The notes under the pieces are model-generated. The model saw only the letters and a list, made by a program, of their open reading frames with translations, made no database searches and was not told the DNA's origin. A stretch of 37,762 nucleotides of DNA from positions 1-37,762 of IMG/VR virus record IMGVR_UViG_3300030019_000085, one strand, 5' to 3'. Below are positions 1 to 37,762 of the stretch, piece after piece. Origin of the DNA: a virus. Within the stretch, counting starts at the first letter, position 1. Every line of letters starts with the position of its first letter. A program made the translations under genes and the position numbers.

Positions 1-127
1 TGTACCTGCATCCTCTGCCTGTAAAACATCCTCAGGAATAGCGTTATATCCGTCCTCGATTAAGCCGAGAATATTAGCCTTCGTCAAAGTAGCGCCTACC
101 ATCTTAATAGACTCAGTGCTGCTAAGT
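1..127. repeat. Left copy of 127-bp terminal direct repeat
   Basis: These 127 bases recur exactly at 37636-37762. The capsid reading frame continues across the join, so this marks circularity of the assembled molecule rather than a coding repeat. A 127-base overlap equals a common maximum k-mer of short-read assemblers, which suggests an assembly overlap and not a biological terminal repeat. The unique length would be 37,635 bp. Confidence 0.95.
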
Positions 128-597
128 AGAAGCTTCTGCATGCCGTCGAATTGGTTAGGATCAACCGCGCTATCTCCGCCGATTATCATTTCTTCGATCT
201 CGTTTGAGAGGCCGATCGCGATCATCAGCAAGGTAGCCGATTCCAACTCGGCCGGAAGAGCTTCGTTAGCTGCTCCGGGGCTCAGTGAGTACACGGTGCG
301 CTTCTGCTCGAGCTCGTCGATGCACTGCTCCATGTTTATTTTGTACGTAGAAACTTTCGCCTTCTTTTCCGAAAGTTTCATGATTTGGTTCGGCGTCCAT
401 GCGCAATCCAAACCGTCCGCCTGCAAAATTTTATTTGCAAGATCAATCTGAGATAGCAGCTCTTCGCCTTTTATGCCTGTCAATACGCGAATATATCCGC
501 CCTGAATCAGTCTGCCGCCAAATACCGCGCGAGTAAACCACTCCGGATTTTCTCTAGCTGTATAGGATAGCGAGTTAATGTCATAGATATTTGCCAT
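1..597 (-). CDS. Major capsid protein, N-terminal part (continues at right end)
   Basis: The gene starts at ATG 597 (MANIYDINSL...) and runs off the left end at exactly codon 199. It continues in frame from 37635 down to the stop at 36949, giving a 427-residue protein. The start was found by reading back from the right-end fragment; it lies 22 bases after the protease-scaffold stop, in an A/T-rich leader with no Shine-Dalgarno site. I call it major capsid from its position right after an XkdF-type prohead protease-scaffold, its length, and its resemblance to capsid proteins of Bacteroidales siphoviruses. An HK97 fold is inferred. The C-terminal part is described at the other end. Confidence 0.8.
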   Translation of the reverse strand, partial: MANIYDINSLSYTARENPEWFTRAVFGGRLIQGGYIRVLTGIKGEELLSQIDLANKILQADGLDCAWTPNQIMKLSEKKAKVSTYKINMEQCIDELEQKRTVYSLSPGAANEALPAELESATLLMIAIGLSNEIEEMIIGGDSAVDPNQFDGMQKLLLSSTESIKMVGATLTKANILGLIEDGYNAIPEDVLQAEDAGT

Positions 598-619
598 TTT
601 ATCAATTTGTTTTTAATGG

Positions 620-1768
620 TTACTTACTCTTTTTCGCTTCCATTCGGTCGCGGCGGCTCTTAATTACAGCGGCCATCTTCTCTGTATAGGTCATGTCCTT
701 AGGGTCTTTCGTAGCCTCTACCGTAGTTTTAGCCTTTTCGGCACTAGGCTCTAATTTCAGTGCGGCTAGCTCTTTCTCTAGTTTCGCGATTTTTGCGGCC
801 TTGGGGTCACCCTGTTTAGCCAAGAACGCTTTTGCGCGGGCCTTAGCTGCGTCTACTTTCTTCTGCATTGCCACGGGGTCGTTGGGAGCTGCTGCGGTGT
901 CTCCGCTAGTCTCAGGCTGCGTTACTACCATCATGCCGGTATCGTCTATGACGATGAAATTACCGTCCGCTAAAGCGTGCTCACCTGCGGGGGCTTGCGC
1001 GCCATCCAGGGTAGCGAAGCCGTCACTGTCGACTTGAATTTCCCCGCCGTCGGCCAATTCAAAGATAAGGAAGGGACTTCCTGCATCTACCTTATCTTCG
1101 GCGGCGACTGTCGCGAGGTCGTCAGCTGCTGCTGCGGTCTCTCCTTCTAGTAAGGCCGTTACCGCCTTAAAAAAAGTCACTAGGCCGTTAGGCTTTTTGG
1201 CCTCGGCTTTTGGTTTTTCTACTTGTTTTGCCATTGTTATACTATTAAAATTAAAAAGTCCTTCTAAACTAAAGCCTTTCACGTTCCCGCTTTGCACTTC
1301 ATCGCGCCAATACGTCGGGTCGGTTATCTTATAAGATGCAAGAAGAGTCCCCGCAGGGAGCTCACCTAGCCCTAAGGCTACTGCTTTATCGCGCTGTGGG
1401 TCTGTTACCGTCCACAACTCCGTTAAATAATTGCCCTTTAGTTGCGCATCATGCTGGTGTGTCGTGTTATTTAAGGCGAGGCCTGTGCGCATCATTTTAT
1501 TTGCGATCTTCTCGATATCGCTTGCCGTGAACTTCAAATAATACTCGCCCATTTCTTCGTCATTCCTGTATATTAGCTGATCAGGTATCAGGACGACACC
1601 GGTAAGTATCTGCTTCTTTGCATTCAGCTGCAATTTAACGGTGCGAGCTCGCGCCAAGGCAACAAAATTACTCTCGTTCGCGGGGTAGTCTACGAAAGAT
1701 ATAGCATATATCCCTGTGTCATCTACCCCGCCTATTTTTGCTTCGAATATAGGTATTTTCTTTTTCAT
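620..1768 (-). CDS. XkdF-like prohead protease fused to scaffold
   Basis: A 382-residue protein. Residues 1-175 match the XkdF-like serine protease pattern (peptidase S78_2 type): SFVDYPANESNFVAL near the N-terminus, histidines at 104/106 (THQHDAQ) and a candidate nucleophile Ser167 in GFSLEG. The rest is Ala/Lys/Glu-rich and predicted coiled coil, as expected of an internal scaffold removed during head maturation. Between them (about 225-290) is a segment patterned ADGG-I-VD...G...AP-G-H-LADG...VID, which resembles repeats in the protein at 18792-19733. It is transcribed just before the capsid gene. The start ATG lies four bases after a TATCTTTA element. Function is strongly supported by family and context; catalytic residues are inferred. 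Confidence 0.82.
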   Translation of the reverse strand: MKKKIPIFEAKIGGVDDTGIYAISFVDYPANESNFVALARARTVKLQLNAKKQILTGVVLIPDQLIYRNDEEMGEYYLKFTASDIEKIANKMMRTGLALNNTTHQHDAQLKGNYLTELWTVTDPQRDKAVALGLGELPAGTLLASYKITDPTYWRDEVQSGNVKGFSLEGLFNFNSITMAKQVEKPKAEAKKPNGLVTFFKAVTALLEGETAAAADDLATVAAEDKVDAGSPFLIFELADGGEIQVDSDGFATLDGAQAPAGEHALADGNFIVIDDTGMMVVTQPETSGDTAAAPNDPVAMQKKVDAAKARAKAFLAKQGDPKAAKIAKLEKELAALKLEPSAEKAKTTVEATKDPKDMTYTEKMAAVIKSRRDRMEAKKSK

Positions 1769-1772
1769 GTAA

Positions 1773-1780
1773 TAAAGATA
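1773..1780 (-). promoter_or_regulatory. TATCTTTA element, 4 bases before protease ATG
   Basis: On the minus strand a T-run leads into TATCTTTA, then TTAC and the ATG of the protease gene. The same T-run/TATCYTTR/N4/ATG layout occurs at 11880-11887 and 36260-36267. It fits a Bacteroidetes -7 box but has no TTG at -33 spacing. It may be a late promoter giving leaderless mRNA; this is inference. Confidence 0.4.
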
Positions 1781-1797
1781 AAAAAAATAGTTGGCAT

Positions 1798-4700
1798 CTA
1801 GAATCCTGCTAAGTCGCGAACCGAAGTAAGTCTATCCGTTGCGTCGATTATGTCCGTAACGGCTACCACCGGCGCGATATTTACTTTGCTCATTGCATCG
1901 GCTAATTCCGCATAATCGATCGAAGTAGTTACACTCGTTACACTCGGTATTTCCCCGCCTTCCGCTAGATAGGATTTCACCTTCTCTGACGTAGCGTTCG
2001 CAGGCTTGCTAAAGAACGAGGCTATTTCCGCATGTGTTATCTCTTTGCGCTGACTATTTATGTACTTTATCAGCTTTTTATTCTTCTGCGTAGTATCTTT
2101 GTTAACTACGTACTCGCCGCCTTCTACTTCGATGTTAGTACCAGTGATTCTAGCCCCGCCGTTCGCGTGACTAGCCCCTTTTATCTCGCCGCCATCCGCT
2201 AGCTTCGCGAGCTGCTTAGTTATTATGCCTACCTGCACTGCGCCCGCTGCACCTACTATACCGGCAACAACTAAATTTAAAGGAAAGGTAAGCTTAAGCG
2301 CGCCGGTAATAGCCTCGGCGGTATTGGCAATACCTTGCGCAATTTGACTTATTAAGTCCATCCGCTTTTGTTGCTTCTCCTTCTTCGCGATCTCGGCCTC
2401 TCTCTTCTCTTTCTCTTTCGCGAGCCGCTTCTCTTCTCTCTCTGCTTCTTGTCGTGCGTGCATCGAGTCAGCCAGTTGACTTTTTAACGCGTCGGCCGTT
2501 CCACCTGTAGCCGCTTGCAATTGCTCTTCGATCGACTCAGTGTTCGTTACCGCATCTTCTCTCTGTGTCTTAGCCTCTTCGTACTTGTCGTTTATTACGT
2601 CTAGCTCGTCGTTAAGATCGTCGATTTCCGCCTGTAGCCCCTTTGTGATCGTGTCTGTTACCGCTGTTACCGCAGTAGCCCCCGCAGCAGCAAAGCCGCT
2701 TATCTTATCGAAAAGGTCGCGGTAATATTCCATTGTGGTAGCCTTCGACGCTTTCGTATTCTCTACCTGTTCTTTCTGCGCGCCCTTAATTTTAGAAGTC
2801 ACGTCTGTATTTGCGGCCGCATATTTTTGCATTTCAGCCTCGTACTCTGTAGTGCCTTTTTTAAGCGTGTCTAGCGTAGCTTGGTGAGTCAAGGATAGTT
2901 GGCCTTGATATTCAGTAAGTCCGCTAATATACTCGCCCAGTGCCGAGTTTATTGTAGATAGGCTAGCCTTCGTTGCCTCTACATCGATAAGGTGTAGCCC
3001 TGTTTTACTGCGCTTCGTGTACTCGCCTACTTTGACTTCCACTTGATCGAGCATCTGCTGCACACTCGTGAGCTGCTGATCGCTTTGCGTCTGCATCTGC
3101 GAAGCGGATAATGCTAGTAACTCATTTGCCTGCGCGTCCTGCATATACACTATCGTGTCATTCAGCTTTTGCTTTTCTGAAATAGTCAGGTCTTTTTCGT
3201 CTCTCAGGCGCTTCTTTATGTCAGCTATCTGACGATCGTACTTTATATTAATCTCCGTCCTTGCGCGATCATTTTGCCCGGCGATGGCAGACACGAGCGC
3301 ATCGTCGAAAGTATTCTGTATATCAAGCTCTTTTTGCGCTTGTTCCTTCGCCAAAGCTACCAAGTCTTTAGTCTGCTGCTTCTGCAAAAGAAGTATCTTA
3401 GCATTTATCTGCCTACGTGCGCGAAGCGTTATCGTACTGTCTTGCAACGAATTTTGCTCTTCTAGATTCCTTTTTAAGTCTTGTATCTGTCTCGAGTAGC
3501 TGACCTTAATAGTCTCCCTCTGTTGCTCGTAGCTGTCCTGTATTAGCGCGATTCTAGCGTCCTCTGTAGCGCGCGTCGCGTCTATCTCGTTGCTCTTCCT
3601 CTCTTTTGCAAGGTCTTTATCCGCTTTCAGTCGAGCCGCTCTTTCTATTGCTATATCGTCTTGTATTTGCGTCTGATCGACGTTGAGGTTAGTAGCTATA
3701 CTTACTTTTCTACCGAAATTATCGATTGCGCCTTGCACGCTGTTTATTGCGTCTTCTATCTTTACTTTCTCTACTTTGCCGTTTAAGTCGATATCTAGCG
3801 TAAGTTTGTCTTTACCTTTCGCTTGCGCGGCTCTCAACTTATTGAGGACCACGGTAAGAAGTTCTACCTTCTTTTTATTCGAGTCAAGACTCGCTAATTC
3901 CTTCGCGTAGAATCCGCGCTGCTGCGCGTTGTTCTTCACTCGCTCCGCCGCTAGTGCGTCTTCTGCGGCGCGTATGTCCTTCGTTTTTGCACCTTGCGCG
4001 GTTAGTATGCTTACCTGCGTCTCGGCAGATTTAACACGCGCGTCTCCGGCTTCTTTCAATAGGGTAACTTCGTGCTCTAAATAGTCGAGGTGGATAGCCT
4101 CTAATTCGTTCGCCTTTTTTTGCGACTCGGCCGCCTTGTTTGTGTTAATCATAAACGCGGCTATAGCGCCTACCACCGTGATGAGCGCGAGCGCGAGCAG
4201 AACATAAGGATTTGCGGCAGCTACTATGTTAAACAACTTTTGTGCTATAGTAGCCGCGAGAGTTCCTTTAGTCCCGAGAGCCTCGGCGGCCGTCTTGGCT
4301 CTCAACTGCACAGTGCGTACACCATCTACTACCGCCGCCGTCTTTTCCTGTATCCAACCTTCTTTCACCACTGCGTTGTAAGCCTCACTCGCAGTACTGG
4401 CCAAGGCAAGTATGCCCGCCATGCCTTCTGTAGAGCGCGCTACTACGTTGGTCGTACTTCCTAGCGTCTCAAGAGCCGCATTAGAGCCGAGTACTTCCGT
4501 AGCCATGCCCACACTTCCGCGGGTGGCTAGCTCGAATTTATCCGTCAAGTCCTGTAGGCCCTTATATCCTTTTTCATAATTTCCTACGCTGTCTCTAAAG
4601 TTACCTGTGCTCTCGCGCAGTGCTTTATATTCCGCATCTAACGATTGTATCTGCGTTATCATTTTACCGCCTACCTCGATATCAGCTCGCTGTGTAGCGC

Positions 4701-5088
4701 TTAGCGCTTCGTACGCCACACGCAAGTCAGTAAGCTGCATACCCATCTGAGCGATAGAGCCCTCTGCTAGCTTATTAATGCTAATAGAGCGCGTTACCTC
4801 TCTCGTTTTTTCCTGTAGCGCCTTGGTGGCGGATATCTGCGCCTTATTAGCCTCAGAATCTGCGGAAGCTAGCTTCTTCTGCGTGTCGCTTAGCCGCTTA
4901 GCCGCTTTCTCTTCTTCGGTAAGCGCAGAACTCTTAGTCTTGCTAGCAGCAGCGCTCTTCGCCTCTGTGCTGTTAGTCTTTGCGATCGCGCTATCCAACG
5001 CCTTAATGGCGCTCTCCAGGGAAGTTACATCTTTGACGTTCTGCGTTACCCCGTTTATTTGCAGAGTATATTCTTTTTTGCCGGCCAT
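1798..5088 (-). CDS. Tail tape measure protein
   Basis: A 1096-residue protein that sets siphovirus tail length and lines the tail tube. It is dominated by long Lys/Glu/Ala/Gln coiled-coil stretches (about 30-100, 330-640, 840-910). Hydrophobic segments lie near 294-314 (VLLALALITVVGAIAAFMI) and around 940-970. The C-terminal region contains a LADGGEIKG...HANGG...VEGGEYVVNKD pattern familiar from tape measures of Bacteroidales phages. At about 1.5 angstroms per residue the tail would be near 160 nm. Its ATG overlaps the stop of the upstream tail gene as TAATG, so translation is probably coupled. Unusually, the protease and capsid genes follow it. Confidence 0.88.
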   Translation of the reverse strand: MAGKKEYTLQINGVTQNVKDVTSLESAIKALDSAIAKTNSTEAKSAAASKTKSSALTEEEKAAKRLSDTQKKLASADSEANKAQISATKALQEKTREVTRSISINKLAEGSIAQMGMQLTDLRVAYEALSATQRADIEVGGKMITQIQSLDAEYKALRESTGNFRDSVGNYEKGYKGLQDLTDKFELATRGSVGMATEVLGSNAALETLGSTTNVVARSTEGMAGILALASTASEAYNAVVKEGWIQEKTAAVVDGVRTVQLRAKTAAEALGTKGTLAATIAQKLFNIVAAANPYVLLALALITVVGAIAAFMINTNKAAESQKKANELEAIHLDYLEHEVTLLKEAGDARVKSAETQVSILTAQGAKTKDIRAAEDALAAERVKNNAQQRGFYAKELASLDSNKKKVELLTVVLNKLRAAQAKGKDKLTLDIDLNGKVEKVKIEDAINSVQGAIDNFGRKVSIATNLNVDQTQIQDDIAIERAARLKADKDLAKERKSNEIDATRATEDARIALIQDSYEQQRETIKVSYSRQIQDLKRNLEEQNSLQDSTITLRARRQINAKILLLQKQQTKDLVALAKEQAQKELDIQNTFDDALVSAIAGQNDRARTEINIKYDRQIADIKKRLRDEKDLTISEKQKLNDTIVYMQDAQANELLALSASQMQTQSDQQLTSVQQMLDQVEVKVGEYTKRSKTGLHLIDVEATKASLSTINSALGEYISGLTEYQGQLSLTHQATLDTLKKGTTEYEAEMQKYAAANTDVTSKIKGAQKEQVENTKASKATTMEYYRDLFDKISGFAAAGATAVTAVTDTITKGLQAEIDDLNDELDVINDKYEEAKTQREDAVTNTESIEEQLQAATGGTADALKSQLADSMHARQEAEREEKRLAKEKEKREAEIAKKEKQQKRMDLISQIAQGIANTAEAITGALKLTFPLNLVVAGIVGAAGAVQVGIITKQLAKLADGGEIKGASHANGGARITGTNIEVEGGEYVVNKDTTQKNKKLIKYINSQRKEITHAEIASFFSKPANATSEKVKSYLAEGGEIPSVTSVTTSIDYAELADAMSKVNIAPVVAVTDIIDATDRLTSVRDLAGF

Positions 5089-8000
5089 TATATTCTACGT
5101 ATTAGTTTTAATTTAGTCTTGTTTTTTTGCGACGGATCGTAACCGCTTATCTCCGCAATATAATACAGATCGCCGTTGAATCGTATATACACTGAGCCGT
5201 CTAGCTTCGTATAATCTTCCGCGGTTATGTAACATTCTACCTCAGTGTAGTGCGAAGAGGCGTCGACCAATATAGAGAAGTACTTACCTAGTATAGTATC
5301 GTTCTTATCTTCGTAGCTTAGCTCCATTAATCCATTAAGCGAATTACTTACCTTTGCTAATTTCAAAGCCGCGCCGTTGAAATCGAACTGCCCGCCTATG
5401 TCGTTCAGTAGTCCGTCAAAGTAAAAGAATCTGTACGCCTGCGATGTATAGCGATTCTCCATCGCAGTAGGGTAACTCTCCGTCAATAACCATGCATCAT
5501 TTTTAGATATTATAGGGAGAGGCAATACAACGCTATCCTGTGTTATATCTTTGTACCAATTATACGAAAAGCTACTAGTCTGTTCTGTCACGCTCTCTTC
5601 CGTTGCGCCTGTGTAAAAGTGTCCGCCGCCATTTACCCCGGTGCGAACGTAGCCTTCCTCTTCGGTGTCCACCGTAAAGCCTATCTTATACTCAGATGGT
5701 AGTCCTAGAGAGGTATTCACGCGGTCACGTAGAGACGCCTTCTCCTCGATGTTTAAGTACTTGCTGCTAGTTCCCTTCTTAGTCTGTTTAACGTCTAAAC
5801 TAAATGCCCTAGAATCCGTCTGCGTAAGCTTTAGATTAAACGCCTTTACGAAGTTATCTAGAAAGTCGTCTACTTTAGTATCCGCAGACAGGAAGCCCGC
5901 TAGATTTATACTGTTCACGTCGAAGTTCACGGCGTCGTTCCAATTCATCGCTGCGGTGCCCCTACCTGCGAGGTCTACTTTCAACCAGTCTTCGTCGACG
6001 CGGAAGGGCGTTATACCTAGATCAAATTTCAACTCGTGGTTAACGAGACCGTAGGTAGAGTGCATACCGTCTTTCCTGTAGCGCCCCTCAGAGGACACAG
6101 AGGCAACGGTAAGTAATTCCCCAGCTTTTAACCACACTACGGTACTTACTGCGCCTTGTCCTGTGTAGTTCGCGTCTGCGACCGCATCGTCGTACATGCC
6201 TCGTCTAGCATACACGCTCGGCGCGTTAAGCAGCGACATGTGTAGCTTGCGCGTGCTCTCCCACCCGATCGCGTCCTCGCTACTTTCGACGATAGTTCGA
6301 TTTATGGTTAACGTGCTGCTTACGTCGAAATAGTTATTGGCAAGCCACATAGTTATGCGGGGCTGAAAGCCGGGGACGTCGGCGAGCGTGGTGTCTATAT
6401 GAGCCGTCCCGTTCACGAATTGCGTGCTAGAATATGAATATTCAGCATCGCCGTTAAAAAGAAATATTAGACCAGTATAGTTAGCGTCTACCGGAATGCT
6501 GAATACGTATGTATAATTGCTCTCTAGAGGGAATCTGTTTAGTATCACGTTATTTGCGGCTAACCCCGTGGCCAATATTTGCACAGAACCAAGGGCGCCA
6601 CACACTAAGACCATTTTTGAGCCATTGGTGGATATCGGTATAGTCTGCTCGATGTAAGTCACCGTGGGGCTGCCCGCGACGGGCGCTTTTATGTCTACAT
6701 AGTCTAAACTTGGCCATCCGAAGCCCATACCATTAGGAGAGTAGTAGGCTAATACTGCGACGGCGTTGTTAGCTTCTACCGTAGCCGAGAATTTAACATT
6801 AGCATACAGCGACAAATCTATAAAATCTGTTGTCTCCCACCCGGCCAAAGACGTAATGAGTCCATCTGCGTTGGACAATGCCCAATTTTCCGACCTACCC
6901 GTTATATTAGATGGGGTAGGGTCCACGGGGTTGCCGTGACTATCTAGTACCTTGTTGTGTACCCAAGTCGCAGCTGTGTAGTCTATGTTTATGTTAGGGT
7001 TGTCACCTTCACTGTCGAACGAGCCCAAGCGGCCATACTTCATATACCCCGGAGAATTTACGACTAGCCGCACGGGCGTGTCACCGTTCGCGGTTACGTC
7101 GTAGCTATTGGCCGGTTTAGAAATAAGCACTTGCGCATATCTGTTTTCAGTATCGAGCGGATTATAATATTTCTGCGCGTTAGTGCCGCGATCTGAGTTA
7201 TAACCGAACTCAAAGCCCGCTAATATGTTCGAACTCTGCGCGGCATCCACCATATTTATTTGGCCATCGGCCGTAACAGGCGGGAAATATTTCGGTATGT
7301 TATACTCGTCGTAGATATCATTCTGCGGTTGGTTATCATAGAAAAAAGACCCGTCGAGCTTTGCCCCGGATAGTCCAAAATCCGCATTGCCGTTGTCGCG
7401 CAAAAGCTTTACCTCATATACATTTTCGAACATGCGGTTGTTCGCATTCTCAGAGAGTCCGCTTATATGCTGTATGCCTGTATTCGAGTCGGTAACTCGC
7501 CAATTCGAATTACCGAACACATTCAAACTGGCTTTAAAAGTGAGCTTGTAAAAGCCCTCTGTAGGTATGCGTATCTGTCCGCGTGTCCAGGGGAAACCGT
7601 CGGCGTCGTTAACCGTCTTTAGTAGAACATTCCCGCCGGTGTCTTCGCGCACTTCTATCTTAGAATTAGTAGCGTCTAATACGTCGCAACTGTATATCGT
7701 GCCTGTGTCATCTGACGATTGATTTATGCCGCGCTCTAATCGAGCCGTGTTTGTAATCCGCTCGTATGTTGAGGCCCACGCGCCCGATACGCGGATAGTG
7801 GCGTGATGGCCGTAGTTCCAAGGCTGCGTGTAGTCTGCCTCATTGCGATAGCTCATATACAGTTGTTTCAACTTTTCGTCAGAGAAGGCCGTACCCGATA
7901 TCACGTACCCTTTCGAGTTAAATATGTGCTGTATGATTATAAGAGGGTTCACGGCGGGCGGAAGATCACTCATACCTATATATACGCTGTCGTCCCACAC

Positions 8001-8525
8001 TGTACGACCTGAGTAGGTATTCGCATCTTTATTAAGCGGGGCTTTAGGAAGAAGTCCGTAAAGCACGAACGGAAATATAGCCGCCTGCGGTTCAGTCCTA
8101 GCCGCTTCGTTGTACAGGTTAATATATTCCGCGAAATCTACGAATGGTATTCTGTATTCCGCGATAGCATTTAGCGCTATATCGCCGAAAATGTCCTTAA
8201 CGGACTTCGCCGTCGGCACGTACAAATTCCCTTTGTATGCATCACTCACTTCCGTAAGTCGAAACCTACCCGTGAAGACGCGAGAACCTGCCACGATGCA
8301 CTCAGCATTATATTCCGTTACGAACTTATTGCGCGTCTCTTCTACGTTCGCGTGCCCGAAAACTATGTCGTTAGTTTCCGTAAGAGGCAGCGATATAGAG
8401 TAGCTATACTGCGCGTCCTTGGTACTCAACTCAGCAGGGTTAATCAGCTGCCTGTTTAGACGCAAGCTAAAGTCGGAAGATAAATCTACCAACGTGCCGT
8501 TAATATATAGTTCTGTATTATTCAT
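5088..8525 (-). CDS. Large tail structural protein (hub or baseplate type)
   Basis: A 1145-residue protein beginning MNNTELYINGTLVDL, with a conserved-looking segment LRLNRQLINPAELSTKDAQY near residues 22-41. I recognise this opening from large tail proteins of Bacteroidales siphoviruses. The middle is beta-rich with many Asn/Thr/Tyr and sugar-binding-like sections; no catalytic motif is evident. It lies between a 527-residue tail protein and the tape measure gene, which supports a tail-tip, hub or baseplate role. The start overlaps the preceding stop by 8 bases (ATGAATAA). The exact role is not determined by sequence alone. Confidence 0.6.
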   Translation of the reverse strand: MNNTELYINGTLVDLSSDFSLRLNRQLINPAELSTKDAQYSYSISLPLTETNDIVFGHANVEETRNKFVTEYNAECIVAGSRVFTGRFRLTEVSDAYKGNLYVPTAKSVKDIFGDIALNAIAEYRIPFVDFAEYINLYNEAARTEPQAAIFPFVLYGLLPKAPLNKDANTYSGRTVWDDSVYIGMSDLPPAVNPLIIIQHIFNSKGYVISGTAFSDEKLKQLYMSYRNEADYTQPWNYGHHATIRVSGAWASTYERITNTARLERGINQSSDDTGTIYSCDVLDATNSKIEVREDTGGNVLLKTVNDADGFPWTRGQIRIPTEGFYKLTFKASLNVFGNSNWRVTDSNTGIQHISGLSENANNRMFENVYEVKLLRDNGNADFGLSGAKLDGSFFYDNQPQNDIYDEYNIPKYFPPVTADGQINMVDAAQSSNILAGFEFGYNSDRGTNAQKYYNPLDTENRYAQVLISKPANSYDVTANGDTPVRLVVNSPGYMKYGRLGSFDSEGDNPNINIDYTAATWVHNKVLDSHGNPVDPTPSNITGRSENWALSNADGLITSLAGWETTDFIDLSLYANVKFSATVEANNAVAVLAYYSPNGMGFGWPSLDYVDIKAPVAGSPTVTYIEQTIPISTNGSKMVLVCGALGSVQILATGLAANNVILNRFPLESNYTYVFSIPVDANYTGLIFLFNGDAEYSYSSTQFVNGTAHIDTTLADVPGFQPRITMWLANNYFDVSSTLTINRTIVESSEDAIGWESTRKLHMSLLNAPSVYARRGMYDDAVADANYTGQGAVSTVVWLKAGELLTVASVSSEGRYRKDGMHSTYGLVNHELKFDLGITPFRVDEDWLKVDLAGRGTAAMNWNDAVNFDVNSINLAGFLSADTKVDDFLDNFVKAFNLKLTQTDSRAFSLDVKQTKKGTSSKYLNIEEKASLRDRVNTSLGLPSEYKIGFTVDTEEEGYVRTGVNGGGHFYTGATEESVTEQTSSFSYNWYKDITQDSVVLPLPIISKNDAWLLTESYPTAMENRYTSQAYRFFYFDGLLNDIGGQFDFNGAALKLAKVSNSLNGLMELSYEDKNDTILGKYFSILVDASSHYTEVECYITAEDYTKLDGSVYIRFNGDLYYIAEISGYDPSQKNKTKLKLIRRI

Positions 8526-10101
8526 TTGTGTAAGTAGCGCTTAAATGGTACTTCAAAGTAGGCACTTGCATGTTAAATGCAGAGGACGTCTTTTTTAGTT
8601 GAAAATCGTCGCGTACTAGATAGTTTCCGTCCTTATCTAGCAGTACTCGTGCGGTGGCCAACTCTTTAAGCCAGTCCGCTACTTCGTCTGTACATGGCGA
8701 GCCCTCTATCGTTATCGTGTCTTCTAACGATACAGAGTGCATAAGCTCGTCGCCTGCTTCCTGCACATTTACAGGCGTGACCGTTCTATTGTACGTGTCC
8801 GTTGTGGGTTTAATCTCGTCTTGCAAAGTAGCGTCAAAATTGTACGTATCCCATCCGCCTAACTTATTAAGAAAGGTAATCGGGTTTAGGACGTGCAGGC
8901 AGTCGGGCAGTACTCTGTATTCTAGCGAATTAGACACGGCCGCGCTGCCTCTAGCTAGATTTACTTTTATCTCGCCGGCGCCCGGATATGCATCCAGTAG
9001 CGCATCTATATTCAACGCGCACGTATTTACGATATTAAGCGCTGCTCGTTCGATCGGGTCTGAATCCATGCTTCCTAGATAGTCTCCGCCCGTGGCGTAC
9101 GCTCTATACAACACGCGCAACGCGTAGTCAATGGGTTCAGCGACGCCCCTTTGCGGGTCTTCGGCTATAAAATTAAGATATTCCCTCTGCCCGCGCATGT
9201 ACGTAGTGCGCGGCTTATTAGTAAGAAGCTGTATAGTAGAATCTAAATACACACGACCCGCTAACGGGTCTATATCTAGCAAAGACCCGTAACCGTTCAC
9301 TATGCACAGCGCCTTTGAATAGTAAAAATTGCTAGCCTCAACACTAGCTATTAGTCTGTACATACCACAAGTCCCTGCATTGAACCACCCGAATCCGCGT
9401 ATAGGTAGATTGTATGGCCGGTAGTTCGCAAAGACGGAGCTTATGTCGAACCACATAGGCGCACCGGCGTACGTCTTCTGCATCGTAAGTATCAGGTCGC
9501 CTAACTTCTCTCTCGTCGTAGGCGCATCGTTCTCCCCTAAAAAAAGACTGTTCACGGAATAGACCTCTACTTCTATCTCCGCGGTGCTGCTCTCGCCGCT
9601 TATGCTGTCGCCTAACGCGCTAACGGGAACTACCTGCGTAATAAGATAAGCCGTCCCGCCTGTATCCGCAGGCTTGGTAATCGTTATATTATAATCCGTA
9701 CCCGCGCCTTTGCTTTTTATACGAATATGCGCACCGTTAGTAGTTACCCCACTAACCACGCTCGGCAAAATGAATATATCAAAATTAGAGGATATCCAAG
9801 TATTTAGTAACATGGCCTTACGTATGTTACCAGCCGTTACCGAAGCATCAGCACCAAGTAAAAACACGCTTCCTGTTACTTTGTCCGCATCTGAGGTAGC
9901 CGTAAAATTGTATATCGCGCCATCGGGCGTGGTTAGCCTTATCGTCGCGGTGTTAACCGTTGGCGACAACACTTGTATGTCTATCTCTAGATAAACGGGC
10001 GTACTAGGCTTGCTCTCAATGCGCAAAAAGTTAGGAAGGCCCGAGAGGGAAACTCTCGTAGGACCCGTTATAACTGCTATATCTCTACTAATATACCCCA
10101 T
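8518..10101 (-). CDS. Tail structural protein, distal-tail candidate
   Basis: A 527-residue, predominantly beta-strand protein (MGYISRDIAVITG...). It has no signal peptide and no enzymatic motif I can see. It follows two neck/tail-completion-like genes and directly precedes the 1145-residue tail protein, with an 8-base overlap. That position fits a distal tail or baseplate component. The N-terminal 180 residues look like immunoglobulin-like beta sheets; the C-terminal half has mixed alpha/beta stretches. The functional call is contextual. Confidence 0.5.
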   Translation of the reverse strand: MGYISRDIAVITGPTRVSLSGLPNFLRIESKPSTPVYLEIDIQVLSPTVNTATIRLTTPDGAIYNFTATSDADKVTGSVFLLGADASVTAGNIRKAMLLNTWISSNFDIFILPSVVSGVTTNGAHIRIKSKGAGTDYNITITKPADTGGTAYLITQVVPVSALGDSISGESSTAEIEVEVYSVNSLFLGENDAPTTREKLGDLILTMQKTYAGAPMWFDISSVFANYRPYNLPIRGFGWFNAGTCGMYRLIASVEASNFYYSKALCIVNGYGSLLDIDPLAGRVYLDSTIQLLTNKPRTTYMRGQREYLNFIAEDPQRGVAEPIDYALRVLYRAYATGGDYLGSMDSDPIERAALNIVNTCALNIDALLDAYPGAGEIKVNLARGSAAVSNSLEYRVLPDCLHVLNPITFLNKLGGWDTYNFDATLQDEIKPTTDTYNRTVTPVNVQEAGDELMHSVSLEDTITIEGSPCTDEVADWLKELATARVLLDKDGNYLVRDDFQLKKTSSAFNMQVPTLKYHLSATYTNE

Positions 10102-10104
10102 AGT

Positions 10105-10584
10105 CTAATTGTTAAAAAATAAATCTAAATTATCGAAAATCGACGCCATTAATTTATCTGACCAATCGTCTTCGAAGAGCCCGTCTAGCTCTCTATCGAT
10201 AGTTGCAAAGATGGGTCTACCTTTGTGCCCATCGCGCCATATTGCCGTCGATATCTTATACAGTGTCTCCGCGTCCGTCGGTATGCCGTTGGATGCCGCC
10301 CAGTCTTTTAGCGCGTCTATAGGCGGCGGCTTCTTGTATCTCTTAGGCCTGTCCCATTCTAAGTACACTATATAATTATTAAACAAAGCCGTTATCACAG
10401 GATCGCCGCCGTTAAAAGTAGTTACTGTGCCTTCTAAGTCGCCGTGCAGTGCGCTGTCGCGCAGCGTGTTTCGTCCTATCTTCACGTTCGTACCCACGCT
10501 GTCATCTTCCAGCACAAGCGCCGATAAGGATAGCAAGTCGTCGGCTATCTTATTAATCGCGAGTCTAACTCCTTCCGCGCTCAT
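10105..10584 (-). CDS. HK97 gp10-like neck/tail completion protein
   Basis: A 159-residue protein. The stretch NNYIVYLEWDRPKRYKKPPP (about residues 70-89), then DALKDWA, GIPTDAETLYKIS and IWRDGHKGRPIF, matches the typical order of the HK97 gp10-like family in Bacteroidales phages: N-x-YIVY-E, PPIDAL-DWA, GIPTD, IWRDG-KGRP. Such proteins sit at the head-tail junction. It lies one base downstream of the preceding gene and three bases upstream of the next, consistent with a tight virion operon. Confidence 0.65.
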   Translation of the reverse strand: MSAEGVRLAINKIADDLLSLSALVLEDDSVGTNVKIGRNTLRDSALHGDLEGTVTTFNGGDPVITALFNNYIVYLEWDRPKRYKKPPPIDALKDWAASNGIPTDAETLYKISTAIWRDGHKGRPIFATIDRELDGLFEDDWSDKLMASIFDNLDLFFNN

Positions 10585-10585
10585 A

Positions 10586-11119
10586 TTAATCTAGCTTAAA
10601 AGTCGGTAGCGCGCTACTATCGGTAAATACCGCGCATCCGTCAGGGTTGTCTACACTGAAATCAGGCAGAGAAGCAAGTGAAGGAAACACCTTAGTCGCG
10701 TCGTAGTCGTCTAGGCATTTATCTGTAGGGTTCGCTTGTAAGAGCGTCAGAGTAAACCTGTACCCTGCGGCCCCGTCGTCGTAATATTCGCGAAGAGAGA
10801 CAAAGCTAAAGCCCTCTACGCTTACGCCCGTGGTAGCGCGAGTACTGCGTATTCTATATATAACGGATAGGCCTACGTCGAATGCAGAAGATTGCACGGC
10901 CTGCTCGCTCTCTGTCTCCGAAGGTAGCCCTAATATATCGACGTTAACCGTGTAACGCATAACACTCTCAGACATGCTCTGCCCCATTATAGGGTCATCG
11001 AGCCACATAAGCGGATACATAGAATTGCCCGCACCTTGCTGATACGATTTGTTGTAAGTAAATCCGCGCAGGCGCTTGTTCTGACGCGCAATCTCGTAGA
11101 ATAGGTTAACTATTTGCAT
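10586..11119 (-). CDS. Putative tail terminator or neck protein
   Basis: A 177-residue protein (MQIVNLFYEIARQNKR...). It has the layout short helix, then YPLMWLDDP, then a VMRYTVNVDILGLP beta segment, then REYYDDGAAGYRFTLTL. This resembles small tail-terminator/neck proteins that precede gp10-like proteins in Bacteroidales siphoviruses. Its ATG lies just 3' of the chaperone-like gene and follows a TAAGGAT sequence, one of the few starts here with a purine-rich, SD-like leader. The identity rests on position and overall pattern and could be another neck component. Confidence 0.42.
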   Translation of the reverse strand: MQIVNLFYEIARQNKRLRGFTYNKSYQQGAGNSMYPLMWLDDPIMGQSMSESVMRYTVNVDILGLPSETESEQAVQSSAFDVGLSVIYRIRSTRATTGVSVEGFSFVSLREYYDDGAAGYRFTLTLLQANPTDKCLDDYDATKVFPSLASLPDFSVDNPDGCAVFTDSSALPTFKLD

Positions 11120-11123
11120 ATCC

Positions 11124-11875
11124 TTATTTTTTTTGTAGTTGCTTGTCTAATCTATGTTGTGCCGCTTCGGCGTTGCTCTTGTCGTAGAGATATTGCAGAA
11201 ACGTGAATACTTCTGTAGCCGGGCGCGAAGTAACCTTATCAAAATCAAGTATCTTATCACCTGCCAAATCCGATATAACTTTATACCACCCCCACGCACG
11301 CGTAAATCTTTTATACTCCGCGGCAAGTGGCCTACCAGTTCGCACGCATTCGAGTATGCTTCTGTGTGCTGATCGCACGCCGTCTTGCACTGCAAAAAAA
11401 AAGCGAGCACGCCAAGTAACTTGCTCATCGGGGCGGCCGCAAATATGGCCGCACGCGCTTCGTTTTTCTCGCCGTTGTAATCTTCGCCCGAGGGTCTGCA
11501 TACTATAGCTAACGTATTAGATAGTACCGCCTTCCCGCTCTTCTGTACTTCGTCCGTATCTACCCACATGCCGAGCGTTATCCTTCCTTCTACAGGAACG
11601 GTATAGTTAACTCCGCCGATCTTCACATTAGCGCAGGGCTCGTGCTCGTTATCTGCAAATAGGAACTCTACCAAGTTCAGTATGCTGTTAAATACTTCCG
11701 TGGGCCAATCGAGCAATACGGACATATCTATGCTGCATATTGTAGCTACATACTCTACCCTCCCTCTATTAGTCGAGGTATCGATCGCATATGCTCTCTC
11801 ATACGCATCTAGCGTGATATCGTCCCACGACGTGGGCACGGCTATCTCTGTATCTTTATATTCTATCTGTACCAT
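11124..11875 (-). CDS. Tail assembly chaperone-like gene with probable -1 frameshift
   Basis: Frame 0 starts at ATG 11875 (MVQIEYKDTEIAVP...) and stays open to 11147 (242 residues). Its first 160 residues look like gpG-type tail chaperones of Bacteroidales phages. At codons 158-160 it reads GCT TTT TTT within nine Ts (11394-11402), a T_TTT_TTT slippery heptamer. A -1 slip joins it to the other frame, whose remaining 90 residues contain AWGWYKVISDLA, KILDFDKVTS and EVFTFLQYLYDK and look like real protein, ending at 11124. The fusion would be 250 residues. The frame 0 tail after the slip is Arg/Ile-rich and unconvincing. This parallels lambda gpG/gpGT. A miscounted homopolymer (ten Ts) or an indel is the main alternative. 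Confidence 0.7.
11394..11404 (-). promoter_or_regulatory. T9 slippery site for -1 frameshift
   Basis: On the minus strand this reads GC followed by nine Ts. In frame 0 the codons are GCT TTT TTT TTG, so the heptamer T_TTT_TTT is correctly phased for a tandem -1 slip. A small GTGC-GATCA-GCAC hairpin can form about 15-20 bases downstream. The upstream frame looks genuine before this point and the -1 frame after it. Confidence 0.6.
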
Positions 11876-11879
11876 AATA

Positions 11880-11887
11880 CAAAGATA
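11880..11887 (-). promoter_or_regulatory. TATCTTTG element, 4 bases before chaperone ATG
   Basis: Minus strand TATCTTTG then TATT then ATG. It matches the Bacteroidetes -7 consensus TAnnTTTG, but no TTG is found at -33 spacing. Spacing to the start codon equals that at 1773-1780 and 36260-36267. It shares a 47-bp divergent intergenic region with the portal gene. Leaderless transcription is an inference. Confidence 0.45.
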
Positions 11888-11897
11888 AATAGCTCTG

Positions 11898-11910
11898 TTT
11901 TTATCTTTTT
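11898..11910 (+). promoter_or_regulatory. TTTTTATCTTTTT element upstream of portal gene
   Basis: The plus strand carries the same T-run/TATCTTT core as the minus-strand late elements, 12 bases before the portal ATG. Together with 11880-11887 it forms a compact divergent pair that could launch both virion transcripts. There is no -33 TTG. The assignment is by motif similarity only. Confidence 0.38.
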
Positions 11911-11922
11911 AAAAAAAGTAAG

Positions 11923-13179
11923 ATGGAAAAAGAAATATCCGTATTAAAAATGTCCGTAGCCGACGCCGTTCCCGCGTTCCCGCGTATAGCACTAAACCGA
12001 GGAATGGGCGTCGTTAATTTCGGCGTAAGGAACGACTTCCCTACAGAGGTAGTGCGTATCAATTCCAAGAGCGCGATTAACAGTGCGATTATAAAGAGCA
12101 CGGTCAATTACGTATTAGGCAAGGGCGTACGAGACACCCCCGAGAACGCCGATTTATTTGTAGGTGTGCCGAACTCGGGCGAATCGTGGGACGACTTCCT
12201 AGAGCCCGTCGTGCTAGATTATAAGACGTTCGGCGGGTTCTACTTTCAGGTGATCGTAAACAAAGGAAGCACCACCGTATCGCTATTCCATCAGGACTAC
12301 ACCACTGTGCGAATAGGTAGGATAAGCCCTACAGGGGACGCCCTGTCTTTTAAGATCGCGGCCGACTGGAAAAAAGCCGCAGGTAAGTACAAAGCCATTG
12401 AGCTAGACTCATGGCCAGGCATGAAGGACGCGGAAAAAGGAAAGGCATACATGTTCCACCATTGGGACTACACGCCCGGCTTGGCGCACTATTCCGTGCC
12501 TGAGTACTTTCCTGCAATCGAGTACGTGAAGGCCGACGGCGCCCTTGGCGAGTTCTACAATAACTCTATCGATAACGGCTTCACCGCCTCTGTCGTGATC
12601 AAAATGCCCTCAAATCCGAGCGAGGAAAAGAAGGCGGCGTTTCAAGCGCAGATGGAAAACGCCTTTAGCGGCGCCAAAGGGGCCTCATCTATCGTGATAT
12701 TGTGGGGTGAGAACACAGAAGTAAAGCCTGACATCGTGCCCTTCCAAGCCGCGGCCAACGCGGACATATATAACGACGTAGAAGGCATCGTCTTTCAGAA
12801 GATCGTAAGCGCGCACCGACTCAGCAGCCCCACATTGGCGGGCGTCTCCGGCTCGGGCAACCTATCAGGTAACGCCTCTGAGATAATCGACGCATACATC
12901 CTATACAACTACACCGTGATCGAGAAAATGCGCAGAAAGGTCTTGGACAAAGTAAACCTATTTACAAAAATAAATGGTACTTGCGAGCTGCGCATAGCCG
13001 ACTTGGACGTGCTTGCGAAGATTCAAGAATCGAACGGAGACGCGGCTACGGCGCCTGCTACCGATAGCGCTACAGCAGTGCCGGCTACGCTTACAAAGAA
13101 GCCATACATATTTAAATTAATCGAAAACTTAACACGCGCCCTGAATGGAAATCGCACTAATAAACGAAGAGCTATTTAA
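11923..13179 (+). CDS. Portal protein
   Basis: A 418-residue protein resembling portal proteins of Bacteroidales siphoviruses. It shows NSAIIKSTVNYVLGKGV (about 47-63), then YKTFGGFYFQVI, and a conserved-looking C-terminal half with HRLSSPTLAGVSGSGNLSGN followed by a long helix. It would form the dodecameric ring at the packaging vertex that docks the terminase and connector. It is on the plus strand, opposite to capsid, protease and terminase genes, which is unusual because portal normally lies between terminase and protease. The connector gene starts 35 bases before its stop. The start follows an A-rich stretch ending AAGTAAG. Confidence 0.82.
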   Translation: MEKEISVLKMSVADAVPAFPRIALNRGMGVVNFGVRNDFPTEVVRINSKSAINSAIIKSTVNYVLGKGVRDTPENADLFVGVPNSGESWDDFLEPVVLDYKTFGGFYFQVIVNKGSTTVSLFHQDYTTVRIGRISPTGDALSFKIAADWKKAAGKYKAIELDSWPGMKDAEKGKAYMFHHWDYTPGLAHYSVPEYFPAIEYVKADGALGEFYNNSIDNGFTASVVIKMPSNPSEEKKAAFQAQMENAFSGAKGASSIVILWGENTEVKPDIVPFQAAANADIYNDVEGIVFQKIVSAHRLSSPTLAGVSGSGNLSGNASEIIDAYILYNYTVIEKMRRKVLDKVNLFTKINGTCELRIADLDVLAKIQESNGDAATAPATDSATAVPATLTKKPYIFKLIENLTRALNGNRTNKRRAI

Positions 13180-13678
13180 AGAGAATAGCCCTATCAAGGA
13201 AGATACGATCGTATCTAAGTTCGTGCCTTATATAATCTTAGTACAGAAGATGTACATAGAGAAAATACTTGGCGACCCGCTAACGGAAGAACTGAAAGCA
13301 CAGATCAAAGAGGCTAGCGCGACACCCGTGCCGGTCATCAATCCGATCAGTCCTGCGAACCAAGCGCTTATACTAAAGCTAGCCCCGGCGTTGTCGTTCT
13401 ATGCCGTGTACCAGGGCATCCCGTTTCACTGGGCTAGTATCGTAAACAAAGGCATCACAGTGCGCAATAGCGAAAACAGCAGTGCGGTGACTGTGTCTGA
13501 TATCGCACAGCTGCGGCGTTGGCTAAGGGACGACGCAGAAGAGCTAGCGCGCGATCTGCGCGACTATCTAACTGAGTGCGCGGATAACTATCCGCTGTGG
13601 AATCCGCCCACCATGCACGGCGCTGATCAGTCCGTACCTTTCGACTTCGGAATCTACATACCTAAACGACATCACTAA
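13145..13678 (+). CDS. Head-tail connector protein (DUF6712-like)
   Basis: A 177-residue, mostly helical protein. The N-terminal part has KYIEKILG-type helices (QKMYIEKILGDPLTEEL), then a helical LKLAPALSFYAVYQGIPF segment, VNKGITVRNSENS, and a C-terminal YPLWNPP. This resembles the DUF6712-like connector proteins that follow portal or capsid in Bacteroidales phages. It overlaps the portal gene by 35 bases and is followed by the holin. A head completion role is inferred from family resemblance and position. Confidence 0.55.
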   Translation: MEIALINEELFKENSPIKEDTIVSKFVPYIILVQKMYIEKILGDPLTEELKAQIKEASATPVPVINPISPANQALILKLAPALSFYAVYQGIPFHWASIVNKGITVRNSENSSAVTVSDIAQLRRWLRDDAEELARDLRDYLTECADNYPLWNPPTMHGADQSVPFDFGIYIPKRHH

Positions 13679-13688
13679 ACTAATAAAT

Positions 13689-14156
13689 ATGGAGAAAATT
13701 ATCGTATCGCTGTGGCTACTTTTCGGTATCTACATGCTTGTATTATTAGCCATTGCGGCTGACTTGTGGAGCGGCGTACGCAAAGCAAAGCAGAATGGCA
13801 TCGCCCGATCGAGTTATGGATTTAAACGCACTATCGATAAGATAGCGAAGTACTACAATGTGCTGCTCGCGCTGTCAGTAGTAGACGCTATGCAGATGGC
13901 GTCCGTGTGGTATCTAGAAGTATATTACTCGTACCACATAATCATGTTCCCGTTCATAACGTTTCTCGGCGCGGTTGGTATATGCCTCATCGAGATTAAA
14001 AGTATCTACGAAAAGGCGGAAGACAAAGTGCGCATAGAGAACGTCAGCGTACTTGCGGGCAAACTAATAACAAGCAAGGCCGATATTAGCGACATAGTCA
14101 AAGCAGTGCTCGAATACCTGAATGCTCCCGACGCGGAGAAAGAAGATTTAAAGTAA
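13689..14156 (+). CDS. Phage holin (holin_4 type)
   Basis: A 155-residue membrane protein. It has an N-terminal transmembrane helix (WLLFGIYMLVLLAIAADLW, about 8-26), then SGVRKAKQNGIARSSYGFKR, the DL-SG--KA-x-G---S-G--R signature of the phage_holin_4 family. A further hydrophobic stretch lies near residues 80-100, with a soluble charged C-terminus. It would form membrane lesions that release or activate the endolysin encoded at 16651-17076, although it is on the opposite strand and in a different transcript. A rho-independent terminator follows its stop. Confidence 0.75.
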   Translation: MEKIIVSLWLLFGIYMLVLLAIAADLWSGVRKAKQNGIARSSYGFKRTIDKIAKYYNVLLALSVVDAMQMASVWYLEVYYSYHIIMFPFITFLGAVGICLIEIKSIYEKAEDKVRIENVSVLAGKLITSKADISDIVKAVLEYLNAPDAEKEDLK

Positions 14157-14160
14157 GTTA

Positions 14161-14196
14161 AAAAATCGTGCTATTGTATTGTAGTACGATTTTTTT
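14161..14196 (+). terminator. Rho-independent terminator after holin
   Basis: An inverted repeat ATCGTGCT/AGTACGAT (one G-U pair) with flanking A-run and seven Ts follows the holin stop by a few bases. The loop contains the TTG that is correctly spaced as the -33 box of the next promoter, so terminator and promoter share sequence. Confidence 0.8.
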
Positions 14197-14207
14197 ATGT
14201 AGTTTTG
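14179..14207 (+). promoter_or_regulatory. Bacteroidetes-type promoter of accessory operon
   Basis: TTG at 14179-14181, an 18-base spacer, then TAGTTTTG at 14200-14207 fits the Bacteroidetes -33/-7 consensus. The transcript leader would carry CATTCATTCATTCA (14218-14231), a motif also seen after the promoters at 26317 and 31753. It drives the plus-strand genes from 14250 onward. Confidence 0.7.
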
Positions 14208-14249
14208 CAGAGTGGTTCATTCATTCATTCACTTAACAACAAAAAAACT

Positions 14250-14464
14250 ATGGCTACAATTGACAAAATCAGAGCTGCGATACTAGAGGCTAGCGCCGAG
14301 ATATCAAAAGGCACATCGAAGACAACTCTTTCTACCTAAAGAATATCCTGATTGCGCAGGGTTATAAATACACGAGCGGGAACGACGCGCCGCGCGGTGG
14401 GCAGGAAGGTGACTTCTTGAAAATAAGCAGAACAGCATTTAACTTTTTAACAAGCTTACTATAA
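14250..14464 (+). pseudogene. Small ORF broken by a -1 frame change
   Basis: ATG 14250 (MATIDKIRAAILEASAEISK) is read for only 29 codons to a TAA at 14337. From the AAAA run near 14305 the -1 frame continues as a convincing protein (KRHIEDNSFYLKNILIAQG..., ending FNFLTSLL) to a TAA at 14462, which overlaps the next ATG as TAATG. One extra A would restore a 71-residue protein. The downstream frame has no start codon of its own and is closed by a TAG shortly upstream. Either a recent one-base deletion inactivated it, an assembly error is present, or ribosomes slip at A_AAA_G. I do not recognise the family. Confidence 0.55.
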
Positions 14465-15000
14465 TGGTACTACGATTTAACGATGGTGGCAAAGCCGCAG
14501 CCGGCATGGACGGCATTAAGAACGATTGCGCAATACGCGCGGTCGCTATCGCCTCAGGGCGCGACTACTTATCTGTGTTCAGAGACCTAGCGCAGATATT
14601 CCCGGCTAACATACACGAGGGTGTAGAGGTCACTTCCGCAAAATTCATGTCGTACATGCGCGACATGGGCTTCGTGTTCATACCCTCGATCGACCCCGGA
14701 GAGCGTTTAACTCAGTTCCCCGACGTAGGCCGCTTCGTCGTACTGGTGAAAGGTCATGCGACCGCAATCGTAAACGGCTTAATAGAGGATGTGGTAAACG
14801 CACAAGGCGAGCCACTGATAGGCTACTATACCTATAATCCGAAGGGTCTGCATTACGTGTATTACGTAGACCCTAACTCGCAAATCGACGAATATATGCC
14901 AACTCAGCGCGTCACTGTAGGCCTACTCTCCACTACGGCCGCCCTCGAGGTACGTCGACTCCACCTTATCAACTATCGGCGCAAAGTGTACGTCGTATGA
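14464..15000 (+). CDS. Papain-like-fold protein (cysteine peptidase/amidase type)
   Basis: A 178-residue protein. It shows KNDCAIRAVAIASGRDY near residues 19-35, where the Cys22 context matches papain-like nucleophiles of phage-encoded proteins. A VVLVKGHATAIVNGLIEDV segment follows, with a candidate His in GHATAI and a candidate Asp in IEDV. This D-C-A-x-RA / GH-x-A-x-x-x-G-x-x-x-D order is seen in a family of phage papain-fold proteins of unknown substrate. The ATG overlaps the stop of the broken upstream ORF, and the stop overlaps the next ATG as ATGA, so the cluster is translationally coupled. Activity is not demonstrated by sequence alone. Confidence 0.5.
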   Translation: MVLRFNDGGKAAAGMDGIKNDCAIRAVAIASGRDYLSVFRDLAQIFPANIHEGVEVTSAKFMSYMRDMGFVFIPSIDPGERLTQFPDVGRFVVLVKGHATAIVNGLIEDVVNAQGEPLIGYYTYNPKGLHYVYYVDPNSQIDEYMPTQRVTVGLLSTTAALEVRRLHLINYRRKVYVV

Positions 15001-15245
15001 TCACCGGTACGTATCACTACAGCCTGCTCGTAGGCTATTGGCCAAACAAGGTCTACGAGCCGCATGCCGCCGAGGTGGAGATACTCGGCGAAAGTCCTAA
15101 AAGCTACCTCGTTCGCTTCCTGAAAAGGCACCCCGACGACACGACTACTATGTCGACTCGATGGGTTCGCAAGCGCAAGGTAGAGTTACACGGCAATTCT
15201 GATACGCCGGAAAAAGAAGATATCAGACTACCATATAAAGATTAA
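14997..15245 (+). CDS. Small hypothetical protein
   Basis: An 82-residue basic protein (MITGTYHYSLLVGYWPNK...) that I do not recognise. Short beta strands are suggested by YHYSLLVGYW, AAEVEILG and KSYLVRFL, so a small SH3-like barrel is conceivable. It is coupled to the upstream papain-like gene by an ATGA overlap and separated by three bases from the P-loop gene. No function is assigned. Confidence 0.6.
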   Translation: MITGTYHYSLLVGYWPNKVYEPHAAEVEILGESPKSYLVRFLKRHPDDTTTMSTRWVRKRKVELHGNSDTPEKEDIRLPYKD

Positions 15246-15248
15246 AAA

Positions 15249-15581
15249 ATGGACGTATTAATCGTGGCCCCGCAAGGGGCAGGTAAAAGCACTACGGTGC
15301 GAGACATCATCGAAGCGAGAGGCCGCAGAATCAATACCGTATGCGTGTTAAACATGCACCGGTACATGTGCACTAACAATCATGCTATAATCGCGTCTTG
15401 CGACGAAAGTACACCGGATGTAGTTGTGTTCGATAACGGTTGCATTTGCGATGCATTCGAACTTAAAAGAATTACAGAGGCTATGCAAGCATACCGTGCA
15501 TACTATAATCGCGAAGTTACGGCTATATATTGCGTACAGGGTCTAATGCGCGAAGTTATTAACGAACCAATCGAGGACTAA
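15249..15581 (+). CDS. Small P-loop protein with intact Walker A
   Basis: A 110-residue protein. MDVLIVAPQGAGKST at the N-terminus contains a Walker A (A7-x4-GKS14) right after the first beta strand. PDVVVFDNG (about 58-66) is a plausible Walker B strand with an aspartate. It is only about half the size of ordinary P-loop kinases and lacks a clear lid region. It is the first of two tandem paralogues: the next gene shares MD-L-IAP, PDVVVFD-G and a KQYR/QAYR helix but has lost the Walker A residues. Nucleotide binding is likely; the substrate is unknown. Confidence 0.65.
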   Translation: MDVLIVAPQGAGKSTTVRDIIEARGRRINTVCVLNMHRYMCTNNHAIIASCDESTPDVVVFDNGCICDAFELKRITEAMQAYRAYYNREVTAIYCVQGLMREVINEPIED

Positions 15582-15582
15582 T

Positions 15583-15936
15583 ATGGATATACTTTTAATC
15601 GCCCCTAAAGATGAGGCCCGCAACACGGCCGTGTCGAAGCTCATCGCAGTGTATAAGAAGCAGAGCGGAAAGAAGAACATCCGTATAGCGCAGCTTAGCG
15701 ATATCGTAGTTAGCAGCATATCAATCAACGAAGTGCTCGATTGGGCTACGGAAGGAAAGCCGGACGTGGTCGTGTTCGATGGCGGAATAGTAGGAGCAGA
15801 CGATCTGTCAGTAGCCACTGCCGCGATGAAGCAGTACCGAGAGAGCGAAGGACGCGACGTACTAGCTATATACGCAGCTACTGTAGAGGATATAACCGAA
15901 GACCCCGAAGTGAGTCGCAAGAAGTTACGGCGATGA
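15583..15936 (+). CDS. P-loop paralogue with degenerate Walker A
   Basis: A 117-residue paralogue of the preceding protein. Aligning the N-termini gives IVAPQGAGKSTTVRDII over LIAPKDEARNTAVSKLI, so the GKS triad is replaced by ARN. The second strand is better conserved (PDVVVFDGGIVGADDL). It therefore probably no longer binds nucleotide in the ordinary way. It could be a regulatory partner of the upstream P-loop protein, for example in a heterodimer; that is inference. It overlaps the next small gene by ATGA. Confidence 0.65.
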   Translation: MDILLIAPKDEARNTAVSKLIAVYKKQSGKKNIRIAQLSDIVVSSISINEVLDWATEGKPDVVVFDGGIVGADDLSVATAAMKQYRESEGRDVLAIYAATVEDITEDPEVSRKKLRR

Positions 15937-16100
15937 AGACCAAAAGGCCCTACACAATAGTGCGTACGAAGAGCGGCGCTACGGGTAAAGTGTACCACGA
16001 CGAAGTGCTGCCTAACGGAAAAACGCCTGTCTACTTAGACGATGGCCGCAAAATACAGAGCGACCCAAAAGACCTTAAACTAGTCGGCTACGCTGATTAA
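15933..16100 (+). CDS. Small hypothetical protein, last gene of plus operon
   Basis: A 55-residue basic protein starting MKTKRPYTIVRTKSGATGKV and ending in LKLVGYAD. It is too short for a 60-codon cutoff. The start at 15933 overlaps the upstream stop (ATGA). The longer open frame reaching back to 15741 is only a shadow of the previous gene and is Arg/Ser-rich. Short beta strands (YTIVRTK, GKVYHDEVL, TPVYLDDGR) suggest a compact SH3-like fold. A strong terminator follows directly. Confidence 0.6.
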   Translation: MKTKRPYTIVRTKSGATGKVYHDEVLPNGKTPVYLDDGRKIQSDPKDLKLVGYAD

Positions 16101-16104
16101 AACA

Positions 16105-16138
16105 AAGCCCTCTATACCGATTAAAGTATAGAGGGCTT
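16105..16138. terminator. Bidirectional terminator between convergent operons
   Basis: A perfect 13-bp stem (AAGCCCTCTATAC with GTATAGAGGGCTT) and an 8-base loop lie between the plus-strand stop at 16100 and the minus-strand stop at 16142. T-rich sequence follows on both strands, though neither tract is a pure T-run. It separates the accessory operon from the lysis genes. Confidence 0.85.
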
Positions 16139-16141
16139 CTC

Positions 16142-16654
16142 TTATTTAGACCAAAGTACGTATCCTACTGTCGCGCCTATGTACGGACGTACTCGCGACC
16201 CGTCATACCCGACACCGGGCCCTATTGTAACTGCCCATCGCGGCGACTTCATTTTATTTACAGTCTCGTGAATTGTAGTCGTCTTGGTATATAGCTCCAT
16301 CGACACGAGATCAGTACGGTAACCGTCCACCGTCGCCTTATATTCCTTCGTTAGGTATATCTTACGCTCTATCGGTATAAGTATATTGCCCGTAGAGTCC
16401 ATTTGCAAGCCGTGTGTTAGCTTAACACTACTGTCCTTATACTTATACACTCTTACCGTGTCTATTCGTCCAGTATCGCGAACAATGGGCTTAGGGACTT
16501 CGGCGCGTATCGTGTCATGAATGGCGGTCGTATCGCGAACGACCGCGCCATCCACCTTTACAGGTACTATCTTATCGTGAGTGATTGATAATCCGATCGC
16601 CAAGCCGCCTACGAATGTCGTAAGCGCTATAAAGAATATCCATGCGGCTTTCAT
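16142..16654 (-). CDS. DUF6808-like membrane-anchored protein, possible spanin
   Basis: A 170-residue protein. It has an N-terminal transmembrane helix (AWIFFIALTTFVGGLAIGL, about 4-22) followed by a periplasm-type region rich in DT/RD repeats (VRDTTAIHDTIR, RDTGRIDTVRVY). LIPIERKIYLTKEYKA and VDGYRTDL follow, typical of DUF6808 proteins. The C-terminus VTIGPGVGY...RPYIGATVGYVLW resembles an outer-membrane beta-strand motif. Its ATG overlaps the endolysin stop (ATGA), and genes in this place often help disrupt the Gram-negative envelope. A spanin-like role is therefore suggested by context but not shown. Confidence 0.55.
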   Translation of the reverse strand: MKAAWIFFIALTTFVGGLAIGLSITHDKIVPVKVDGAVVRDTTAIHDTIRAEVPKPIVRDTGRIDTVRVYKYKDSSVKLTHGLQMDSTGNILIPIERKIYLTKEYKATVDGYRTDLVSMELYTKTTTIHETVNKMKSPRWAVTIGPGVGYDGSRVRPYIGATVGYVLWSK

Positions 16655-17076
16655 AAGGGTAAGTATTTAGCTTTTCCGCCCGCCTTAATTGCGCGCAATA
16701 CCTGCATACGATTGCCGCCAAGTCGTTTGATCGACACGTGTATCCATCCTGGCTGCGCCGTGCTTCCAAATTCCCAAATGAGCTGGTCGAAAGTGGCATG
16801 GGCGCGCAACCACGCAAAGAGTTTAGCCATGTCTGCGGTAGTGATATCCGCCGCTTGGCCCGTTACATGCTGAGAGTTAGACACGCCGCCGATAGCAGCG
16901 TTAACGGCCGCACTGCGGTACCCGCTAGTCACCTCGATAGGTACGCCGGTAGCCTCTCTAGCAGGGTCGAGAACCTTCTCAACGAGGTACTCTAGATTCT
17001 CGATTGCGAGTTGTCCGGGGGTGTTCGGGAGCCCGGAGCCGGTAACGGTCATTTCCGCCATAGTAAAATGTTTCAT
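16651..17076 (-). CDS. Endolysin, M15-type D-Ala-D-Ala peptidase
   Basis: A 141-residue protein if started at ATG 17076 (MKHFTMAEM); an upstream in-frame ATG at 17106 would overlap the terminase gene. It matches the peptidase M15_3 family: TSGYRSAAVN (about 50-59), the zinc-binding SQHVTGQAADI with His70 and Asp77, and a second ligand His113 in GWIHVS. It would cut peptide cross-links of peptidoglycan. It follows the large terminase by seven bases and is coupled to a membrane-anchored DUF6808-like gene. The holin is in a separate plus-strand transcript. Confidence 0.87.
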   Translation of the reverse strand: MKHFTMAEMTVTGSGLPNTPGQLAIENLEYLVEKVLDPAREATGVPIEVTSGYRSAAVNAAIGGVSNSQHVTGQAADITTADMAKLFAWLRAHATFDQLIWEFGSTAQPGWIHVSIKRLGGNRMQVLRAIKAGGKAKYLPL

Positions 17077-17083
17077 AATGCTG

Positions 17084-18265
17084 TTATTGATTCTTCCTAG
17101 CTGCACGGCCTACCGTTATATCGAAGCCGGAAGAAATGTTAGATAATCTGTTTAAAAATACGTAACGCTCTGCGTCCTTAGCATGCCCGTCCTTGTCGAC
17201 CGGAATGTCTCCGTACGTCCCATCGGGGAGCAATGGATAATGGTACAGACGATTCTCTCGTATAGTGTCCACGCTACTTTTAGTGTAGTGCTTCTTGTAT
17301 CGATTCATCACGCGTATGCCAAGCCGTATATCTTTGTTCTCGGTGCGGATGGCCCGCACTCCGGCATTTTGTAGCTCGCGTATTGACTTAGGCTCTGCAC
17401 CATCGCAAATGACCTCTAGGTCGTTGTATTCAGACTCGAGTATGCAAGACGCAAGCTCGGTATTATCCTTACCGCGTGCATACAATAACTGATCTAGCCA
17501 CACTTCGCCGTGTGCCAACACTACTAGAGATATCGCGCTCGGGTTAGTCCAACCGAAATCGACGCCTAGGTATGCGGCTTTCCACTCTTCGCGCGGCGGT
17601 AGACTGTCGACAATGTCCCAGTTCTTGACCACGATGCCCTCTGTACTACCTGTCAATCCGAGGCCGTACACCTTCCACCAGTCGGGGTCAATCTCTCGGT
17701 TACTCTCTATCTCGGCTATCTGCGCAGGGCTGAGCATGTCGTTATCAAGATAGGTAGAGTGTATCAGCGCCACGTCGTCTCGGTGCGCTAGTTTCGTATC
17801 TACCCAAAACTCAAACGCCGGGTTATAATCGAGTATGACTTTCTCAGTCGTACGCACAGACAACTGCCGATACACATCGAACGACAAGTTAATGCACTCG
17901 TTTATGAAAAGCACGTCGCGTGCAGGGCCTAGCACCTTACTCGCTTGATCCGCGCTAAAGAACTCGATCTTACCCTTCTTGTACGAGTACATCTTATTTG
18001 TATCGTGCCACGCAGCGATGTTGTATGCATCTTCCGCTTCTAGCATGCCTTGAAAATCGCGTATCGCGCCTCTCTTCAAATGCGGCATAGTCTCAGACAC
18101 GATAGAGATAAGACGCGGCTTCTTAGAACGGGCGGCTATCGTGTTAAGTAACTGCAATACCGCCCACGTCTTGCCCGAGCGCGTACCGCCTTTCAGGGCG
18201 ATTATACGGACTTTCGGGTTAACGTAGGCGGCTAGCAGCTCGCTAAATACTCTAGTTGTCTCCAT
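17084..18265 (-). CDS. terL: Terminase large subunit
   Basis: A 393-residue DNA-packaging motor. The Walker A is GGTRSGKT (26-33), and the Walker B strand DVLFINE ends at the probable catalytic Glu123. The C-terminal nuclease has Asp236 in GVDFGWTNPSA, Asp288 in VICDGAEPKS and Asp364 in GHAKDAERY, the expected RuvC-like triad. Overall it resembles the PBSX/terminase_3 group. The ATG overlaps the small-subunit stop as TAATG. Its partner portal gene is 5 kb away on the other strand. Headful packaging is plausible for this group and agrees with a circularly permuted assembly. Confidence 0.93.
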   Translation of the reverse strand: METTRVFSELLAAYVNPKVRIIALKGGTRSGKTWAVLQLLNTIAARSKKPRLISIVSETMPHLKRGAIRDFQGMLEAEDAYNIAAWHDTNKMYSYKKGKIEFFSADQASKVLGPARDVLFINECINLSFDVYRQLSVRTTEKVILDYNPAFEFWVDTKLAHRDDVALIHSTYLDNDMLSPAQIAEIESNREIDPDWWKVYGLGLTGSTEGIVVKNWDIVDSLPPREEWKAAYLGVDFGWTNPSAISLVVLAHGEVWLDQLLYARGKDNTELASCILESEYNDLEVICDGAEPKSIRELQNAGVRAIRTENKDIRLGIRVMNRYKKHYTKSSVDTIRENRLYHYPLLPDGTYGDIPVDKDGHAKDAERYVFLNRLSNISSGFDITVGRAARKNQ

Positions 18266-18792
18266 TATAGCAGGTCTTCTAACGCGTCGAGATCGTCGGC
18301 AGTCTTCTGATCGCGAACGGTAACGCGCAATACGGCTTCGCTGTTACCCGTCTGATTCACATTGTCGGCTATGCCGTTGATCCTTGCTACTAGATTGGTG
18401 TTAAACACGCCCACCGCGGCCCCTTCGACCTGCTGCGCACGCACTACGCCCTCTATCCACTGTACTGCATCGAGCACATCCTCATCTTCCGCCGTACCTC
18501 TACCGCGCTCTCTCTTATCTATGATGTTGCTCTTTGCTGCACGGAAGTACCCGCCTGATACGCCAAGGTACACGGTAAGCCCGTCCATAGTGTAAGGGCG
18601 ACCGAGCGGCAAATCGGCCTCGCTGTAGTCGCCCTTGTATTTTACCAACTCGGCGCGTATCCACGGGTGACGATCGCACCAGTCGAAGTATTTACTGGCT
18701 TCTTCGCGCAGAAGCGCGCCCGAGGCAAATAGCTTGTCTCGGCCGTGCTTCGTGCGAAGCTTCCACAATTGTACGCCGCATAGTCTATCCAT
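18265..18792 (-). CDS. terS: Terminase small subunit (gp3-like DNA-packaging protein)
   Basis: A 175-residue protein. It has KHGRDKLFASGALLREEASK and YFDWCDRHPW near the N-terminus, then RPYTMDGLTVYLGVSGGYFR, the pattern of the gp3-like packaging family: KHGR--F, a YF-WCD--P helix, RP-T--GL--YLG-S. The latter half is a helix-turn-helix-type DNA-binding region followed by acidic C-terminal helices. It recognises phage DNA and delivers it to TerL. It is coupled on both sides by TAATG overlaps. Confidence 0.82.
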   Translation of the reverse strand: MDRLCGVQLWKLRTKHGRDKLFASGALLREEASKYFDWCDRHPWIRAELVKYKGDYSEADLPLGRPYTMDGLTVYLGVSGGYFRAAKSNIIDKRERGRGTAEDEDVLDAVQWIEGVVRAQQVEGAAVGVFNTNLVARINGIADNVNQTGNSEAVLRVTVRDQKTADDLDALEDLL

Positions 18793-19733
18793 TATGTCAA
18801 GTCTTCTTCTTTGTAGGTTGCCTTTCCGCCTGGCTGCACTGCAATAGTTCCGCCCACAGCGGTAACGTAAGTGCCTGCCTTAACCTTGCTTCCGTCAGCG
18901 CGGAGCACTGTACCCTTGTACGCATCTTCTTCGCCTCGTGTGAAGTCGATCGGCATCGCTCCGTCGGCCATGGGGTGGCGAACTACGCCGATTGCCGGTG
19001 CTACGAAATTAGGCGCTCCGGGGGCGGTGTACTGCGGGGCTATATCCTCTGCAATAGTAGCCGTGCCGTCGCCCTCTACTGCGATAGTGAGACCCTCTGT
19101 TGTGGTGTATAGTCCGAGGGGGACGGTGAGGCCATTCGCATACAAGGCCGTGCCTTCTACTAGCGTGCCTTCATTCGGCGTGAAGTCGATAGGCACAGAA
19201 TCCTGCATCGGATACCGCACGGTTCCGTCGACTTGACTTATGTAGCCTTCTTTTGAAGCGTCGTCGTACTGCCATCCGATAGTAGCCGCTCCGCCTTCTA
19301 CTACCTCGATCACCATCTCGCCTAACACCGTGATGTATTTCCCTGGAGACACGGCGTTACCGTCTGCGAATGCCACCTTTCCTTCGTATAAATCGCACTC
19401 CTCTGTGCCCTTAAGCGTAAAAGCAATATCGGAAAATCCGTCCTTAACAGGATAGATAACGACCTGCGGGGAAACATCTGTACACGCACTCTTAGGTTCA
19501 GCACCTTGCGACTTTTCGTAAGCATCGTACCACTTGATCAGATCGCGTACGCGATTGCGCAAGCATGAGCTGCATGTCTGCGGCTTATCGTTTTTCTGCA
19601 TCGCGAGGTTATACGCCTCAAACACCCTCGACACACTGTATACATGCGCATACGAGTTTTCAATGACTCCGCATACTTTATTGATAACGTCTGCGGTTAC
19701 GTGAGCATACTGCTCTTTTACTTCTTTATTCAT
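18792..19733 (-). CDS. Repeat protein with CxxC motif and three ADG-type repeats
   Basis: A 313-residue protein if begun at ATG 19733 (MNKEVKEQYAHV), which overlaps the upstream stop by 8 bases; an in-frame ATG at 19775 is less likely. The first 80 residues are helical and include QTCSSCLRNRVRDLIKWYDA, a CxxC motif. Three related blocks of about 60 residues follow, each with a YP/HP-M-D start, an IDF strand, G-x-x-x-ADG-x-x-V-x-x-G-x-Y-T, and an I-V-x-G-G-x-AT ending. The same pattern occurs once in the protease-scaffold protein. It sits directly before the terminase genes. The function is unknown; a structural or decoration role is possible. Confidence 0.6.
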   Translation of the reverse strand: MNKEVKEQYAHVTADVINKVCGVIENSYAHVYSVSRVFEAYNLAMQKNDKPQTCSSCLRNRVRDLIKWYDAYEKSQGAEPKSACTDVSPQVVIYPVKDGFSDIAFTLKGTEECDLYEGKVAFADGNAVSPGKYITVLGEMVIEVVEGGAATIGWQYDDASKEGYISQVDGTVRYPMQDSVPIDFTPNEGTLVEGTALYANGLTVPLGLYTTTEGLTIAVEGDGTATIAEDIAPQYTAPGAPNFVAPAIGVVRHPMADGAMPIDFTRGEEDAYKGTVLRADGSKVKAGTYVTAVGGTIAVQPGGKATYKEEDLT

Positions 19734-20046
19734 AGATTTTAAATTTAAATTTGATGTACATATAATTGATAACACCCATCAGCGTGGCCACGGCGGATAT
19801 GCCGAAGAACAGGATGTAATCGCCTGCGTTGCCTAAATCGGGTGCTATGTACTTCGTGAGTAGTACGGCCCATCCGAGGCCCATAAGCATGGTAAACCAA
19901 AAGGAAGTACATCCCCTACAATTGAAGGGTTTTCGGTTTAGCGGCAACGGAATCAGTTCCGTAAATACCCACGCTAACACCAACGCAATCAGTGCGTTAG
20001 CTAGCATAACTAAAGCCGTAACGGCTAAAAAAATGAATGTCTGCAT
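19726..20046 (-). CDS. Small membrane protein with CxxC motif
   Basis: A 106-residue protein with three hydrophobic segments: about 5-32 (FLAVTALVMLANALIALVLA), 50-68 (FWFTMLMGLGWAVLL) and 78-98 (ILFFGISAVATLMGVINYMY). A KPFNCRGCTSFW motif lies between the first and second. This C-x-x-C-x-x-FW arrangement is recurrent in small membrane proteins of Bacteroidales phages. A TATCTTTA element lies 26 bases upstream. It is the first gene after the sigma-like gene and is coupled to the repeat-protein gene. Its role is unknown; it lacks holin signature residues. Confidence 0.6.
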   Translation of the reverse strand: MQTFIFLAVTALVMLANALIALVLAWVFTELIPLPLNRKPFNCRGCTSFWFTMLMGLGWAVLLTKYIAPDLGNAGDYILFFGISAVATLMGVINYMYIKFKFKIYE

Positions 20047-20072
20047 AACTTGAATAATTAGGGGTTAAAATA

Positions 20073-20085
20073 TAAAGATAAAAAA
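20073..20085 (-). promoter_or_regulatory. TTTTTATCTTTA element before packaging/lysis genes
   Basis: Minus strand TTTTTATCTTTA lies in the short gap between the sigma-like gene (stop 20086) and the membrane-protein gene (start 20046). It resembles the elements before the protease, chaperone and portal genes. No TTG is at -33 spacing. It may start the packaging/lysis transcript. Confidence 0.4.
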
Positions 20086-20709
20086 TCACAAGAGTGATAG
20101 TAATATATTGTGTTTCTCCGCGAATCGGGCGGCCACGTCCTTGCGTATTAGGCCGATCACCGGCCATATCTTTGTGGCCGGAATGCCTAACATCGCCGAC
20201 AACTTATTGTAGCTCATATCAGGCTGCAATGCGACGTATATTTCAAAAAGCGATACGCTAATCGGGTCATACGCGCCGCGCACATACTCGAGTATTTCAT
20301 TTTGCAGCTGATCGGAAGCGCGCTCATACTCTGAGTAATCGCAGTTCGACGATGCTACGGTGTCGTAAGCGCTGTCTTCTATATGCAGCACCTCGTCTTT
20401 TCGTCTTACCTTCGACGCGAGTAGCGCCGTATGATATGCGCGCAGATAATACCACTTGTAATTTTCTACGACCAAACCTTTTAGCAGGATACAGTCGTAG
20501 AGATGCAGCGCAGTGTCTGTCGCGACTTGGTCGTCGTAGTATTCTTTGTATAACAACTTCGTCCGAAGCGCATTAAAATTATCGCCAAACCATTTCATAA
20601 ACTCGATCGCGCGCCCTTCGCTTTCGGGCGTCGCCATTTCATCGCCACGCAATTTTGCATATTTCTTGCCCGCATTGCGCCCGCCGCTATTTCCGTACTT
20701 TGCCGCCAT
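20086..20709 (-). CDS. Sigma-70-like protein (phage late sigma candidate)
   Basis: A 207-residue protein. Residues about 35-100 (FMKWFGDNFNALRTKLLYKE, then DTALHLYDCILL, VENYKWYYLRAY) match the sigma region 2 layout seen in divergent sigma-like proteins of Bacteroidales phages. The C-terminal part (MSYNKLSAMLGIPATKIWPV) looks like a region 4 helix-turn-helix. It overlaps the helicase gene by 23 bases. It lies at the end of the replication operon and immediately before the packaging operon. I infer that it redirects host RNA polymerase to late promoters, possibly the TATCTTT elements listed here. Confidence 0.6.
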   Translation of the reverse strand: MAAKYGNSGGRNAGKKYAKLRGDEMATPESEGRAIEFMKWFGDNFNALRTKLLYKEYYDDQVATDTALHLYDCILLKGLVVENYKWYYLRAYHTALLASKVRRKDEVLHIEDSAYDTVASSNCDYSEYERASDQLQNEILEYVRGAYDPISVSLFEIYVALQPDMSYNKLSAMLGIPATKIWPVIGLIRKDVAARFAEKHNILLSLL

Positions 20710-22141
20710 ACCTTTGTTTTAATTCGTTTAACTGCTTGAATAAAAATGTTTGATCACTATCTTTGCTTTCAAGTCGCGCGCATACTTTCGCGTCGCGCGT
20801 CCCTACCGCTACTAGTCTGTGCACATATATGTCTTTTATCGCGCCCCTTCGCAATAACCGCGCAATGGTCTGCTGATAATGCTCTAAATTCCATGTAATC
20901 GAAAACCAAATCATTCTGCGCCCGCCGAACTGTAAATTTAGCCCGTGCCCGGCTCCCGCAGGATGTATAATAAGAAGCCGTATCTTACCCGCATTCCAGT
21001 TTGTGAAATCTTCCTTCAATCCTGCGCCTTTGCGCAACTCGCGCGCATAAGGAAAGGCCGCCTTGATACGATCTATCTCGTGCCTGAACTGATATACTAC
21101 TATGAAGTTTTCTTCCTTGTACGTGTCTAGCAGGACACGCAGCGCATCTATTTTAGCTGTGTTTACCTCGTGCCATACCGTTGCCCGCTTATCACCTACC
21201 CTGTCTTCATATATCGCGCCGCTTGATATCTGCAATAACTTCATAGTCAAATCGGAAGCCGTCCCCACAGTTACCTCTCCGCCGTTTAAAAAATCAAGCG
21301 CGTATTCTTCCTCGAGCGAATTATACACTTCTTTATCAAAGCTGCTTAACTCTATGTGTTCATCTACGGTATGCAGCTCGGGTAGCTTTAAATAATCTCG
21401 CGTCTGCATACTCAGCGCTATGTCTTGTATCTTCTTTGCTATTATATTCTTCGCGCCCAAATTAGGTATGTATTCGTAGACTATCATACCGTTGCCGCGT
21501 GTCTTAAAATACTTATCTATGAACTTCCCGAATGTTTCGCCGAGCCTTACCCCGTCGTCTATTAAATACATCTGCGCCCATAAGTCCACGTAACCATTAG
21601 GCGATGGCGTTCCGGTCAATCCGTGCCGGTATTCTACCCCGCTTTTATTTAACGCCCTGCTAAGACATTTAAATCTTCCGCTATCCCGGCTTTTAAATAA
21701 ACTCAGCTCGTCGAGTACTACACAGTCGAAAGGAAGTTTCCCTAAGTAAGGGCCGTACGGCTCTCCAGATATATGACTAACCGTTTGTTTCACGTATTTC
21801 TGTACAAGCCACGTAAGATTATTAATGCCTATTATGTAAATCTCCGCGTCTACATTCATTGCCGCCTCTCGTTTCTTCGCGTCTCCGGCGATGAGGCTAT
21901 ATCGCATACCGCTTAGGTGATCCCACTTTTCCACCTCGTCGGGCCATGTAATGCGCGCGACCTTGTCAGGCGCTACTACTAACGTCTTCGTGATTGCCGC
22001 CTCTCTATAATGCATTTCATAGAGATATGTTAGCACGATCACGGTTTTGCTTAAACTCATCCCTAGAAAAAGTGTTGAGCGCGGGTTGGCCATTAAATGC
22101 TCGTAGGCTTCGACTTGGTGCGGGTCAGGATTATATTTCAT
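20687..22141 (-). CDS. SNF2-like superfamily 2 helicase
   Basis: A 484-residue protein started at ATG 22141, which overlaps the VRR-NUC stop as ATGA (an ATG six codons upstream is also in frame). Motif I is the modified LGMSLSKTVIVL (26-37). Motif II is VVLDELSLFKS, the DELS variant typical of phage SNF2-type helicases. Motif III-like HGLTGTPSPNGY and the C-terminal HPAGAGHGLNLQFGGRRMIW and QTIARLLRRGA (motifs V and VI) follow. It would remodel or unwind replication or recombination intermediates. It sits next to VRR-NUC as in many Firmicutes and Bacteroidales phages. Confidence 0.87.
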   Translation of the reverse strand: MKYNPDPHQVEAYEHLMANPRSTLFLGMSLSKTVIVLTYLYEMHYREAAITKTLVVAPDKVARITWPDEVEKWDHLSGMRYSLIAGDAKKREAAMNVDAEIYIIGINNLTWLVQKYVKQTVSHISGEPYGPYLGKLPFDCVVLDELSLFKSRDSGRFKCLSRALNKSGVEYRHGLTGTPSPNGYVDLWAQMYLIDDGVRLGETFGKFIDKYFKTRGNGMIVYEYIPNLGAKNIIAKKIQDIALSMQTRDYLKLPELHTVDEHIELSSFDKEVYNSLEEEYALDFLNGGEVTVGTASDLTMKLLQISSGAIYEDRVGDKRATVWHEVNTAKIDALRVLLDTYKEENFIVVYQFRHEIDRIKAAFPYARELRKGAGLKEDFTNWNAGKIRLLIIHPAGAGHGLNLQFGGRRMIWFSITWNLEHYQQTIARLLRRGAIKDIYVHRLVAVGTRDAKVCARLESKDSDQTFLFKQLNELKQRYGGKVRK

Positions 22142-22416
22142 AACGTGAGTATAAAACAATCTACCGCTTCGCGAGTATCTAACACCTCTACTCTAAAACC
22201 TAGGGCGCGCAGTTTAGCATGCGTCTTGTTTTGCAATAAGCTCGGGCGCTTTCCGCGCGCTTTCGTTTCTACAAAAATAATAAGCGCGGGGTACGCTAAA
22301 CATATACGATCGGGGAAGCCCGCGTAAAACAAGGGCGGGAACTTAATACACACCCCACGGGTCACTTTTCCCCACTCTGCTATGAGATAATTCTCTACTC
22401 GCTTTTCGTTGTTCAT
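22138..22416 (-). CDS. VRR-NUC domain nuclease
   Basis: A 92-residue protein of the PD-(D/E)XK superfamily. It has GFPDRICL (33-40) with the catalytic PD, FVETKARGKRPSLLQ (48-62) with E50-T-K52, and the downstream glutamine. It is the single-domain length typical of phage VRR-NUC proteins, which act as structure-specific nucleases, possibly on branched DNA. It lies directly downstream of the TTGGTAAC repeat region and is coupled to the SNF2-like helicase by ATGA. Confidence 0.88.
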   Translation of the reverse strand: MNNEKRVENYLIAEWGKVTRGVCIKFPPLFYAGFPDRICLAYPALIIFVETKARGKRPSLLQNKTHAKLRALGFRVEVLDTREAVDCFILTL

Positions 22417-22423
22417 AATTCGC

Positions 22424-22830
22424 TTGGTAACATTGGTAACATTTTAAAAATGTAAACTGCTAATTTTCAGGCATTTACATTTTCGTAAATTTGTAAAGTA
22501 TTTTCTTGGTAACACTTGGTAACATTTTTTGAAGTTGTAACGTATTGACTACTAATCATTTAAATGGCTAGGTGTTACCAAGAAAGTGTTACCAAGGTTT
22601 TAAAACTTCTTACGCGGGTATATATAGGCGAAATTGATTATAATCTATTTTATTACTATAAATCCATTTTACCTTTTTTATTGGTAACTTGGTAACATTT
22701 GCTATTTAAATAGTTGAGGCTCAACACTTTGCGGTGTTACCAAAGCCCTTTTCTTGGTAACGCTTTGTTTTGACTTAACTCTCTGTACATCAACACGTTA
22801 AGGTGTTACCAAAGCTATTTTCTTGGTAAC
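22424..22830. repeat. Twelve TTGGTAAC boxes: iteron-like replication origin candidate
   Basis: The longest non-coding stretch (22417-22814) carries twelve copies of TTGGTAAC or its complement. Forward copies start at 22424, 22433, 22506, 22516, 22681, 22689, 22754 and 22823; reverse copies at 22574, 22588, 22736 and 22805. They come in six pairs spaced 8-18 bases. An A/T-rich stretch (about 22617-22680) and small palindromes (22439-22453, 22472-22489) lie between them. The region is flanked by the VapE primase-helicase and VRR-NUC genes. An origin bound by an initiator, or a multi-operator control region, are both possible. The last box is inside the VapE coding end. Confidence 0.7.
22721..22830. 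repeat. Two 41-bp near-identical repeats with nested inverted repeats
   Basis: Copies at 22721-22761 and 22790-22830 differ at only a few bases. Each contains AACAC-N6-GTGTT followed by GTTACCAA-N10-TTGGTAAC, so each can form two nested hairpins or a two-fold symmetric binding site. The second copy overlaps the VapE stop codon. They are the most ordered part of the TTGGTAAC region. Confidence 0.8.
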
Positions 22831-25271
22831 AATTTGCGAATATACATCTTTTGCAGGCCATAAAACTTGACGCGCATAGGGGGCGCGGGCGTCCAATCGC
22901 GCAATGTTTTCATCACTCGCCCTATGTCCATGCTGTCGCGCCGCGTGATATCTTCGGGCGATTTACCTAGACATTCTGTCCATATCTCGAGTATGCACAC
23001 ATATTTCCGCTCTTCCGCGCCGTCGTTTTCTTCCTCTCTTATCCAATTTCGGCGGGAATACGGCTCCATCGCCCCCCAATTATTCGGCAGTTTTCGCTTT
23101 AGATACTCGAGTATTAGCCCGCTTCGCTCGTCTTTCTCCATGTGTTTATCCTGAATCGCGCGCGCTTCGCACTCTAATTCTTCTTCTAAATACAACCTCT
23201 CCCCGTCGATGTATCGGCTTTTCGCTTCCGCCCACAGCTGCGCCACGATCGATGGTGACATGTATTCATAGAACGGCTCCGCGCCTTTCTTATTTTTACA
23301 GTTCAGCACCCAAAATCGGCGGTTGCCCGTCACGTCTCGCAGGAAGTCTTCCTCATTAGTCGTGCCAAAGAACACACACCTGCGAGGGAAGTACTCTATA
23401 CGACGGCCATACGCTACTCTGTAGCGATCTTCCGTCTTACTGACGAAGTGTTTCACTGCCTCTACTTCCGCTCGCCTTAAACCGGCCAATTCGCCAAGTT
23501 CTATCAACCACGCGCCCTGTATGCTTTCTATTGCTGCATTGCCTGTCAACTGTGTAACGCTATCGCTGAACCAATCCCCGCCCATCGCTTTTAATGTGCT
23601 AGACTTGCCGACACCTTGGTCGCCAATGATAACGAGAATATAATCGAACTTCGTCCCCGGCTTGTAAATACGGGCCACGGCCGCAGTAAACGCCTTGCGC
23701 GTTATCGCGCGTGTATAAGATGTGTCTTCTGCTCCGAAAATGCGTATGAATAGATCATCTAACCTTTCTTCGTTATCCCATTCGAGCGAGTCGAGGTAAT
23801 TTTTAATAGGGTGATAACTGTTGCCACGAAGCGCTACTGTGAGCCCGTCTGCTATATTTTCTTTGCCGGCGATATCATAGCAGCGTTCGAAGTATAGCCT
23901 CAACTCTGCGTCGTCGCTGTCCCTAAGCGGGCGCGGGTACTTTAATCCGACCTTGTCCCATGGAAGCACCTTGATAGCCGTCTCTCTTTGTTCGAATTCG
24001 TTGTACCCAAAGCGGCCTTGCAAATTAGCGTCGTTATTCAAAATCGTAACTATGTTGCTGATCGTTGACTTAATCTTTCCGGATTTCCCTTCTGTCTCTA
24101 GATCGCCTACCCACTCATCCTTCGTGGCCGCCTTGACCGCTTTCTCTTCCGCCACGTCGTAGTCGCTAGCTGACGACTCTCGACGCTCTCTGACTATCTC
24201 TTTCTTTACGAGTTTCAGCTCTGCGGCAAAAGCGGACATAGCTTTGAAACTCGGTGTCTTCGTAATATCCGCGCCTTCTTTCACGTGTTCGTCTAAGTCT
24301 GCGAACTTGTGCAAGCGAACTAAGTCGAACGCGTTGCACAGCTTTCCGCCTGCGGGGTCTGTGTTGTGATGACTGTACGCGAGCTTGTGGTCGTACACGA
24401 TGAGGCCGCCGCTCGTGCTACCTGGCAGATAGCTGTAGCGGTCTTCTCCTAACTCCTCACAGGGTGCGTACACCTCAGGAAGGAACTCGGCGATAGCTTC
24501 GTCCAGGGAATAAGCCCGGCAGAACGCACCAATTATACCTACCTTCACTTCGGGGTCTTCTACCTTATCTGAGGTAGCCGAGCGCCGCACTTCCTTCTCT
24601 CGCGATGAGGCCGGCCATGACGTTACATCTGTCCAGTCCTCGAGTTCCGCGAGTACCTTGTCTGCACACATGATAGGGCCGTCACTCACATGAGAGATAA
24701 ACTCCCCATCTTTCGGCGATGAGGGGTAATACATAAGCCTCGTCGCCTGGTACGTGGTGTCGTCGAACACCTCAATATCAAGCCACGAGGCTACTACGTG
24801 TGCGATGCACTCGTACTCGTCCGGGGTCACCGGCCTGTCTAACGGAAATACAATACGGAATCTCGGAGACTCGGGCCTATGCTTGTGCGTGGTATATAGC
24901 AGTCCTGCGTACTCGAGCAGACCGAAGTCGATCCACACATCAAGATTGCCGAAGTCCACATCTAGTGCGACTAACTGCCTACTTTCTACAAAGCCTCTGC
25001 GGCGCCACCCATACGGCGGTTTAAACGTTACATCTACGCCTTTTATCTTATTCGTGCCGCCGAGCAGCTTACCACCTACGAAGCCGCCGACGTCTTTAAT
25101 CTCGTCTTGCCGGTCTTTCGTGTAAGAGAAGTACTGCTTCACGGTCTCCTTCGTGCGCTCCGTGCTCGTGAGCTGCGCTACTACCTCACTCCACAAAATG
25201 CGCTTGTTCTTCCACTTTGCCGCGCGAGCGCTCGACGCTGTTGCTATGTCTAGACTTATGTCGTACTTCAT
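22815..25271 (-). CDS. VapE-type primase-helicase
   Basis: An 818-residue protein started at ATG 25271, which overlaps the methyltransferase stop as ATGA (an in-frame ATG 19 codons upstream is less likely). The N-terminal AEP-like primase half has LVALDVDFGN (100-109) with Asp104 and Asp106, and HRPESPRFRIVFPLDRPV (131-148). The C-terminal virulence-associated-E helicase half has Walker A GDQGVGKSS (550-558), Walker B-like AWLIELGEL (587-595), sensor FFGTTNE (634-640) and an arginine-finger-like TGNRRFW (648-654). It would prime and unwind at the origin, and the TTGGTAAC region begins at its 3' end. The stop is TAG. Confidence 0.87.
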   Translation of the reverse strand: MKYDISLDIATASSARAAKWKNKRILWSEVVAQLTSTERTKETVKQYFSYTKDRQDEIKDVGGFVGGKLLGGTNKIKGVDVTFKPPYGWRRRGFVESRQLVALDVDFGNLDVWIDFGLLEYAGLLYTTHKHRPESPRFRIVFPLDRPVTPDEYECIAHVVASWLDIEVFDDTTYQATRLMYYPSSPKDGEFISHVSDGPIMCADKVLAELEDWTDVTSWPASSREKEVRRSATSDKVEDPEVKVGIIGAFCRAYSLDEAIAEFLPEVYAPCEELGEDRYSYLPGSTSGGLIVYDHKLAYSHHNTDPAGGKLCNAFDLVRLHKFADLDEHVKEGADITKTPSFKAMSAFAAELKLVKKEIVRERRESSASDYDVAEEKAVKAATKDEWVGDLETEGKSGKIKSTISNIVTILNNDANLQGRFGYNEFEQRETAIKVLPWDKVGLKYPRPLRDSDDAELRLYFERCYDIAGKENIADGLTVALRGNSYHPIKNYLDSLEWDNEERLDDLFIRIFGAEDTSYTRAITRKAFTAAVARIYKPGTKFDYILVIIGDQGVGKSSTLKAMGGDWFSDSVTQLTGNAAIESIQGAWLIELGELAGLRRAEVEAVKHFVSKTEDRYRVAYGRRIEYFPRRCVFFGTTNEEDFLRDVTGNRRFWVLNCKNKKGAEPFYEYMSPSIVAQLWAEAKSRYIDGERLYLEEELECEARAIQDKHMEKDERSGLILEYLKRKLPNNWGAMEPYSRRNWIREEENDGAEERKYVCILEIWTECLGKSPEDITRRDSMDIGRVMKTLRDWTPAPPMRVKFYGLQKMYIRKLLPRK

Positions 25272-26146
25272 AATATCTCGTTTAAAATCATTTGTGTAAA
25301 TATGTGTGCTATCACGTCTACCGTCCACCCGTTACCGAGCTGCCGGTATCGCTGCGTGTCACTTACCATTTCGGTATATCCGTCCGGAAGCGTCTGCAAA
25401 CGTTCGCACTCTACTGGCGTGAACTTCCTAATAAGGGGCGGGACTCTCCTTCTATCGATTAAGACGTTGTGAGGAACACCCTTGTACATGTTCTTTATTA
25501 AACAGGCGCTTTTACTTTTTCTCGTATCAGAGTGATATCCGTATTTCCATTTTACGCGACCATTCTTGCTACTACTATACATATAATCTACACCCTTTCT
25601 ACTGTGCGCGTATTTATACACTTGCGTAAGCGGCTCTAGTATATCTGTTAACCGAATATCTTTCTTCTCGATACTAGCTGATAAATGTATGTTAGTCCAA
25701 TAGAGCCTCTTACGACTTTGCGCGGACACGAGCCGAGAATCTATGCAGATAGCCGGAACGCTTAACATGGCATTTATCCTATCTACGTGTATCTTCTTCA
25801 TAGGTGTGTTTTCTAATAGAAAGTATTTAGGCTTTATAATTTTTACGGCTCTTTCAAATTCGAATATAAGCCGACTTTCGGGGTCTTCAAAATTTAATCC
25901 CTTTCCGGCGATTGAAAAGCCTTTGCAAGGCGTCCCACCTATTACAAGATCAAATCCGATGTACTTAGTAAAGTCCGCACCTTCTACACTTCCGGCCTGC
26001 TCTATATCGGGGGGGGAATTCCAAGTAGATACGGCAATAGCACACGAGTCTATTTCGTATGCTATATACCTCTCTACGGATATGCCGGCGCGATCGAGCG
26101 CTACTCTCCCGCAACTGATACCGTCACAGATAGATACTACCCTCAT
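25268..26146 (-). CDS. C5-cytosine DNA methyltransferase
   Basis: A 292-residue protein with the ordered C5-MTase motifs. Motif I is SICDGISCGRVAL (5-17), motif IV GGTPCKGFS with catalytic Cys74, motif VI LLENT (109-113), motif VIII QSRKRLYW (142-149), motif IX FTPVECERLQTLPDGYT and motif X RYRQLGNGWTVDV. The target recognition region between VIII and IX is short. No cognate restriction enzyme is nearby, so it is probably an orphan that protects phage DNA or alters host methylation. It is coupled upstream to a tiny predicted lipoprotein gene and downstream to VapE by ATGA overlaps. Confidence 0.92.
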   Translation of the reverse strand: MRVVSICDGISCGRVALDRAGISVERYIAYEIDSCAIAVSTWNSPPDIEQAGSVEGADFTKYIGFDLVIGGTPCKGFSIAGKGLNFEDPESRLIFEFERAVKIIKPKYFLLENTPMKKIHVDRINAMLSVPAICIDSRLVSAQSRKRLYWTNIHLSASIEKKDIRLTDILEPLTQVYKYAHSRKGVDYMYSSSKNGRVKWKYGYHSDTRKSKSACLIKNMYKGVPHNVLIDRRRVPPLIRKFTPVECERLQTLPDGYTEMVSDTQRYRQLGNGWTVDVIAHIFTQMILNEIL

Positions 26147-26289
26147 CTGTTATACACGATGCCGTGGTTAGGATGCAGTACCATTACGATACTGTCATTC
26201 CCCGTCATAACGGGCTCGTTGTCTGAACTACACGAGCTGCATGTGCTTGCTAACGCGAGCGCCAATGCGATATAAATTAATGTTTTCAT
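26143..26289 (-). CDS. Tiny predicted lipoprotein (48 aa)
   Basis: A 48-residue ORF from ATG 26289. It begins MKTLIYIALALALASTCSSC, a short basic start plus hydrophobic core followed by cysteines in a lipobox-like ALASTC context, then SSDNEP, an acidic stretch typical after Bacteroidetes lipidation sites. It ends with HPNHGIVYNR and its stop overlaps the methyltransferase ATG as ATGA. A good -7 box lies 28 bases upstream. It could be an o-spanin-like or surface-exclusion lipoprotein, but its place among replication genes argues for an early role. Function unknown. Confidence 0.6.
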   Translation of the reverse strand: MKTLIYIALALALASTCSSCSSDNEPVMTGNDSIVMVLHPNHGIVYNR

Positions 26290-26316
26290 ATATGTATGAA
26301 TGAATGGTTTATTTTG

Positions 26317-26324
26317 CAAATATA
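26317..26324 (-). promoter_or_regulatory. TATATTTG -7 promoter element
   Basis: Minus strand TATATTTGCA fits the Bacteroidetes -7 consensus. A clear -33 TTG is not found. The leader then contains CATTCATTCA before ATG 26289, the same repeated tetramer that follows the promoters at 14179 and 31753. It would drive the lipoprotein, methyltransferase and VapE genes. Confidence 0.55.
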
Positions 26325-26344
26325 GAAATTAAGATTGATATATC

Positions 26345-28300
26345 CTAATCTTTTTTGTAATATTTTGATATATATCCGTCTCCTTTTAGAGGTAACCCCT
26401 TAGCCCACAGCGGACTAATAGACATATAATAATTCATAATGCCGAGCGTTTCTTCTGCTTTTTCGTCTTCTACCTCTACGACGATCTCGTCGTGTATGTG
26501 CATTAGTATATCGAGATTCCGCATGCGAAACATCACATCGCATAGACAATCTCTCGCAATTGCCTGTGTGATGTTCTCTGTTAAGAGTCCGCCGTAAGCC
26601 TGCATCTTTACCCAAATGCGCTTCACCTGGTCTACACCCCAGTAGCATATTGTATTGCGCCCTTCTATTGTAGCCCCATAGTACGCAAGACGACGGCTGG
26701 ACGGAAGTTCTATGAACAGATATCCACGATCGTAGCTGAATTTTAGTGTGCAGTACGATTTACGAACTACGCACGACGTTCTGTTCTCTATCGCGTATCG
26801 AGCTGCATTCTCTACGTCACGCCACAATTTTACTATGTGTGGGTTAGCCGATCGCCATCCGCTTACTATCGCAGGAAGTTCCTCTTCGGTAAGTCCTTCA
26901 CGAAGTGCGCCCATTTTAATTAGAGCCCCCGACGCGCCTTGATAACCTAAAGCGAGTGCGGCCACCTTGCCTTTTGCGCGAAGGTCGCTCCCCTTAGTAA
27001 CCATGTCCAGGGGCACGTGGAACATGTTAGACGCCGTCGCCTCATATATCTTTCCGTGTGTGCGGAATACATCCAGTACCCATTCTTCGCCCGCGATCCA
27101 GGCTACGACTCTAGCCTCGATGGCGGAGAAGTCAGACACGCAAAGAGTCTTCCCCGGAGCGGCCACGAACGCGGTACGTACTAGCCTGCTTATAAGGTCT
27201 GTCACGTCGTCGTATAACAACTCTGCGAGCCCTTTCACAACCGCCTGCTTGGCCGTAGCCAAATCGCCGTGTATAGTCTTTTTAAGATTCTGTATCTGAA
27301 TACCTCTACCGGAGAATCGACCGGTGCGGTTAGCACCGTAGAACTGTAGCAGATCTCTTACGCGTCCGTCTTTACACTTGTAAGCTAACATAGTGCCGTA
27401 CTTGCTCGCCGAAGTCTTGTTGCCCGCTCCGCGCAATTTAAGCACGTCTATTACGTTCGTTGGCAGCGTGTCGGCCTCTATAGCCTCAGCGAGATATTCT
27501 TTACCCATCGAGGATACTTCTTCGCCTATTTCATTCTGCACCCATTTTTTCAGTTGCGCTACGCTGTTCGGGTTATCTACGCCGGTGATCTCTACCATCT
27601 TTTCACGAATCTCTCCGACGACTTTGTTGTTAATTTTTATCGCCTTTTCGATAAATTCTACATCGATGGCTATACCGGCGTTTCCGATTTTTTGGTCTTG
27701 CTGCCAGTACGCGACTTCCTGCTGCGGAAGGCGCGGAAATTTGCAAATGTACTTGTGTACGTCACGCTCGGTATCTACATCCTGCCCGCAGTACTCCCCA
27801 AACACCGCCCACTTTTCGGGGTCATCCTCGGGTGTGTTAACCTCTCTGAACCCGTTCTTCTTTGTAGGTCTGCACGGTTTGCAGAAGAAAATAATAAGTG
27901 CTTTACCTCGCGCGTCTTTCTTCTGCACAAGGTTAAGCACTTTCCCGAGTTTGTCTAGCCCTAGCGGAAGACCTAGATAAGCAGCAGCTATCATAGTGCA
28001 CGTCCATTGCGCCGTGTCGAGTTCTATACCGTAGTAGGTACTTATACAGGTTATCTCGAAATTAGCGTTGTGGGCTAGCTTCTCAACGCCGGGGTCGGTT
28101 AATCCTTTCCACACATCCGCGGGCAGACTTTCTCCGGGGAAGCAGTCGCCGTGCATGTCTAGCACGTGCACGGGCTCGTTGTCCCAGGCATACGCAAAGA
28201 GAATAATTCTAAAGCTGTCGTCTTCGGCGTAGCGATGCGCACCCACGTCTCCTACGTCAACTTTAGAATATGTCTCTATATCGATGTGTAACCGTCTCAT
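26345..28300 (-). CDS. Family A DNA polymerase with 3'-5' exonuclease
   Basis: A 651-residue polymerase. The exonuclease domain carries DIET (7-10), HNANFE (77-82) and YCGQDVDTE (170-178). In the polymerase domain are NRTGRFSG (324-331), motif A CVSDFSAIEARV with Asp390, motif B RAKGKVAALALGYQG with Arg441, Lys445 and Tyr453, and motif C HIHDE (601-605). There is no 5'-3' exonuclease domain, as usual for phage enzymes. It replicates the phage genome with VapE and the DUF2815 protein. The start overlaps the DUF4494 stop by ATGA. Confidence 0.95.
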   Translation of the reverse strand: MRRLHIDIETYSKVDVGDVGAHRYAEDDSFRIILFAYAWDNEPVHVLDMHGDCFPGESLPADVWKGLTDPGVEKLAHNANFEITCISTYYGIELDTAQWTCTMIAAAYLGLPLGLDKLGKVLNLVQKKDARGKALIIFFCKPCRPTKKNGFREVNTPEDDPEKWAVFGEYCGQDVDTERDVHKYICKFPRLPQQEVAYWQQDQKIGNAGIAIDVEFIEKAIKINNKVVGEIREKMVEITGVDNPNSVAQLKKWVQNEIGEEVSSMGKEYLAEAIEADTLPTNVIDVLKLRGAGNKTSASKYGTMLAYKCKDGRVRDLLQFYGANRTGRFSGRGIQIQNLKKTIHGDLATAKQAVVKGLAELLYDDVTDLISRLVRTAFVAAPGKTLCVSDFSAIEARVVAWIAGEEWVLDVFRTHGKIYEATASNMFHVPLDMVTKGSDLRAKGKVAALALGYQGASGALIKMGALREGLTEEELPAIVSGWRSANPHIVKLWRDVENAARYAIENRTSCVVRKSYCTLKFSYDRGYLFIELPSSRRLAYYGATIEGRNTICYWGVDQVKRIWVKMQAYGGLLTENITQAIARDCLCDVMFRMRNLDILMHIHDEIVVEVEDEKAEETLGIMNYYMSISPLWAKGLPLKGDGYISKYYKKD

Positions 28301-28710
28301 ACGAATACCTCGATTATATTCGTCTCTGACACGGACACAATTTTCCAGTCTGAGACCGTACCTTTCATCAACATCTCCGCTTTGCTGTACGCGTGACTTA
28401 CGTCGTCGGCATCGATAAGCATAAACATAGCTGTAGTCTTAATCTTCCCCGAGTCGGTCATTGTCAGCATAGCAATCTTTACCCTATAGTAGAATGCGCC
28501 GTTACCGGAGATATGAACCTCGGCGTAGTTCGCTTTGCGTATGTTCTTTATCTCGTAGTCGCCGCTTATGTATGGCAACATCTGATCAGTTATCTTCGCC
28601 TCTGCTTCGGTAAAGCTTTGGGCGTCTAATACGTACAGCTCAGATACTTTTTTATCTCTGCCGTCTTTGTCTACTTTCTCGTAGCGCAATTTAATCTCGT
28701 AAGGTGTCAT
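28297..28710 (-). CDS. DUF4494 family protein
   Basis: A 137-residue protein. It shows KLRYEKVDKDGRDKKVSELY (about 7-26), YVLDAQSFTEAEAKI, ISGDYEIKNIRKANYAEVHI and a C-terminal SVSETNIIEVFV, which is the full DUF4494 pattern. The family is common in Bacteroidetes phages and mobile elements; its function is unknown. Its position directly before the DNA polymerase, with ATGA overlap, suggests a replication-associated role. It is a useful indicator of a Bacteroidetes host. Confidence 0.82.
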   Translation of the reverse strand: MTPYEIKLRYEKVDKDGRDKKVSELYVLDAQSFTEAEAKITDQMLPYISGDYEIKNIRKANYAEVHISGNGAFYYRVKIAMLTMTDSGKIKTTAMFMLIDADDVSHAYSKAEMLMKGTVSDWKIVSVSETNIIEVFV

Positions 28711-28939
28711 ATAGCGTATAACTTAAACAGGGTTCTGAGTAATCTATGTATATCTCGCCTGCGGTCTTCCACCCTTTGGGGGTGTCGACCCGAATTCGGG
28801 CGGTGTCCGCACCTATTTCGTAGGTGCATTTAGTGTTTCCGCTGTTGGCGGGTCTTTTGCACATTTCGGTGAGTTCTTTTTTAAGCTCCTTTTCGTAGCT
28901 CGACCTGAACTCGGGGTACAATTCTTTTAGTAAGTCCAT
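28691..28939 (-). CDS. Small hypothetical early protein
   Basis: An 82-residue protein if begun at ATG 28939 (MDLLKELYPEFRSSYEKELK). Upstream in-frame ATGs to 28999 fall inside the preceding small membrane gene and would encode an unlikely Ser/Gly-rich start. It has a charged helical N-terminus and a beta-rich C-terminus (ARIRVDTPKGW, EIYIDYSEP). It overlaps the DUF4494 gene by 20 bases and the 34-residue gene by 13. I do not recognise it. Confidence 0.55.
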   Translation of the reverse strand: MDLLKELYPEFRSSYEKELKKELTEMCKRPANSGNTKCTYEIGADTARIRVDTPKGWKTAGEIYIDYSEPCLSYTLYDTLRD

Positions 28940-29031
28940 AGTGACATAAAAAAACATACTGCACATATCACTACCGCTACCGCTACTGCGTACTCGCATC
29001 CTTTTAGAGAGTCTTGCTCTTTTTCTTTCAT
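28927..29031 (-). CDS. Single-span membrane miniprotein (34 aa)
   Basis: A 34-residue ORF from ATG 29031. It starts MKEKEQDSLKGC and then has an uninterrupted hydrophobic helix (AVAVAVVICAVCFFMSLW) up to the stop. The charged start plus one transmembrane span is typical of phage miniproteins. It lies just after a hairpin terminator and its 3' end overlaps the next gene by 13 bases. No function can be assigned. Confidence 0.5.
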   Translation of the reverse strand: MKEKEQDSLKGCEYAVAVAVVICAVCFFMSLWTY

Positions 29032-29045
29032 AGTCTTTTTATATT

Positions 29046-29074
29046 AAAAAGGCGAACGATATCGCCCGCCCTTT
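29046..29074 (-). terminator. Hairpin terminator or attenuator after DUF2815 gene
   Basis: Minus strand AAAGG/CCTTT arms extend through a GC-rich stem around CGATATCG, with one bulged G and two G-U pairs, and are followed by five Ts. It lies six bases after the DUF2815 stop. No new promoter is visible before the next gene, so it probably gives partial read-through. Confidence 0.6.
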
Positions 29075-29079
29075 GGTTT

Positions 29080-29628
29080 TTAAGTTAAATCGTCTTCGTC
29101 GTAATCTTCGGCGTCGACTGTGAAGCCGCCTAGACGGTCTCCATCGTCGATCTTCATCAGACTGTTGATATAGAATCCGAAGCCTTTCGACTTGTTGTTA
29201 AACGGATATCCTACGATTATGCCGCGGCAGTAACAACCTGAATATACCTCGTCTAAGTCGAATATTTCCTGCTTGTCGACGTCGAACACAACCGGCTGTC
29301 GCTTAGATGAGGCTTTAATGAAGAACATGTCCTCATACTCTATCGCTTCGGGGTGTTCTTCGAGCCACTCGTTACCATCGCGTAGCGGATTCCACATCTT
29401 CGGCGAAGTCAAGGGCAGTCCTTTGAACATACTCTCTTTGTTCGCATTATAGAGGTGTTTAACTACAGCTTTGATCTTCGCCACGTCGGGGTGATCCTTC
29501 GGTATTAAGAACGTGCAATCATACTTCTTGTCTTCGCCATCTTCGAAAGAGGTAGGCTCTTTGATGTGCGCATAGGTAATGCGGTGTTTGCTCAATACAA
29601 CTTTGAGCGGGTCATTTTTCTTTTCCAT
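29080..29628 (-). CDS. DUF2815 single-stranded DNA-binding protein
   Basis: A 182-residue protein started at ATG 29628 (MEKKNDPLKVVLSKHRITYA); an upstream in-frame ATG at 29691 overlaps the previous gene and is less likely. It matches the DUF2815 family: a KYDCTFLIPKDHPDVAKIK segment, WNPLRDGNE, YCRGIIVGYPFNNKSKG and a very acidic C-terminus (DAEDYDEDDLT). The acidic tail and beta-barrel layout resemble T7 gp2.5-like SSBs. It is found beside DUF2800, PolA and VapE in many phages and would coat ssDNA during replication. Confidence 0.85.
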   Translation of the reverse strand: MEKKNDPLKVVLSKHRITYAHIKEPTSFEDGEDKKYDCTFLIPKDHPDVAKIKAVVKHLYNANKESMFKGLPLTSPKMWNPLRDGNEWLEEHPEAIEYEDMFFIKASSKRQPVVFDVDKQEIFDLDEVYSGCYCRGIIVGYPFNNKSKGFGFYINSLMKIDDGDRLGGFTVDAEDYDEDDLT

Positions 29629-29645
29629 AATTTGGGGTTTTTGGA

Positions 29646-29906
29646 TTAAACTTTCTTTTTGTTTCTCGCCTGGATAAGTTGCCCTACCCATATCCCGAGA
29701 TTGATAACATCTTCGCGTGTTGGTAGCGCCATGTCAAGTATGTAGGTAAAGTCTGTGCCCGTGCAATCGCTTTGCGCGTATGCTTTCCCGCCGTCGGGTT
29801 GGTCAGGTTGCAAATCCACTACACCTATAAAGTACTTTACGCCTTCTCCTTCCAAAGCCTTTGCGGCCTTGTCCATTATTTTTTTAATTCTGTCCGGCTT
29901 TTCCAT
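29646..29906 (-). CDS. Small hypothetical early protein
   Basis: An 86-residue protein (MEKPDRIKKIMDKAAKALEG...). It has a helical basic N-terminus, then GVKYFIGVVDLQPDQPDGGK, and a C-terminal helix NLGIWVGQLIQARNKKK. It lies between DUF2800 and DUF2815 in an early operon where neighbours share an ATTATGGAAA-like start region. I recognise the type from Bacteroidales phages but know no function. Spacing to the neighbours is 7 and 17 bases. Confidence 0.6.
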   Translation of the reverse strand: MEKPDRIKKIMDKAAKALEGEGVKYFIGVVDLQPDQPDGGKAYAQSDCTGTDFTYILDMALPTREDVINLGIWVGQLIQARNKKKV

Positions 29907-29913
29907 AATTTTT

Positions 29914-31077
29914 TTAAGTTAAGTCCTCGTCTTCTTCGTACTCGTCTGCTGCGCTAGCGCCTACTGAGGGGCGCGGGTCGCTCGCTTCTGCTAGCTGCGC
30001 TTTACCCTCGATACTGAGTACTTCGTCGGCGAATAGGATTTTAAATTTCTTAGCGCCTAACTTTTTCTCAAAGTCGGTAAGAGATTTTAGAGAAGAATTA
30101 AATATCTCCTCACTGTCTAAACCTTCCCCGATCAGGATATCGACTACATCGTCCTCGTTTCGGAAGGAACGTCGCCCGCGCCCCGCTACTAATTTAAAGC
30201 CGGGTATTTTCTTTCCCTTCGCCAAGTCCTGTACCGCTTCCTCTCCCACCTTCTTAGCCCACGAAGCAATCATGGGGCCGTACGTTAGCACTGCGGCCGT
30301 TTCTTCTGCCTTCATGACCCTTTTGTCGTGAATCTTTTTAAGCTCCGCAAATCGATCATAATAGGCCTTGCACATCGTGCGCGCTTTGCAAAATTGACAG
30401 TGCGAACCTGAGACAAAGTCTCCTACTCCGGCGATGGCCTTTAGGGCTTGCGGCTTTACCTCATCCTCTGCCCATTTTAGTAGGTCTTTTGCGGATATCT
30501 TCCATGAGCTACCACCGCCTGCGCGGGGTTGGAATATACCTAGCATGATATCGCGAATAGAATGCCCTTCCTTCTTCTCTTCTAAGCACGCCCCTAACGC
30601 GTAAAGCATTAGCTGCTTGTTAGCAGTGGGGGAGACGCGTACCCCGGCGCCGTACTTGTAATCGGACACGAACAAAGTATCTTCTATTATTGCCGTAGCG
30701 TCGGCTGTGCCGAATCCGAGAGGGACATACGCGCTAAGATCGTATTCTTTCTCTATACCTATGTAGGTAAAGTCGCCATCCCCTAGTACGAAGCGGGCCC
30801 ACTCTTCCGCATGTTCATGCATTTCTGAGAAGCACAGATCTAGCTTTTTAGCCTCATCTTCCGATCTTTTAAGCAGGGCTAAGTACTGTGCATTGTTGCC
30901 CTTAAATGAGCCTGAACGGGTAGACAGTACTAGCGCCGCAATGTCGTGTGCTAGCGTGCCTTCGCGTGCATAGGGACTCTCCTCTTCGAGAAGTTGTTCT
31001 TCGAAGCGCGCTGACGGCGTGCAGGCTAACCACCTGCTCGCCGAAGACGGTCCTAATATGGCATGCTTCGTAGGCAT
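29914..31077 (-). CDS. DUF2800 PD-(D/E)XK nuclease-like protein
   Basis: A 387-residue protein. It begins HAILGPSSASRWLACTPSAR, with AREGTLAHDIAALVL after it, then GFGTADATAII with Asp126 and LFVSDYKYGAG with Asp139 and Lys141, the nuclease core. Cys19 together with Cys227-x2-Cys230-x5-Cys236 reproduces the four-cysteine iron-sulfur pattern of AddB/Cas4-type nucleases. It is probably a RecB-family exonuclease acting in replication or recombination with the neighbouring ssDNA-binding protein. Its start overlaps the preceding stop, and the C-terminus is acidic (DEYEEDEDLT), echoing the DUF2815 tail. Confidence 0.85.
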   Translation of the reverse strand: MPTKHAILGPSSASRWLACTPSARFEEQLLEEESPYAREGTLAHDIAALVLSTRSGSFKGNNAQYLALLKRSEDEAKKLDLCFSEMHEHAEEWARFVLGDGDFTYIGIEKEYDLSAYVPLGFGTADATAIIEDTLFVSDYKYGAGVRVSPTANKQLMLYALGACLEEKKEGHSIRDIMLGIFQPRAGGGSSWKISAKDLLKWAEDEVKPQALKAIAGVGDFVSGSHCQFCKARTMCKAYYDRFAELKKIHDKRVMKAEETAAVLTYGPMIASWAKKVGEEAVQDLAKGKKIPGFKLVAGRGRRSFRNEDDVVDILIGEGLDSEEIFNSSLKSLTDFEKKLGAKKFKILFADEVLSIEGKAQLAEASDPRPSVGASAADEYEEDEDLT

Positions 31078-31487
31078 TATCCGAGCGATTCGATGATATC
31101 GTCGGCGCTTTCACCTGCTCCGTAGCGGGTAATCATGTCGAAGAAGTCTTGGTACTGCTCTTCTGTTAATTCAGAGGCGCGGCCTGCATCGAAAAACGCG
31201 AGAAGCGTCTTAACATCTGCGCTCTTTCCCTTCTTCGTGTTCTGTGTTACCTTCGCCTTGATAGCCTCTAGTTGCGCGTCGGCATCCAACTCTCCGAAGT
31301 CAGGGGCTTTTGCTGTCTTAGTCTTTGTCGTCGTTTCAGCTACTTTTACTTTCGTAGTAGTTACTACGTTCTCCGCCGGCGCATCCGTCGTGGCGACTGC
31401 GCTTGATTTTAGCGAAGGCGCAAAGCCTAGACTTGATAATAACGCAATTGTTTTAGAGCCGAGCTCTACGGTTACTTGAATTTCCAT
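31077..31487 (-). CDS. Conserved early protein upstream of DUF2800
   Basis: A 136-residue protein. It starts with a beta strand (MEIQVTVELGSKTIALLSSL), has a low-complexity Thr/Lys/Val/Ala linker (about 30-65), and a C-terminal helical domain (IKAKVTQNTKKGKSADVKTL, then LTEEQYQDFFDMI). This organisation matches a small protein regularly found directly upstream of DUF2800 in phages, sometimes mislabelled as an rRNA biogenesis protein. It may bridge DNA replication components; the actual function is unknown. Confidence 0.62.
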   Translation of the reverse strand: MEIQVTVELGSKTIALLSSLGFAPSLKSSAVATTDAPAENVVTTTKVKVAETTTKTKTAKAPDFGELDADAQLEAIKAKVTQNTKKGKSADVKTLLAFFDAGRASELTEEQYQDFFDMITRYGAGESADDIIESLG

Positions 31488-31520
31488 AATTTTGGGTTTT
31501 AAAAAATTAATATGAACAGA

Positions 31521-31724
31521 TTATTCCGTTTTATCTTTGTCGCGCGTGATAGTTACCACGTCGCGCTCGACATCTATTTTACTGTACAACACTTTTTTTG
31601 AGGCTAGGCACAAGCGCGATCGGCAGCTAACTACATAATCGTATCGCCCTAGCGGAAAGTCTACCGACGAGCCCACCTCTAGGCCGTTGATCTGTGAGCG
31701 AACGCTCTTCGTTTTTGTTTCCAT
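31521..31724 (-). CDS. Small early protein, first gene after early promoter
   Basis: A 67-residue protein from ATG 31724 (METKTKSVRSQINGLEVGSS). The longer in-frame start at 31763 would lie in the promoter leader. It has GLEVGSSVDFPLGRYDYV, then a Cys/Arg-rich strand and VTITRDKDK at the end. Similar small proteins open early operons of Bacteroidales phages. It could be a DNA-binding or host-takeover factor; there is no diagnostic motif. Confidence 0.6.
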   Translation of the reverse strand: METKTKSVRSQINGLEVGSSVDFPLGRYDYVVSCRSRLCLASKKVLYSKIDVERDVVTITRDKDKTE

Positions 31725-31752
31725 AATTGAATGATTGAATGATTGAATGGTG

Positions 31753-31781
31753 CAAAGGTACAAAAAAATTTAGCACCGCAA
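31753..31781 (-). promoter_or_regulatory. Early promoter with -33 box inside upstream terminator
   Basis: Minus strand TTG at 31781-31779, 18-base spacer, TACCTTTG at 31760-31753, a good Bacteroidetes-type match. The leader has CATTCAATCATTCAATCATT before ATG 31724. The TTG is in the loop of the terminator hairpin, as at 14179. This is the likely start of the replication operon. Confidence 0.75.
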
Positions 31782-31796
31782 TGAAACGGTGCTAAA
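31762..31796 (-). terminator. Rho-independent terminator after tail fibre genes
   Basis: A perfect 10-bp stem (TTTAGCACCG with CGGTGCTAAA) with an 8-base loop is followed on the minus strand by seven Ts. It ends the virion operon 20 bases after the fibre stop. It overlaps the early promoter of the next operon. Confidence 0.88.
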
Positions 31797-31815
31797 AATT
31801 AACCTCTTTTAAATA

Positions 31816-33420
31816 TTAAGGCTTAACGCCTATCGCGATCCAATCGAAGCCTTCTGCCATACTGTCGCCTGAGCCGCTCTTCTTGCGCACCGTAAAGTTG
31901 CCAACTGACTTAGTCACAGTGTTAAATCCGAGCAGCGCATTAGTGACCGTAAAGGGCGTCAATGAAGTAGTGTACGTCGTGCTTGCAAAGGCTACAGGCA
32001 ACGTCACTGTGTCAGTCGCGACGCCGTTCCCCGGCTTTGATCCCCACTGTATGCGGACACTTCCGATATCGATGTAACCTGACGCCGAGTTGTCCGAAAA
32101 ACTCGCCTGCGGATTAAGCAGTCTAAAGTTCGTGCCGTCGTATTGCAATTTTGCCGGAATCCCAAGAAGAATGTCCCCTGCGAGTAAAGCAGTGCCCAGT
32201 CCACAACTGTTGCCGCGGAGTATAGTCTTAGCGCCTAACGCGTTAACATTCACAGTTGCGGCCGCGCCGGTGTTTGTAACAGAAGGAATGTAGCTAATCT
32301 CCATGCCCGCAACGTAACCATATGCGACCATGGGCACTGTAGCGGTTTGCGCTTGCGCCGTTCCGCCACCTACGCCAAACGCGCATACCGGCGATTTAAT
32401 AGGTATTATCTTTGATCCGGTAAGGACGGGCGCGATGTTGTCATCCCCGACTATTACGTATGCAGTCCCGGCGGCGATGCCGTTACCACAGATACAGCCT
32501 GATAGCAGACTAGGCGTTGTGGTACTCGCCCCGGATAGATTAATATTTACGCGCGTTCCGCCGTTCGCGTAAGCTTTGTTATAAAGTAGTGCGCCTTTGC
32601 ATATCAGCGTCCCACCTAGCGCCATATCTATATTATAATCGTCTACATTAATGCGGTCGAAGCTGCAATCATTGATAGTTATTGCGCTCGTAGCCGCCCC
32701 GCTTATTAACTTGCTTCCAAATGTGCAGTGCGAAAACAACGGGTTCGAACCGGCCTGTACTGTGATCGTGTGCGCGGAGAAGTTTACGCTCTCGTAGTCT
32801 TCGAAGCCTGAAACGGACACGTCACCCACGATAGACCCACCGATCCGCATAGATCGCGTTGCGCCTGTGTATGCATAAATGACATTTCCAGTCGTATTAA
32901 GGTCAAAGATGGCGTAGGGCGCGTTAATGGTAGCACTCGTACATATTAGTATAGCCTTGTTTCCGTAGATCGTAATAGGACACGCGGGGAAGCTTATATC
33001 TTCTTCGGCGTAGTTTCCTGGCGCCACGTGTACAACATAGGACTGCCCGACCACCATAGCCGAAGCGGCCTCGTGGAAGGATTTAAACGGATATGTTGCA
33101 GAGCCGTTAGCCGTGTATGTATCCGTCCTGTTAGAATCAATGTGTAGTGTTCTCGTTATCTGTGTGGCCCCCTCATTAAGGGGCTCAACAAAAAAATCAC
33201 CTACCGTTGCATCTAAGTCGCCGATATCCGTATAAGCTACGCCACTTTTTCTAGTAAGATTGGTAACAAGGCCGGCATACAGAAGTATATATCCGCAAAT
33301 TAGGTATATATGTACTTCATCTCCGTAGATTTCTCTTAGGCAAGAACCGCGTCGCAAGTCACGGTTTCCCAAGGTGTAAAAATCCCTTTCGGTACTTTTA
33401 AAAAAGGCTGTTTTACTCAT
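31816..33420 (-). CDS. Tail fibre/spike with beta-helix and gp53-like C-terminus
   Basis: A 534-residue protein. The region from about 95 (TANGSATYPFKSFHEAASAM, then VVHVAPGNYAEEDISF) is a DUF1565/pectate-lyase-like beta-helix start with short repeating strands to about 320. A linker typical of tail fibres follows (VNVNALGAKTILRG, AKLQYDGTNFRLLNPQ). The last about 90 residues (GYIDIGSVRIQWGSKPG, FTVRKKSGSGDS, FDWIAIG) match the gp53-like C-terminal fibre domain. It probably binds host surface polysaccharide. It is the last gene of the virion operon, followed by a terminator. Confidence 0.75.
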   Translation of the reverse strand: MSKTAFFKSTERDFYTLGNRDLRRGSCLREIYGDEVHIYLICGYILLYAGLVTNLTRKSGVAYTDIGDLDATVGDFFVEPLNEGATQITRTLHIDSNRTDTYTANGSATYPFKSFHEAASAMVVGQSYVVHVAPGNYAEEDISFPACPITIYGNKAILICTSATINAPYAIFDLNTTGNVIYAYTGATRSMRIGGSIVGDVSVSGFEDYESVNFSAHTITVQAGSNPLFSHCTFGSKLISGAATSAITINDCSFDRINVDDYNIDMALGGTLICKGALLYNKAYANGGTRVNINLSGASTTTPSLLSGCICGNGIAAGTAYVIVGDDNIAPVLTGSKIIPIKSPVCAFGVGGGTAQAQTATVPMVAYGYVAGMEISYIPSVTNTGAAATVNVNALGAKTILRGNSCGLGTALLAGDILLGIPAKLQYDGTNFRLLNPQASFSDNSASGYIDIGSVRIQWGSKPGNGVATDTVTLPVAFASTTYTTSLTPFTVTNALLGFNTVTKSVGNFTVRKKSGSGDSMAEGFDWIAIGVKP

Positions 33421-33435
33421 AATATTGTTTTTAAT

Positions 33436-35397
33436 CTAGAAATATAATTCGGGCGTGTCTATCCGAAGACGGTTAAACATCGCCTGATCGCCTAACGCGT
33501 TAGGGTGTAGTCCGCCATCTTCATATAAAGAAGGATTGTATCTTATGTCCGACCCATCTACAGCAGTAGAGGTGTCACCGGGGTTATTATTTACGGCAGT
33601 GGCCTTATCAAACCGAGCGCCGTTTACCCCTACAGCAGCGATCATAACATTTCCGGAAATATGCGCATTACTCGCCTGTTGGCAAGTCCGATAATTAAGA
33701 ACAAGCGTTGTCCCGATTGCATCGCAGCTAGCTTTTAAAGCCTGTAAATTGGGCAACGTATTCCCCCCATTAGCCCCTATCAGCACGCATAAGTACTTAG
33801 GCTTGTATATATTGTACTCCGAAGCGAATTTGGCCGCGATTCCGTGTATGTCATCACCGCCTCTCGCCGATATCATTACTTTTTTTGTAGGATTTTCGGA
33901 CCTAAATAATTCAGCGTATCTTTTGCTTCTATCATACACATACACACCTTCTGTTATGCTATCCCCCGCGAACACGGCGTCGGGGTTATTCAAAGCGTAC
34001 ACTTCGAATTTTAAAAATACAGGGGGCGTTCCTACCTCTGTGTAGAACGCGTAATTTTGATTTTGTCTGCCTGCGCCCCATCCCGTATGAGACACGCTTA
34101 AATGCCCTCCCGTAAGTGTGTCTAGTAGAGATATAGTACTCGTGGTACCTTTCTTATATATCTCTACGATATACTCTCGATCGCCGACCATTTCAGTAGG
34201 TATATCTACCGATTCTAAATATGTCGAATTATAGCCCGTAGATGTGTATTGCGTATCTAAGCCGTTTCCAACGCTGTGTATTGCTAACTCTTTAGCCACA
34301 AAGTCTATCGCAAAACAACTGGCGCCCTCTCCGGAATTAATTCCGCCGAAAGAGATAGGAATTTTTAAATGCGAATTGCTGTGCATTATTATTTTAGTGC
34401 GCATAAATCTATTATCCGCATGGTATACTCTCTTACACTGCATGTATGTGGCGCTGCCAATTCCGGATGTTGTAACGCCGCCATTCCCGGGCGACCACGT
34501 TCCCGCGTAAGTCCATTTGTCCGAATCTAGGGCTGTAAAGGTATCCGAGATTAATTGTACATATTCTTTTTCGAGCACTACGCTCTCTATTAAGTCTACT
34601 TTGTCTTCTAGCTCAGATACTTTAGTTACAAGACCTTTCGTTGTTGTTGTAACAACATTTCCCTGTCCAGTCAACTGGTACGCTACCGCATAATTGCCTG
34701 TATCAGACCCGCCCGTTTGTCTCATAACATCACCTGTAGATGGTCCGTAGTAAAAATCTACAGCTAACGCAATAACTTGGTCTGACGTCAAAGATATAGG
34801 CTCGGCTATGGCTATCGTTTTCATTGTACCACTCTCTCCGGCCGTATTAGTTATCGTATATAATAAATTATCTACGGTTTTTGTAGATACATTTATTATA
34901 GCTACTCTTACAAAGCCCGTGGCAGATTTAAACTTAATCTCTTTTATAGCGGACACTCCTTCGAAGCTTTGATTCCAGTAGTATGCCTCTATATGCGCCG
35001 CAGTAGACCCGAAAACATTAGGCGACACGACTACATCTTCGGTTGTTGTCTTAGTCGTGTCATTTAGCTGCTCTTGTATTTCTGCTATGTCCGATTCTAT
35101 GTCCGCCACATTCGCAGACCCGCCAGCGGCCGCCCAATTAGAAACCGTTGCCCATCCGGCCACGTCGTCGGCTTTAAATTGCCATTCTTCCACTACACCC
35201 GCCGACGGAGAGAAGCGTATCGTTTTCCTTATGCCCCTGTAGTCCGTATGTACAGCGGCCGTCGCAGTTGCTAACGTGTACCGCCCCGTGGTAAGCGGAA
35301 ACAATTCATCTACATTCACCACGGGCGTGCTAACGTCGTTATTATATATAACGTCTGCGGCCTGCTGTCCGGTCATTCCTTCTGTTATCTTATTCAT
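33436..35397 (-). CDS. Tail fibre with C-terminal SGNH hydrolase domain
   Basis: A 653-residue protein started at ATG 35397 (MNKITEGMTGQQAADVIYNN), whose opening is typical of Bacteroidales tail proteins; an ATG at 35478 lies in the preceding gene. The middle holds beta-rich sections and a short coiled coil (VSELEDKVDLIESVVLEKEY). From about residue 475 there is an SGNH/GDSL domain: block I FAGDSITEG with Ser480, block III IGANGGN with Asn543, and block V DGGLHPN with Asp627 and His631. Such domains deacetylate polysaccharides, so it may be an O-acetyl esterase acting on host capsule during adsorption. The spacing D-x3-H is one longer than usual. Confidence 0.78.
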   Translation of the reverse strand: MNKITEGMTGQQAADVIYNNDVSTPVVNVDELFPLTTGRYTLATATAAVHTDYRGIRKTIRFSPSAGVVEEWQFKADDVAGWATVSNWAAAGGSANVADIESDIAEIQEQLNDTTKTTTEDVVVSPNVFGSTAAHIEAYYWNQSFEGVSAIKEIKFKSATGFVRVAIINVSTKTVDNLLYTITNTAGESGTMKTIAIAEPISLTSDQVIALAVDFYYGPSTGDVMRQTGGSDTGNYAVAYQLTGQGNVVTTTTKGLVTKVSELEDKVDLIESVVLEKEYVQLISDTFTALDSDKWTYAGTWSPGNGGVTTSGIGSATYMQCKRVYHADNRFMRTKIIMHSNSHLKIPISFGGINSGEGASCFAIDFVAKELAIHSVGNGLDTQYTSTGYNSTYLESVDIPTEMVGDREYIVEIYKKGTTSTISLLDTLTGGHLSVSHTGWGAGRQNQNYAFYTEVGTPPVFLKFEVYALNNPDAVFAGDSITEGVYVYDRSKRYAELFRSENPTKKVMISARGGDDIHGIAAKFASEYNIYKPKYLCVLIGANGGNTLPNLQALKASCDAIGTTLVLNYRTCQQASNAHISGNVMIAAVGVNGARFDKATAVNNNPGDTSTAVDGSDIRYNPSLYEDGGLHPNALGDQAMFNRLRIDTPELYF

Positions 35398-35405
35398 ATT
35401 ATGTA

Positions 35406-35720
35406 TTATATAGATTCCCAAATTCCATTCGCATACCAGTACCCGCCCATATCCCACACGCCGCTCGCCAGTATCCACGAATCGCCGCCAATAGGGCAGG
35501 AATCCACATCAACCGTAGAGGTAGGTTCCCCGGCTACATTCACAGTAAAGTACATCTCTACGACGTACATAGCAGAGTTCGGGTTCACGAATCCTACGCG
35601 TAGCGCGATAGCTTGTTTTAGACCCGTCTCGGCGCACAGAGAGCCGTTTATATCTAACGCTCTTCCCGCCGTGTCACGTTTATACACGACCGTAGCTAAC
35701 TTATATCCGGTGTTACTCAT
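35406..35720 (-). CDS. Small tail protein, unknown
   Basis: A 104-residue protein from ATG 35720, which overlaps the preceding stop by 8 bases (ATGAGTAA); an ATG at 35753 is less likely. It is beta-rich with a KLATVVYKRDTAGRALDING start and ends with several tryptophans (WILASGVWDMGGYWYANGIW). It lies between the tail-tube-like genes and the fibres, so a tail or fibre accessory role is inferred. I do not recognise a family. Confidence 0.5.
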   Translation of the reverse strand: MSNTGYKLATVVYKRDTAGRALDINGSLCAETGLKQAIALRVGFVNPNSAMYVVEMYFTVNVAGEPTSTVDVDSCPIGGDSWILASGVWDMGGYWYANGIWESI

Positions 35721-36255
35721 TCTCGCAATATGTGTTATTTTCAAAATCGACATCCCACAACACCGGTACTTGCATACCTTCCGTCATCGCCGACTCTTCT
35801 ATTTCGAAGACAGGGTAAATTGATGTAGTGGATACGCTTAATACACTGCCTATAGCGTCTGCTGTTTGATTAGTATATGTTACCACAGCCCCGGCTTCAT
35901 ACCCGAAGGTGAACCACCGGCCCGCGTTGGTCTTAAAAAAAGGCACCTGGCGCCGTTTAGAGGCGAGGTGTAGCGAAGCTATAGTCTCGCTCGATATCTC
36001 ATCTATGAAGCTCTCTAGAGAGTGCGTGTATATGCCGCTCGCTAGCGTTTCTGTGTACTTCGCGATTAAGTCCGGGGCAGCCACTTTCACGAACGCGCCT
36101 GTGCGGATTATGTGTGATACAAGACAGTCGGCGTATTGGCCCTCCCCGGCAAATTTAAATCCCGCGAAGTCGTCATAATCTAGCAAAAGGATATCCGAGA
36201 TTCCTTCCGCAGAATATCTGCACGCAGGGACTATATTTTGTATTCTACAATTCAT
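35713..36255 (-). CDS. Tail-tube-like protein, paralogue 2
   Basis: A 180-residue protein. It has MNCRIQNIVPACRYSAEGIS at the start, then LLLDYDDF, SGIYTHSLESFIDEIS, ASLHLASKRRQVPFF and FTFGYEAGAVVTYTNQTADA, a pattern I associate with Bacteroidales phage virion (tail) proteins. The N-terminus aligns with the preceding protein (M-x-C-x-[LI]...C-x-Y-S-x-x-G). A terminator and a TATCCTTA element separate the two genes, suggesting different expression levels. Its precise role (tube, or tube-like head protein) is uncertain. Confidence 0.5.
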   Translation of the reverse strand: MNCRIQNIVPACRYSAEGISDILLLDYDDFAGFKFAGEGQYADCLVSHIIRTGAFVKVAAPDLIAKYTETLASGIYTHSLESFIDEISSETIASLHLASKRRQVPFFKTNAGRWFTFGYEAGAVVTYTNQTADAIGSVLSVSTTSIYPVFEIEESAMTEGMQVPVLWDVDFENNTYCENE

Positions 36256-36259
36256 GGAT

Positions 36260-36267
36260 TAAGGATA
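36260..36267 (-). promoter_or_regulatory. TATCCTTA element, 4 bases before ATG
   Basis: Minus strand T-run, TATCCTTA, ATCC, then ATG 36255. It has the same spacing as at 1773-1780 and 11880-11887, and it directly abuts the T-tract of a terminator, so it could restart transcription after it. Confidence 0.35.
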
Positions 36268-36296
36268 AAAAAAAGCGGTATCGTCAAATACCGCTT
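36265..36296 (-). terminator. Terminator between the two tail-tube-like genes
   Basis: A 9-bp perfect stem (AAGCGGTAT with ATACCGCTT) and 6-base loop, then about eight Ts on the minus strand. It follows the stop at 36315 and precedes the next ATG at 36255. It may reduce expression of downstream genes relative to capsid and the first tail protein. Confidence 0.8.
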
Positions 36297-36314
36297 CTCA
36301 CTTCTAAATACGCT

Positions 36315-36884
36315 TTATGGCGTCACCACTTCTGTGTATATAGGCGTTATAACGCTCTCGGCTGTGAGGTGAGGCGCAATCTCTGTAGAGGGCCCTTGTA
36401 AGATAAGAGTCCATCCGTTCGAATCCGCTTCCGCAGAGCCTGAGGCGTAGTCAAGTCCACCCGCCGGCGCTATTAGACCCGCTGTTCTCCCTAGCAGTGT
36501 TGCTTTTCCGGCATTATCGACTACGATAGCCACGAATCGGCCGAGTGCTAGCGCATCGCCTTCGTTGAGCACGTCTGCGTCCTCTGCATTAAGTTGCGCG
36601 TTAACAGTGTGTTGTCTGTACTTCCCGCCATTTCCACCGAGCAGCAACGCGTCCGTGAAAGATATCGTGTTGTTACGACCGTCGATTCTAAAAAAAGTCT
36701 CTCCGGTAGGCAGCTTAATAGCGCTCACGGCTTTGTCCGCGTCCGTGGTATATGCGATCTTATCCTCTACGGCTGCGGCTCCTACTACGGGGTTGTAGAA
36801 ATTCGCAAGGTATAATGCCTTAGCTCCGGCCACTGAGTAGTCGCAAGCTTTCCCATCTATGCTTTTAGTTAATTTGCATCCCAT
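36315..36884 (-). CDS. Major tail (tube) protein candidate, paralogue 1
   Basis: A 189-residue protein. It opens MGCKLTKSIDGKACDYSVAG and continues AKALYLANFYN, an opening I recognise from abundant virion proteins of Bacteroidales siphoviruses. ETFFRIDGRNNTISFTDALL follows, then HTVNAQLNAEDADVLNEGDA, a typical beta-rich tube fold layout. It directly follows the capsid gene and is cut from the next gene by a terminator, in agreement with a highly expressed virion protein. The tube role is inferred; it could instead be another major virion component. Confidence 0.55.
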   Translation of the reverse strand: MGCKLTKSIDGKACDYSVAGAKALYLANFYNPVVGAAAVEDKIAYTTDADKAVSAIKLPTGETFFRIDGRNNTISFTDALLLGGNGGKYRQHTVNAQLNAEDADVLNEGDALALGRFVAIVVDNAGKATLLGRTAGLIAPAGGLDYASGSAEADSNGWTLILQGPSTEIAPHLTAESVITPIYTEVVTP

Positions 36885-36948
36885 TTTGATTATTTTTAAA
36901 TAATTAAGTAAAGTCGGCGCCGAGGCTAACCGACCATACTACCCCAAA

Positions 36949-37762
36949 TTACGCGATAACGGCAGGCACGTCCTCGGTGCGCTGATTAAGAGTCACAGTG
37001 AGTTGTCTATCTGCATCAGGGAGAGAAACAACTACTTGACCCGTGCGAGCGTTGATATTACCGCCGGCTGCGGTGGCTACTACGCTGACGGTAGTCACTC
37101 CGTTTGTAGTCGTTCCTTTCGTTGCGGTAAATCCTACAGCACTTGCGGCGTTGATATCGGGTGTGACACCTGCTGCGGTGTAAATCTTAAACGTCTTAGT
37201 TTCTCCTGCTGCGGTGAATACTAAAGAGTTAGGAACTACGACTAAGCCGTCGCCTTCTACGTGTCCGCCACTGGCTACTGTGATGGACGGATCAATTATC
37301 ACTATCTCATCTTCGAACGGAATCACAAAGCCAAGACGCAAGCGCCCTTTTATGAAGATTTTATCCTCGTTTGGTTTTGGAAAGCTTCCGAGTTCGATCT
37401 GCTCTAAATCGGACAATATATCGGTTAAGAAGATGGCGTTCGTGCTATCATAGAAAATGAGCGTGTTCTTGCCGATGCCCTTAACAGGCACTAACTCTAC
37501 ACCTAAGTAGTAGAGTTTAGGATTTTTCTTGTCGGCGTCGTCGACTGTCCAGGAAGCCGCAATAACGGTATTGCTCTTTTCTGCCAAAGCGGCGCGAACG
37601 AGACGACGAGCAGCATAACTACACAATACATATAATGTACCTGCATCCTCTGCCTGTAAAACATCCTCAGGAATAGCGTTATATCCGTCCTCGATTAAGC
37701 CGAGAATATTAGCCTTCGTCAAAGTAGCGCCTACCATCTTAATAGACTCAGTGCTGCTAAGT
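36949..37762 (-). CDS. Major capsid protein, C-terminal part with BACON-like domain
   Basis: This is the continuation of the gene that starts at 597 on the left end; the last 127 bases here duplicate the left end. Residues 200-427 are encoded from 37635 to the stop at 36949. A typical capsid region with SYAARRLVRAALAEKS and PNEDKIFIKGRLRLGFVIPF is followed by a C-terminal domain (about 329-419). That domain has PNSLVFTAAGETKTFKIYTA, then INARTGQVVVSLPDADRQLT and VTLNQR, the BACON fold pattern. The domain probably projects from the capsid surface and could bind mucin or other glycans; that is inference. An ATG at 37737 is internal (residue 166). Confidence 0.8.
   Translation of the reverse strand, partial: LSSTESIKMVGATLTKANILGLIEDGYNAIPEDVLQAEDAGTLYVLCSYAARRLVRAALAEKSNTVIAASWTVDDADKKNPKLYYLGVELVPVKGIGKNTLIFYDSTNAIFLTDILSDLEQIELGSFPKPNEDKIFIKGRLRLGFVIPFEDEIVIIDPSITVASGGHVEGDGLVVVPNSLVFTAAGETKTFKIYTAAGVTPDINAASAVGFTATKGTTTNGVTTVSVVATAAGGNINARTGQVVVSLPDADRQLTVTLNQRTEDVPAVIA
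37636..37762. repeat. Right copy of 127-bp terminal direct repeat
   Basis: Identical to bases 1-127. It lies inside the capsid coding sequence, and joining the ends restores one continuous reading frame. It is interpreted as an assembly overlap of a circular map. Confidence 0.95.

Follow-up and report, generated by a model that had tools for sequence, protein, structure and literature searches.

The window analyzed in this study, the whole 37,762-nt virus record IMGVR_UViG_3300030019_000085, carries on its minus strand a gene, here called the slip gene, whose two halves lie in different frames and meet at a run of nine Ts (Table 1). An earlier note, made from the sequence alone, had read the gene as 160 N-terminal residues in frame 0 and 90 C-terminal residues in the -1 frame joined at this run, with a correctly phased T_TTT_TTT among the nine Ts. 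The window translation and the homologues bear out the two halves, and the heptamer is indeed in phase. A shift there gives a fusion of 250 aa with the junction ...LAFF-FAVQDG... in the window translation. The same note was right that frame 0 stays open long past the slip (82 codons), and the two predicted products are of 242 and 250 aa. No other A or T run of at least nine is present in the whole window. However, at least one T9 was found in 39 of 100 shuffles of the 37.8-kb window; a T9 is therefore unsurprising by chance at this length, and its weight rests on its conservation. A run of eight As (11127-11134, minus strand) was also observed immediately 5' of the stop codon of the C-half.

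Table 1. The slip gene, its parts and the genes downstream of it in the window.
Feature	Coordinates	Strand	Remarks
Frame-0 ORF of the recoded gene	11147..11875	-	242 aa; stop included in coordinates
Shared N-half	11396..11875	-	160 aa; distant match to phrog_32199
T9 slip run	11394..11402	-	Frame 0 reads GCT TTT TTT TTG
C-half, -1 frame	11124..11396	-	90 aa and stop; WGWY motif
Frame-0 tail past the slip	11147..11395	-	82 codons; overlaps the C-half
177-aa gene	10586..11119	-	Directly downstream of the slip gene; conserved neighbor
159-aa gene	10105..10584	-	Conserved neighbor
527-aa gene	8518..10101	-	Conserved neighbor
1145-aa gene	5088..8525	-	Conserved neighbor; probably tail or baseplate, from its position
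1096-aa tape-measure-like gene	1798..5088	-	Four genes downstream; putative, from length and composition

In the window's clade the slip gene is followed by the 177-, 159-, 527- and 1145-aa genes and then by the tape-measure-like gene. The slip gene is thus not placed just upstream of the tape measure gene in this clade, and the four intervening genes are those the earlier note had counted. Profile searches with the 177-, 159- and 527-aa proteins returned nothing significant, and the 1096-aa protein has no family match. Several Dysgonomonas and Prevotella relatives possess a tape-measure-like stretch upstream, on the opposite strand. The portal gene (11923-13179, plus strand) is divergent from the slip gene across the gap 11875-11923, and the window's relatives share this layout. 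The last 127 bases of the record (37636-37762) repeat the first 127 (1-127), so the record probably represents a complete phage genome assembled as a circle. Elsewhere in the window, two tandem plus-strand genes (15249-15581 and 15583-15936) encode paralogous small proteins with 32% identity (E 3e-14); the first has a P-loop-like start, MDVLIVAPQGAGKST, and the second has lost the P-loop, MDILLIAPKDEARNT. A 292-aa ORF (25268-26146), which looks like a DNA methyltransferase, contains a run of eight Gs at 26009-26016 (C8 on the coding strand), a possible slip-prone tract.

Relatives were collected from IMG/VR and genome assemblies with fused-protein queries and with peptide patterns that excluded the slip site. 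Two half-profiles were run on all stop-to-stop ORFs, and a total of 199 loci possess both halves. This finder relied on the WGWY motif and an N-terminal motif, so that members without both would be missed. The 199 loci include repeats of the same contigs and reduce to 141 distinct sequences with a -1 junction, which form 99 clusters at 95%, 81 at 80% and 37 at 60% identity; the window's slip gene is identical in DNA to that of locus L002, and the two were therefore counted once. At 196 of the 199 loci the frame of the C-half is -1 relative to the N-half. In the other three (L103 from Dysgonomonas sp. 520, L129 and L152) the halves share one frame, and all three carry T10 or T11. The homologue comparison proposed by the earlier note thus found both the slip site and the two frames conserved. 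Dysgonomonas sp. 520 has two family copies on different contigs, L103 (9001-9753) with T10 in frame and L125 with T9 and a -1 junction.

The cultured members are Nonlabens phages P12024L and P12024S, with T9 at the same place and with the halves as two separate hypothetical genes. In P12024L these are P12024L_40 and P12024L_41, which correspond to phrog_32199 and phrog_38404, two PHROGs without assigned function. Among 20 family members, phrog_32199 matches the N-half in nine and phrog_38404 the C-half in nine, but the two PHROGs are not recognized as one recoded gene. Only the first Met, P14 and the two slip-site Phe residues are invariant across 20 diverse members. Prophage or host genomes with the family come from Bacteroides stercorirosoris, Dysgonomonas, Prevotella and a Rikenellaceae MAG. 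No nucleotide match of the window to cultured phages was found. Flavobacterium phage 6H gp10, distantly related to the N-half (HMM E 4e-5), was not counted as a member because it has only T6, near its end, and an immediate stop in the -1 frame. The slip gene belongs to a family, so far without a name, that sits in the tail module of Bacteroidota phages.

The fold of L103, a homologue that is naturally in frame, was predicted with confidence (pLDDT 95.5, pTM 0.87), and a helix spans the slip site in it. No significant relative of the fusion was found in the PDB by sequence or fold, and no sequence similarity to chaperone families was found in PHROGs, Pfam, NCBIfam or the PDB. Among predicted viral structures the close matches carry no functional annotation; those with a name come from three other phages, have low TM-scores and are chaperones of tail assembly or of the tape measure. 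The weak fold match to the Kitkat chaperone has probability 0.94, E 0.06 and TM 0.35, and that to the ctCpR1 chaperone has probability 1.00 and E 0.0023 with an equally weak TM of 0.35. Gene position together with these weak matches (TM-score about 0.35) makes a tail chaperone role like that of gpG/gpGT plausible, and this is our best guess at the function of the slip gene. The tail-chaperone-like character given in the earlier note is therefore plausible from fold and position, but it finds no match to a sequence family.

Only four of the 196 -1 loci depart from T9 or T10, namely three T7 loci (two clusters) and one T8. The run occurs in three codon phases around the same Phe-Phe: NNT TTT TTT TTN, NTT TTT TTT TNN and TTT TTT TTT NNN. 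Just three T runs of at least nine were found elsewhere in same-strand ORFs in 331 kb. TTC is absent from the two slip codons in 79 clusters, as against 40% of the other Phe codons in these genes; this contrast does not amount to a formal probability, since the T-run itself served to locate the slip site and the clusters share ancestry. Counts over clusters are likewise not independent, for the latter reason. A run of about nine or more A/T is kept regardless of codon phase, as expected of a transcriptional slippage site. An in-phase heptamer of the X_XXY_YYZ type, as expected of a ribosomal -1 site, is found as T_TTT_TTT in nearly all members (L173 has ATC TTT TTT TTG). In the in-frame members, one U fewer restores the usual frame-0 tail, and L103 then ends in residues identical to those of its T9 relative L026; one U more, equal to the ribosomal -1 frame, leads to an immediate stop in L103 and L152 and leaves about 50 codons open in L129.

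A programmed frame change at the T-run that produces a fusion is strongly supported by these comparisons of sequence. Bacterial RNA polymerase slips efficiently in vivo on nine As or Ts (PMC5009743), and A/T runs of about nine are avoided in the coding sequence of many bacteria (PMC1088944). A length of about nine, rather than just the heptamer, is kept in three phases, and no conserved RNA structure was detected downstream (mean z -0.46 over 79 clusters versus -0.19 in control stretches; +0.26 in the window). These two features favor transcriptional slippage over, or alongside, ribosomal -1 shifting, and we regard RNA polymerase as the likelier main cause of the frame change.

A ribosomal slip site should tolerate C as the last heptamer base, and a stimulatory RNA structure downstream is frequent, though not obligatory, at ribosomal -1 sites. 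A classical ribosomal -1 frameshift on T_TTT_TTT in the style of lambda G/GT, with the extra Ts supplied mostly by encoded Phe and Leu, is possible, but we do not favor it. The encoded Phe/Leu residues do enforce part of the T-run. T_TTT_TTT is in phase in every T9/T10 member, so that ribosomal shifting would work there too; nothing more than this heptamer is left in the two T7 clusters, and their halves are still in the -1 relation. With T7 in two clusters and T8 in one, these runs are short for polymerase slippage, and the T7 clusters suggest that ribosomal shifting also works. Ribosomal -1 shifting is, moreover, the rule in phage tail chaperone genes (PMC5009743). However, the total length of nine is kept although the flank supplying the extra Ts changes, C is never seen as the final heptamer base, and no downstream structure is conserved. 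In L103 a ribosomal -1 shift would run into an early stop, while the loss of one U would lead to the conserved frame-0 tail. The programmed -1 frameshift of the earlier note stands as a frame change at the site (196 of 199 loci), but on the grounds of the varying phase, the missing C and the missing structure a ribosomal mechanism is not the best supported one.

With polymerase slippage as the main cause, host RNA polymerase would slip on the T9 and yield a share of ten-U transcripts. Translated in the ordinary way, these would produce the 250-aa fusion, and nine-U transcripts the 242-aa frame-0 protein. Slippage of the ribosome by -1 at T_TTT_TTT within the run may contribute, and in the few T7 relatives it would probably suffice. 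The two products, in a set ratio, may serve as tail assembly chaperones in the manner of lambda gpG and gpGT. To this whole reading, a recoded tail-module gene that relies mainly on polymerase slippage, has both C-termini under selection in the family and has a gpG/gpGT-like role, we assign a probability of roughly 0.55.

The frame-0 tail differs widely in length among the relatives, from 5 to 86 codons (only 25 in P12024L). The observed open length has a median of 61 codons versus 23 in simulations in which -1 codons were swapped for random synonyms, and it reaches p<0.05 in 46% of clusters. Between pairs of relatives, third-position divergence of the -1 frame is 0.162 in the overlap versus about 0.30 in the N part, with first and second positions about equally diverged. 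Substitutions silent in the -1 frame that are also silent in frame 0 show a threefold excess (53 versus 17.4 expected; ratio 0.32). This ratio is 0.93 in the other phantom frame, and phantom frames of the N part range over 0.86-1.03. The rarity of new stops adds no independent evidence, since open frames were selected. Divergence at fourfold sites is 0.33 upstream, 0.15 within the frame-0 ORF and 0.26 past its stop, and in short-tailed relatives it is 0.06 inside the frame-0 ORF and 0.29 beyond; this pattern in long- and short-tailed relatives indicates that the constraint tracks the frame-0 ORF. Dysgonomonas-type phages show a strong drop (0.60 to 0.26) and the window's clade a weak one (0.58 upstream to 0.44 inside), with pairs that are not independent. 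Judged from these substitution patterns, purifying selection acts on the frame-0 tail in the family, though weakly in the window's clade. Both C-termini are thus probably used. The earlier suggestion of two proteins with different C-termini accordingly holds for the family, where frame 0 is open longer than expected and selected, and weakly for the window's own clade.

The structure predicted for the window's frame-0 tail continues the helix and adds a second helix of moderate confidence and a disordered end. It is conceivable, if in our judgment the lesser prospect, that this tail is a by-product, an end of the protein without function whose frame merely happens to be open. The variable tail length, the low predicted confidence at the end of the frame-0 protein and the weak signal in the window's clade agree with this. 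However, the constraint is specific to frame 0, stops near the frame-0 stop and is missing at equal distance in short-tailed relatives, and the open length exceeds the simulated one. We tentatively propose that in a large group of Bacteroidota phages the polymerase, not the ribosome, might set the ratio of the two tail-assembly proteins, and that both post-slip frames might encode selected C-termini, as alternative ends rather than as short and extended forms.

Phase variation, in which DNA polymerase slippage at the T-run toggles the C-half between genomes, is improbable. Three in-frame T10/T11 alleles do exist, L103 being close to T9 relatives, and T10 and T9 copies occur within one host assembly; but the -1 relation is the same in 196 of 199 loci, and phase variation would mix the states among close relatives. 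Homopolymers are prone to error and one assembly alone could be wrong, but a sequencing error, a broken gene or a simple gene is excluded by the same junction in 37 clusters at 60% identity, from metagenomes, isolate genomes and two cultured phages.

Like lambda gpG/gpGT and their counterparts, the slip gene lies in the tail module and would yield an N-half alone and one joined to a -1 C-half, with similar sizes. Unlike them, it has no sequence match to any chaperone family and is not adjacent to the tape measure gene; the site of its family is T9 or T10 in any codon phase, and its frame 0 is open for up to 86 codons under selection. The frame change at nine A/T is shared with the transcriptional slippage of Shigella mxiE and spa13 and of Thermus thermophilus dnaX. 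Slippage gives rise to the longer product in mxiE and spa13 (PMC5009743, PMC1088944), as proposed for the slip gene. Unlike these three, the slip gene belongs to a phage tail module, both its post-slip frames are seemingly selected, and slippage is proposed here from sequence. In the open-access literature we found no phage tail gene described as using transcriptional slippage, and no account of the slip gene as recoded. A recoded phage tail-module gene is a known kind; the phase-free conserved run of nine Ts and the selected second C-terminus mark the slip gene as a variant.

The finding unites two halves that stand in databases as separate proteins without assigned function, in a family that spans phages and prophages from several genera of Bacteroidales and from marine flavobacteria. 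The family provides a natural test case for polymerase stutter as a replacement for ribosomal frameshifting in the assembly of phage tails. With a frame-0 tail that is used, these genes would sustain dual coding across some 60 codons, in contrast to lambda G/GT.
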